Shown here piece by piece: positions 1 to 40,407 of a DNA stretch of 40,407 nucleotides (position 1 is the stretch's first letter; every line of letters starts with the position of its first letter). The notes under the pieces were generated by a model. The model worked only from the letters and a program-made list of their open reading frames with translations, did not search any database and was not told where the DNA came from. The stretch covers positions 1 to 40,407 of the forward strand of contig JAFLST010000025.1 of the NCBI GenBank assembly GCA_022510815.1. Direction: 5' to 3'. The translations under genes were made by a program, and so were the position numbers. Origin of the DNA: Christensenellaceae bacterium. Lineage in GTDB: Bacteria; Bacillota; Clostridia; Christensenellales; Aristaeellaceae.

Positions 1-1248
1 GAAGTTGCCCAGCAGGCCGAGGTTGGCCAGCGACTTCATCTGATCCTCCATGCCGCTCTTGGTGTCGTTGAACCACCAAGCCGAGCCGTGCTGAATCTTG
101 CCGGGGATCTCGCTGCCTTGGAAGCACCCGATCAGCGTGCCGAGCTGCTCGTTGTCGGCGGGATTCAGGGAGTAGAGAATGGTCTTGGGGCACTGGCCGT
201 CCATATCCAGCGCGGACAGGAGCTGCGCGATCGCGCCGCCGCAGGTGTTCTGGGCGATCATGTCAAAGCCGGTGTCCGGGCCGAGCTTGCGGTACATGCG
301 CTCATTGTTGTTGCGCAGGCAGGAATAGTGAAGCTGCATCGCGATGCCCAGCCGGTGATATTCTCTGCCCAGATGCAGCAGGATGCAGGTCTGATAGCCC
401 TCAGCCTCCGCCACGGTGACCTCGCCGCCCGCCATGACCTTCTTGAAGGCCGCGTCGGCCTCCGCCTCGGTGCAGGGCACGAAGGGAATGTAGTCAAGGC
501 CGTGGTCGCTGGCCCGGCAGCCCAGCTTCTTGAAGAACTCCAGCCGCTCCGTCAGCGCCGCGCACACGTCCGCCACGGAGGTCAGAGCCTCCTTGCCCAC
601 GCTGGCCGCCAGCTTGCCGATGTACTCCGCGAAGCCCGGCTTGTTGATGTTGATGGCCTTGTCAGGGCGGTAGGACGGGCAGACCTTGAACTTGATGGTC
701 GGATCGGCGGCGATCTTCTCGTGCCACTCGAGGCTGTCGATGGGGTCGTCCGTGGTGCCGATGAAGGCCACGTTGGACTGCTCGATCAGGCCGCGGACGG
801 TCAGCTTCGGGTCATTCTGCAGCTTGTCCTTGGTGAGCTGCCAGACCTCCTTCACCGTCGCGGAGGACAGATAGCCCTCATAGCCGAAGAACTTGTGCAG
901 CTCGAGGTTGCACCAGTGATACATGGGGTTGCCGATGGCCAGCTCGAGGGCGTCCGCGAACTTGGCCAGCCGCTCCTCCGCTGGCTTGTGACCGGTGATA
1001 TAGTCCTCTTCCACGCCGTTGGAGCGCATGACGCGCCACTTGTAGTGGTCGCCGAAGTAGGTGCCGTCGGGGTTCTCACCGCCCAGCCAGACCTCCACCA
1101 GATCGTTGAAGCGGCGATTCTCGTAGATTTCCCGCGGCGGGATATGGCAGTGATAGTCCACCAGCGGCATGTTCTCCGCATAATCGTGGAACAGGTGCTT
1201 GGCGGTTTCGGTCTCCAGCAGGAAATCCTTGTCCATAAAGGGCTTCAT
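1..1248 (-). CDS. uxaC: glucuronate isomerase, C-terminus cut by window edge
   Basis: Uronate isomerase interconverts D-glucuronate/D-galacturonate and fructuronate/tagaturonate in the cytoplasm, the first step of hexuronate breakdown. The 416 codons present start MKPFMDKDFLLET and contain the metal-binding VDYHCHIPPRE motif near residue 29, followed by the usual EVWLGG, GTTDDP and AWWFND blocks. UxaC proteins are about 465-470 aa, so some 50 residues lie outside the window. I chose the ATG at 1246-1248, because AAGGAG lies about 8 nt upstream; an in-frame ATG two codons earlier is too close to it. The RBS sits on the kdgK stop codon, so the two genes are one transcript and are probably translationally coupled. 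Confidence 0.95.
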   Translation of the reverse strand, partial: MKPFMDKDFLLETETAKHLFHDYAENMPLVDYHCHIPPREIYENRRFNDLVEVWLGGENPDGTYFGDHYKWRVMRSNGVEEDYITGHKPAEERLAKFADALELAIGNPMYHWCNLELHKFFGYEGYLSSATVKEVWQLTKDKLQNDPKLTVRGLIEQSNVAFIGTTDDPIDSLEWHEKIAADPTIKFKVCPSYRPDKAININKPGFAEYIGKLAASVGKEALTSVADVCAALTERLEFFKKLGCRASDHGLDYIPFVPCTEAEADAAFKKVMAGGEVTVAEAEGYQTCILLHLGREYHRLGIAMQLHYSCLRNNNERMYRKLGPDTGFDMIAQNTCGGAIAQLLSALDMDGQCPKTILYSLNPADNEQLGTLIGCFQGSEIPGKIQHGSAWWFNDTKSGMEDQMKSLANLGLLGNF

Positions 1249-1260
1249 GGTCATCTCTCC

Positions 1261-2346
1261 TTATCGTTTGATATCGTAATTCATGTTCATCAGGCTGCGG
1301 ATGGACTCCACGTCGTCGGTGATGTTGCCGTCGCCGTGGATGGTGTGCTTGATGACTGAGCTGGCCACCGCGAAATTGATCATGTCCATGGGCTTGTAGC
1401 CGTGCATCATCGCATAGATCAGGCCGCTGGCAAAGGCGTCGCCGCCGCCGACCCGGTCGAGAATGTTGAAGGTGAACAGCCGGCTCTCAAAGGTGTGGCC
1501 CTGATACCACATGTAGGCCATCAGGCTGTTCTCGCTGCCGGAATGGGCGTAGCGCACATGCCGGGCGATGCACTTGATGTTGGGATAGCGCTCCACGAAG
1601 TGCTGGAACACCTCGTCCTGCTGCTCATAGCTGGGCTGGAAGGGAACGCCATCCTTCCAGTCGCCCTTGGAATGATCGTTTTCATCCTTCCACAGGTGAT
1701 AGGGCTCGATGCCCAGCAGCACGTCCACATAGGGCAGGCACTGGGTGCAGAAGTCGCGGGCCTCCTCCCAGCTCCAGAGCTTCGAGCGGAAGTTGCCGTC
1801 AAAGCTGACGGTCATGCCCTTTTCCTTGGCCTTCTTCATGAGATCGAGCGTGAACTGGGCGCAGCTCTCCGACAGCGCCGGGGTGATGCCGCTCAGATGC
1901 AGCCACTCGAAGCCCTCCAGCAGCTCGTCGATATTCACCTGCGAGAAGTCAAACTCGCTGATGGCGCTGTGCTTGCGGTCATAGGTCACCTTGCTGGGCC
2001 GGATGCCGTAGCCCGTCTCCATATAGTAGGTGCCCAGACGGTGGGTCGGGGTCTCCTCGGGTGAGCTCAGGATGATCGGCGTGCAGTGAACGTCATTGGA
2101 GCGCAGCATCCTCACAGCGCTCTTGCCCAGCGAGTTGTTGGGCACGACGGTGAAGAAGGTGCTGTCCACGCTCAGGTTCGCCAGCGCCAGCGCGATGTTG
2201 GCCTCGCTGCCGCCATAGCTGATGCCGAAGCTGGTGGTCACGCGGATTTTCTCGTAGTTGGGCGGCGTCAGTCGGAGCATGATCTCGCCAAAGGTGAGGA
2301 ACTTCTGTCCCACGGTTTCTCGCTGCAGCGGATTGAAATGCTTCAT
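1261..2346 (-). CDS. kdgK: PfkB-family 2-dehydro-3-deoxygluconate kinase
   Basis: Sugar kinase of 361 aa that most likely phosphorylates 2-keto-3-deoxygluconate to KDPG, downstream of UxaC in the glucuronate pathway. Visible are the N-terminal FLTFGEIMLRLTPP strand, the GGSEANIALALANL substrate-binding block, and the C-terminal PfkB signature DRVGGGDAFASG with its catalytic Asp and anion hole near residue 300. It is longer than E. coli KdgK (about 309 aa) but typical of clostridial homologues. AAGGAGGG precedes the ATG by 5-6 nt. It is the first gene of a kdgK-uxaC operon with 12 bp between the genes. The substrate is inferred from the neighbour; another PfkB sugar kinase activity remains possible. 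Confidence 0.88.
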   Translation of the reverse strand: MKHFNPLQRETVGQKFLTFGEIMLRLTPPNYEKIRVTTSFGISYGGSEANIALALANLSVDSTFFTVVPNNSLGKSAVRMLRSNDVHCTPIILSSPEETPTHRLGTYYMETGYGIRPSKVTYDRKHSAISEFDFSQVNIDELLEGFEWLHLSGITPALSESCAQFTLDLMKKAKEKGMTVSFDGNFRSKLWSWEEARDFCTQCLPYVDVLLGIEPYHLWKDENDHSKGDWKDGVPFQPSYEQQDEVFQHFVERYPNIKCIARHVRYAHSGSENSLMAYMWYQGHTFESRLFTFNILDRVGGGDAFASGLIYAMMHGYKPMDMINFAVASSVIKHTIHGDGNITDDVESIRSLMNMNYDIKR

Positions 2347-2416
2347 AAGCCCTCCTTCATGCGTCTGCCGTTATGCTGTTGATCTCATCATCTTACGCGC
2401 CTGTTTCTTCCCTTCT

Positions 2417-2446
2417 ATATTACACTCTTCCGCCCCCGGAATGCAA
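2417..2446 (-). promoter_or_regulatory. possible promoter of kdgK-uxaC
   Basis: On the minus strand TTGCAT and TAATAT are separated by 18 nt, about 70 nt upstream of the kdgK start. The -35 match is poor, so this is tentative. Confidence 0.3.
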
Positions 2447-2497
2447 TAGGCTATTTCATAAATGGTGGAAAAACTTATAGATTTTTCTATTTGAACG

Positions 2498-2528
2498 TAT
2501 AAAACCCGCTTCATTCAAGAAGCGGGTT
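2498..2528 (-). terminator. rho-independent terminator of sigK
   Basis: On the minus strand a perfect 9-bp stem (AACCCGCTT with AAGCGGGTT, 8-nt loop, 2503-2528) runs into TTTTA. It lies 18 nt downstream of the sigK stop codon and separates sigK from kdgK. Confidence 0.8.
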
Positions 2529-2546
2529 CCGCGCCGTTCCCCTCCG

Positions 2547-2912
2547 TCAGGGATCGTCGTGCTGATCCACCGCGCCGCGCAGCAGCTCGACGGCATGCTT
2601 TTCCACCCGGGAGACATAGGACCGGGAGATGCCCAGCATCTTGGCGATCTCATGCTGCGGGTGCGTCATGCCGTCGGTCAGCCCGTACCGCAGCTCGAGC
2701 ACCATGCGCTCCCGGGCGGGCAATGCGTGCAGCACCCGGCGCACCTTTTCCAGCGTCACCCGGCGGATGACCTCGTCCTCCAGCTCGTCCGGGTCCGTTC
2801 CCAGCACGTCCATGAAGGTGATGTCGTTGCCTTCTCCGTCCGTGCCGATGGGGTCCTGCAGCGACACATCGCCCCGCCGCTTTTTCGACGCCCGGAGCGT
2901 CATGAGGATTTC
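2547..2912 (-). CDS. sigK: sporulation sigma-K, C-terminal part (exon-like 3' segment of split sigK)
   Basis: Codons 110-230 of mother-cell sigma factor SigK, beginning at the recombination core: EILMTLRASKKRRGDVSLQDPIGTD, then the region 3 and region 4 parts. Region 4.2 is EIAKMLGISRSYVSRVEKHA, the helix-turn-helix that reads the -35. There is no start codon or RBS for this segment; the open frame only runs back into the recombinase 3' end. It is completed by codons 1-109 at 12683-13009 on the same strand, 9,770 bp away. Joined at the shared AAT codon, the product is 230 aa with the family-consensus RCIENEILM across the joint. It corresponds to spoIIIC of B. subtilis, with the N-terminal part as spoIVCB. 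SigK directs late mother-cell genes (coat, cortex, lysis). Confidence 0.93.
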   Translation of the reverse strand, partial: EILMTLRASKKRRGDVSLQDPIGTDGEGNDITFMDVLGTDPDELEDEVIRRVTLEKVRRVLHALPARERMVLELRYGLTDGMTHPQHEIAKMLGISRSYVSRVEKHAVELLRGAVDQHDDP

Positions 2913-4614
2913 ATTTGCTATCCTCCCGCAAAGGCGCTTTTGACGCGCTGTCGTCAAGCGGAGGCACTTCCGAGTCTGACGCGCCGAACAGCACGACATG
3001 GGCGTTCACGCCATCCCACACGACCCTGCGCACCAGCGCGCGGACAGCGCTCCGCTTCTGCTCAACGGACATATCGTCCATGCAGTCCTTCAGGGATGCA
3101 AGCCTCTGGCATGTCATATCAAGCTCCGCATCCGTCAGCGCCTGCCGCGCTGTCAGGCCGTTCAGCTCCTGAATGCGAGCCCCGATGGCCTCGCTGTCCC
3201 GGTGCATTTGCTCGATTCGCTTGGCGACATGGGCCTTTGCGCCGCTGTCTTCAAGATCCATCAGCGAATCCACCAGACCGCCGATCTTTTTCTCCACCTC
3301 GGCTTTTTCCTGCCTGAGCGCCGCAAGCTGATCCTCATCTGGCGCGCGGTTCCCGGTGCAGAGCTTCCTGCTCTGCTCAAGCCGGTCAACAAAGCTGCCC
3401 CGATGCTCCTCCAGCGCCTTGATCTGCCCGAATACCGCCGTGTCCAGCGCATTGCCGTTCACGTTCCTGCCGTTGCACAGGGTGCGCTGGCTGCGCTCTT
3501 TCAGCCTGCACACATAGGTGAAAATCGGTTCCCCATACGCTGTCCTGCGTTTTGAGAGCTTCGGATACATCCGATTCCCGCACCGGCAGTACATCAGGCC
3601 TGTCAGCAGCGCCTCATTGCTTCGCGGCCTGCGGTAGGACTTCGCCCGGTTCTGCTCCAACGCTTCCTGAATGCTTACCCACACCTTGCCGGGAATCAGG
3701 CCGGGATGCTCTCCGACCGAGACGATCCATTCATGAACGGGCAGATAAACCGTTGCCCGACCCTTCTCCTGATCCGTCCGGTTATAGGCGAGGACGCCGT
3801 GTTCTCCGTCAAACGCCGTCACTTCCGAAAACACCTCCGCGCCCTTGCCCGCAAAATACGCATAGGCCTCCTGATCCGCCATCAGATAAACCGGGTTCTG
3901 CAAAATGCCCTTGATGGAAAACCTCGTAAACTGCCTGCCATTCTTCGTGAACATCCGCCGCTTGATGAGTTCCGCCTCCGTATTGGTCAGCGACTGATTC
4001 TCTCCGAAAAGCTCATAGATCGTCTTCACAATCTCCGCTTCCTCCGGAATCAGCTTCAGCTTACAGGCTTTCTTCGTCTTGCCGTCCACGGTGACGCTTT
4101 TCACGCTCTCGGAGGCATATCCGGTCGGCGTGACACCACCCAGCCAGCGCCCTGTTTTTGCCAGCTCGTGCATGTTGTCCCGGATGCGCTCCGCAATCGT
4201 CTCCCGCTCCAACTGCGAAAAAACGGAGGCGATATACATCATCGCCCGGCCCATCGGCGTGCCGGTGTCAAACTGCTCACGGATCGAGATGAAGTCTACG
4301 CTGAGCCTTGACAGGGTTTCAATCAGCCCAGAAAAGTCGCTGATATTGCGGCTGATGCGGTCAAGGCGGTAAACAACGATGGCCTTGACGCGGCGTTCCT
4401 GCGCTGCCTTCATCATTCGCTTGAAGGCCGGGCGGTTCAGGTTGCCGCCGGAAAATCCTTCATCCTCGTAGATCACAAGGTCCGCGAGCGCTTCCTCCCC
4501 GTAGTGTGCACTCACATATTCCCTGCACAGCTCCACCTGATTGCCGATACTCTCGCCCTTGCCGGTGAATTTCGATTTGCGGGAATAGACAGCGATGCAC
4601 TGGCCTTTTTTCAT
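2911..4614 (-). CDS. spoIVCA: large serine recombinase, SpoIVCA-type
   Basis: Site-specific recombinase of 567 aa expected to cut at the two AAATG cores and rejoin sigK. The resolvase domain is at residues about 6-155: IAVYSRKSK with the catalytic Ser at position 14 (Y-x-R-x-S), then VVYRLDRISRN and the QLERETIAERI helix. The recombinase DNA-binding domain (ELAKTGRWLGGVTPTGY onward) covers about 165-290. A zinc-ribbon (GLMYCRCGNRMYPK, later Cys residues in CRLKERSQRTLCNG) is near 340-385, and a long coiled coil covers about 420-500, as in SpoIVCA and phage integrases of this class. The ATG at 4612-4614 is preferred (AAGGAG upstream); the frame is open 78 codons further but has no family similarity there. 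Its last codons form one attachment arm and its stop codon lies in the crossover core. Confidence 0.92.
   Translation of the reverse strand: MKKGQCIAVYSRKSKFTGKGESIGNQVELCREYVSAHYGEEALADLVIYEDEGFSGGNLNRPAFKRMMKAAQERRVKAIVVYRLDRISRNISDFSGLIETLSRLSVDFISIREQFDTGTPMGRAMMYIASVFSQLERETIAERIRDNMHELAKTGRWLGGVTPTGYASESVKSVTVDGKTKKACKLKLIPEEAEIVKTIYELFGENQSLTNTEAELIKRRMFTKNGRQFTRFSIKGILQNPVYLMADQEAYAYFAGKGAEVFSEVTAFDGEHGVLAYNRTDQEKGRATVYLPVHEWIVSVGEHPGLIPGKVWVSIQEALEQNRAKSYRRPRSNEALLTGLMYCRCGNRMYPKLSKRRTAYGEPIFTYVCRLKERSQRTLCNGRNVNGNALDTAVFGQIKALEEHRGSFVDRLEQSRKLCTGNRAPDEDQLAALRQEKAEVEKKIGGLVDSLMDLEDSGAKAHVAKRIEQMHRDSEAIGARIQELNGLTARQALTDAELDMTCQRLASLKDCMDDMSVEQKRSAVRALVRRVVWDGVNAHVVLFGASDSEVPPLDDSASKAPLREDSK
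2912..2927 (-). other. recombination site at the sigK 3' side (attachment site of skin-like element)
   Basis: Read on the minus strand: element arm AGGATAGC (2924-2917), core AAATG (2916-2912), then sigK codons. The core is shared with the junction at 12682-12686, and in both places AAT is in the sigK reading frame. The recombinase stop codon TGA (2911-2913) is formed by the core plus one flanking base. Confidence 0.85.
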
Positions 4615-4721
4615 GGCATACGCTCCTTCGCTATACGCGCTGCGATTGTCCCCATGGAGGCCATGTCGGGACATCTCATCATACGCGCCACCCGCGGAAT
4701 AAAGCTCGAACGGCGAAGCGC

Positions 4722-4760
4722 AAAAAAAGCGGCGAACCGGTCCATTGACCAGCTCGCCGC
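4722..4760 (-). terminator. strong terminator of the giant surface-protein gene
   Basis: On the minus strand a 14-bp stem with two G-T wobbles and an AATG loop is followed by seven T (4722-4728). It starts 13 nt after the stop codon of the large gene and separates it from the recombinase, which must therefore have its own promoter in the roughly 107 nt left. Confidence 0.9.
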
Positions 4761-4772
4761 CCCATGGGCTTA

Positions 4773-7700
4773 TCAGAAATGCTTCTTCCCCTTGTCCTTT
4801 CCGAAAACAGCCATACCGATCAGCGCCATGACAGCCAGCGCCATCCACAGCGCCAAACGGCTGTCATCGCCGGTTTGCGGCACATCCGCCACATCCTTGG
4901 CATTGACGAAAATGGCCGTCACGGTTGTGTCCGCGACAATCGTCCCGGATTCGTCCGTCGAGGTGGTCGCGTAACCATCCTGATTCGCGGACTGCTCTCT
5001 CACCGAGTAACGAATCCCCGCCGGGAGCCCGGACGCCGTTTTGCTTTCCCCATGCCTCAGCGTGAAGGCGGCAACGCCATTGCTGAAGACCATATCCCCG
5101 TAGGTTACGCTCAAGCTGGTGTCGCTCAGCATCACCATGAAGGAGAACTCGGCCTGCGGGTCTCCGGCGTTACCGGTGACCTGCTTGCGCACGGTCAGGC
5201 TGCCCGTCTTTGTCTCCGGTGTCGGTTCGGCGCTATCCTTGGTGTTGACAAACGCCACGTTCACCGTCTGCCCGCCCTGAATCAAGCCAGCAGCGTTGGC
5301 AGGCACGGTGGTGATATAGCCATCCGCGCTGGCGTCCGTTTCCGTAACGGTGTATTCCGTCCCGGCCGCGAAAGGCTCGGACGTCCAGCTCTCGCCATGC
5401 TTCAGGGTGAACTCGTAAGCGCTGCCGCCGATCGTCGCCGCAAAGCGGAAGTCTCTGTTCGTCTCGCCCGCATTGCCCGCGACGGTTTTGCTCACAGCCA
5501 GCCGACCGAAGCTGCTGACGGTATTGACGAAAGTGGGACTGTCCACCGCGGCGTCGTTCCTTGCGTACGCGACCGTGTAGCTGACAGCCGTGTCGCCCGG
5601 CTTCACTTCAACCGTGACAGTGACCTTGTACTGCGCGTCATCATACACCATGCCGTTTTCCCCGTCATTGATCTCGGACAGGGTGTAGGCATAGGTTCCC
5701 GCGTCAAGTTTCTGCAGGACAAAGCTGATCTTGCCCTCCGCATCATTGGCGGCGACGTAACCACCCGCCTGCGCGCCTTCGGGAAGCAGCGCAAAGCGGA
5801 AGCGTCCTTCGGTCAGTTCAGCGCCCTGCAGCACCTTGCTCGCATTCACGACGACATCGACATGATCGGGATCGTATCGGTTATCGAAAGCGACTGCATT
5901 GCCGCTCACCGCTTTGCCATCCTTAACGATGGATACAGCGGGCGCCAGCGCTTCGCCAACAGCCGTGACCGTTACGGTAACGTCGTAGGCGCTGGTGTCG
6001 TAACTGACGCCCGGACGGCCATCATTGGCTTCCCAGACCTTAAAGGTATAGACGCCCTCGCCGCAGAAGCGGAAATCAAACCTGCCATTCGGAGCGCTTT
6101 CCGTCAGCGCAAGCGAAGTCTCTGCGCCGGGTTGGAGCGTGGCATCGTTGTACTTCACCTCGCCGGACGCGGAAATCAGCTTGGCGATGACGGTGAAGGT
6201 ATCTCCCTCCCAGCCGCCGCCGGGGCGCTTGGAGAGATCGTAGTTCTTCACCACATCGAAGCCCGCGTCAGCATAGGCCTGATTCTCGAAGGTGTCGATG
6301 CCGTCTTTGTACGTCGTCTGCTTCACCTTCAGATCGCCATCATTATTCTCCACTTGGTAGGTGATGGTGATGGTTTTCCCGTCATAATCAATGCCGGCTT
6401 TTCCGCCATTCTTCTCCGTGACGGTAACCGTATACTCGCCCGCCGCGTTGAACGTGATGGTGTCAAAGGCCACCCTGCCATCGGCGCCGTTGGTCGCCGT
6501 CAGATTGTCCGGCAGGGTCATGCCGTCATTGGGGTTGGAGCCTTCCGCAAGCACGAACTCAAACATCCCGGCAGGAATGCTGCTGCGTCCCTTGACGACC
6601 TTTTTGACCTCCGGCACAGCCTCCGTGCCGGAGATGCGCTTGTTAACAAAGGGCACACGCGTCATGTCAGCAACCTGACCAAAGGCCGTATTGCCCGCTA
6701 CGCCGTCGTGGCTGACAGCATAGTCGTCATAGTCCGACTCCTTCACCGTGTATTCGGTTCCCAAAGGCAGACCGAAGATGGTTATGCTCTGGCCGTGCCG
6801 CAGACGGATGCTCTCACCGCTCCTGATGCTGCCCGTCGTCTGAGTGCTGCCCGGCGCAAACAGGGGCGCAATCACTCCGCCGTTCAGGCCGTTTGCGCTG
6901 GCATCCGACTGCAGTTCATAGCGGAATGCCTCGTCCGTCTCCGCGAAGGTGAAGGTGAAGATGAACTCCTTCGCCTGATCCGCGCCATCGCCTGTGACGG
7001 TATTGCTCACGTTCAGCTGACCGTAGCGGTTGAGGCGATTCGTGAAGGTCGGCACTGCGCCTTCCGGCAGCTTGCTGTTATTGGCATCGAAATATTCGAC
7101 TGTAGCAACGGGCGCGCCCTTTACATCCTTAACCGTGATGACAACCTTGTACTCCGCGTCGTCGTAGGTGATGTCCCGGGACCCGGTGTTGACCTCGCGC
7201 ATGATGGACTTATATGTGCCCACCCCCAGATCCGAGAGCGTAAAGGTCACATTCCCGTTTGCGTCGTTGCTGCTGGCAGCCTGCGTCGCGCTCGTGACCG
7301 CGTCGATATCCTCCGATGTATCCTTCACCAGCGTGAAAGAGAACTGCCTGTCGCTAAGCTCTCCGCCATCCAGCACCTTCTTCGCCTGCACCGTGACATT
7401 GATTTTAACGCCATAGCTGTTATAGAAGGTGATTGTGGTATCCTTCTGCGGGGTGCCGTTCTTTGTGATCGACACAGCGGAGGTCAGCTCCTCGCCGTCG
7501 GCCGTCACGGTAACGGTGACATAGAAGATACTGCTGTCATAGGTGACGCCGGGGATGCTGCTATTGACCTCCTTCACCTCGAAGAGATAGCTGCCCTCGC
7601 CGTAGAACCGGAAATGGAATGTGCCGGTTTGGGCGCTCTCTGTCAGCGTGACCGTAGCCGCGTCATTGAGATGAAGCGTCTCACCGCCAATACCCACCTC

Positions 7701-10700
7701 GCCGGCGGCCTGAACCAGGGTAGCTGTGACATCGAATTCGTCGCCATCCCATTTGACGCCGGGGCGCAGATTGACATTATAGACCTTTCCCACATCGAAG
7801 CTGGCGTCAGCGTAGGCCTGATTCTCGAAGATGTCGCCGTTGCTCCCTTGGCCCCCCGCGTACTCTGTCTTCGTCACTTCCAGACCGTTGTCGCCCATCT
7901 CCACGGTGTAGGTGATGGTGACGGTGCCTTCATCATAGTCGATGCCGGTTTTGCCGTCGTTTATCTCCCGGATCGTGACGGTATATTCGCCCGCTTCTTC
8001 AAACACGATGGGATTGAACACCACAGAACCGTCGGCGCCGTTGCCGTTGGTGGCGATCCGATTCTCGGGCAGGGTCATGCCGGTCTGCTCATCCGCGGAG
8101 AGCTCAAACGTGAACATCCCGGCGGGCAGGGCATTGCGGCCCTTGAGAACCTTGGTGACCTCCGGCAGCACAAAGGCGCCCTTAATATCGCCGATGTATG
8201 TGTTGGTGAACTCGACGACCGCGTTTTCGACATTCGCGCCATCGTAGACCTGTTTGTCCACAGTCACCTTCGTGACCGTGAGCTGACCGTTAAGGTTCTC
8301 CACAGTCACCGATACGCTGTGAGCGCGCGGAGACGGGAAATACGCATCCTTGTCATACGCTGTCTCTGTGACAAGGAAGGTGTATGTGCCGGTATGGCGG
8401 AAGCTGATCGTCTCAAAGCTGCCCTCGCCCGTTCCGCCGCTGGTGGTAATGTTAGCCGTCAGCCCGCCGGTCCTGACCTGTGTGCTGTCACCGCCGACAA
8501 ACTGCAGTCCAAACTCAAAGTCAGCAGCTTGGGCCTTCTCAGGCACGCCATCGTCGTTCAGGCTCACGATTTCCTTGCGGAGCTTCAGCGTGTAGTCCAC
8601 TGGCTTTACCGTGTTGCCGAAATGCACGGCGCTGGTGGTCGCGCTGACCTTCACATCCTGCGTGGCGGTCCGGTCATCGACGGCCCGGCCGTTCACCGTC
8701 ACATCGTAGACAAAGGGTTGGGCTCCCTTTGTTGACTCCTCGATGATATAGCGTCCCTGAGGAACGCCCAGGACGGTGGCCTCGCCGCCCTTCAGCGTGA
8801 AGGTGGCCGTGCTGTACCAATTTACCAAGTCATCGTCGTCTGCGTGACGAGTGAAGTTCAGCACGACATTCTTTCCTGTGAAGTTCTGCAGATCGTTCAT
8901 GGTCGCGTCTGGCGCCATGCCGAAGAACGTCCCGCTGGCCATCATGTTGCGCAGGGACTCTTCCGTCAGGAAATTATCCGCTCCCGGCGCCTTGCTCCGT
9001 TCAATATCCTCCGGCAGCAGCTTGGCCGTGATGGTGTATGTAAACTCGTCCGCGCCCGGATCGGAACCGATGACGGTCTTGGTGATGGGCAGTCTGCCGT
9101 TGACCGGGTCCAGATACAGGACGATGGTGCCGTTGCGCTGCACCTGATATTTGATAATCTCGCCATCTTTGACCACGCGGTAATAGGCCGTCGGGTCCGG
9201 GATACCCTGCTCGGTACTGCCTTCCGTGAACTCAGTGGGGTACTTTTCCCACCAGATACCGCCCGATTCAAAGCGGTCATTCGCGCGCTCCTCCGTGGGG
9301 ATGAAGTTCCGGGCGGCATAAGCGTAGAAGGGGTGGAGCATGAACCAGTTCTTGAAGACGTCCGTTACGGTGTTGACGGTAACGACCAGACGATCGTTAT
9401 CAATCAGGTTAGCGTCGGTGGACGAGGTTGTGACGTTCTGCACCAGGTCCATGACGTGGGACTCGCCGGTCTCCGCGTCCGTCCACACCATGCGGATGTA
9501 GAACTTGAAGTCCGTCGGCAGATCGCTCCACACGCCCTTGAGGCGGATGACATAGTAATTGTAGTCGGTGCCGCCGATCTGCGAGGCAAGACTGACAGCG
9601 TATGCATCGAAAACGCTCAGGTCAATGGTCTCATTGGGACGAACAATAAAGGGCTTGCCATTCACCTCGATGACGTCCTCATTGTTATCCACCAGCACCC
9701 AATACTGGAAAAACTTCTTTCCGTCCTTGGTGGTGGGCGTCTTATCGCTGACCGGGATGGTGGGCGTGGTCTGCCGGTCATAGAAGTTGCCGCCGTTGTC
9801 GTCGTAGCGCTCGGGATATTGGCCGCTGATACCCTCGGCAAGGCCGTTGTCCCAGCTGCTGTCATTGGTGTCGAAGGTAGGCATGCTGCTTTCATTTACA
9901 TTGGCGTCGGCCGGTCCGTTCGTCATATCCTTTCGCGGCTCGCCCACCATGTACCGCACCATGTACTTCATGGCCGTTGCCTTGATGCTCAGGATGATCA
10001 TGGGATAGCCGTCGTCTCTGTCAGGCGCCTGCTTGAGCCGGATATAATACCAGCCATCCTCATCCGCGTAGATGTAGTCGGTCTTTAACTTGTTGCCGTC
10101 AAGGTTCTCCTTGACGTCCTTCCACTGAATAATGGAGTTCTCTTTGATGACTCCTTTGCTGTTTCCATTGGTCTCCAGCATCACGCCCGTGATACGGTCT
10201 GACCACGAGTAGACCGGGTTTTCATAGCCCTGATACAGCCTGAAGCGGATGTTGGCGCCATAGTGGTTTTCCAAATCGCCGTTGTTAAAGTCCGTCTTGC
10301 CCGTTCCCAGTATCTGGATATGGGACATCGCCTCATCAACCCAGCTGGTGCCGTTAAAATACTGGAACCGGGGCGTCGCGTCGTTCTCATCCACGCCCAC
10401 GCCTACCAGCGATTCCGCCACATATTCCTCCTTGCCCCCATCATACATAAAAAGGTTGCCGTAGGTTACCGTGACATTGGCGCGGGCGCCTGTGATCGTG
10501 AGTATGTAGACACGCTGATTCGAGTTTCTATCGTACTGGAACAGACGATAAAACTCAATCGTCGCTATGGCTCCATCAGGAAGAACGGTCTCCGTATAGG
10601 TGACATTCAGTTCTTTTTTTGTTCCCTTAGCACCGTTTTCAATGCCTTTAAGAGAATTGCCGTTTTCTACGGTCTCGGGGACAAAGGGCAGCTTCACATA

Positions 10701-11990
10701 CACACCGTTCAGTTCCAGCGCGTCCAGCAGGTAACCAAGGTTGTTTTGGCTGCTTGTCTGAAAAATCCACTGGATGGTATAAGTGTCCTTGCCCGACTCC
10801 TCCTCCATCGGAACGCGGTTCTCGAAGGTTCCCCACGAGCTCCACTCACCCTCAGGAAGGATATTCGGCCACAGACTGCCGCCAGGTTTGTTAAGGCCGC
10901 CATCCTTGTAGCTATGCGCCGTCGTCATACGACCATGTGAGGAGTTGATATCTTTCCATATAGTCGCATCAAATACAGGCGCTCCCTTTTTGGTGGTCAG
11001 CTTCACCACGATATGGCGGTTCTCGGTAACAAGGTCACTGAAGAAGACAGCGCTCATCCGCATGGCGGAGGGACCATCAGAATTGGGTTTCCCCTTGTTA
11101 TCATCACGATCATACACATAATCCGGCTCTGTACCCAGAGGATGGCCCTCGTTGACCTGATACCCATCCACTCCCGGGCCGGTCAGCTCCTCCTCGGCAC
11201 CCAACACACCATCTTTCTCAAGCCGCTGGTACACCCGCGCCGTATAGCCGTAAGGGATGGTCACCGCGAAGGACGCCGCGCCGCTGTTGGTGCTGGCGGG
11301 ATTCTGCCCGCCGAATATGGCCTGCTCCCATGTGACGGCGTTTCCGTTCGCGTCCTTCACGGAGCTTTTCTTATCGGTGACAACCTGACCGTCCAGCTGA
11401 ATCTCATAGCTGAGCTTGTACTCGTTGACAGCATAGTTGACCTGAAACTTCGCGCCATCCGGCAAAACGAGCGCGCTGACAGAGCCTGTGTGACTGCCGC
11501 TGCCGTCATTGCTGTCGGAGTCCACATGCTTCTGGGTCATGTAGTAGTAGACCGGGTCGCCCACGCCCGTATCGGGAATCAAAATGCCCGCCCGGACGAC
11601 CTCTACGCCGTTGACCGTGACGTTATTGAAGTGAATGCCCTTGTCGAGATATTGCGGAAATTTTGTGTACTTCACGCCCGTGTTATCAACGCTGTAGCCT
11701 TCCGATAACTTGGCGCAGTCCTCCTGCCACTTCTCCGCGACGGTCTTGTTCGCGGCTATGTCCTCCTCATCGAGGATTCGCGCAGGCAGGCCGGAGACGG
11801 CGAAATACTTATCCCACGGGATGTGGCCCTCCACAAACGCCATGGGCATAACACCGGCATTATACTGATCCTCGAGGGCGCGCAGCCGCTCCTCAATCCA
11901 GCTATCGTCCGTTTCCGCCGCCATGGTCACTGCGGGAAGCACCGCCATGCACAGGATTAACGCAAGCACAGCGCTGATAATTTTTCTCAT
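4773..11990 (-). CDS. giant sortase-anchored surface protein with Cna-B/Spy0128-type isopeptide repeats
   Basis: Protein of 2,405 aa, probably a cell-surface adhesin or stalk. Signal peptide MRKIISAVLALILCMAVLPAVTMA (residues 1-25) is followed by about 900 residues of unrecognised N-terminal region. Cna-B-like domains run from about residue 960. Two tandem copies of a four-domain module lie at about 1277-1790 and 1793-2250, and a last domain ends near 2365. Domains show the isopeptide pattern: Lys in an early strand (for example LTVRKQVTG), Glu in Y-x-V-x-E, and Asn in a closing F-x-N motif. The C-terminus has VPQTGDD, a hydrophobic helix and KDKGKKHF, a sorting signal with V in place of the usual L of LPXTG. 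The ATG at 11988-11990 (AAGGGG 9 nt upstream) fits the signal peptide better than an ATG ten codons earlier. No sortase gene is in the window. It is the main cargo of the sigK-intervening element. The binding target is unknown. Confidence 0.9.
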   Translation of the reverse strand: MRKIISAVLALILCMAVLPAVTMAAETDDSWIEERLRALEDQYNAGVMPMAFVEGHIPWDKYFAVSGLPARILDEEDIAANKTVAEKWQEDCAKLSEGYSVDNTGVKYTKFPQYLDKGIHFNNVTVNGVEVVRAGILIPDTGVGDPVYYYMTQKHVDSDSNDGSGSHTGSVSALVLPDGAKFQVNYAVNEYKLSYEIQLDGQVVTDKKSSVKDANGNAVTWEQAIFGGQNPASTNSGAASFAVTIPYGYTARVYQRLEKDGVLGAEEELTGPGVDGYQVNEGHPLGTEPDYVYDRDDNKGKPNSDGPSAMRMSAVFFSDLVTENRHIVVKLTTKKGAPVFDATIWKDINSSHGRMTTAHSYKDGGLNKPGGSLWPNILPEGEWSSWGTFENRVPMEEESGKDTYTIQWIFQTSSQNNLGYLLDALELNGVYVKLPFVPETVENGNSLKGIENGAKGTKKELNVTYTETVLPDGAIATIEFYRLFQYDRNSNQRVYILTITGARANVTVTYGNLFMYDGGKEEYVAESLVGVGVDENDATPRFQYFNGTSWVDEAMSHIQILGTGKTDFNNGDLENHYGANIRFRLYQGYENPVYSWSDRITGVMLETNGNSKGVIKENSIIQWKDVKENLDGNKLKTDYIYADEDGWYYIRLKQAPDRDDGYPMIILSIKATAMKYMVRYMVGEPRKDMTNGPADANVNESSMPTFDTNDSSWDNGLAEGISGQYPERYDDNGGNFYDRQTTPTIPVSDKTPTTKDGKKFFQYWVLVDNNEDVIEVNGKPFIVRPNETIDLSVFDAYAVSLASQIGGTDYNYYVIRLKGVWSDLPTDFKFYIRMVWTDAETGESHVMDLVQNVTTSSTDANLIDNDRLVVTVNTVTDVFKNWFMLHPFYAYAARNFIPTEERANDRFESGGIWWEKYPTEFTEGSTEQGIPDPTAYYRVVKDGEIIKYQVQRNGTIVLYLDPVNGRLPITKTVIGSDPGADEFTYTITAKLLPEDIERSKAPGADNFLTEESLRNMMASGTFFGMAPDATMNDLQNFTGKNVVLNFTRHADDDDLVNWYSTATFTLKGGEATVLGVPQGRYIIEESTKGAQPFVYDVTVNGRAVDDRTATQDVKVSATTSAVHFGNTVKPVDYTLKLRKEIVSLNDDGVPEKAQAADFEFGLQFVGGDSTQVRTGGLTANITTSGGTGEGSFETISFRHTGTYTFLVTETAYDKDAYFPSPRAHSVSVTVENLNGQLTVTKVTVDKQVYDGANVENAVVEFTNTYIGDIKGAFVLPEVTKVLKGRNALPAGMFTFELSADEQTGMTLPENRIATNGNGADGSVVFNPIVFEEAGEYTVTIREINDGKTGIDYDEGTVTITYTVEMGDNGLEVTKTEYAGGQGSNGDIFENQAYADASFDVGKVYNVNLRPGVKWDGDEFDVTATLVQAAGEVGIGGETLHLNDAATVTLTESAQTGTFHFRFYGEGSYLFEVKEVNSSIPGVTYDSSIFYVTVTVTADGEELTSAVSITKNGTPQKDTTITFYNSYGVKINVTVQAKKVLDGGELSDRQFSFTLVKDTSEDIDAVTSATQAASSNDANGNVTFTLSDLGVGTYKSIMREVNTGSRDITYDDAEYKVVITVKDVKGAPVATVEYFDANNSKLPEGAVPTFTNRLNRYGQLNVSNTVTGDGADQAKEFIFTFTFAETDEAFRYELQSDASANGLNGGVIAPLFAPGSTQTTGSIRSGESIRLRHGQSITIFGLPLGTEYTVKESDYDDYAVSHDGVAGNTAFGQVADMTRVPFVNKRISGTEAVPEVKKVVKGRSSIPAGMFEFVLAEGSNPNDGMTLPDNLTATNGADGRVAFDTITFNAAGEYTVTVTEKNGGKAGIDYDGKTITITYQVENNDGDLKVKQTTYKDGIDTFENQAYADAGFDVVKNYDLSKRPGGGWEGDTFTVIAKLISASGEVKYNDATLQPGAETSLALTESAPNGRFDFRFCGEGVYTFKVWEANDGRPGVSYDTSAYDVTVTVTAVGEALAPAVSIVKDGKAVSGNAVAFDNRYDPDHVDVVVNASKVLQGAELTEGRFRFALLPEGAQAGGYVAANDAEGKISFVLQKLDAGTYAYTLSEINDGENGMVYDDAQYKVTVTVEVKPGDTAVSYTVAYARNDAAVDSPTFVNTVSSFGRLAVSKTVAGNAGETNRDFRFAATIGGSAYEFTLKHGESWTSEPFAAGTEYTVTETDASADGYITTVPANAAGLIQGGQTVNVAFVNTKDSAEPTPETKTGSLTVRKQVTGNAGDPQAEFSFMVMLSDTSLSVTYGDMVFSNGVAAFTLRHGESKTASGLPAGIRYSVREQSANQDGYATTSTDESGTIVADTTVTAIFVNAKDVADVPQTGDDSRLALWMALAVMALIGMAVFGKDKGKKHF

Positions 11991-12157
11991 TGGCATCGTC
12001 CCCTTGCTGTTTGCAGTCATCGGTCATTCAATCGAGAATCTGTTCGGAGCGCACGCGAATGCAGTCCGGTTGTCCCAAAAAGGTGTACTGACGCAAACCG
12101 CGCAATGGCGCTGCCTGCCGGAGCACCGCGCGTTTCGTAGCGCCTGACAACCATTTT

Positions 12158-12171
12158 CTCATCATGATGAG
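12158..12171. promoter_or_regulatory. 14-bp palindrome in leader of giant gene, operator-like
   Basis: CTCATCATGATGAG is a perfect palindrome about 30 nt downstream of the predicted transcription start of the giant gene. It could bind a repressor. Function is inferred only from symmetry and position. Confidence 0.35.
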
Positions 12172-12204
12172 TATAGCTATCCCATATTATCTATACTCCG
12201 TTAT

Positions 12205-12233
12205 ATTATAGTATTTTCTTGGGCGCAACGCAA
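12205..12233 (-). promoter_or_regulatory. sigma-A-type promoter of the giant surface-protein gene
   Basis: On the minus strand TTGCGT (12233-12228), 17 nt, then TATAAT (12210-12205). Transcription would begin near 12198 and give a leader of about 210 nt before the chosen ATG. A 9-bp inverted repeat (CACTTTTGC at 12245-12253, GCAAAAGTG at 12303-12311) lies just upstream. The promoter is vegetative in type, not sigma-E or sigma-K. Confidence 0.7.
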
Positions 12234-12373
12234 GATGAATCCTCCACTTTTGCAAATTCCTATAATCTGGAAGCTGGAAGGCCGCCGATTTTCTCATCCA
12301 GCGCAAAAGTGAGCCGAGCGCCGGTCGCATGTTTCCCAAAAAACGGCTTCTATCATATATGGCGCGAGGCGAT

Positions 12374-12404
12374 GTGATAATGGCCGAGGCGCGCCTCATA
12401 CATT
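12374..12404 (+). promoter_or_regulatory. sigma-E-type promoter upstream of the 64-codon element gene
   Basis: GTGATAAT (12374-12381), 15 nt, CATACATT (12397-12404). The -10 fits the sigma-E consensus CATACANT completely, and the -35 matches GTCATATT at six of eight positions. Sigma-E is the early mother-cell factor, which is when a sigK element must be excised. Sequence match only. Confidence 0.55.
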
Positions 12405-12451
12405 GATTGCGCAGGGAGGTGTGATCTATCAGGACAAGCGCTCCAATTCAT

Positions 12452-12646
12452 GTGACGGTACATGTTCCAAATACGGAAGAAGGCAAGCGAGAGCTGGAAA
12501 GAAGGGTCGCCGCTGTCCATGCGGATATGGTCAGTCATCGCCTGCAAAAGCTGAACTGCCCCGGCGAGCAGAAAGCGGCGCTGCTGAACGCGCTGATTGC
12601 GTCAGTGAAAGAACAGGACCGTCGCCGCAGAGAGCCGCAAGCGTGA
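12452..12646 (+). CDS. small basic/helical protein, candidate recombination directionality factor
   Basis: A 64-aa protein starting with GTG: VTVHVPNTEEGKRELERRV, then a Lys/Arg/Glu-rich, mostly helical remainder ending RRRREPQA. I do not recognise a named family. It looks protein-like, and it is the only small gene in the element, 29 bp from the attachment site and opposite to the other genes. A sigma-E-type promoter lies upstream. In C. difficile, skin excision needs a small element-encoded directionality factor made under sigma-E, so this gene is a natural candidate here; that role is inference. The start is uncertain: a good AGGGAGG at 12413-12419 is 32 nt before the GTG, too far for normal use, and only a weak AGGA is nearer. 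An upstream frameshift or a non-standard start (ATT 12446, ATC 12428) is possible. Confidence 0.55.
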   Translation: MTVHVPNTEEGKRELERRVAAVHADMVSHRLQKLNCPGEQKAALLNALIASVKEQDRRRREPQA

Positions 12647-12655
12647 ATCCGGCTT

Positions 12656-13009
12656 TCAAAGCGTCATTGGCGATAGGATAGCATTTTCGATGCAGCGGGC
12701 CGCATAGGTGCCCAGCGCCGTCCCGCTCTCCGGCTTGTAGCTGTTGACCGCCTTGATGAGCCCGATCACGCCGATGGAGATCAGGTCATCCTGCCCATAG
12801 CCGGGCACCATGTACTTCCGCGCGATGTGGCTGACCAGCCGCAGGTTATGGGTAATGAGCTCCTTGCGGGCCTCCTCGCTGCCTTCGACCATCTGCCGGA
12901 TGACCTCCGCCTCTTCTTCGCGGGTATAGGGCTTTGGAAATTGGGATTTACCTGTGATGTAGCCGAGGAAAAACAGGCATTCCTGCAGCAGCGCCAAGAG
13001 CTCCAGCAT
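12656..13009 (-). CDS. sigK: sporulation sigma-K, N-terminal part (5' segment of split sigK)
   Basis: Codons 1-109 of SigK are real sigK sequence (13009-12683). In the unexcised chromosome the frame then reads eight element codons (AILSPMTL) to a TGA at 12656, giving a 117-aa truncated protein. Region 2 is clear: HNLRLVSHIARKY, GQDDLISIGVIGLIKAVNSY (core binding and -10 region) and the TYAARCIEN edge where the break lies. The N-terminus MLELLALLQECLFFLG before YITGKSQFPKP resembles a short hydrophobic pro-sequence, aligning with the B. subtilis pro-SigK segment that SpoIVFB removes; whether it is processed is not decidable here. AGGAGG lies 9 nt before the ATG. It corresponds to spoIVCB. Confidence 0.93.
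   Translation of the reverse strand: MLELLALLQECLFFLGYITGKSQFPKPYTREEEAEVIRQMVEGSEEARKELITHNLRLVSHIARKYMVPGYGQDDLISIGVIGLIKAVNSYKPESGTALGTYAARCIENAILSPMTL
12672..12690 (-). other. recombination site at the sigK 5' side (attachment site of skin-like element)
   Basis: Read on the minus strand: sigK codons ATC GAA, core AAATG (12686-12682), then element arm GCTATCCT (12682-12675) and CGC. This arm is the exact inverted complement of the arm at 2917-2924. Confidence 0.85.
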
Positions 13010-13029
13010 TCGTCATCGCCTCCTGACGC

Positions 13030-13057
13030 AGGGTATGCCGGAGCGCCCGGAAATGTG
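13030..13057 (-). promoter_or_regulatory. possible sigma-E/sigma-K-type promoter of sigK
   Basis: On the minus strand CATACCCT (13037-13030) resembles the sigma-E/K -10. An ACATT/CACA -35-like sequence is upstream (CACA 16 nt before CATA). The predicted start would be only a base or two before the AGGAGG, an unusually short leader, so confidence is limited. Confidence 0.35.
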
Positions 13058-13093
13058 CGGCCTCCTCCCCCGCCAGCAGCCTCGGCAGCACGC

Positions 13094-13126
13094 AAAAAGC
13101 CTCCCCGCGTCAATGCAGGGAGGCTT
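13094..13126 (-). terminator. rho-independent terminator after the PP2C remnant
   Basis: On the minus strand a 9-bp stem (AAGCCTCCC with GGGAGGCTT, 12-nt loop) ends in TTTTT. The stop codon of the PP2C remnant overlaps the stem. It isolates sigK from upstream transcription. Confidence 0.75.
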
Positions 13127-13302
13127 ATGCCGTATGAGGTTGCTGCGTGGTCATGTCGTCCTCTTCACGCTTGTTTTCCCGACGCGCTTCGGGCAGCTTG
13201 CTGTCCGTCACGCCAACGGCAATGCAGGTCGCGTTGTCCTTGCCGCCGAGCATCTGCGCCATCTCAATCATCTGGCACGCCGCATCCGTGCTCGGCCCAT
13301 AC
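13125..13302 (-). pseudogene. C-terminal remnant of a PP2C-type protein phosphatase
   Basis: Only the last part of a Ser/Thr phosphatase remains in frame: KIAYGPSTDAACQMIE, then AQMLGGKDNATCIAVGVTD. The GGKDNAT motif carries the metal-binding Asp of the PP2C family, and a charged tail follows. A TAG stands directly before this stretch and no catalytic N-terminal half is seen upstream. FHA proteins about 1 kb away suggest the ruin of a phospho-signalling cluster. Confidence 0.55.
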
Positions 13303-13617
13303 GCGATCTTCTATCCCGCAGGCGTAATCTTCACGCCGGTGATCGTGACAGCGCCAGCACGTTCCAGCCACCTCAATGGCAGCATTCTCAAGGCTCGCCT
13401 TCTCAATGGTATAGAGGACTGCAACCGAAGCGGTACGTTCGATTATTTGCGCCGGATTTTCCTTGGACGTAAGCATAATCCTGCCTTGTGCCTCATAATT
13501 GTCAGCGACAAATTGACTTACAGTCTCGCGCCCCGCATTCCTCTTATCATAAGTCACTGGCGATAGTAATCGTGGGACCTTGTTCCTTATTATAGGTGTA
13601 GCCCCACAGCCCATGTA
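13303..13617 (-). pseudogene. fragmented coding remnant, family not recognised
   Basis: Read on the minus strand: GLWGYTYNKEQGPTITIASDL followed by two stops, a shifted frame with SQFVADNYEAQGRIMLTSKE and PAQIIERTASVAVLYTIEKA, then a further shift to AGAVTITGVKITPAG and a stop. Codon use and composition look protein-like but the frame is broken at least twice. I do not recognise the family. Confidence 0.4.
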
Positions 13618-13633
13618 TAAGAAATAGACCGTT

Positions 13634-13950
13634 TATTGCCTCCAATATTTACATTGCTTTATTATCCTTCGCTGTTCCATGAACCTGCGGCGCATTGCCG
13701 TCCTCCGCACCGGGCTCGTCCCCTGCCGGAGCGGCATCGTTCCCCGACTGCGCGGGCGTCTTCGGCTCTTCCGTGGCAGCGCACCCGGCTGGATATCCGT
13801 GCCGGAGGCCTGCTCCGTCTTCGCTTCCACATCCGTCGACGCAGCAAACATCGCGCCGCTCTCTATCACGCCCACCGACGTGAACAGCATCGACAAGCTC
13901 ATCAGAAGCGCCACCAGTTTCTCACTCTGATCTTCATAACTTTTTTATCT
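13634..13950 (-). pseudogene. remnant of a secreted protein N-terminus
   Basis: Minus strand: MKIRVRN, then after a frameshift VALLMSLSMLFTSVGVIESG, a signal-peptide-like stretch. A Thr/Glu/Pro/Asp-rich segment follows and continues in another frame (EEPKTPAQSGNDAAPAGDEP) to a stop at about 13634. At least two frameshifts make it a pseudogene. The composition is that of the exported start of a surface protein. Parent family unknown. Confidence 0.45.
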
Positions 13951-14053
13951 TTCGCGTGTTCTCAAAACGACCGACAGATACAGATATACATGTTGTATTA
14001 TGCCGGTTTTTACCCTTGATAAATAGCATTTGAACCATTTTCCTGCATTTCCC

Positions 14054-14083
14054 TTGACTTGAAGTATTTCACTGTTTTATAAT
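14054..14083 (+). promoter_or_regulatory. promoter of the FHA region
   Basis: TTGACT, 18 nt, TATAAT, close to consensus, in an AT-rich stretch. It points toward the FHA-like pseudogene and the intact FHA gene. Confidence 0.65.
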
Positions 14084-14145
14084 AAATATGTTGCACACAT
14101 GGATGGCATTTGTTTTGTCTGCCATCGTTTATCAGGGTGATCGGG

Positions 14146-14629
14146 CTGAACTGACGCACGCCTTCAAGCGCAACCTTGTTCTGATCCTCGCCGTCCGTGT
14201 CTTGTAGACAGGGCTCGCCGTACCTGCCGCCATAGCAGTCGACGAGAACTTCACCATCATCGGCCTGACCAACAGGCAGATCAGCGCCATGATGAATCTG
14301 GTGAAGGATAACGATGCGTCAGCTTCATCTGGGTCAGCAGCGATCCTGCGATGCCCAGCCGCGCCGTGGCGCTGGAAATCAGCCACAACGGCTCTGCCAG
14401 CACGATCAACGAGCATATCGACGGCCTGCTGACCATCGACCGCAAGAGCTGTCAGGTCAGGATTGCGCCCTCCGACACCACCGCATCCCGCCATCACTGC
14501 GATCTGTTCTTCGACGGCCCGCAGCTCAAGGCGCGCAACGTCTCCACCGCAAAGACGGGCCCCCTGCTCAACGGCCGACCGCTGACCGTCGGCTGTCATA
14601 AGATCACGGTCTATTATCAGTCCAACTAA
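14146..14629 (+). pseudogene. secreted FHA-like protein, frameshifted
   Basis: Pieces in changing frames: AFKRNLVLILAV (signal-peptide-like) ending at a TAG, VDENFTIIGLTNRQISAMMN, then after another shift VSFIWVSSDPAMPSRAVALE. The last in-frame stretch has FHA-like features: TIDRKSCQVRIAPSD, SRHHCDLFF, and GPLLNGRPLTVG. No clear start codon remains. It sits 25 bp before the intact FHA gene and shares its promoter. Confidence 0.55.
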
Positions 14630-14654
14630 CGCACTGAAAGGGTGAGCGCGGTTC

Positions 14655-15209
14655 ATGGATGCCGCCTGCAAGAAAGCTGTTTTCTGGGCCCTGACCGGTT
14701 TCATCTTTGCGGCCGCGCTGTTCATCGCGTTTGTATGGCCGCTTTTCGGCGTCCCGCTGCTGCTGGTGCTGACACTGACGTTCTGCCTGATCGTCCTGCT
14801 GATGCCTGATTTCTGGGACACCGTGCGGCCGCGCCGCGAGCGCAAGCCGTCCGGCAAGAATGACGATGCGAAGCACAGGGGCTTCCAGCCCAATATGATG
14901 CTGGAAAGCTGTGTCACGACCGACATGCCGCCGATCATCATCACCAAGCCGACTTTTACCATCGGCCGCGGCCCCGACAACGACTATATCCTCGACATGC
15001 CGTCTATCAGCACGCACCACTGCCGCATCATTTATCACGAGCTGAGGCGCCACTATTATATTGAGGATCTGGGCAGCACCAACGGCACGTTTGTCAACGC
15101 GAGCCGTCTACATAAGAATACGCCTATCCTGCTCAAGGCGAACAGCATTGTCGGACTGAATCAGCAGCGCTTTACCTTCCGTAGCACCGAGCCGCTGCGA
15201 ACGCACTGA
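14655..15209 (+). CDS. membrane-anchored FHA-domain protein
   Basis: A 184-aa protein with one or two membrane segments at residues about 8-55 (FWALTGFIFAAALFIAFVW and a Leu-rich stretch) and a C-terminal cytoplasmic FHA domain at about 90-175. FHA hallmarks are present: TIGRGPDNDY, SISTHHCRI and EDLGSTNGTFVNASRL. FHA domains bind phosphothreonine, usually on Ser/Thr-kinase targets. The frame is intact although both neighbours have decayed, and no kinase gene is visible, so its partner is unknown. GGGTGAG lies before the ATG. Confidence 0.88.
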   Translation: MDAACKKAVFWALTGFIFAAALFIAFVWPLFGVPLLLVLTLTFCLIVLLMPDFWDTVRPRRERKPSGKNDDAKHRGFQPNMMLESCVTTDMPPIIITKPTFTIGRGPDNDYILDMPSISTHHCRIIYHELRRHYYIEDLGSTNGTFVNASRLHKNTPILLKANSIVGLNQQRFTFRSTEPLRTH

Positions 15210-15623
15210 TACGCGCGTCCGACCTCCGCGTCGCAAAGGCCGACCTGCTAAGCTTGGCAGCCACCGCCAAGGCTGCTGCCTGTCAGGCTCTGAAGCCGCT
15301 TGTCATGGGACGAGGAGCCCCGCAGCGGCGAGCCTCAGATCGAGGATCGCAAGATCATGCGCCTGACAGGCCGCCACGCCTTAACTCGGCTCATGACGCT
15401 CCACGACCAACATGATCGGTCGTTTCGCCATGGCGTCCGCTATTTTCAACATGCTCCGCATCTTTACGCCCGCTTGGCCGGATCAGTTTCTCACCTGAGA
15501 AAAGGACAGCGAAATCCTGCCGGGCTTTGCTGCGCGGGACGCATGATTGGTTCATGCCCCACTGTTAAAGCGCGACCCTGTCAAGGCCGCGCTTTTTCTT
15601 TTCGATTGAGAAGAACGGCTGCG
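15210..15623. other. intergenic stretch without a recognisable gene
   Basis: About 400 bp after the FHA gene. Open frames exist on the plus strand, but none has a convincing start, RBS or family. The distant terminator at its right end suggests a further gene once stood here. Confidence 0.5.
15567..15604 (+). terminator. rho-independent terminator
   Basis: Perfect 8-bp stem AAAGCGCG/CGCGCTTT (15567-15595) with a T-rich tail to 15604. It closes the plus-strand FHA unit and may also stop the minus-strand gene ending at 15624. Confidence 0.75.
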
Positions 15624-16070
15624 TCAGTCGCCCGCTCTCACCGTCTGAAACTGATACACGTTCGGCGTGCCCCGATGCTTGAGCTCCACGTTGCGCAGAT
15701 ATTCCAGACACAGCGAGTCATCCGCCGACATGGCATAGCCCCATCGGTCGCTGCCCAGTCCGCCGAGCACGAAATATACATCCCCGCCGCACTGCCACGC
15801 GTCCGCCACGCCGTCCCGGAACACCTCCAGACTGCCTGACAGCTCGACAAACTGCACCGACCCGTCCGCGTGGTGCAGCAGCAGCCGATCCTCGTCCACC
15901 GTCACGCTGACGAACTCCGGCAGCTCCCGCAGCGTCTCATAAGCGGTGATCAGCCTGCTTTCCCTGCTGTCCAAGCCGCCGGAGAACGCTGCGTTGGTCA
16001 CCATGCCCATCAGCAGTGCCGACGCCGCCAGCACCAGCAGAATCCTCGGTTTTCCCACCTGCGCGGTCAC
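15624..16070 (-). CDS. small membrane-anchored protein, unknown
   Basis: A 148-aa protein with one N-terminal membrane segment (ILLVLAASALLMGMVTNAAF) and an extracytoplasmic remainder rich in beta-strand-like sequence (VSVTVDEDRLLLHHADGS, GGDVYFVLGGLGSD). No family recognised. The start is GTG at 16070 with GAGGAG 9 nt upstream, 4 nt after the XRE stop codon, so it is the last gene of the DUF2975-XRE operon. Confidence 0.75.
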   Translation of the reverse strand: MTAQVGKPRILLVLAASALLMGMVTNAAFSGGLDSRESRLITAYETLRELPEFVSVTVDEDRLLLHHADGSVQFVELSGSLEVFRDGVADAWQCGGDVYFVLGGLGSDRWGYAMSADDSLCLEYLRNVELKHRGTPNVYQFQTVRAGD

Positions 16071-16074
16071 GGGT

Positions 16075-16305
16075 TCACGCTCCTCTCTCGGGAGCCTCCA
16101 TGCTGCCGGGCTCCCATACTAAGATGTCCCCCGGCTGGCAATTCAATGCCTCGCAGATCGCGTCCAGCGTGCCCATGCGCACCGCCCGGGCACGGCCGTT
16201 TTTCAGAATCGACAGATTGGCCATGGTGATGCCCACCCGCTGGGACAGCTCCGTCAGGGTCATCTTGCGCCGGGCCAGCATCACGTCCAGATCAACGCGA
16301 ATCAT
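16075..16305 (-). CDS. XRE/Cro-type transcriptional regulator (YozG-like)
   Basis: A 76-aa protein that is almost entirely a helix-turn-helix domain: MLARRKMTLTELSQRVGITMANLSILKNG, then MGTLDAICEALNCQPGDIL. This short class is typically encoded beside DUF2975 membrane proteins, as here, 9 nt after the second one. It probably regulates its own operon through the three repeats at 17362-17419. Confidence 0.88.
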   Translation of the reverse strand: MIRVDLDVMLARRKMTLTELSQRVGITMANLSILKNGRARAVRMGTLDAICEALNCQPGDILVWEPGSMEAPERGA

Positions 16306-16314
16306 CTCGTCACC

Positions 16315-16770
16315 TCAAATCGTCAGATCGCTCTCCTGCTGCAGGGCCATGGCGCTTTTCAGCAGCCGCCGCAGCACCAGCGCCACCGCGCCCACGCCGA
16401 AATAGAACGCTACCGTCGCCAGGCCGCCCATCCAGCCGCCGAAAAGCAGGCCCCTGCCCACGGTCGTCGCGAACACGACGGCCTCCACGGCCTCCATCAG
16501 CCCTGACGCGCCGCAGCATACCGCGATCACCAACAGCGTCCGGGCATTGGCCTGCGTAAAGGCGGACGATTCCCGCTTGAGCCGCCCGCACATGCGCAGG
16601 AAGCTCCACCACATCATCCACCACAGCACAGCCTCGCCCACCGTCACGACCGAGTACACCGTCACGCCACGGACCGTCGTCATCAGCGCCACGCCCATGA
16701 CCATCGCGACGATGCTGCACGCCTGCAGCGCCGTGAAAACAAATTTCGCGTCATTCCAGAGCTTTTTCAT
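16315..16770 (-). CDS. DUF2975-like integral membrane protein
   Basis: A 151-aa protein with four predicted membrane segments (FTALQACSIVAMVMGVAL, a Trp-rich AVLWWMMWWSF, LLVIAVCCGASGLM, and VAFYFGVGAVALVLRRLL) and the short C-terminus LQQESDLTI. Length, topology and XRE neighbour fit DUF2975. It resembles the gene before it, whose C-terminus is LQEEQALVI. The ATG at 16768-16770 follows GGAGGG. Function unknown; such pairs are thought to sense something at the membrane. Confidence 0.8.
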   Translation of the reverse strand: MKKLWNDAKFVFTALQACSIVAMVMGVALMTTVRGVTVYSVVTVGEAVLWWMMWWSFLRMCGRLKRESSAFTQANARTLLVIAVCCGASGLMEAVEAVVFATTVGRGLLFGGWMGGLATVAFYFGVGAVALVLRRLLKSAMALQQESDLTI

Positions 16771-16784
16771 AGCTGTCCCTCCCT

Positions 16785-17327
16785 TCAGATCACCAGCGCC
16801 TGCTCCTCCTGCAGACTCATCGCCCGGACCATCAGCACCCGGACCCCTTGCAGGAGCAGCGACACCATGAGAAACCCGAAGGGCCACGCCAGCAGCACGC
16901 AGGTCACATCCAGCAGTTGCCAGACGCCCCGCGTGATATTACCCGGCGTCAGCGTCCCGACGGCCATATAGCCCATCAGCAGGAACAGCGGCACCGACGC
17001 GATCAGGCAGCACAGGGCCATGCGGCCGAGCGCCTTGCAGTTGCGCCGGGTGAACGCCGTTTCCTTCTTCATCCGCTGGAGCAGCAGGAAAAAGCTCACC
17101 TGCGTGACGTAGCAGCACACGCTCACCACAGCGACCGCCGCCAGCGCGCCGACAACAAAAACCTTTCCGCCCACAGTCGTCTCCGCTTCCTGAAAGATCA
17201 TGCTTGCGCCGCCGAGGCCGAGCAGCTCCATCATGACCGCCAGCCATGTGCCAAAAACACCTACGATCACCGTCAGGACCTGCAAGATCGTCAGCAGCCC
17301 CTTCGGCCTTCTGGGAAGATGCTTCAT
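16785..17327 (-). CDS. DUF2975-like integral membrane protein, first gene of unit
   Basis: A 180-aa protein with four hydrophobic segments (LLTILQVLTVIVGVFGTWLA, VFVVGALAAVAVVSVCCYV, MALCCLIASVPLFLLMGY, VTCVLLAWPFGFLMVSLLL), a paralogue of the following gene. The ATG at 17325-17327 has GAGGTG 6 nt upstream; a GTG three codons earlier falls inside that RBS. The predicted transcript starts only about 12 nt before the ATG. Confidence 0.8.
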   Translation of the reverse strand: MKHLPRRPKGLLTILQVLTVIVGVFGTWLAVMMELLGLGGASMIFQEAETTVGGKVFVVGALAAVAVVSVCCYVTQVSFFLLLQRMKKETAFTRRNCKALGRMALCCLIASVPLFLLMGYMAVGTLTPGNITRGVWQLLDVTCVLLAWPFGFLMVSLLLQGVRVLMVRAMSLQEEQALVI

Positions 17328-17345
17328 GCTTATCACCTCATGGAC

Positions 17346-17374
17346 AGGATACCACGAGTTTTATTGAAAATCAA
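17346..17374 (-). promoter_or_regulatory. promoter of the DUF2975-XRE unit
   Basis: On the minus strand TTGATT (17374-17369), 17 nt, TATCCT (17351-17346), with TG one base before the -10 (extended -10). The -35 lies inside the first operator-like repeat. Confidence 0.6.
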
Positions 17375-17419
17375 TATAATATTTATCGAAAATCAATAAA
17401 AATATTTCGTAAATCAATC
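17362..17419. promoter_or_regulatory. three operator-like repeats two helical turns apart
   Basis: TATTGA-AAA-TCAATA (17362-17376) is a perfect inverted repeat. TATCGA-AAA-TCAATA (17384-17398) has one mismatch between its arms. TTTCGT-AAA-TCAATC (17405-17419) is weaker. Starts are 22 and 21 bp apart, so all lie on the same helix face. Copy one overlaps the -35. Probable binding sites of the 76-aa XRE regulator. Confidence 0.6.
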
Positions 17420-18160
17420 TCCCAGCAGCTGCCGCAGCAGCCGCTCCCGCTGGTTGATGAACAGCTCCGTCACCCGGTAGCTCTCCGTATCCCGCCACTG
17501 GCATGGATGCGCCGCGCCATCGTCAAAGGAAAGGATACATGCCCCCGGCAGGCCTAACAGGATCGGCGAATGGCTGGCGATGATGAACTGCGCGCCCTGC
17601 CGGGTCAGATCATGAATCAGCGCCAGCAGGGAGAGCTGCCGTTGCGGGGAGAGCGCCGCCTCCGGCTCGTCCAGCAGATACAGCCCGCCGGGCCTGAACT
17701 CGCCCTCCGCGAGGTGCATGAAGCTCTCGCCGTGGCTCTGATGGTGCAGCGCCTTGCCGCCGTAGCGCGCGTAGAAGTCCTGCTCGCTGCTCTCCCCCAG
17801 CCCCGACAGGCGGTATTCCTCCGCCTTGCTGGCCACATTGTAGAAGCTCTCCGCCCGCAGGAAGTAGCTGTGCCGGGGCTTGCCGGGGTTGCGTACGATC
17901 CGCACCGCCCGGTGCAGCTCGGAGTGGCTGTCGTAGGTCGAGAAGCGGTAGTTCCTGCCGCCGCCCTCGGGGTTAAAGCCCCACGCCACCGCGATGCCTT
18001 CCAGCAGGGTCGACTTGCCCGTGCCGTTCTCCCCGACGAAAAAGGTCACGCCGTGTTCCAGCCGCAGCGGCTCCTCAAGGCGCAGCGCGGGAATGTCCCG
18101 CAGGTAGCTGTCCGGCGAAACCTCGTCCCAGTCGATATCCACAGCGCGGATAAACGGCAT
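17414..18160 (-). CDS. AAA/ABC-type ATPase, Rad50-like head
   Basis: A 248-aa soluble ATPase. Walker A is GENGTGKST near residue 43, Walker B is GLYLLDEPEAALS near 160, and the switch His is in IIASHSPILLG near 195; a signature-like HGESFMHL precedes Walker B. There is no coiled coil and no membrane part. It belongs to the widespread single-domain AAA family of uncertain role, often linked to DNA or defence. GGGAGGGG lies 6 nt before the ATG at 18158-18160. It is transcribed divergently from fabK. Confidence 0.8.
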   Translation of the reverse strand: MPFIRAVDIDWDEVSPDSYLRDIPALRLEEPLRLEHGVTFFVGENGTGKSTLLEGIAVAWGFNPEGGGRNYRFSTYDSHSELHRAVRIVRNPGKPRHSYFLRAESFYNVASKAEEYRLSGLGESSEQDFYARYGGKALHHQSHGESFMHLAEGEFRPGGLYLLDEPEAALSPQRQLSLLALIHDLTRQGAQFIIASHSPILLGLPGACILSFDDGAAHPCQWRDTESYRVTELFINQRERLLRQLLGD

Positions 18161-18183
18161 GCTCAACCCCTCCCGATACCGGC

Positions 18184-18212
18184 AGTATAACATAACAGGC
18201 AAAACTTGTACA
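18184..18212 (-). promoter_or_regulatory. promoter of the AAA ATPase gene
   Basis: Minus strand: TGTACA, 17 nt, TATACT with an extended TG element. It diverges from the fabK promoter, which starts 8 bp further right. Confidence 0.5.
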
Positions 18213-18219
18213 GCGGCGC

Positions 18220-18248
18220 TTGCGCAAGGCCTTCAATCCGTGTATACT
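18220..18248 (+). promoter_or_regulatory. promoter of fabK-fabZ-MFS operon
   Basis: TTGCGC, 17 nt, TATACT. The expected start is near 18255, leaving a leader of about 20 nt that holds the GGAGG of fabK. Confidence 0.6.
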
Positions 18249-18273
18249 GCTGGATGGAAATGGAGGCGAGGCC

Positions 18274-19221
18274 ATGAAAACGCTGGACAAGCTGCTCGGA
18301 ACAGAATATCCCGTCATTCAGGGCGGCATGGCGAACATCGCGACGGGCGCCTTCGCGGCGGCTTGCTCGAACGCGGGAGCGCTGGGGCTGATCGCGGGCG
18401 GCGGCATGGACGCGGAGGCCCTGCGGCAGGAGATTCGCGCATGCAAAGCGCTGACGGACAAGCCCTTCGGCGTGAACATCATGCTCATGAACCCCCATGC
18501 CGCGGATATGGCGCGGATGGTGATCGAGGAGCATGTCCCGGTGGTGACCACCGGCGCGGGCAGCCCGGCAAAGTACATCCCCGCTTGGAAGGACGCCGGC
18601 ATCACCGTCATCCCGGTCATCGCGGCCACGGTGATGGCGCAGCGCATGGCCCGGCTGGGCGCGGACGCGGTGGTAGCTGAGGGCACGGAGAGCGGCGGGC
18701 ATGTGGGCGAGATGACCACCATGGCGCTGGTGCCGCAGGTATGCGACGCGGTGGATATCCCGGTCATCGCGGCGGGCGGCATCGCGGACGGGCGGCAGAT
18801 GGCGGCGGCCTTCGCGCTGGGGGCCTGCGGCGTGCAGCTCGGCACCTGCCTGCTGGTCAGCGAGGAATGCCCCATTCACATGAACTACAAGCAGGCCCTG
18901 CTGGAGGCCCGGGACAGCGACACGGCAGTCTCGGGGCGCATCGGCGGCGTACCGGTGCGCAGCCTCAAGAACGCCATGGTGCTGGAATACATCGAGCGGG
19001 AAAAGGCCGGAGCCTCCCGGGAGGAGCTGGAGCGCTTCGCGCTGGGCAGCCTGCGCCGGGCCGTGTTCGATGGAGACGTACAGACAGGCTCCCTGATGGC
19101 CGGGCAGGTGGCGGGCATGCTGCGGGAGATCCGCCCGGTGCGCGCGATTCTGGAAGAGATGAACCGCGACTGCCTCGCCGTCATAGCCGGGCTTCGGAAC
19201 AGGAGGAATCAGGATGACTGA
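18274..19221 (+). CDS. fabK: enoyl-[acyl-carrier-protein] reductase II (FMN-dependent)
   Basis: A 315-aa FMN/NADH enoyl-ACP reductase of type II fatty acid synthesis, in the nitronate monooxygenase-like TIM-barrel family. Features: YPVIQGGMANIATG (N-terminal FMN loop), GVNIMLMNP, VVTTGAGSP, VVAEGTESGGHVG with the expected His, and IAAGGIADGRQMAAA plus GVQLGTCLL phosphate-binding loops. GGAGG sits 7 nt before the ATG at 18274. Its last 8 nt overlap fabZ. A stand-alone fabK with fabZ but without the rest of the fab cluster is unusual; the main cluster may be elsewhere. Confidence 0.88.
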   Translation: MKTLDKLLGTEYPVIQGGMANIATGAFAAACSNAGALGLIAGGGMDAEALRQEIRACKALTDKPFGVNIMLMNPHAADMARMVIEEHVPVVTTGAGSPAKYIPAWKDAGITVIPVIAATVMAQRMARLGADAVVAEGTESGGHVGEMTTMALVPQVCDAVDIPVIAAGGIADGRQMAAAFALGACGVQLGTCLLVSEECPIHMNYKQALLEARDSDTAVSGRIGGVPVRSLKNAMVLEYIEREKAGASREELERFALGSLRRAVFDGDVQTGSLMAGQVAGMLREIRPVRAILEEMNRDCLAVIAGLRNRRNQDD

Positions 19222-19663
19222 CATGCGCACGCCAAAGCCGCTGGATATCGGGCAGATCGAGGCTCTTCTCCCCCAGCGGTATCCCTTTCTGATGATCGAC
19301 CGGGTGACCGACCATGAGCCCGGCGGCTGGGCGAAGGGCTACAAGTGCGTCTCCGCCAACGAAGCGTATTTTGCCGGACATTTCCCGCAGAAAAAGGTCA
19401 TGCCGGGGGCGCTCATCATTGAGGCGCTGGCGCAGATGGGCGCCATCGCCATCCTGTCCGCCCCGGAGGATCAGGGCAAGCTGGCCCTGTTCAGCGGCAT
19501 CCGGCAGGCGCGGTTCCTGCGGCCCGTGGTGCCCGGGGACGTGCTGCATCTTGACTGCCGCATTACCCGCCGCAAGGGCCCCGTTGGTCTGGGCACCGCC
19601 GTTGCCACCGTCGACGGCGAGACCGTCTGCGACGCGGAGCTGATCTTCGCCCTGCAGGCGTAA
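19214..19663 (+). CDS. fabZ: 3-hydroxyacyl-[acyl-carrier-protein] dehydratase
   Basis: A 149-aa hot-dog-fold dehydratase that makes trans-2-enoyl-ACP, the substrate of FabK next door. Motifs: LLPQRYPFLMIDRV, GHFPQKKVMPGALIIEALAQ with catalytic His and Glu, and RFLRPVVPGDVL. Full length. The ATG overlaps the fabK stop by 8 nt, so the pair is coupled. Confidence 0.93.
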   Translation: MTDMRTPKPLDIGQIEALLPQRYPFLMIDRVTDHEPGGWAKGYKCVSANEAYFAGHFPQKKVMPGALIIEALAQMGAIAILSAPEDQGKLALFSGIRQARFLRPVVPGDVLHLDCRITRRKGPVGLGTAVATVDGETVCDAELIFALQA

Positions 19664-19679
19664 CACGAAAGAGGACTCT

Positions 19680-20840
19680 ATGGCTTCCATTCTGATTGCG
19701 ATTATCTATCTGGCCTTCGTCAGCATGGGCCTGCCGGACGCGCTGTTAGGCTCTGCGTGGCCGTCGATCTACGGCGGCATGGGCGTGCCCGTGTCATGGG
19801 CGGGGCTGGTCACCATCATCATGGCGGGCGGCACCGTTGTGTCCAGCCTGCTCAGCGACAGGCTGCTCCGGCGCTTCGGCACGGGGCTGGTCACCGCCGT
19901 CTCCACGCTGATGACAGCCGTGGCCCTGTTCGGCTTCTCCGTGTCGGGCGCCTTCTGGCACCTGATCCTGTGGGCCATCCCCTATGGCCTCGGCGCGGGC
20001 AGCATTGACGCGGCGCTGAACAACTACGTCGCCCTCAAATACAAGTCCCGCCACATGAGCTGGATTCACTTCTTCTGGGGCGTGGGCGCGACGGCGGGGC
20101 CGGTCATCATGGGCGGCATTCTCTCCGGCGGCGCAGCGTGGACGTCTGGCTACCGTGCCGTGGGCTTCCTGCAGACCGCCATGACCCTCGTGCTGTTCCT
20201 CACCCTGTCCCTGTGGAGGAAGAACGACCTTCCTCAGCCCGGCGTTTCCGATGACAGCAGCCGCATGACCCGGAGGCAGGTGCTGCGTCTCCCCGGAGCC
20301 AAGGCGCTGTTAGTGGCCTTCTTCTGCTACAGCTCCGTCGAGGCCACCGCGGGCCTGTGGGCCAGCAGCTACATGACCCTGCAGCGGGGCGTGCCCCCGG
20401 AGACCGCCGCTCGCTGGGCGTCGATCTTCTATCTGGGCATCACGCTGGGCCGCTTCGCCATCGGCTTCATCACCGACCGGGTGGGCGACCGCAACATGAT
20501 CCGTATCGGGCAGGGCTGCATCATTCTCGGCGTGCTGACCATGCTCATCCCCGGCAGCAACACGGTCAGCTTCGCGGGCCTGATCCTCGCGGGGCTGGGC
20601 TGCGCGCCGGTGTACCCCTGCCTGCTCCATGAAACGCCTGTCAACTTCGGCGCGGAGAACTCCCAGACCATGATGGGCTTCCAGATGGCCTGCGCCTATA
20701 CCGGCTCCACCCTGATGCCGCCTCTCTTCGGCTTGATCGCGGGCCATGTAAGCATCGGCCTGTATCCCGTCTATCTGCTGCTCTTCGCCGTGACCATGCT
20801 GCTCACCGCCGAGCGCATGAACCGGGCTGGCAGAAAATAA
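19680..20840 (+). CDS. MFS transporter, fucose-permease-like
   Basis: A 386-aa protein with about 12 membrane helices, starting [31 protein letters not shown]. The second half has [20 protein letters not shown], the MFS loop signature. It resembles the FucP-like/YfmO branch of sugar or drug transporters; substrate unknown. It begins 16 nt after fabZ with AGAGGA and is the third gene of that operon. Confidence 0.8.
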
Positions 20841-20866
20841 AGCCAAACATTTATTCGTGTTCGCCT

Positions 20867-20900
20867 TGTGGTTTGACGGAATTTGTGGTACACTATCCTG
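20867..20900 (+). promoter_or_regulatory. possible promoter of uvrA
   Basis: Two readings overlap: TTGTGG, 17 nt, TACACT (20867-20895), or TTGACG, 15 nt, TATCCT (20874-20900). No LexA/DinR box (GAAC-N4-GTTC) was found nearby. Confidence 0.4.
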
Positions 20901-20934
20901 CGTCACCCCATCAAGAACACAAAGAGGCAAAGAC

Positions 20935-23763
<2,829 letters not shown>

Positions 23764-23771
23764 ACAAAGAG

Positions 23772-23802
23772 CGGAGGAACCGTAACGGCTCCTCCGTTTT
23801 TT
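23772..23802 (+). terminator. terminator of uvrA
   Basis: CGGAGGA/TCCTCCG stem with inner CCG/CGG and a TAA loop, then six T. It lies 9 nt after the uvrA stop and abuts the stop codon of the convergent gene. Confidence 0.85.
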
Positions 23803-24766
23803 ACGCCTTGCCTACAGGCTCCCGGGATTCTTCCTTTTCCTCCTCCGCCGCGCCGATCTCATCCGCGTCCGGCTTGACCAGCACCCGGGCGTTCACCGGC
23901 ATCGCCTCCTCGGAGACGTAGGTGCCGATGCCCGCGCGCTCCTCCATCTCTACCAGCGCCTCGGTCATGTCTTCATCCTCGGGTTCCGGGTCGAGATCAG
24001 GGTGGTCCTCCATAACGGGCTCCTCAGGCACCTCGTCCTCCACATCCCCGTCGACCTCCTCCGGCTCCTCCTCGATCTCGTCCAGCGCCATGATTTCATC
24101 GTCGACGGCGGCAGGGTCTACCGCGTCCGCCATGATGCTGCCCTCTCCGGGAAGAATCACCGGCACCACTTCCTCGATATGCTCATGGTGGATTTCCTCC
24201 GCCTGCGGGACTTCCTCCCGCACCTGCGGCACAGGCACATACGCCGCCAGCGCCAGCAGCACGAAGCCGAAGATGCCAAGCCCCAGAAAGCCCCCCGGAA
24301 GCAGATACGGCGAATCCAGCGTCACGCGGAACACCGTCGCCTGCGACCAAGCCATGCCATGCAGGGGCTGCGTCCAGCCTGTCACCCAAGGCAGCGCCAC
24401 CGCGCCGACAAGGCACCCCGCGACCGCGCAGAAGCTCTCCCACAGCCTGCCGCCGCCGATCGCGCCCAGCGCCGTGCCCGGCAGCAGCCCGCACAGCCAG
24501 ACGCCCGCGCCCAGCAGCACGCCGCCCAGCAGCGTCGCCCAGTCCAGCGGACGCACCGTCAGCAGATCGACGTCCAGCACCGCCAGCCAGCCGAGGAAGG
24601 CCACCATCAGCGCGCCGAAGCCCAGAAAGGCCAGCGTCATCTTGAGCATGCAGAAGCGCCGAAACGCCAGCATATCCCGGAACCGCCCCGCGTCGGTCAG
24701 TCCCGCCGCCTGCGCCGCCATGCCCAGCAGCAGGCCCGTCAGTCCGCCAAAGACGATGGTGCTCAC
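23801..24766 (-). CDS. YeeE/YedE-family sulfur transport protein, second half, with acidic tail
   Basis: A 321-aa protein. Residues about 1-185 hold five or more membrane helices of the YeeE/YedE (TsuA-like) thiosulfate/sulfur channel family, including MLKMTLAFLGFGALM and GVWLCGLLPGTALGAIGGGR. The family's conserved Cys sits in the LCGLLPGTA motif. Residues about 190-321 are a long cytoplasmic tail extremely rich in Glu and Asp, unusual for the family. It starts with GTG overlapping the stop of the preceding gene by 4 nt; the two together make the usual two-repeat transporter. Sulfur substrate inferred from the family. Confidence 0.75.
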   Translation of the reverse strand: MSTIVFGGLTGLLLGMAAQAAGLTDAGRFRDMLAFRRFCMLKMTLAFLGFGALMVAFLGWLAVLDVDLLTVRPLDWATLLGGVLLGAGVWLCGLLPGTALGAIGGGRLWESFCAVAGCLVGAVALPWVTGWTQPLHGMAWSQATVFRVTLDSPYLLPGGFLGLGIFGFVLLALAAYVPVPQVREEVPQAEEIHHEHIEEVVPVILPGEGSIMADAVDPAAVDDEIMALDEIEEEPEEVDGDVEDEVPEEPVMEDHPDLDPEPEDEDMTEALVEMEERAGIGTYVSEEAMPVNARVLVKPDADEIGAAEEEKEESREPVGKA

Positions 24767-25188
24767 GCGCGCTCACCTCCCCACAGACGAATCAGAAGGA
24801 AAGCCGTCACCCATGCGACCAGCGCGAACACCCACGCGCCAACGCCGGTGAAAAGCAGCCCCGCCGCCATGCCGCCGCCCGCCACGCCAAGGCCCAGCAC
24901 CAGCAGAATTCCGCCAAGGAAAGCCATCAGCAGCGACTTCCCGGACGGCTTATCGCTCTTTTCCTCCTTGTTCCTGAGCCGGGACGGCAGCGAAGCCAGA
25001 AACGCGCCGGGGATGATCATCACCGCCATCGCCACGGCAAAGCGGTCCACCGGCACGGACTGCCCCGTCTGCCGCGATGCCTGCACGTAGGCCGGGAGCA
25101 CGTCCGCCTGCCCCACCAGCACCATCGCGAGCACCACCGCTGCCGCCAGCCATAAGCCCCGCCACATCGGATGTTCTTTCACCATCAT
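24763..25188 (-). CDS. YeeE/YedE-family transport protein, first half
   Basis: A 141-aa membrane protein: LWLAAAVVLAMVLVGQADVL, FAVAMAVMIIPGAFLASL, LLMAFLGGILLVLGLGVAGG and a final helix pair. The order and the GGGMAAGLLFTGVG motif fit the N-terminal repeat of YeeE/YedE. GAGGTG lies 4-7 nt before two successive ATG codons (25188 or 25185). Confidence 0.7.
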   Translation of the reverse strand: MMVKEHPMWRGLWLAAAVVLAMVLVGQADVLPAYVQASRQTGQSVPVDRFAVAMAVMIIPGAFLASLPSRLRNKEEKSDKPSGKSLLMAFLGGILLVLGLGVAGGGMAAGLLFTGVGAWVFALVAWVTAFLLIRLWGGERA

Positions 25189-25239
25189 TATTCACCTCGT
25201 CCACAGTATGCCCCGGCGACGTTGTCTCATGCGACATAA

Positions 25240-25266
25240 AAAAAGACGGACGCCGTCCGTCTTTTT
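25240..25266 (-). terminator. bidirectional terminator
   Basis: Perfect 12-bp stem AAAAAGACGGAC with a GCC loop and its complement ending TTTTT. It lies between the FakA-like gene (ends 25345) and the YeeE pair (starts 25188), so the two are separate transcripts. Confidence 0.85.
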
Positions 25267-25344
25267 CATGTCAATCCGGTCACATGCGCGGCATATACGC
25301 CCATCGTCAGTCCCGATGGCCGAAGTGGCGCGGGCACTGGCCGC

Positions 25345-25596
25345 TCAGCCGTGGAGGCCCTGCTCCTGACGCTCCATGTTTTCCACGACGATGTCGTAGA
25401 TCTCGCCCAGCGTGGAGCAATACTCCAGCACCTGCCAAGGCTCGTTGGTGTGGAAGTGAATCTTGATCAGCTCATCGTCACCGACCGCCAGCAGGCAGTC
25501 ACCCTTGAAATGTTCGGTGATGTAGTCGTTGATGGCGTCCTCGTCCAGATCGTGGCCCTCGATGAGAAGCTGCGTGTCAAACTTAAACTCAAGCAT
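25345..25596 (-). CDS. stand-alone FakA/YloV-type middle domain
   Basis: An 83-aa protein: MLEFKFDTQLLIEGHDLDED, GDCLLAVGDDELIKIHFHTN, PWQVLEYCSTLGEIYDIVVENM. It matches the domain that follows the DhaL/DAK2 kinase part in FakA (YloV) fatty acid kinases, without the kinase or C-terminal domains. IHFHTNEPWQVLEYC is the diagnostic block. It may bind a fatty-acid-carrier partner or act in trans. The ATG at 25594-25596 is preferred because similarity starts there. Confidence 0.75.
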   Translation of the reverse strand: MLEFKFDTQLLIEGHDLDEDAINDYITEHFKGDCLLAVGDDELIKIHFHTNEPWQVLEYCSTLGEIYDIVVENMERQEQGLHG

Positions 25597-25741
25597 GATG
25601 TCTGTCTCCTTTATGATGGTCATCGCATGAAAATAGGATGAACATACCATTCATTCGCTGCCCGCGGCGGTTTTTCCTTCTTTGCGCGGAAAAGTGCTCT
25701 GCGGGAAAAAATCAAAAAAATAACAAAAAATTTTTCAGGGC

Positions 25742-25774
25742 TGTAAATCTGACAGCCTCTTTTTCGTCTTATAG
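25742..25774 (+). promoter_or_regulatory. possible autoregulated ECF promoter
   Basis: TGTAAAT (from 25742) and CGTC (25765-25768) are spaced as in ECF sigma promoters, just before the ECF gene. The -35 lies in a small hairpin GGCTGT/ACAGCC (25739-25757). Confidence 0.4.
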
Positions 25775-25792
25775 GTGAAGGGAGTGAGGCAC

Positions 25793-26314
25793 GTGGATCG
25801 CGTCAAGGTACCGGGCGACATCCGCGAGGCGGAACTGATCCGGCTGATGGAAACCTACGGCGGCTCGCTGGCAAGGCTGTGCACAGCCCTAACCGGGGAT
25901 GCCGATCTGGCGCAGGACGTGGTACAGGAGACCTTCCTGCGGGCGTACAAAGGGCTGGACAGCTACCGCGGCGGCAGAGCGCAGGAGAAGGCATGGCTGA
26001 GCCGCATCGCTGTGAACCTATGCCGCGACATGAGCCGCAGCAAGTGGTTCCGCTGGGTCGACCGGCGCGTCAGCCTCGACTCCCTGCCAGAGCCCGCCGT
26101 CCCCGTGCAGCAGGAGGACTGGGCGCTCTACGACGCGGTGCAGGCGCTGCCGGACAGGCTGCGGGAGGTGGTTGTCCTGCGCTACAACCAGAACATGGAT
26201 ACGGAAGACATGGCCCGGGTGCTGGGCACGACCCGCACCACCGTCTACCGGCGGCTGGACCGGGCCTATCGACTGCTCAAAGACAAGCTGGAGGAGGCGG
26301 ACAACGATGAATGA
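25793..26314 (+). CDS. ECF-type RNA polymerase sigma factor
   Basis: A 173-aa protein: region 2 GDADLAQDVVQETFLRAYKGLDSYR, linker, region 4 LPDRLREVVVLRYNQNMDTEDMARVLGTTRTTVYRRLDRA. This is the usual ECF layout without regions 1 and 3. The GTG at 25793 is chosen because GAAGGGAG is 8 nt upstream; an in-frame GTG six codons earlier has none. The last 8 nt overlap the anti-sigma gene. Confidence 0.92.
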   Translation: MDRVKVPGDIREAELIRLMETYGGSLARLCTALTGDADLAQDVVQETFLRAYKGLDSYRGGRAQEKAWLSRIAVNLCRDMSRSKWFRWVDRRVSLDSLPEPAVPVQQEDWALYDAVQALPDRLREVVVLRYNQNMDTEDMARVLGTTRTTVYRRLDRAYRLLKDKLEEADNDE

Positions 26315-27557
26315 CGAAAAGCTTCGGCGCGCCATGCAAAACTGCCTGTCCGGCGTCACCTTTTCCCCGATGCGGCAGCAGGCTGTGCTCCGCAGGGTAA
26401 CCGAAAAAGAAACGCCAAGGACGCGCCGCAGGCTGTCCCTCGGGCTGGTGCTGGCGGTCGTGCTTGCGCTGCTGATGACGGGCGGCGCGGTGGCCGCGGG
26501 GCTGGGCGTGTTCGGCCAGTTGTCGAGACAATTCGCCGGCTATGGGCTCGAGGGCGAGCTGAGCCGTCTGGAGGACGTGGCGACGGTCGTCAACCAGCAG
26601 ATCACCGTGGACTTCAGGCAGCCGGGGGCATCCTCCAATGCCTCCGCAACGGACTACGAAACACTGCTGGCCGCTTTCGAGGCACAGCCCGCAGGGTTCA
26701 CCCTGACCCTGCATCAGGCGTACTGCGACGGCCAGCGGCTGTACTTCTCCTTCTCGATTGCGCAGGATGATCCCGTATGGTATCGGGGCGTGGGTCTGCC
26801 GACGGGCATCGACGAGTTCACCGCCGAATACGAGGGCGAGACCTACGGCGGGCTCTTCGGCGACACCCGGCCCGGCATGCAGGAGACCATCACCTCGTGG
26901 CTCGACAGCCATGAGAGCAGCTGGATCGCCTACACCAGCGCGGGCATCGGCGACGGCGCGGACCTCGCGGACGGCACCGATATGGAGGTTGTGGAGGGCG
27001 ACAGGGCGTTCATCGACCAGCGCACCTCTCAGGGCTACTACACGGTGCTGGTGCCCGAGGGTTATACCGCCGACACGATCGCCTTCACGATCCACGCCAG
27101 CAGCGGCATGATCCTCTACGCGCAGGACGCGGAAGGCGTGTATCTCCAGAATTTCCCGGAGCGAAGACAGGATCTGACCTTCACCATCCCGGTGAACAGG
27201 GACACCGTCAGCCTTCATGGCGGCGGTCATTTCGCGCAGTATACGGCCAGCGCTTCGGCGACCATCTCGCAGGTGACCATGACCGGCGAGGTGACCATGC
27301 GCGTGCCTGACGAATGGGTGGCGACCTTCGGCATGAACGGCGACGGCGACCCAGTTGTCGACTATATCCTGTGGTACGATCTCGTCGCGGGCGGCCAGCA
27401 GATGGATAACCACAACGCGGGCTGGTATCTCCAGCCGGACGGTTCTATGATCTCCATCTTCCAGTTCGACGTGCCGCCCACGGACGTACCGCTCTACCTG
27501 CGGCCCGTGTACACCCTCTCCGGCCCGCATCCCAACGAGGATATCCTGCTCCAATAA
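26307..27557 (+). CDS. membrane-bound anti-sigma factor, DUF4179-like
   Basis: A 416-aa protein: short cytoplasmic N-terminus (MNDEKLRRAMQNCLSGVTFS), one membrane helix near residue 50 (LGLVLAVVLALLMTGGAVAAG), and a large extracytoplasmic beta-rich domain. The layout and 8-nt overlap with the ECF gene are those of DUF4179-type anti-sigma factors, in which the N-terminus holds the sigma factor and the outer domain senses a signal. The sigma-binding role is inferred from context. Confidence 0.8.
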   Translation: MNDEKLRRAMQNCLSGVTFSPMRQQAVLRRVTEKETPRTRRRLSLGLVLAVVLALLMTGGAVAAGLGVFGQLSRQFAGYGLEGELSRLEDVATVVNQQITVDFRQPGASSNASATDYETLLAAFEAQPAGFTLTLHQAYCDGQRLYFSFSIAQDDPVWYRGVGLPTGIDEFTAEYEGETYGGLFGDTRPGMQETITSWLDSHESSWIAYTSAGIGDGADLADGTDMEVVEGDRAFIDQRTSQGYYTVLVPEGYTADTIAFTIHASSGMILYAQDAEGVYLQNFPERRQDLTFTIPVNRDTVSLHGGGHFAQYTASASATISQVTMTGEVTMRVPDEWVATFGMNGDGDPVVDYILWYDLVAGGQQMDNHNAGWYLQPDGSMISIFQFDVPPTDVPLYLRPVYTLSGPHPNEDILLQ

Positions 27558-27603
27558 ACAAAAAGCAATCACGTTCATCACAAGAATGCGAGGTGTGTTT
27601 ACC

Positions 27604-29769
27604 ATGTCAAAAAACAGGCTTTGGACGATCCTTCTGGCCTTCGCGCTGGCCCTTGTCTGCATCCTTCCCTGCGCGATGGCCGACGAGAACATCGCCATGG
27701 GCGACGAAACCGTGCGCTCCATGTGCTGGCAGGGCGATACGCTCTACATCCTCACCGAAAGCCTCTACCGCTGGCAGCCCGGCGACGCGGCCCCGCAGCC
27801 CGTCTGGCAGGCCGAGGGCATCGACATGATGCGCTACTGGGAGATGCCGCCGGAGGATGAGGAGGAGCTGGCCCTGTGGCGGAAGGCGATCCGCTACGTC
27901 TTCCCCGGCCCTGACGCGCCGCTGGCCCTGCATCCCTACACCGGCGAGCTGTTCACCGTCGGCGAGGACGGATTGACTCTCGTCGCCGCCATTCCCGCGG
28001 AAGGCCGCACCATGGAGCAGGACGGCGAGACGGTTTATCGCAGCGTTCGCGGCGCGGCTGGCAGGGATGGCGTGATCTGGCTGCTGCTGGAAACAGACAC
28101 CTGGGAGGACTGGAGCAAGCGGACCATCCTGCGCTACGACATGGCGAACGGAAGCGTCTCCTCCTTTGACATGAACAACGTCGTGGCCATTGCCGCCGCC
28201 GATGACGGCGCGCTGCTGCTGACCGCTTATCAGGACAACGAGTACGCCTACCTGCTCGTCGACGGTCAAACAGGCGAAGAAACGCGGCGGCTCGACGCTT
28301 CCGTCGAAGGTCATGCTGTCTGGTATGACGGCGGCGTTCTGGAATATCTCGGCGGCGAGCTGCGGGCGTTTGACGGAACCGGCACGAAAAGCGTCAAGGG
28401 CTATGCCCCCGCGGGGAGCTATCTCGGCTATGAATCCGTTGCCTGCTCGGACAGCGGCCTGTGCGCCGTGGAGACCTACGGGTACATATTTGTCCGCGAC
28501 CTGAACCACCCGGCGGAAAAGACGGTTCTGACCATTGCCGGAACCCTGTACCCGGACAGAACCACCGAGTTCTCGCTGGCGAACCCGGACATCGCGGTGG
28601 TGGTGCTGAACGAGTCCGTGCAGCAGGCCGCGCTGACCGGCAGCGCCGACATCTTCGCGGTCAGCACCCCCAACGAGTATGACGAGCCCGGCATGTACGG
28701 CACGCTGGTCAGGCGAGCGGGCCTCGCGCCCATCCCGTCGGACAAGCTGAGCAAGCTGGCCGGGACCTTCTATGACAGCATCCGCAGCGCCATCGCGCCG
28801 CAGGGAGAGCTGCTGGCCCTGCCAACCGCCATCACGACGCAGAGCTGGACGCTGAATGAAACGCTCTGGGAGCAGTTTGAACTCGGCGAGGTGCCGACCA
28901 CCTTCACAGAACTGATGGACACGCTGCAGCGCTGGCAGGACGACTACGCCGACGACAACCCGGACTATGCGCTGGGCGAGCTGCCGACGACGCTGGCGGG
29001 CTGCATCCGGCTCATGATGCGCGAATACATCCTTCAGTGCGGCGACGCGTATCCCGACTTCACCCGGGAGGATTTCCGGCAGGCGGCGCTGGCCATGATC
29101 GCTCACAAGGATACCATCGAGCAGGCGGGCGAGAACTGGGGCATGCCCATCCTGTTCAATTACAGTCTGGGCTTTGGCAAGCAGGGCATCGACAGCGAAA
29201 TGACGCGCATGATGCTCCGGCCCACCGTATCCTCGGACAGCGAGCAGAAGATGGCTGCCACGCTGTACCTGCTGACCATCAGCGCCTCCAGCCAGAATCA
29301 GGAGGCCGCCACCCGCTTCATCGAGTGGTACGCCGATCACATGAGCGCCGAGTTGCGTTACATGCTTGATCCCTCGCAGGACACGCCCCTGCGCGCTGAC
29401 AACTATGAGACCCGCGCCGCCGACCTCAAGGCCCAGAAGGAAGCCATCGAAGCCGCGCTGGCCGAAGCCGACGGCGAAGAAGCCCTTGACCTGCAGGAGC
29501 AGCTCCAGTATCAGGAGGAGCGCATCGCCCGCTGGGAGACCGAAACGGGCTGGATCATCTCGCCGGACAGCCTTGCCAACTACCGCGATGTGGCGGCTCA
29601 TCTGGTCATCCCGTACAACTCCCCGCTGCTGACCAACGAGGGCGGCTTGGCGGCGCTGGATGAGCGCATCGAGCGAGCCTGCGGTCAGGGTCTGACGGAA
29701 GCGTCGCTGGACATTCTGCTCAGGGAGCTGAACAACGTGGCGGAAATGATCATGAAGGAAAACGAATGA
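27604..29769 (+). CDS. secreted protein with beta-propeller-like and solute-binding-like parts
   Basis: A 721-aa protein with signal peptide LWTILLAFALALVCILPCAMA and no lipobox Cys. Residues about 30-310 have repeated W/G/D-rich strands like a beta-propeller (CWQGDTLYILTESLYRW, WYDGGVLEYLGGELRAF). From about 315 it resembles family 1 extracellular solute-binding proteins: TVLTIAGTLYPD, SADIFAVSTPNEYD, LPTAITTQSWTLNETLWEQ. No transporter genes are adjacent; the gene lies 46 nt after the anti-sigma gene and may be a target or sensor partner of the ECF system. GAGGTG precedes the ATG at 27604. Confidence 0.7.
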   Translation: MSKNRLWTILLAFALALVCILPCAMADENIAMGDETVRSMCWQGDTLYILTESLYRWQPGDAAPQPVWQAEGIDMMRYWEMPPEDEEELALWRKAIRYVFPGPDAPLALHPYTGELFTVGEDGLTLVAAIPAEGRTMEQDGETVYRSVRGAAGRDGVIWLLLETDTWEDWSKRTILRYDMANGSVSSFDMNNVVAIAAADDGALLLTAYQDNEYAYLLVDGQTGEETRRLDASVEGHAVWYDGGVLEYLGGELRAFDGTGTKSVKGYAPAGSYLGYESVACSDSGLCAVETYGYIFVRDLNHPAEKTVLTIAGTLYPDRTTEFSLANPDIAVVVLNESVQQAALTGSADIFAVSTPNEYDEPGMYGTLVRRAGLAPIPSDKLSKLAGTFYDSIRSAIAPQGELLALPTAITTQSWTLNETLWEQFELGEVPTTFTELMDTLQRWQDDYADDNPDYALGELPTTLAGCIRLMMREYILQCGDAYPDFTREDFRQAALAMIAHKDTIEQAGENWGMPILFNYSLGFGKQGIDSEMTRMMLRPTVSSDSEQKMAATLYLLTISASSQNQEAATRFIEWYADHMSAELRYMLDPSQDTPLRADNYETRAADLKAQKEAIEAALAEADGEEALDLQEQLQYQEERIARWETETGWIISPDSLANYRDVAAHLVIPYNSPLLTNEGGLAALDERIERACGQGLTEASLDILLRELNNVAEMIMKENE

Positions 29770-29773
29770 CAGC

Positions 29774-29815
29774 AAAACAGGGGTTCTCGCTGCGAGAGCC
29801 CCTGTTTTCTTTATT
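29774..29815 (+). terminator. bidirectional terminator between the secreted-protein gene and polA
   Basis: AAAACAGGGG/CCCCTGTTTT outer stem with inner TCTCGC/GCGAGA, followed by TCTTTATTT. It serves both converging genes; its right end overlaps the last codons of polA. Confidence 0.85.
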
Positions 29816-32381
29816 TGGCTTCGGCCCAGTTGGCACCCTGATGCACGTCCGCCTGCAGGGGCACAGAGAGCGAGATCACGTTCTCCATGCTCTCCCGCAG
29901 CAGCCGCGCCGCGGTCTCGACCTCTTCCGGCGGGCATTCCAGCAGCAGCTCGTCGTGCACCTGAAGAATCAGGCGGCTCTGCAGTCCTTCCCGGCGCAGC
30001 GCCTCGTCCACGCGCACCATCGCCAGCTTGATGATGTCCGCCGCGGTGCCCTGAACCGGCGTGTTCATCGCGGCCCGCTTGCCGAACTCCCGCACCGTGG
30101 CCTGCGACGACTTGAGCTCCGGCAGATACCGCCTGCGGCCCATCATCGTCAGCGCATAGCCCCGCTGCTGCCCGTCCGCCGCCGCGCCGTCCATGAATCG
30201 CTTCACGCCCGGATACTTGGCAAAGTACCGGCTGATGAATTCCTTCGCCTCCTGCTGGCTCACGCCCGTGTTGCGCGCCAGCCCGAAGCCGCTGATGCCA
30301 TAGATCAGGCCGAAATTGACCGCCTTGGCCCGGGAGCGCAGGGTGCCGTCAACCCACTCCAGCGGCACGTCGAAGATCTCGCTGGCGGTGCGGGCATGGA
30401 CGTCCTGTCCGGTCTGGAAGGCCTCCACCAGCGCCGCGTCGCCGGAAAAATGCGCCATCAGCCGCAGCTCGATCTGGCTGTAGTCCGCGTCCAGCAGCAC
30501 CCAGCCTTCGCGCGGCAGGAACGCCCGGCGAATCTCCCGGCCCTCGGCTGTGCGCACCGGGATGTTCTGCAGGTTCGGCTCCGAGGAGGAGATGCGCCCC
30601 GTGGCCGTCGCCACCTGATCGAAGTAGCTGTGCACCCGGCCCGACGGCTCCGTCAGCCGCATCAGCCCCTCGACGTAGGTGCTGTTCAGCTTGGTGAGCT
30701 GCCTGTAGCGCAGGAGCGGCTCGATCACCTCCGGCGCGATATCCCGCAGCTTGTCCAGCGTCTCCGCGTCGGTGGAATAGCCCCGCTGCGTCTTGCGGCC
30801 ATGGGGCAGCTTCAGCTCCTCAAAGAGCACCGCGCCGAGCTGCTGCGGGCTGTTCAGGTTGAAGGGCTTGCCGCCGCAGGCCTTGTATACCTGCGCCTTG
30901 CAGTCCTCGATCTCCGCCACATACCGCTCGCCGAGCTGCTTCAGGAACGCCGTGTCCACCGTGAATCCAGCCTCCTCCATGCGGTAGAGCACCAGCGACA
31001 GCGGCATCTCCACGTCCCGCATCAGGTGACCCATCTGGTCGGCCTCAATGCGCTTCTGCTGCCACGAGGCCAGCGAAAGCAGCCCCCGGGCGTCCTCCGG
31101 CAGCTCCCCGCGCAGGGCGGCAAAGCTGTAGCTCTTTTCCTGCGGGTTGATGAGGTACGCGCCCAGCATGGCGTCCCACGCAAACCGCTCCGGCTGAGGC
31201 AGGGCATACTTCCGCAGCGTGTGCAGCAGCCGCTTGCCGTCATGGACGACGGTCTCGTGGGCCGCGACGTCAGGGGCAACGGCGGACAGCGCCTCGACCG
31301 GGTCAAGGCCGGGGTTGAGCAGATCGCCCCCCAGCACCGCCGCGCAGCAGCGCCCGTCCTGCCCCGCCAGCGACATCGCGTCATCGGTCATGTACAGCGC
31401 CAGAGGCCGCGCATTCTCCGGGACAGCCGCCAGCCATGCCGTCAGCGCCCCGGAATCGGCAATGGACGCGGGTTCCTCAAAGGCCAGCAGCGCGGGCGCG
31501 TCGGTCTCCGCCGCGGCCTGATTCTCCGGGTTCTCACTGATGCGGCGAATGATCGCGTTGAGCCGCAGCTTTTTCAGCGCCGGCACAGCCTGCCTGAAGT
31601 CAGGCATGGAACAGTCGGACAGCTTCCACTGGATGGGCGCGTCCCGGCGGATGGTGGCGAGGTCCTTGCACATCCGCGCCTGATCCGCCCACGCGGCGAG
31701 CTTTTCGCCCAGCTTGCCCTTGACCTCGCCCGCGTGGTCGAGGACGTTCTCAAGGGTGCCGTACTGCTGGAGCAGCTTGACCGCCGTCTTGTCGCCCACG
31801 CCGGGGATGCCGGGGATGTTGTCGCTGCTGTCCCCCGCGAGGCCCTTCCAGTCAGTGACCTGCTCGGGCGAGAAGCCGTACTCCTCATGGACAGTCGCGG
31901 GGGTGAAACGCGTGGTCTCGCTGATGCCCTTGCGGGTGAACATGAGCTCCGTCCCGCTGCCCACGAGCTGCAGCGCGTCCCGGTCGCCGGTGAGCAGCAG
32001 CGGCGCTACGCCCGCGTCCACGCCCAGCCGCGAGATGGTGCCCAGCAGATCGTCAGCTTCCCAGCCCTCGACAGCGTACCAGCGCACGCCCATGTCGGTG
32101 AGCAGGCTGCGGATGGTCTCGAACTGCTGGCGCAGCTCCGGCGGCGTGGCGGAGCGGCCTGCCTTATATTCGGCGTAGGCGTTATGGCGGAAAGTCGGGC
32201 CGTGCTCGTCAAAGCACACGGCGATATAGCGCACATCCTCCTCCTTGATGACCTTGAGCAGCATGTTCAGGAAGCCATAGATGGCGTTGGTGTAGGTGCC
32301 CTCGCTGTCCATCAGCGGCAGGGCATGGAACGCCCGGTGCATCAGGCTGTTGCCGTCGACGATGAGGAAGGTGTCCCGCAT
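29811..32381 (-). CDS. polA: DNA polymerase I
   Basis: An 856-aa protein. The 5'-3' nuclease domain is at residues 1-290 (LIVDGNSLMHRAFHA, VEGWEADDLLGT, GLAGDSSDNIPGIPGVGDKTA). The polymerase domain is at about 480-856, with motif A LDADYSQIELRLMAH, motif B RSRAKAVNFGLIYGISG and motif C LQVHDELLLE. The middle 3'-5' exonuclease region keeps the fold-like length but lacks the DxE and YxxxD metal motifs (it reads ALLAFEEPASIADS), so proofreading is probably lost, as in many Firmicutes. AAGGAGG lies 8 nt before the ATG at 32379-32381. Confidence 0.96.
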   Translation of the reverse strand: MRDTFLIVDGNSLMHRAFHALPLMDSEGTYTNAIYGFLNMLLKVIKEEDVRYIAVCFDEHGPTFRHNAYAEYKAGRSATPPELRQQFETIRSLLTDMGVRWYAVEGWEADDLLGTISRLGVDAGVAPLLLTGDRDALQLVGSGTELMFTRKGISETTRFTPATVHEEYGFSPEQVTDWKGLAGDSSDNIPGIPGVGDKTAVKLLQQYGTLENVLDHAGEVKGKLGEKLAAWADQARMCKDLATIRRDAPIQWKLSDCSMPDFRQAVPALKKLRLNAIIRRISENPENQAAAETDAPALLAFEEPASIADSGALTAWLAAVPENARPLALYMTDDAMSLAGQDGRCCAAVLGGDLLNPGLDPVEALSAVAPDVAAHETVVHDGKRLLHTLRKYALPQPERFAWDAMLGAYLINPQEKSYSFAALRGELPEDARGLLSLASWQQKRIEADQMGHLMRDVEMPLSLVLYRMEEAGFTVDTAFLKQLGERYVAEIEDCKAQVYKACGGKPFNLNSPQQLGAVLFEELKLPHGRKTQRGYSTDAETLDKLRDIAPEVIEPLLRYRQLTKLNSTYVEGLMRLTEPSGRVHSYFDQVATATGRISSSEPNLQNIPVRTAEGREIRRAFLPREGWVLLDADYSQIELRLMAHFSGDAALVEAFQTGQDVHARTASEIFDVPLEWVDGTLRSRAKAVNFGLIYGISGFGLARNTGVSQQEAKEFISRYFAKYPGVKRFMDGAAADGQQRGYALTMMGRRRYLPELKSSQATVREFGKRAAMNTPVQGTAADIIKLAMVRVDEALRREGLQSRLILQVHDELLLECPPEEVETAARLLRESMENVISLSVPLQADVHQGANWAEAK

Positions 32382-32415
32382 ATCGCAAACCTCCTTGAGG
32401 GATATTTCTGCTTTC

Positions 32416-32443
32416 AGTATACCACAAATTTGGGATTGAACAA
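32416..32443 (-). promoter_or_regulatory. promoter of polA
   Basis: Minus strand: TTGTTC, 16 nt, TATACT with extended TG. The leader is about 28 nt. Confidence 0.55.
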
Positions 32444-32529
32444 GCGAACAGCACCTGTTTTCTTGGAAAGCCCTTCTTTTTTCATTCCTTACCCGGCAAG
32501 GGAATAAGCAAAACAAAAAAGCTGTTTTT

Positions 32530-32740
32530 CAACGGCCTCAGGGTGTCGAAAAAGGCAGGCCTTTTTCGAGGATAGCAGTCCATGTCGATCCGATACCAGA
32601 CCGCCATGGACTGTAAGGCAGCGTTTTGTGCCAAAACGCGCGCAACCTGACGCGTATGTCGTCAGGTTTCGATGGAAAGTCGAAGGGGCTGCGGTCCCTC
32701 CGACGCCTCCCATGGGTTTTTCGACAGTCTGAAGCCGTTT
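32530..32740. repeat. hairpin-chain element with 27-bp imperfect terminal inverted repeats
   Basis: About 210 bp bounded by 32530-32556 and 32714-32740, which match inverted at 21 of 27 positions and share TGTCGAAAAA. Inside are four perfect stems: TCGAAAAAGGC (32546-32569), CAGTCCATG (32576-32613, 20-nt loop), GCGTTTTG (32621-32639) and AACCTGACG (32644-32668). It codes for nothing recognisable. It could be a MITE or REP-like repeat, or a structured RNA. Confidence 0.6.
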
Positions 32741-32752
32741 CACAACGGCCTT

Positions 32753-32963
32753 TTACTGAGTGTCCTCGTCAGGACGATATTCAAACAAATCACCGGGCTG
32801 GCAATTGAGCGTAGCGCAAAGCTTGTCCAGCACGTCAACAGGTATGTGCTTTGCCTGTGCACATGGCCGAGATAGTCGGCTGCCTGATATCCGTTTCAAT
32901 TGACAATTGCATCTGTGTCATCTCACGCATGGCAAGATACATTTTCAAATGACACTTAATCAC
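32753..32963 (-). pseudogene. XRE-type regulator, frameshifted
   Basis: GTG start, then IKCHLKMYLAMREMTQMQLS and ETDIRQPTISAMCTGKA. A single-base frameshift near 32845 changes frame to KHIPVDVLDKLCATLNCQPGDLFEYRPDEDTQ and a stop. It aligns over its length with the intact 76-aa regulator at 16075-16305 (shared LNCQPGD), with the HTH in the first frame. A hairpin GCCGTT/AACGGC follows the stop. A sequencing error cannot be excluded. Confidence 0.65.
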
Positions 32964-33067
32964 GCCGACCACCGCCTTTCGCGCCTCATAATAGCAGGCA
33001 CCGGTGCCTCTAACAATGAGATATTCGTATCGTCCATCTCAATTTCGCATTTTTATACAATATTCGA

Positions 33068-33096
33068 TTGATAATATGCGAAAATCGTTGCATATT
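33068..33096 (+). promoter_or_regulatory. promoter with overlapping inverted repeat, 93-aa gene
   Basis: TTGATA, 17 nt, CATATT. The inverted repeat AATATGC (33073-33079) / GCATATT (33090-33096) overlaps both promoter boxes and may be the operator of the neighbouring XRE gene. Confidence 0.5.
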
Positions 33097-33125
33097 CGCT
33101 TGGCCAAACAACAGGAGGACGCCTT

Positions 33126-33407
33126 ATGCCAACCAACCCTGATCTCAAAACATCCGATTACATTACATCCACCGGGATTGCGCTCCAGGACCTTCGCCTG
33201 CTGGTTGAAGGGGCCGTGCACCTCTACAACGAGGAAACCACGCCTCTTTTCCGTCCGGCAATGACCCACGACCACGATATTCCCGCGCAGTCATTTGCTT
33301 CCGTCGGCGAGGCGCTATACCTCCTGCGCGACCGAATCGGCACCATGCAGCAGGCTTATATCGCAGAAATCAAGCGTCAGGATTCCGGGACAGCCGCCTT
33401 GTCCTGA
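33126..33407 (+). CDS. unknown 93-aa soluble protein
   Basis: A 93-aa protein with no recognised family. It has STGIALQDLRLLVEGAVHLY and SVGEALYLLRDRIGTMQQAY, mostly helical, with no membrane part. AGGAGG lies 7 nt before the ATG and a promoter is close, so it is very likely translated. Its last 31 nt overlap the 3' end of the convergent MATE gene. Confidence 0.7.
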   Translation: MPTNPDLKTSDYITSTGIALQDLRLLVEGAVHLYNEETTPLFRPAMTHDHDIPAQSFASVGEALYLLRDRIGTMQQAYIAEIKRQDSGTAALS

Positions 33408-34774
33408 CCCGAATCCTCCCTGTCCGGCATGGCCTTCATCTGCCGCAGCACGCCCGTGACAATCACGATCGTCAGTCCAAGGGTCAGCACATCCGCAATC
33501 GGCTGGGCCATCTGAATTCCCAGCAGCCCGAACACCGACGGGAGAATCAGCAGCATGGGGATCAGGAACAGCCCCTGCCGCGCGATGCTGATGATGGTCG
33601 AGCGCACGCCGTAGCCAATGGACTGGGTGAACATGTTGCTCATCACGATGAAGCCCCACAGCGGGATGGTCGAGAGCTGCAGGCGCAGGGCCAGCGTGCC
33701 GATGCGGATGACCTCCGGGTCCTCCCGGCGGAACACGGTCACGATGGGCCCGGCGAAGGCGAAGGAAATCGCGCCCAGCACCAGCAGGATGACCGTCGAC
33801 ACCTTCACGCAGAACCAGAAGGACTCCCGCACGCGCTTGTACTTGCCCGCGCCGTAGCAGAAGCCGCACACCGGCTGGAAGCCCTGACCGAAGCCGATGA
33901 CCGTCGAGTTCACGAACATGATGAACCGGCTGCAGATCGACATGGCGGCAATCGCCGGGTCGCCGTAAACGCCCGCGGCGTTGTTGAGCAGGATGGTCGA
34001 CACGCTGGCGATGCCCTGCCGGCCAAGGGACGGGAAGCCGTTATAGAGGATGCGGCCGTACATCTTCGCGGTGGGCTTGAAGCGCCGGGGCGTGATGGTG
34101 ATGGCGTCCTTGTGCAGGGTGCACTGGAGCAGCAGGATGATGAAGCTGATCGCCTGCGAGATGGCCGTGGCGATGGCCGCGCCCGCGATGCCCATACGGA
34201 AGCCGAAGATCAGCAGCGGGTCGAGCAGCATGTTCAGGATGCCGCCGGAGGTGATGCCGATCATGCCGTACATCGCCAGTCCCTGAAAGCGCAGGAGATT
34301 ATTGAGCACCAGAGAGCCCATCATGAACGGCGCGGCATAGAAGATGTACATCGCGTAGGAGCGGGCATAGGGGGCGATGGTCTCCGTCGCGCCGAGGAAG
34401 CGCACGAGGCCATTGATGCTCAGGTTGCCGAGGATCGTGATCACCAGCCCGGTGCCCACCGCCGTGAAGAAACCTACAGAGCAGTAGGTCTGCGCCTCGT
34501 CGACGTTGCCCGCGCCCAGCGCCCGGCTGACATTGGTGCCGCTGCCCATGCCGATGGTAAAGGCAATGGCCTGAATGATCGCCATCGCGGAGAAGATCAC
34601 GCCCACCGCGCCGGAGGCCGAGGTGCTGATCTGGCTGACGAAATAAGTGTCGGCAATGTTGTAGATATTGGTAATCAGCATGGAGAAGATCGTGGGAATC
34701 GCCAGCCGGGGGATGACCCGGCTGATGGGCGCCGACCGCATCATTTCAGCGCGCTGAGCGGCAGTCATTTTCAT
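33377..34774 (-). CDS. MATE-family multidrug exporter
   Basis: A 465-aa integral membrane protein with about 12 helices. The N-terminal half starts PRLAIPTIFSMLITNIYNIADTYFVSQ, and a second repeat begins near GFPSLGRQGIASVSTILLNN. Typical of clostridial NorM/DinF-like cation-coupled drug exporters; substrate unknown. AAAGGA lies 10 nt before the ATG at 34772-34774. Confidence 0.9.
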   Translation of the reverse strand: MKMTAAQRAEMMRSAPISRVIPRLAIPTIFSMLITNIYNIADTYFVSQISTSASGAVGVIFSAMAIIQAIAFTIGMGSGTNVSRALGAGNVDEAQTYCSVGFFTAVGTGLVITILGNLSINGLVRFLGATETIAPYARSYAMYIFYAAPFMMGSLVLNNLLRFQGLAMYGMIGITSGGILNMLLDPLLIFGFRMGIAGAAIATAISQAISFIILLLQCTLHKDAITITPRRFKPTAKMYGRILYNGFPSLGRQGIASVSTILLNNAAGVYGDPAIAAMSICSRFIMFVNSTVIGFGQGFQPVCGFCYGAGKYKRVRESFWFCVKVSTVILLVLGAISFAFAGPIVTVFRREDPEVIRIGTLALRLQLSTIPLWGFIVMSNMFTQSIGYGVRSTIISIARQGLFLIPMLLILPSVFGLLGIQMAQPIADVLTLGLTIVIVTGVLRQMKAMPDREDSGQDKAAVPES

Positions 34775-34942
34775 CTTGCGTCTGTCCTTTCCATATTAAA
34801 CATGATGATGATTCGACAAAAAGGCGAGAATTCCTTGTCTGAGGACGCAATTGCCTCCGGTCTCCCCTGTCCTATGCGGCGCGGGCGGTCCGGTGCGGCA
34901 TCCGACACGTTTGTATAAACTTTGCATTTCTTCCCCGTTTTC

Positions 34943-34971
34943 TTGACAAGAGGGGGTGGCTGTGCTATCAT
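34943..34971 (+). promoter_or_regulatory. strong promoter of the M20 peptidase/peptide-uptake operon
   Basis: TTGACA, 17 nt, TATCAT. The start near 34978 gives a leader of about 215 nt that contains a short ORF and mutually exclusive hairpins. Confidence 0.75.
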
Positions 34972-35002
34972 TTGCCTGTTATTCCGCACGGAACGGAAAG
35001 GA

Positions 35003-35160
35003 GGCGCAGGAGATGATGCTGTGTACCATGTGTGCCATGCAGATGAAACGCTGCCTGCGCGCGCATCCCGGGCCGAAGGAATGACAGGAAGAGAACTGCT
35101 CACGGAACGGAGAGGCGCGGCGCAGGGGCATCGACGCGATGCAGCCCGGCAGTCTGCGCC
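35003..35160 (+). promoter_or_regulatory. attenuator-like leader region
   Basis: Four complementary segments: GGCGCAGG (35003-35010), CCTGCGC (35054-35060), GGCGCAGG (35119-35126) and CTGCGCC (35154-35160). Segment 2 can pair with 1 or 3, and segment 4 with 3 or 1. Pair 3-4 encloses a perfect GCATCG/CGATGC stem and is followed by TTTGTT, a weak terminator tail. The leader ORF lies across segments 1-2. Confidence 0.45.
35013..35084 (+). CDS. Cys/Met-rich leader peptide
   Basis: A 23-aa ORF, MMLCTMCAMQMKRCLRAHP then GPKE, with five Met and three Cys. GGAGG and AGGAG precede the ATG. It has the size and position of an attenuation leader peptide whose translation would depend on Cys- or Met-tRNA charging. 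No family recognised; translation is inferred. Confidence 0.45.
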   Translation: MMLCTMCAMQMKRCLRAHPGPKE

Positions 35161-35192
35161 TTTGTTATGTCCCGATAAAGGAGGAAACGCCC

Positions 35193-36329
35193 ATGTCCTG
35201 CACCCCTGAGCGGCTCACGGAGCTGCTTGAATGGTTCCACAGCCACCCGGAACTGGCCTATGAGGAGCGGGAGACCACCGCGAAGATTCGCGAGGTGCTG
35301 GAGGGCGCGGGCATCCCCGTGCTCTGCAGCGGCCTTGAAACAGGGCTCATCGCGGTCATCGAGGGCGGCAGGCCGGGCCCGGTGATCGGCCTGCGGGCGG
35401 ATATCGACGCGCTGCCCGTGCAGGAGGAATCCGGCCTCCCCTACGCATCCTGCTATCCGGGCCGGATGCACGCCTGCGGCCACGACTTCCACACCGTCAT
35501 GCTGCTGGGCGCGGCGCTCATGCTCAAGGAGCGTCAGGCGGAGCTGCCCGGCACGGTCAAGCTGATTTTCCAGCCGGCGGAGGAGATCGACAGCGGCGCG
35601 CGCAAGGTGATCGCCACCGGGCTGCTGGAGGACTGCAGGCTGTTCCTCGCGGGCCACACCTATCCGCAGTTCGAGGCGGGCACCGTCGGCATCAAGGAAG
35701 GGCCCGTCATGGCGGCGGTGGACCGGTTTGAGGTCATCATCCGGGGTCTGGGCTGCCACGCCGGACAGCCCGCGAAGGGCGTTGATCCCATCGTGGTTCA
35801 GGCCGCGATCGTGCAGAGCCTGCAGACCGTCGTCAGCCGGAACATGGATCCCTTCACGCCCCGGGTCATCAGCATCACCCATGTCGAGGCAGGCACCACA
35901 TGGAACGTCATCCCCGAGACCGCCCGGCTGGAGGGCACTGTCCGCACGCTGAACGCGCAGCAGCGAGCCCTGGCTGAGGAGCGCTTCCGCAGCCTTGTCA
36001 CGGGCATCGCGGCGGCTTACGGCGCGGAGGCGGACATCCGCTGGACGCACGGCTCCGGCGCAGTCATCAACGACGAAAAGCTGTGTATCCTTGCAAGGGA
36101 GACCGCCCGCGAGATGGGGCTCACCGTCGACCGGCAGGAGGACACCATGGGCGGCGAGGACTTCTCCTGCTATCTGGAGAACCGCCCCGGCCTGTTTGTG
36201 CGGGTCGGCACCGGCGGCGGCTGGCCCGGTCATCACCCGAAGTTCAACGTTGACCCTGCGGCGCTGGAACCCGCCGCCCGATTCTTCGCCACTCTGGCAC
36301 ATAAGTGCCTGATGGAAACCCCGGCCTGA
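35193..36329 (+). CDS. M20-family metallopeptidase/amidohydrolase
   Basis: A 378-aa zinc-dependent amidohydrolase (M20D: hippurate hydrolase, N-acyl-amino-acid deacylase). Motifs: GLRADIDALPVQE, MHACGHDFHT with metal-binding Cys/His/Asp, FQPAEEIDSGARK with the catalytic Glu pair, dimerisation domain DRFEVIIRGLGCHAGQPAKGVDP, and GGEDFSCYLE. AAAGGAGG lies 8 nt before the ATG at 35193. It heads a peptide transporter operon, so it probably releases an amino acid from an imported acyl- or peptide conjugate. The Cys/Met leader hints at a sulfur amino acid substrate (inference). Confidence 0.9.
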   Translation: MSCTPERLTELLEWFHSHPELAYEERETTAKIREVLEGAGIPVLCSGLETGLIAVIEGGRPGPVIGLRADIDALPVQEESGLPYASCYPGRMHACGHDFHTVMLLGAALMLKERQAELPGTVKLIFQPAEEIDSGARKVIATGLLEDCRLFLAGHTYPQFEAGTVGIKEGPVMAAVDRFEVIIRGLGCHAGQPAKGVDPIVVQAAIVQSLQTVVSRNMDPFTPRVISITHVEAGTTWNVIPETARLEGTVRTLNAQQRALAEERFRSLVTGIAAAYGAEADIRWTHGSGAVINDEKLCILARETAREMGLTVDRQEDTMGGEDFSCYLENRPGLFVRVGTGGGWPGHHPKFNVDPAALEPAARFFATLAHKCLMETPA

Positions 36330-36378
36330 CAGCCCGGATATCTTCTCCCCGATCTTATTTCAAGGAGGAAGGCTTATC

Positions 36379-38049
36379 ATGAAGAAGTTGTTGAAAATCG
36401 CCTTGTCTCTCGCTCTGGCGCTGACGCTGCTGACGGGCTGCGGCTCGCAGGGCGGCGACACGCGGCCCGAAACCACCGCGACCCCCGAGGTCACTGAAGC
36501 TCCCATGGAAGAGCCGACGGAGGAGCCGGCCGCCGAAGTCGACGGCAAGTCCGTCAACATCGCCGTGACCAGCACACTCACATCCCTGAATCCGCTGCTG
36601 ATCGACGCGACGGAAATCGTCAAGTACGCGCTGTCCCTCGAGTTCCTGCCGCTGGTGGAGCTCAACGCCGATCTGGAGTTCGTGCCCCAGCTCGCCGAAT
36701 CCATCACCACCGAGGACAACCTGACCTTCACCATCAAGCTGCAGGATAACGCGGTCTGGTCCGACGGCGAACCCGTCACCGCTGAGGACGTGCTGTTCAC
36801 CTTCCTGCTCATCACCAGCCCTGAGGCGGGCATGGCCGTGCTGAACCAGTACCTCATCGCCGGCACCGACGACTATGGCATGATGCCCTCCGGCGCCACG
36901 GAGATCGAGGGCGTGCAGATCGTCGACGAAAAGACGATCAACGTCACCACCAAGTGGGAGACCGCCCTGTATACCTTTGAGAACAACTTCGGCCGCTACC
37001 TGTTCACGCTGCCCGAGCATGTGCTGGGTGAAGTGCCGCGGGATCAGCTTCTCACCTATGAGTGGTTCGACAAGCCCGACATCATCTCCGGCCCTTATTT
37101 CATTCAGGAGGCCGATCTGAATCACTATGTCCACTATGCCGCCAATGAGAACTATTTCCTCGGCGTGCCGAAGATCAAGTATCTGAACCTGAACGTGGTC
37201 GCTCCCTCCCAGTTCCTTGCGGGCCTGCAGTCCGGCGAGATCGACCTGATCCAGCAGACCATGGGCTCCGTCCCGCTGGAGGACTACGACGCCATCCGGG
37301 CGTTGCAGGGCGTGGAGGCCGTCATGGGCACTCCCGTCACCAACGAGTCCATCTTCATCAATGTGGAGAACGTGCCGGATAAGCGCATCCGTCAGGCCCT
37401 GCTCTACGGCATCAACCGTCAGATGATCCTCGAGAACCTGATCAACGGCAACGGCGAGATCGTCGACGCGTTCCTCTGCTCCGGCTCGCCCTTCTACAGC
37501 GCCGAGCTGGGCGTGACCGCCTATGACCCCGAGAAGGCCGCCGCCCTGATCGCCGAAGCCGCCGCGGACGGCGCGGACACCTCCCTGGACTGGTACGTCA
37601 ACAGCAGCGAGAGCGCCTTCGTCAACGCGGTGCAGCTCATCGCCGCCACCTTTGAGAGCATCGGCTTGTCCATCACGCCCCACACCGTCGACCTGTCCAC
37701 CCTGATGACCGTCGCCGAGGAAGGCACCTTCGACGTGATGAGCGTCGAATACACCTACGCCCCGGTCGATCCCTATACCGACGTGGCGTGGCTGCTCTCT
37801 GCGGACGGCTGGACCCGCTACTACAACCCCGACCTTGACGAGCCCTTCCAGCTCACCCAGTCCACCACCGACCTGAACGCGTCCATCGAGGCGTACCTGA
37901 CCATCGACCGCGCGACCGTCGAGGACGTGCCGATGATTTCCGCCTACATCATCTCCACCATGGGCGCTGTCAGCAGCCGCCTCCAGAACGCGCATCCCGA
38001 CGTGTTCGGCACCTTCGTGAACGTGCACGAGTGGGACGTGGCAGAGTAA
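36379..38049 (+). CDS. peptide ABC transporter substrate-binding lipoprotein (SBP family 5)
   Basis: A 556-aa protein with lipoprotein signal ALALTLLTGC (lipid-anchored Cys near 21) and a Thr/Glu/Pro linker. The SBP_bac_5 domain has LTFTIKLQDNAVWSDGEPVTAEDV, the signature of DppA/OppA-type proteins, and INVENVPDKRIRQALLYGINRQMI. It captures peptides outside the membrane for the downstream transporter. AAGGAGG lies 10 nt before the ATG. Confidence 0.93.
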   Translation: MKKLLKIALSLALALTLLTGCGSQGGDTRPETTATPEVTEAPMEEPTEEPAAEVDGKSVNIAVTSTLTSLNPLLIDATEIVKYALSLEFLPLVELNADLEFVPQLAESITTEDNLTFTIKLQDNAVWSDGEPVTAEDVLFTFLLITSPEAGMAVLNQYLIAGTDDYGMMPSGATEIEGVQIVDEKTINVTTKWETALYTFENNFGRYLFTLPEHVLGEVPRDQLLTYEWFDKPDIISGPYFIQEADLNHYVHYAANENYFLGVPKIKYLNLNVVAPSQFLAGLQSGEIDLIQQTMGSVPLEDYDAIRALQGVEAVMGTPVTNESIFINVENVPDKRIRQALLYGINRQMILENLINGNGEIVDAFLCSGSPFYSAELGVTAYDPEKAAALIAEAAADGADTSLDWYVNSSESAFVNAVQLIAATFESIGLSITPHTVDLSTLMTVAEEGTFDVMSVEYTYAPVDPYTDVAWLLSADGWTRYYNPDLDEPFQLTQSTTDLNASIEAYLTIDRATVEDVPMISAYIISTMGAVSSRLQNAHPDVFGTFVNVHEWDVAE

Positions 38050-38166
38050 GGAACGACCAAGAACGGCGAGGGAGGCCGTCCGACCGACTAAGCCCGAGGA
38101 CAGCGAAGCTTCCGCAGGGCTGTAGCCAGCACGGCCTGAAAGGCTGGGTTGGCCGAGCAACGAAAG

Positions 38167-38214
38167 GCGGCGGCCCACCGCCGCGTGACTGTCCTCATGG
38201 GCAGTCTGGTTTTT
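38167..38214 (+). terminator. intra-operon hairpins with terminator tail
   Basis: GCGGCGG/CCGCCGC (38167-38184), then GACTGTCC/GGGCAGTC with one wobble (38187-38206) followed by TGGTTTTT. In the 230-nt gap after the binding-protein gene. It probably makes the binding protein more abundant than the ATPases through partial termination or 3'-end protection. Confidence 0.55.
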
Positions 38215-38279
38215 CAGCCGCAGTGCCCGGCTGGTCCTTGAGGCCGGTCGGGCTTCTCTCCTATTCTGCATGAAAGGCG

Positions 38280-39317
38280 ATGAGCGCGATGGCCGAAGCG
38301 CTGCTTGAGGTGAAGAACCTCGAGATATCCTTCTTTGCCGGCAAGCGGCAGACCCGCGCCACGGACGGCGTGAGCTTTACCGTGTACCCCGGCGAGATCG
38401 TATGTCTGGTGGGCGAATCAGGCTGCGGCAAGAGCGTCACGGCGCTTTCGGTGCTGGGGCTGCTGGCGCGGCAGGGCCGGGTCACGGGCGGGGATATCCG
38501 CTTTGGCGGCAGGAGCCTGCTGGGTCTCACGGAGAAGCAGCTCGACGAGGTGCGCGGCCGCGACATCGCCATGATCTTTCAGGACATCATGTACTCCCTG
38601 AACCCCGTGTTCACCATCGGCAGTCAGATGGTCGAGGGCGTGCGGCGGCATCTGGGGCTGAGCCGGGAGGACGCCATGAAGCGGGCCGTCTCCCTGCTGG
38701 AGAAGACGGGCATTCAGGACGCGACCGGCGCCATGCGCAAGTATCCGCATCAGCTCTCCGGCGGACAGCGGCAGCGGGTGATGATCGCCATGGCGCTTTC
38801 CTGCAGGCCCAAGCTGCTCATTGCCGACGAGCCGACCACAGCGCTGGACGTGACCATCCAGCTGCAGATCATGGAGCTGCTGCGCCGCCTGCGGGACGAG
38901 GAGGGCATGGCGATCCTGCTCATCACCCACGATATCGGCGTGGTGGCGGAGATGGCCGACCGGGTGGTGGTCATGTACGCGGGCCAGTGTGTGGAAGAAG
39001 CGAGCGTCGAGACGCTGCTGAGCCAGCCAAAGCACCCCTACACCCGGGCGCTCCTGCAGGCGGTGCCGGGGCTGCATGACAGCCGGGAGCGGCGGCTCTA
39101 TGCCATTCCGGGCACGGTGCCCGAGCGCTACGACGACCTGCCGGGCTGCCGGTTCGCGCCCCGGTGCACGCTGGCCGGTCAATGCGGTCAATGCCCTGCC
39201 TATGCGGAAGCGGCCCCCGGCCATTCGGTGCGCTGCATGATGCCGGAAGGGAGTCCCGAAGACACCACAAAAGCTGCGGGGCAGCCGACAACGGAAGGAG
39301 CGGTGAACGATGACTGA
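38280..39317 (+). CDS. peptide ABC transporter ATPase, DppD/OppD type
   Basis: A 345-aa protein: Walker A GESGCGKS near residue 45, Q-loop [12 protein letters not shown], signature LSGGQRQR, Walker [15 protein letters not shown]-loop LLITHDIG, and the C-terminal oligopeptide-transporter extension with Cys-rich [13 protein letters not shown], a 4Fe-4S-like motif of DppD/OppD. Starts at 38280 or 38289 are both possible. It overlaps the next gene by 8 nt. Confidence 0.93.
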
Positions 39318-40281
39318 TTCATCCATGCTCGAGCTGCGCGGCCTGAGCAAGTCCTTCCCCGTGCCTGACGGCCTGCTCCGCAAGAAATCCTTTCAGGCGG
39401 TGCGGGACGTGAACCTCACCGTCCGGCGGGGCGAGACCTTTGGCATCGTGGGCGAGTCCGGCTGCGGCAAGACGACCGTCGCCCGGCTCATCATGGGGCT
39501 GGAGAAGCCCACTGCCGGAGAGATCTGGTTCGAGGGGCAGCGCATTGACAGCCTGACCGAAGCCCAGCGCCGCCCGCTGCGCCCGAAGCTACAGATGGTC
39601 TTTCAGGACAGCGGCTCCAGCCTCAATCCTCGCAAGCGCATCGTCGACATTCTCGCCGAGCCGATGCTCTATCACAAGGTGGTTGGGCCCTCGCAGGTCG
39701 AAGCCCGTGTAGATGGTCTGATGGCGCAGGTGGGGCTGCCCGGCGAGCTGAAAAACCGCTATCCTCACGAGTTCTCCGGCGGGCAGCGGCAGCGCATCTG
39801 CATCGCCCGGGCGCTGTCCCTGAACCCCGATCTGCTGGTGCTCGACGAGCCCGTCTCCGCGCTGGATGTGTCCGTGCAGGCGCAGATTCTGAACCTGCTC
39901 AGGGACCTGCAGGCCGATCTGGGCCTGACCTATATCTTTATCGGCCACGGCCTTGGCGCGGTGCGCTATGTCAGCCGGAAAATCGCGGTGATGTACATGG
40001 GCCGCGTGGTCGAAGTGGGCGACGCGGACACGCTGTTCGATCACCCGGCGCATCCCTATACCCGGGCTCTGCTGGACGCCGCTCCCGTGGCGGATTACGC
40101 TCTCCGGGGCCGCCAGCGCGTGACGGTGTCCGGTGAGATCGGGCAGGAGACCCCCGCGGGCGGATGCTCCTTCCGGGGACGCTGCCCCTTTGCCACCCCG
40201 GCCTGCGAACGGGCTGGTATGACGCTGCAGCTCCTTTCCGACGGCCACTTGTCGGCATGCGCGGCAGGAGGTGACGCCTGA
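39310..40281 (+). CDS. peptide ABC transporter ATPase, DppF/OppF type
   Basis: A 323-aa protein, partner of the preceding ATPase: GESGCGKTTVARLIMGLEKP, MVFQDSGSSLNPRKR, FSGGQRQRICIARAL, LLVLDEPVSALDVS, and the C-terminal motif CSFRGRCPFATPACE. The stop codon TGA shares one base with the permease ATG, so the two are coupled. Confidence 0.93.
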   Translation: MTDSSMLELRGLSKSFPVPDGLLRKKSFQAVRDVNLTVRRGETFGIVGESGCGKTTVARLIMGLEKPTAGEIWFEGQRIDSLTEAQRRPLRPKLQMVFQDSGSSLNPRKRIVDILAEPMLYHKVVGPSQVEARVDGLMAQVGLPGELKNRYPHEFSGGQRQRICIARALSLNPDLLVLDEPVSALDVSVQAQILNLLRDLQADLGLTYIFIGHGLGAVRYVSRKIAVMYMGRVVEVGDADTLFDHPAHPYTRALLDAAPVADYALRGRQRVTVSGEIGQETPAGGCSFRGRCPFATPACERAGMTLQLLSDGHLSACAAGGDA

Positions 40282-40407
40282 TGGGCAAGTATATTCTCAA
40301 GAAGCTGCTGCTGGCGCTGCCTGTGCTGCTGGGCATCACCATCATCGACTATGCCATCATGTGCGCCGCGGGCAGCCCCATCGACATGCTCACCGGCCCC
40401 CGCATGA
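40281..40407 (+). CDS. peptide ABC transporter permease, N-terminus only
   Basis: The first 42 codons before the window ends: MGKYILKKLLLALPVLLGIT, then a helix and ASGP-like GSPIDMLTGPR. This is the usual start of DppB/OppB permeases, and the gene order supports it. Confidence 0.85.
   Translation, partial: MGKYILKKLLLALPVLLGITIIDYAIMCAAGSPIDMLTGPRM

Follow-up and report, generated by a model that had tools for sequence, protein, structure and literature searches.

How does an organism make use of a sigK gene that lies in two pieces? The question is raised by a stretch of 40,407 nucleotides, called the window here, from a Christensenellaceae bacterium (assembly GCA_022510815.1, contig JAFLST010000025.1, forward strand). 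A preliminary description had placed codons 1–109 and 110–230 of SigK on one strand, 9,770 bp apart, and had read the intervening DNA as a new skin-like element. ORF calls, profile matches and border alignment all agreed with this split and with its coordinates: the 5' part (codons 1–109) occupies 12682–13009 and the 3' part (codons 110–230 and the stop codon) 2547–2911, both on the minus strand, within ORFs at 12656–13009 and 2547–2999, respectively. The N-terminal half matched positions 8–115 of the SigK model TIGR02846 (E = 2.4e-40) and the C-terminal half positions 96–221 (E = 2.3e-43), which are complementary stretches of the profile. The joined protein matched positions 8–221 with 291.3 bits, slightly below the model cut-off of 298.65, and scored 286.2 against the subfamily model NF004471, above its cut-off of 252.

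Alignment of the two borders revealed an AAATG common to both sites, followed by two mismatches and a common ATCCT. Since AAATG and ATCCT stand in one register, the length of 9,770 bp is the same whichever is used; measured between the two AAATG cores, the predicted excisable element spans 2913–12682 (minus strand). The border at the 5' part of sigK (12676–12686, minus strand) holds the core at 12682–12686 and the right attP arm TGCTATCC at 12676–12683, and the border at the 3' part (2912–2923, minus strand) holds the left attP arm GGATAGCA at 2916–2923 and the core at 2912–2916. The predicted circle junction is hence a palindrome, GGATAGCA-AA-TGCTATCC, with 8-bp arms around AA and its centre within AAATG; PMC5595907 reports a similar layout for the attP sites that serine recombinases use. 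The att sites of the window thus combine a short core and inverted repeats, as those of skin elements do, and joining in silico reproduced another skin-element trait, precise excision restoring the sigK frame: strand exchange within AAATG gives exactly the in-frame 230-aa SigK with the conserved RCIENEILM that had been claimed. The site is presumably the same ENEI region that is interrupted in Bacillus subtilis.

The genome is a draft of 77 contigs (95% complete, approximately 2% contamination), which gives some reason to ask whether foreign DNA was placed inside sigK by a chimeric assembly. Such an artefact is extremely improbable in view of the precise in-frame join, the matching att arms and the occurrence of the same arrangement in independent genomes. 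A second intact sigK, named beforehand as a finding that would speak against the reading, was not found in this 95%-complete draft, in which an unassembled copy is possible. The best other SigK-like match, on contig C27, is 45% identical and passes both SigE equivalog cut-offs; it was rejected as a sigK on these grounds. SpoIIID and SpoIVA genes are present in the genome, and the nearest named relative originates from goat rectum. The search of related genomes that had been suggested identified an uninterrupted sigK in six genomes of the same genus. In five genomes of the genus (G004, G009, G011, G013 and G017), only matches of the 42–46% type and no SigK beyond these were found, so that sigK may be dispensable there or may have been missed in the drafts.

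The large serine recombinase claimed to lie between the halves was recovered at 2911–4614 on the minus strand (567 aa from the ATG at 4614), adjoining the sigK 3' border, and the three expected domains were matched (Resolvase, E = 5e-35; Recombinase, 8.4e-16; zinc ribbon, 2.3e-9); it was further assigned to the broad phage integrase family phrog_95. Its stop codon, TGA (2913–2911), is formed at the junction, the final base being supplied by sigK, and sigK completes the TGA in 12 of 15 loci. In the predicted circle the recombinase frame continues past the junction, in the window for 50 codons and a stop (12531–12683, minus strand), and the tail contains an HTH domain in four relatives. Only CYPIA is similar between the tail of the window and those of the relatives, a length no greater than chance, and the tail is judged to be decayed in the window.

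Recombinase orthologs adjoin the 3' part of sigK in nine further loci (G015, G016-C7, G171, G218, G247, G263, G291, G303 and G040), with identities of 49–66% within the family and 39% for G040 (family f6); others lie beside the 3' part in G489 and G572 (family f10) and on the IMG/VR contigs L244–L246. The same codon is split beside these orthologs and the gene is uninterrupted in other relatives, which argues that the split is not a matter of chance and lends support to the skin-like reading. A first recombinase search among 150 family genomes had yielded at least four, one of them that of the window; this is an undercount, since the search included only six other genomes of the genus. The counts from the SigK survey of family genomes, 28 of which were re-examined, are likewise lower bounds; G114, where contig ends divide an intact gene, and the contig-end fragments G275, G283 and G005 were rejected as split genes and not counted. 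Both SigK halves showed pN of 0.12–0.20 versus pS of 0.50–0.72 (five pairs) and the recombinase showed pN/pS of 0.13–0.40 (six pairs), values that indicate purifying selection on all three. By sequence comparison, the element is one member of a sigK-targeting family that is spread over several genera and has exchangeable cargo.

A small conserved gene, unmentioned in the preliminary description, lies at 12428–12646 on the plus strand. Among 300 family genomes its product was found in ten, one being that of the window; in nine of the ten a SigK piece ends or starts at the ENEI split codon, and in the tenth (G248) no SigK piece was found. This co-occurrence with the recombinase, together with the promoter described below, makes the small protein a candidate recombination directionality factor. 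Its pN/pS was 0.33–0.49 (six pairs). Searches against PHROGs gave three weak matches (best E = 0.033), obtained with one of three versions only. No match was found in phage records with the prophage version or in plasmid records with the G218 version; in IMG/VR the G218 version matched nothing and the prophage version only the contig already known. Antitoxin-like matches in Pfam and NCBIfam were sub-threshold and are not believed.

When sigma-E-like sites were ranked on both strands of 2,400–13,600, the one preceding the small gene (12375–12404, plus strand; TGATAAT-15-CATACATT) came first and that of sigK (13030–13058, minus strand; GCACATT-14-CATACCCT) third. The second-ranked site, at 10420 on the plus strand, scores nearly as high as the putative small-gene promoter and was taken as chance, lying antisense inside the surface-protein gene. 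The -10 box CATANNNT was observed 18–50 nt upstream of the small gene in 11 of 14 orthologs, against a mean of 0.40 and a maximum of 4 of 14 in 2,000 mononucleotide shuffles; it is missing in G040, G572 and G489, and its conservation owes partly to shared ancestry (G171/G263/G248, G291/G218 and G572/G489). The recombinase is preceded by no comparable sigma-E-like site.

Where an ATG start is expected for the small gene, the window has ATC (12428, behind AGGGAGGTG at 12413–12421), and the start codon hence appears to be AUC; it is ATG in G015, G010, G040, G248 and the prophage L247. With ATC in place of ATG, expression may be poor or lost, as would be expected if the element was formerly excised and is now stuck, with the host no longer completing sporulation and sigK reduced to a split pseudogene. 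The decayed recombinase tail would fit such a history, as would the failure to see an excised form: the attP pattern, which fits the g1 and g54 elements and not the diverged ends of G171, G263 and G040, was found in none of the 300 family genomes. In IMG/VR it was found in 38 stretches, which were taken as chance since at E 1e-3 none of them matched SigK, the recombinase or the small protein, and the integrated-border pattern was found in none. However, ATC or ATT also occupies this position in seven elements from other genera (G171, G263, G247, G291, G218, G572 and G489), which argues for a used codon instead of a fresh mutation. The protein-level conservation of both sigK halves, the conserved recombinase and the intact, palindromic att halves likewise speak against a stuck element, which we regard as very unlikely.

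The ORFs recognised in the element are the recombinase, the small gene and a gene for a 2,415-aa surface protein (4773–12020, minus strand); prophage-like gene content, a common and non-defining trait of skin elements, was not found. The surface protein, another gene absent from the earlier account, contains FctA/Spy0128 isopeptide, DUF7601 and DUF5979 domains and a VPQTG sorting-type C-terminus, and sortases are encoded in the genome. An ORF of 1,323 aa on the opposite strand (4764–8735, plus strand) was taken as an antisense artefact of this gene. Cargo varies widely between related elements, two of which (G291 and G218) carry MobA/MobL relaxases; among the eight window ORFs scanned, no relaxase was found. 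These relaxases, the very different cargo and the restriction of the small marker gene to so few family genomes could also be accounted for by a selfish mobilizable element to which sigK is a mere conserved landing site, and which would exit without developmental timing, either randomly or in response to mobile-element signals. The sigma-E-like promoter that precedes the small gene in several genera, with no comparable site upstream of the recombinase, speaks against this explanation, and as a rival we consider it unlikely, though the two are compatible and an element of selfish character can also be a functional skin element.

The evidence very probably describes a functional sigK-intervening element, the excision of which in the mother cell rebuilds sigK, and sigK probably works only after the element has been excised during spore formation. 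We infer the mother-cell timing from the sigma-E-like promoters, the SpoIIID and SpoIVA genes and the purifying selection on the sigK halves. In the mechanism proposed, the recombinase would insert the element at ENEI, and neither growing cells nor the forespore would remove it. Sigma-E of the mother cell would direct synthesis of the small protein, which as directionality factor would switch the recombinase towards excision (attL x attR), rebuilding a sigK that may itself be expressed from a sigma-E-type promoter; the excised circle would not outlive the mother cell. Leaky excision may be held in check by the weak AUC start, and the giant surface protein may be a passenger or a cargo of benefit to the vegetative cell.

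In 15 sampled genomes, sigK is cut at a second site, in region 4.2, and two of these have both cuts on one contig; where both sites are occupied, two recombinases would be needed for one regulator.

Comparison with known systems draws on excerpts of the cited reports. As in Clostridioides difficile, in which the skin element (14.6 kb; PMC10745906) encodes recombinase CD1231 and directionality factor CD1234 (PMC5025042), a large serine recombinase element cuts sigK. There sigma-E and SpoIIID act on the gene of the directionality factor rather than on that of the recombinase (PMC5025042); the same pattern is suggested here by the promoters, independently of the CD1234 sequence. The element of the window differs in the near-cognate start of its small gene and in its giant surface-protein cargo. 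The B. subtilis skin (48 kb, SpoIVCA; PMC10745906, PMC13141910) also splits sigK with a 5-bp core, AATGA instead of AAATG, but it consists mainly of phage genes, and its recombinase adjoins the 5' part of sigK (PMC10745906) instead of the 3' part. In the Bacillus cereus group, some of the sigK sites already reported have the AATGA core and others lack it, and cargo can also be non-phage, namely restriction-modification genes (PMC10745906). The gin element in gerE of B. cereus is likewise a non-prophage element with serine recombinase, directionality factor and attP inverted repeats around AA, though it targets gerE and has three recombinases (PMC5595907). Alicyclobacillus phage MMB025 also integrates in sigK with a SpoIVCA-family integrase, but it is an infectious 105-kb phage with core TCTC (PMC13141910); within the 4-kb stretch examined, its integrase is 23% identical to the window recombinase and, in part, 26% to the second-site recombinase. 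The integrase of Terrisporobacter phage TPELB_ph1 is related to the window recombinase (44% over residues 74–483; 37% over a longer stretch), and no small protein was found in the 9-kb stretch examined. In mycobacteriophage BPs (PMC4557955), attP also lies inside a regulatory gene and integration truncates the product; there the repressor gene is cut, whereas here the cut falls in the gene of the recombinase, and host sigK completes the stop. Among the matches listed for the openly licensed literature, titles and abstracts report no second sigK site of this kind, no adhesin-carrying skin element, no serine integrase truncated by its own integration and no directionality factor with an AUC or AUU start.

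We put forward, as a proposal to which we give slightly less than even credence, that sigK in this order of Clostridia is a dedicated dock for non-phage elements with three locks: (i) an integrase gene cut by integration, which takes its stop from host sigK and in several relatives loses an HTH tail; (ii) a sigma-E-promoted directionality factor with an AUC or AUU start; and (iii) a second, unrelated recombinase family at the other sigK site, such that in some species two independent excisions would be needed to assemble SigK out of three DNA pieces. The findings place probable programmed sigK rebuilding in an uncultured lineage of Clostridia and depict sigK as a recurring landing site whose cargo, giant adhesin-like proteins among it, is exchangeable and apparently not of phage origin. 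They also yield a family of candidate directionality factors, with an unusual start codon and a putative mother-cell promoter that is open to testing, and a system where host sigK completes the stop codon of the integrase. Automated annotation may label such a split sigK as broken, and species that carry it may thereby be misjudged as non-sporulating.

The preliminary description had split sigK into an N- and a C-terminal part, and an ORF listing of the window confirmed both at the positions claimed. Joining the parts within AAATG removes 9,770 bp and yields, in frame, a 230-aa SigK containing RCIENEILM, as had been proposed; the aligned borders have AAATG in common and, two bases further, ATCCT. 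The predicted circle junction reads GGATAGCA-AA-TGCTATCC, an 8-bp inverted repeat with AA at its centre. The serine recombinase reported between the halves (start ATG 4614, end 2911) was likewise verified and carries resolvase, recombinase and zinc-ribbon domains. In a profile search, the two halves matched complementary parts of the SigK profile TIGR02846; the joined protein scored 291.3 bits, slightly below its cut-off of 298.65, and exceeded the cut-off of the SigK subfamily model NF004471. Comparison with five intact sigK genes of the same genus (G001, G002, G003, G008 and G012; G007 left out) indicated purifying selection on both halves, with pN of 0.12–0.20 and pS of 0.50–0.72.

A second, intact sigK was sought in the window's own genome, a 77-contig draft (95% complete, 2% contamination), and none was found. 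The next best match, on contig C27, is 45% identical to the joined SigK and of SigE type; it clears the two SigE equivalog cut-offs (369.9 and 362 bits), and by eye the preceding gene resembles spoIIGA. Among relatives, all of them draft genomes, uninterrupted sigK genes, which the preliminary description had proposed seeking, were found in G001, G002, G003, G007, G008 and G012 of the same genus (75–80% identical), and nothing beyond the 42–46% type was seen in same-genus G004, G009, G011, G013 and G017. The nearest named match of SigK is from a goat-rectum Clostridia MAG (63% identity). Elsewhere, G070 holds two SigK-like genes (contigs C117 and C10), one match being read with an internal TAA, and in G114 an intact sigK is broken across two contigs (C63 and C92; L198, L199) that overlap around the attB site.

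The element belongs to a family. In a 300-genome family sample, at least 10 genomes besides the window's (G010, G015, G016, G171, G218, G247, G263, G291, G300 and G303; a lower bound) carry a piece of SigK with one end at the same cut codon. Next to the sigK 3' part, recombinase orthologs of 49–66% identity were found in G015, G016-C7, G171, G218, G247, G263, G291 and G303, and one of 39% in G040, from another family; a single G010 contig bears a recombinase (65%) and the sigK 5' part, and no recombinase was seen in G300 despite its SigK piece. With 6% contamination and two sigK loci that differ, G016 may be a bin of mixed origin. By match positions, both ends lie on one contig for elements of ~40 kb (G015), 25.5 kb (G218), 12.3 kb (G247) and 7.8 kb (G291). 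In family f10, G489 has an element of ~13 kb, and in G572 the recombinase is followed by a SigK piece. The identical border type occurs on three IMG/VR contigs (L244, L245, L246). A fourth, the prophage-like L247 (IMGVR_UViG_2834457792_000003), probably from an isolate, is integrated in a sigK of another type and encodes a recombinase 44% identical plus the small protein; it is reversed relative to the window type, its recombinase facing the sigK 5' part. Contig C211 of G275 (L201) has the core AAATGAAATCC at its very start; a sample holding both excised and integrated forms would produce this, and so would a strain mixture.

The cargo varies. In the window it is a single 2,415-aa protein that has FctA/Spy0128 isopeptide domains and terminates in a sorting-type VPQTG sequence, and its genome has three sortases above the Pfam cut-off. 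Within the genus, proteins terminating in IPQTG occur in two further elements: an FctA/Cna_B protein in G010 and, in G015, an ORF product of 3,949 aa or more that is in part similar to the window's surface protein. In G489 a Cna_B protein of 2,253 aa is accompanied by a two-component system; G291 combines a MobA/MobL relaxase with an LRR protein and an AAA_14 ATPase; G218 has, besides its relaxase, a NACHT-type NTPase, a DNA methylase and a ResIII helicase; and G263 carries redox enzymes. Pfam recognised nothing in three large ORFs of G247, and no phage structural domains were found in the subset of element ORFs scanned. ORF translations of G171:C35 (L127), read by eye, showed a MobA/MobL-like relaxase start at the contig end (1–252) and redox-type genes within the element (2603–10207).

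In 12 of 15 border loci (window, G015, G016-C7, G171, G218, G247, G263, G291, G303, L244, L245, L246) the recombinase frame ends AAA TGA precisely at the junction; in G040 a stop precedes the border, and in G489 and G572 the frame crosses into sigK in another frame. On the predicted circles, for which the 5' border was read in each case, the recombinase gains 208 codons in G171, 206 in G291 and G218, 201 in G303, 102 in G015, 95 in G247 and 50 in the window; read from one border, the tail frame stays open for 40 (G010), 72 (G300) and 40 (G458) codons. The 201–208-codon tails (L193, L194, L196, L200) are alike, that of G291 contains HTH_3 (Pfam, E 3.8e-12), and we read a second HTH there. The sequences suggest that in G291, G218, G303 and G171 integration removes an HTH-bearing tail that the predicted circle gains. 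Tail pN/pS was 0.28–0.36 in three long pairs and 0.71 in G303/G247; over the first 58 columns it was 0.48–0.76, indicating weak selection beside attP. Open tail length in the window, G010 and G458 lies within chance (P 0.07–0.20), and we judge the window's tail to be decayed. PMC4557955 describes the same logic, integration cutting the element's own gene, for a phage repressor, whereas here it is the recombinase that is cut.

A 60–75-aa protein, the putative recombination directionality factor, is encoded in the window element, G010, G015, G040, G171, G218, G247, G263, G291, G303 and L247. A profile of it gave matches in 10 genomes of the 300-genome family sample and in 5 of 396 from the order, both figures including the window's genome; G248 was the only such genome in which no SigK piece was found. 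The window frame has a stop at 12422–12424 and no ATG, GTG or TTG ahead of the conserved SAPI residues, its first canonical start being GTG 12452, within the conserved part; on the simplest reading of the sequence, translation would therefore start at ATC 12428, behind AGGGAGGTG. AUU and AUC are weak start codons watched by IF3. The corresponding codon is ATG in G015, G010, G040, G248 and L247, ATC in the window, G171, G263 and G247, and ATT in G291, G218, G572 and G489 (G458 ambiguous, G303 cut off). G171 and G263 have no canonical start upstream as far as the stop, and G247 has its closest, a TTG, 15 codons before this position. For the four ATT genes, an alternative start may be a GTG that lies in frame within the ribosome-binding site.

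The B. subtilis sigma-E consensus is KMATATT, 14–15 bp, CATACANT. Scored with this consensus and our own weights (maximum 20.5), the highest value on both strands of 2,400–13,600, 19.0, belongs to the site before the small gene. Next comes a site at 10420 on the plus strand (18.5), which is antisense within the gene for the surface protein and indicates how high chance scores can go; the third (17.5) precedes sigK, and the best scores before the recombinase and the surface protein were 13.5 and 14.5. CATANNNT occurs 18–50 nt upstream of the small-gene start in 11 of 14 orthologs (shuffle mean 0.40). Among 13 orthologs scored, none of 300 shuffles reached the promoter score in the window, G015, G010, G247 and G218, and 51 of 300 did so in the weakest, G489. 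By eye, some weak cases (G171, G248, G572, G489) have GGACAA between the boxes, which we take to resemble a SpoIIID box. Upstream of sigK, with start codons assigned by rule of thumb and G007 left out, a CATA box ranked first in 12 of 13 loci (exception G006), scores being mostly modest.

A second site was observed at residues 209–212, in the region 4.2 helix-turn-helix, where SigK ends SYV|SRVEK in at least 15 genomes (G006, G015, G016, G030, G134, G152, G214, G218, G223, G228, G231, G238, G244, G258, G311). Its 534-aa serine recombinase, seen in seven (G016, G214, G152, G228, G231, G238 and, as a fragment, G030), shares ~22–24% identity with the first type over the matched parts and is classed as unrelated. 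Complete elements occur in G016 (C56; L137, 5400–7790), G214, G152 and G228 (L180, L181, L189), the smallest being ~2.4 kb; in these four of the fifteen genomes the sigK 3' end was read directly behind the recombinase and rejoins in frame at TATGT. The border alone was seen in L139, L128, L132, L145, L182–L188 and L195. The window sigK lacks the second cut. Both cuts lie on single contigs in G015 (C30, 25733–66646) and G218 (C61, 35067–61275), loci L128, L130, L194 and L195 covering the two genomes, leaving a middle piece of ~315 bp, and G016-C7 has the same two borders; within the G015 stretch read, the second-site 3' end was not found. Making SigK from such a doubly interrupted gene would take two excisions.

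Beside the anatomy, the exact join, the conserved parts and their co-occurrence, which were observed directly, we infer for the window element a scheme modelled on C. difficile, as set out in PMC5025042. The recombinase by itself would integrate the element into sigK; the gene would be rebuilt and then transcribed, and the element would stay in the forespore copy of sigK.
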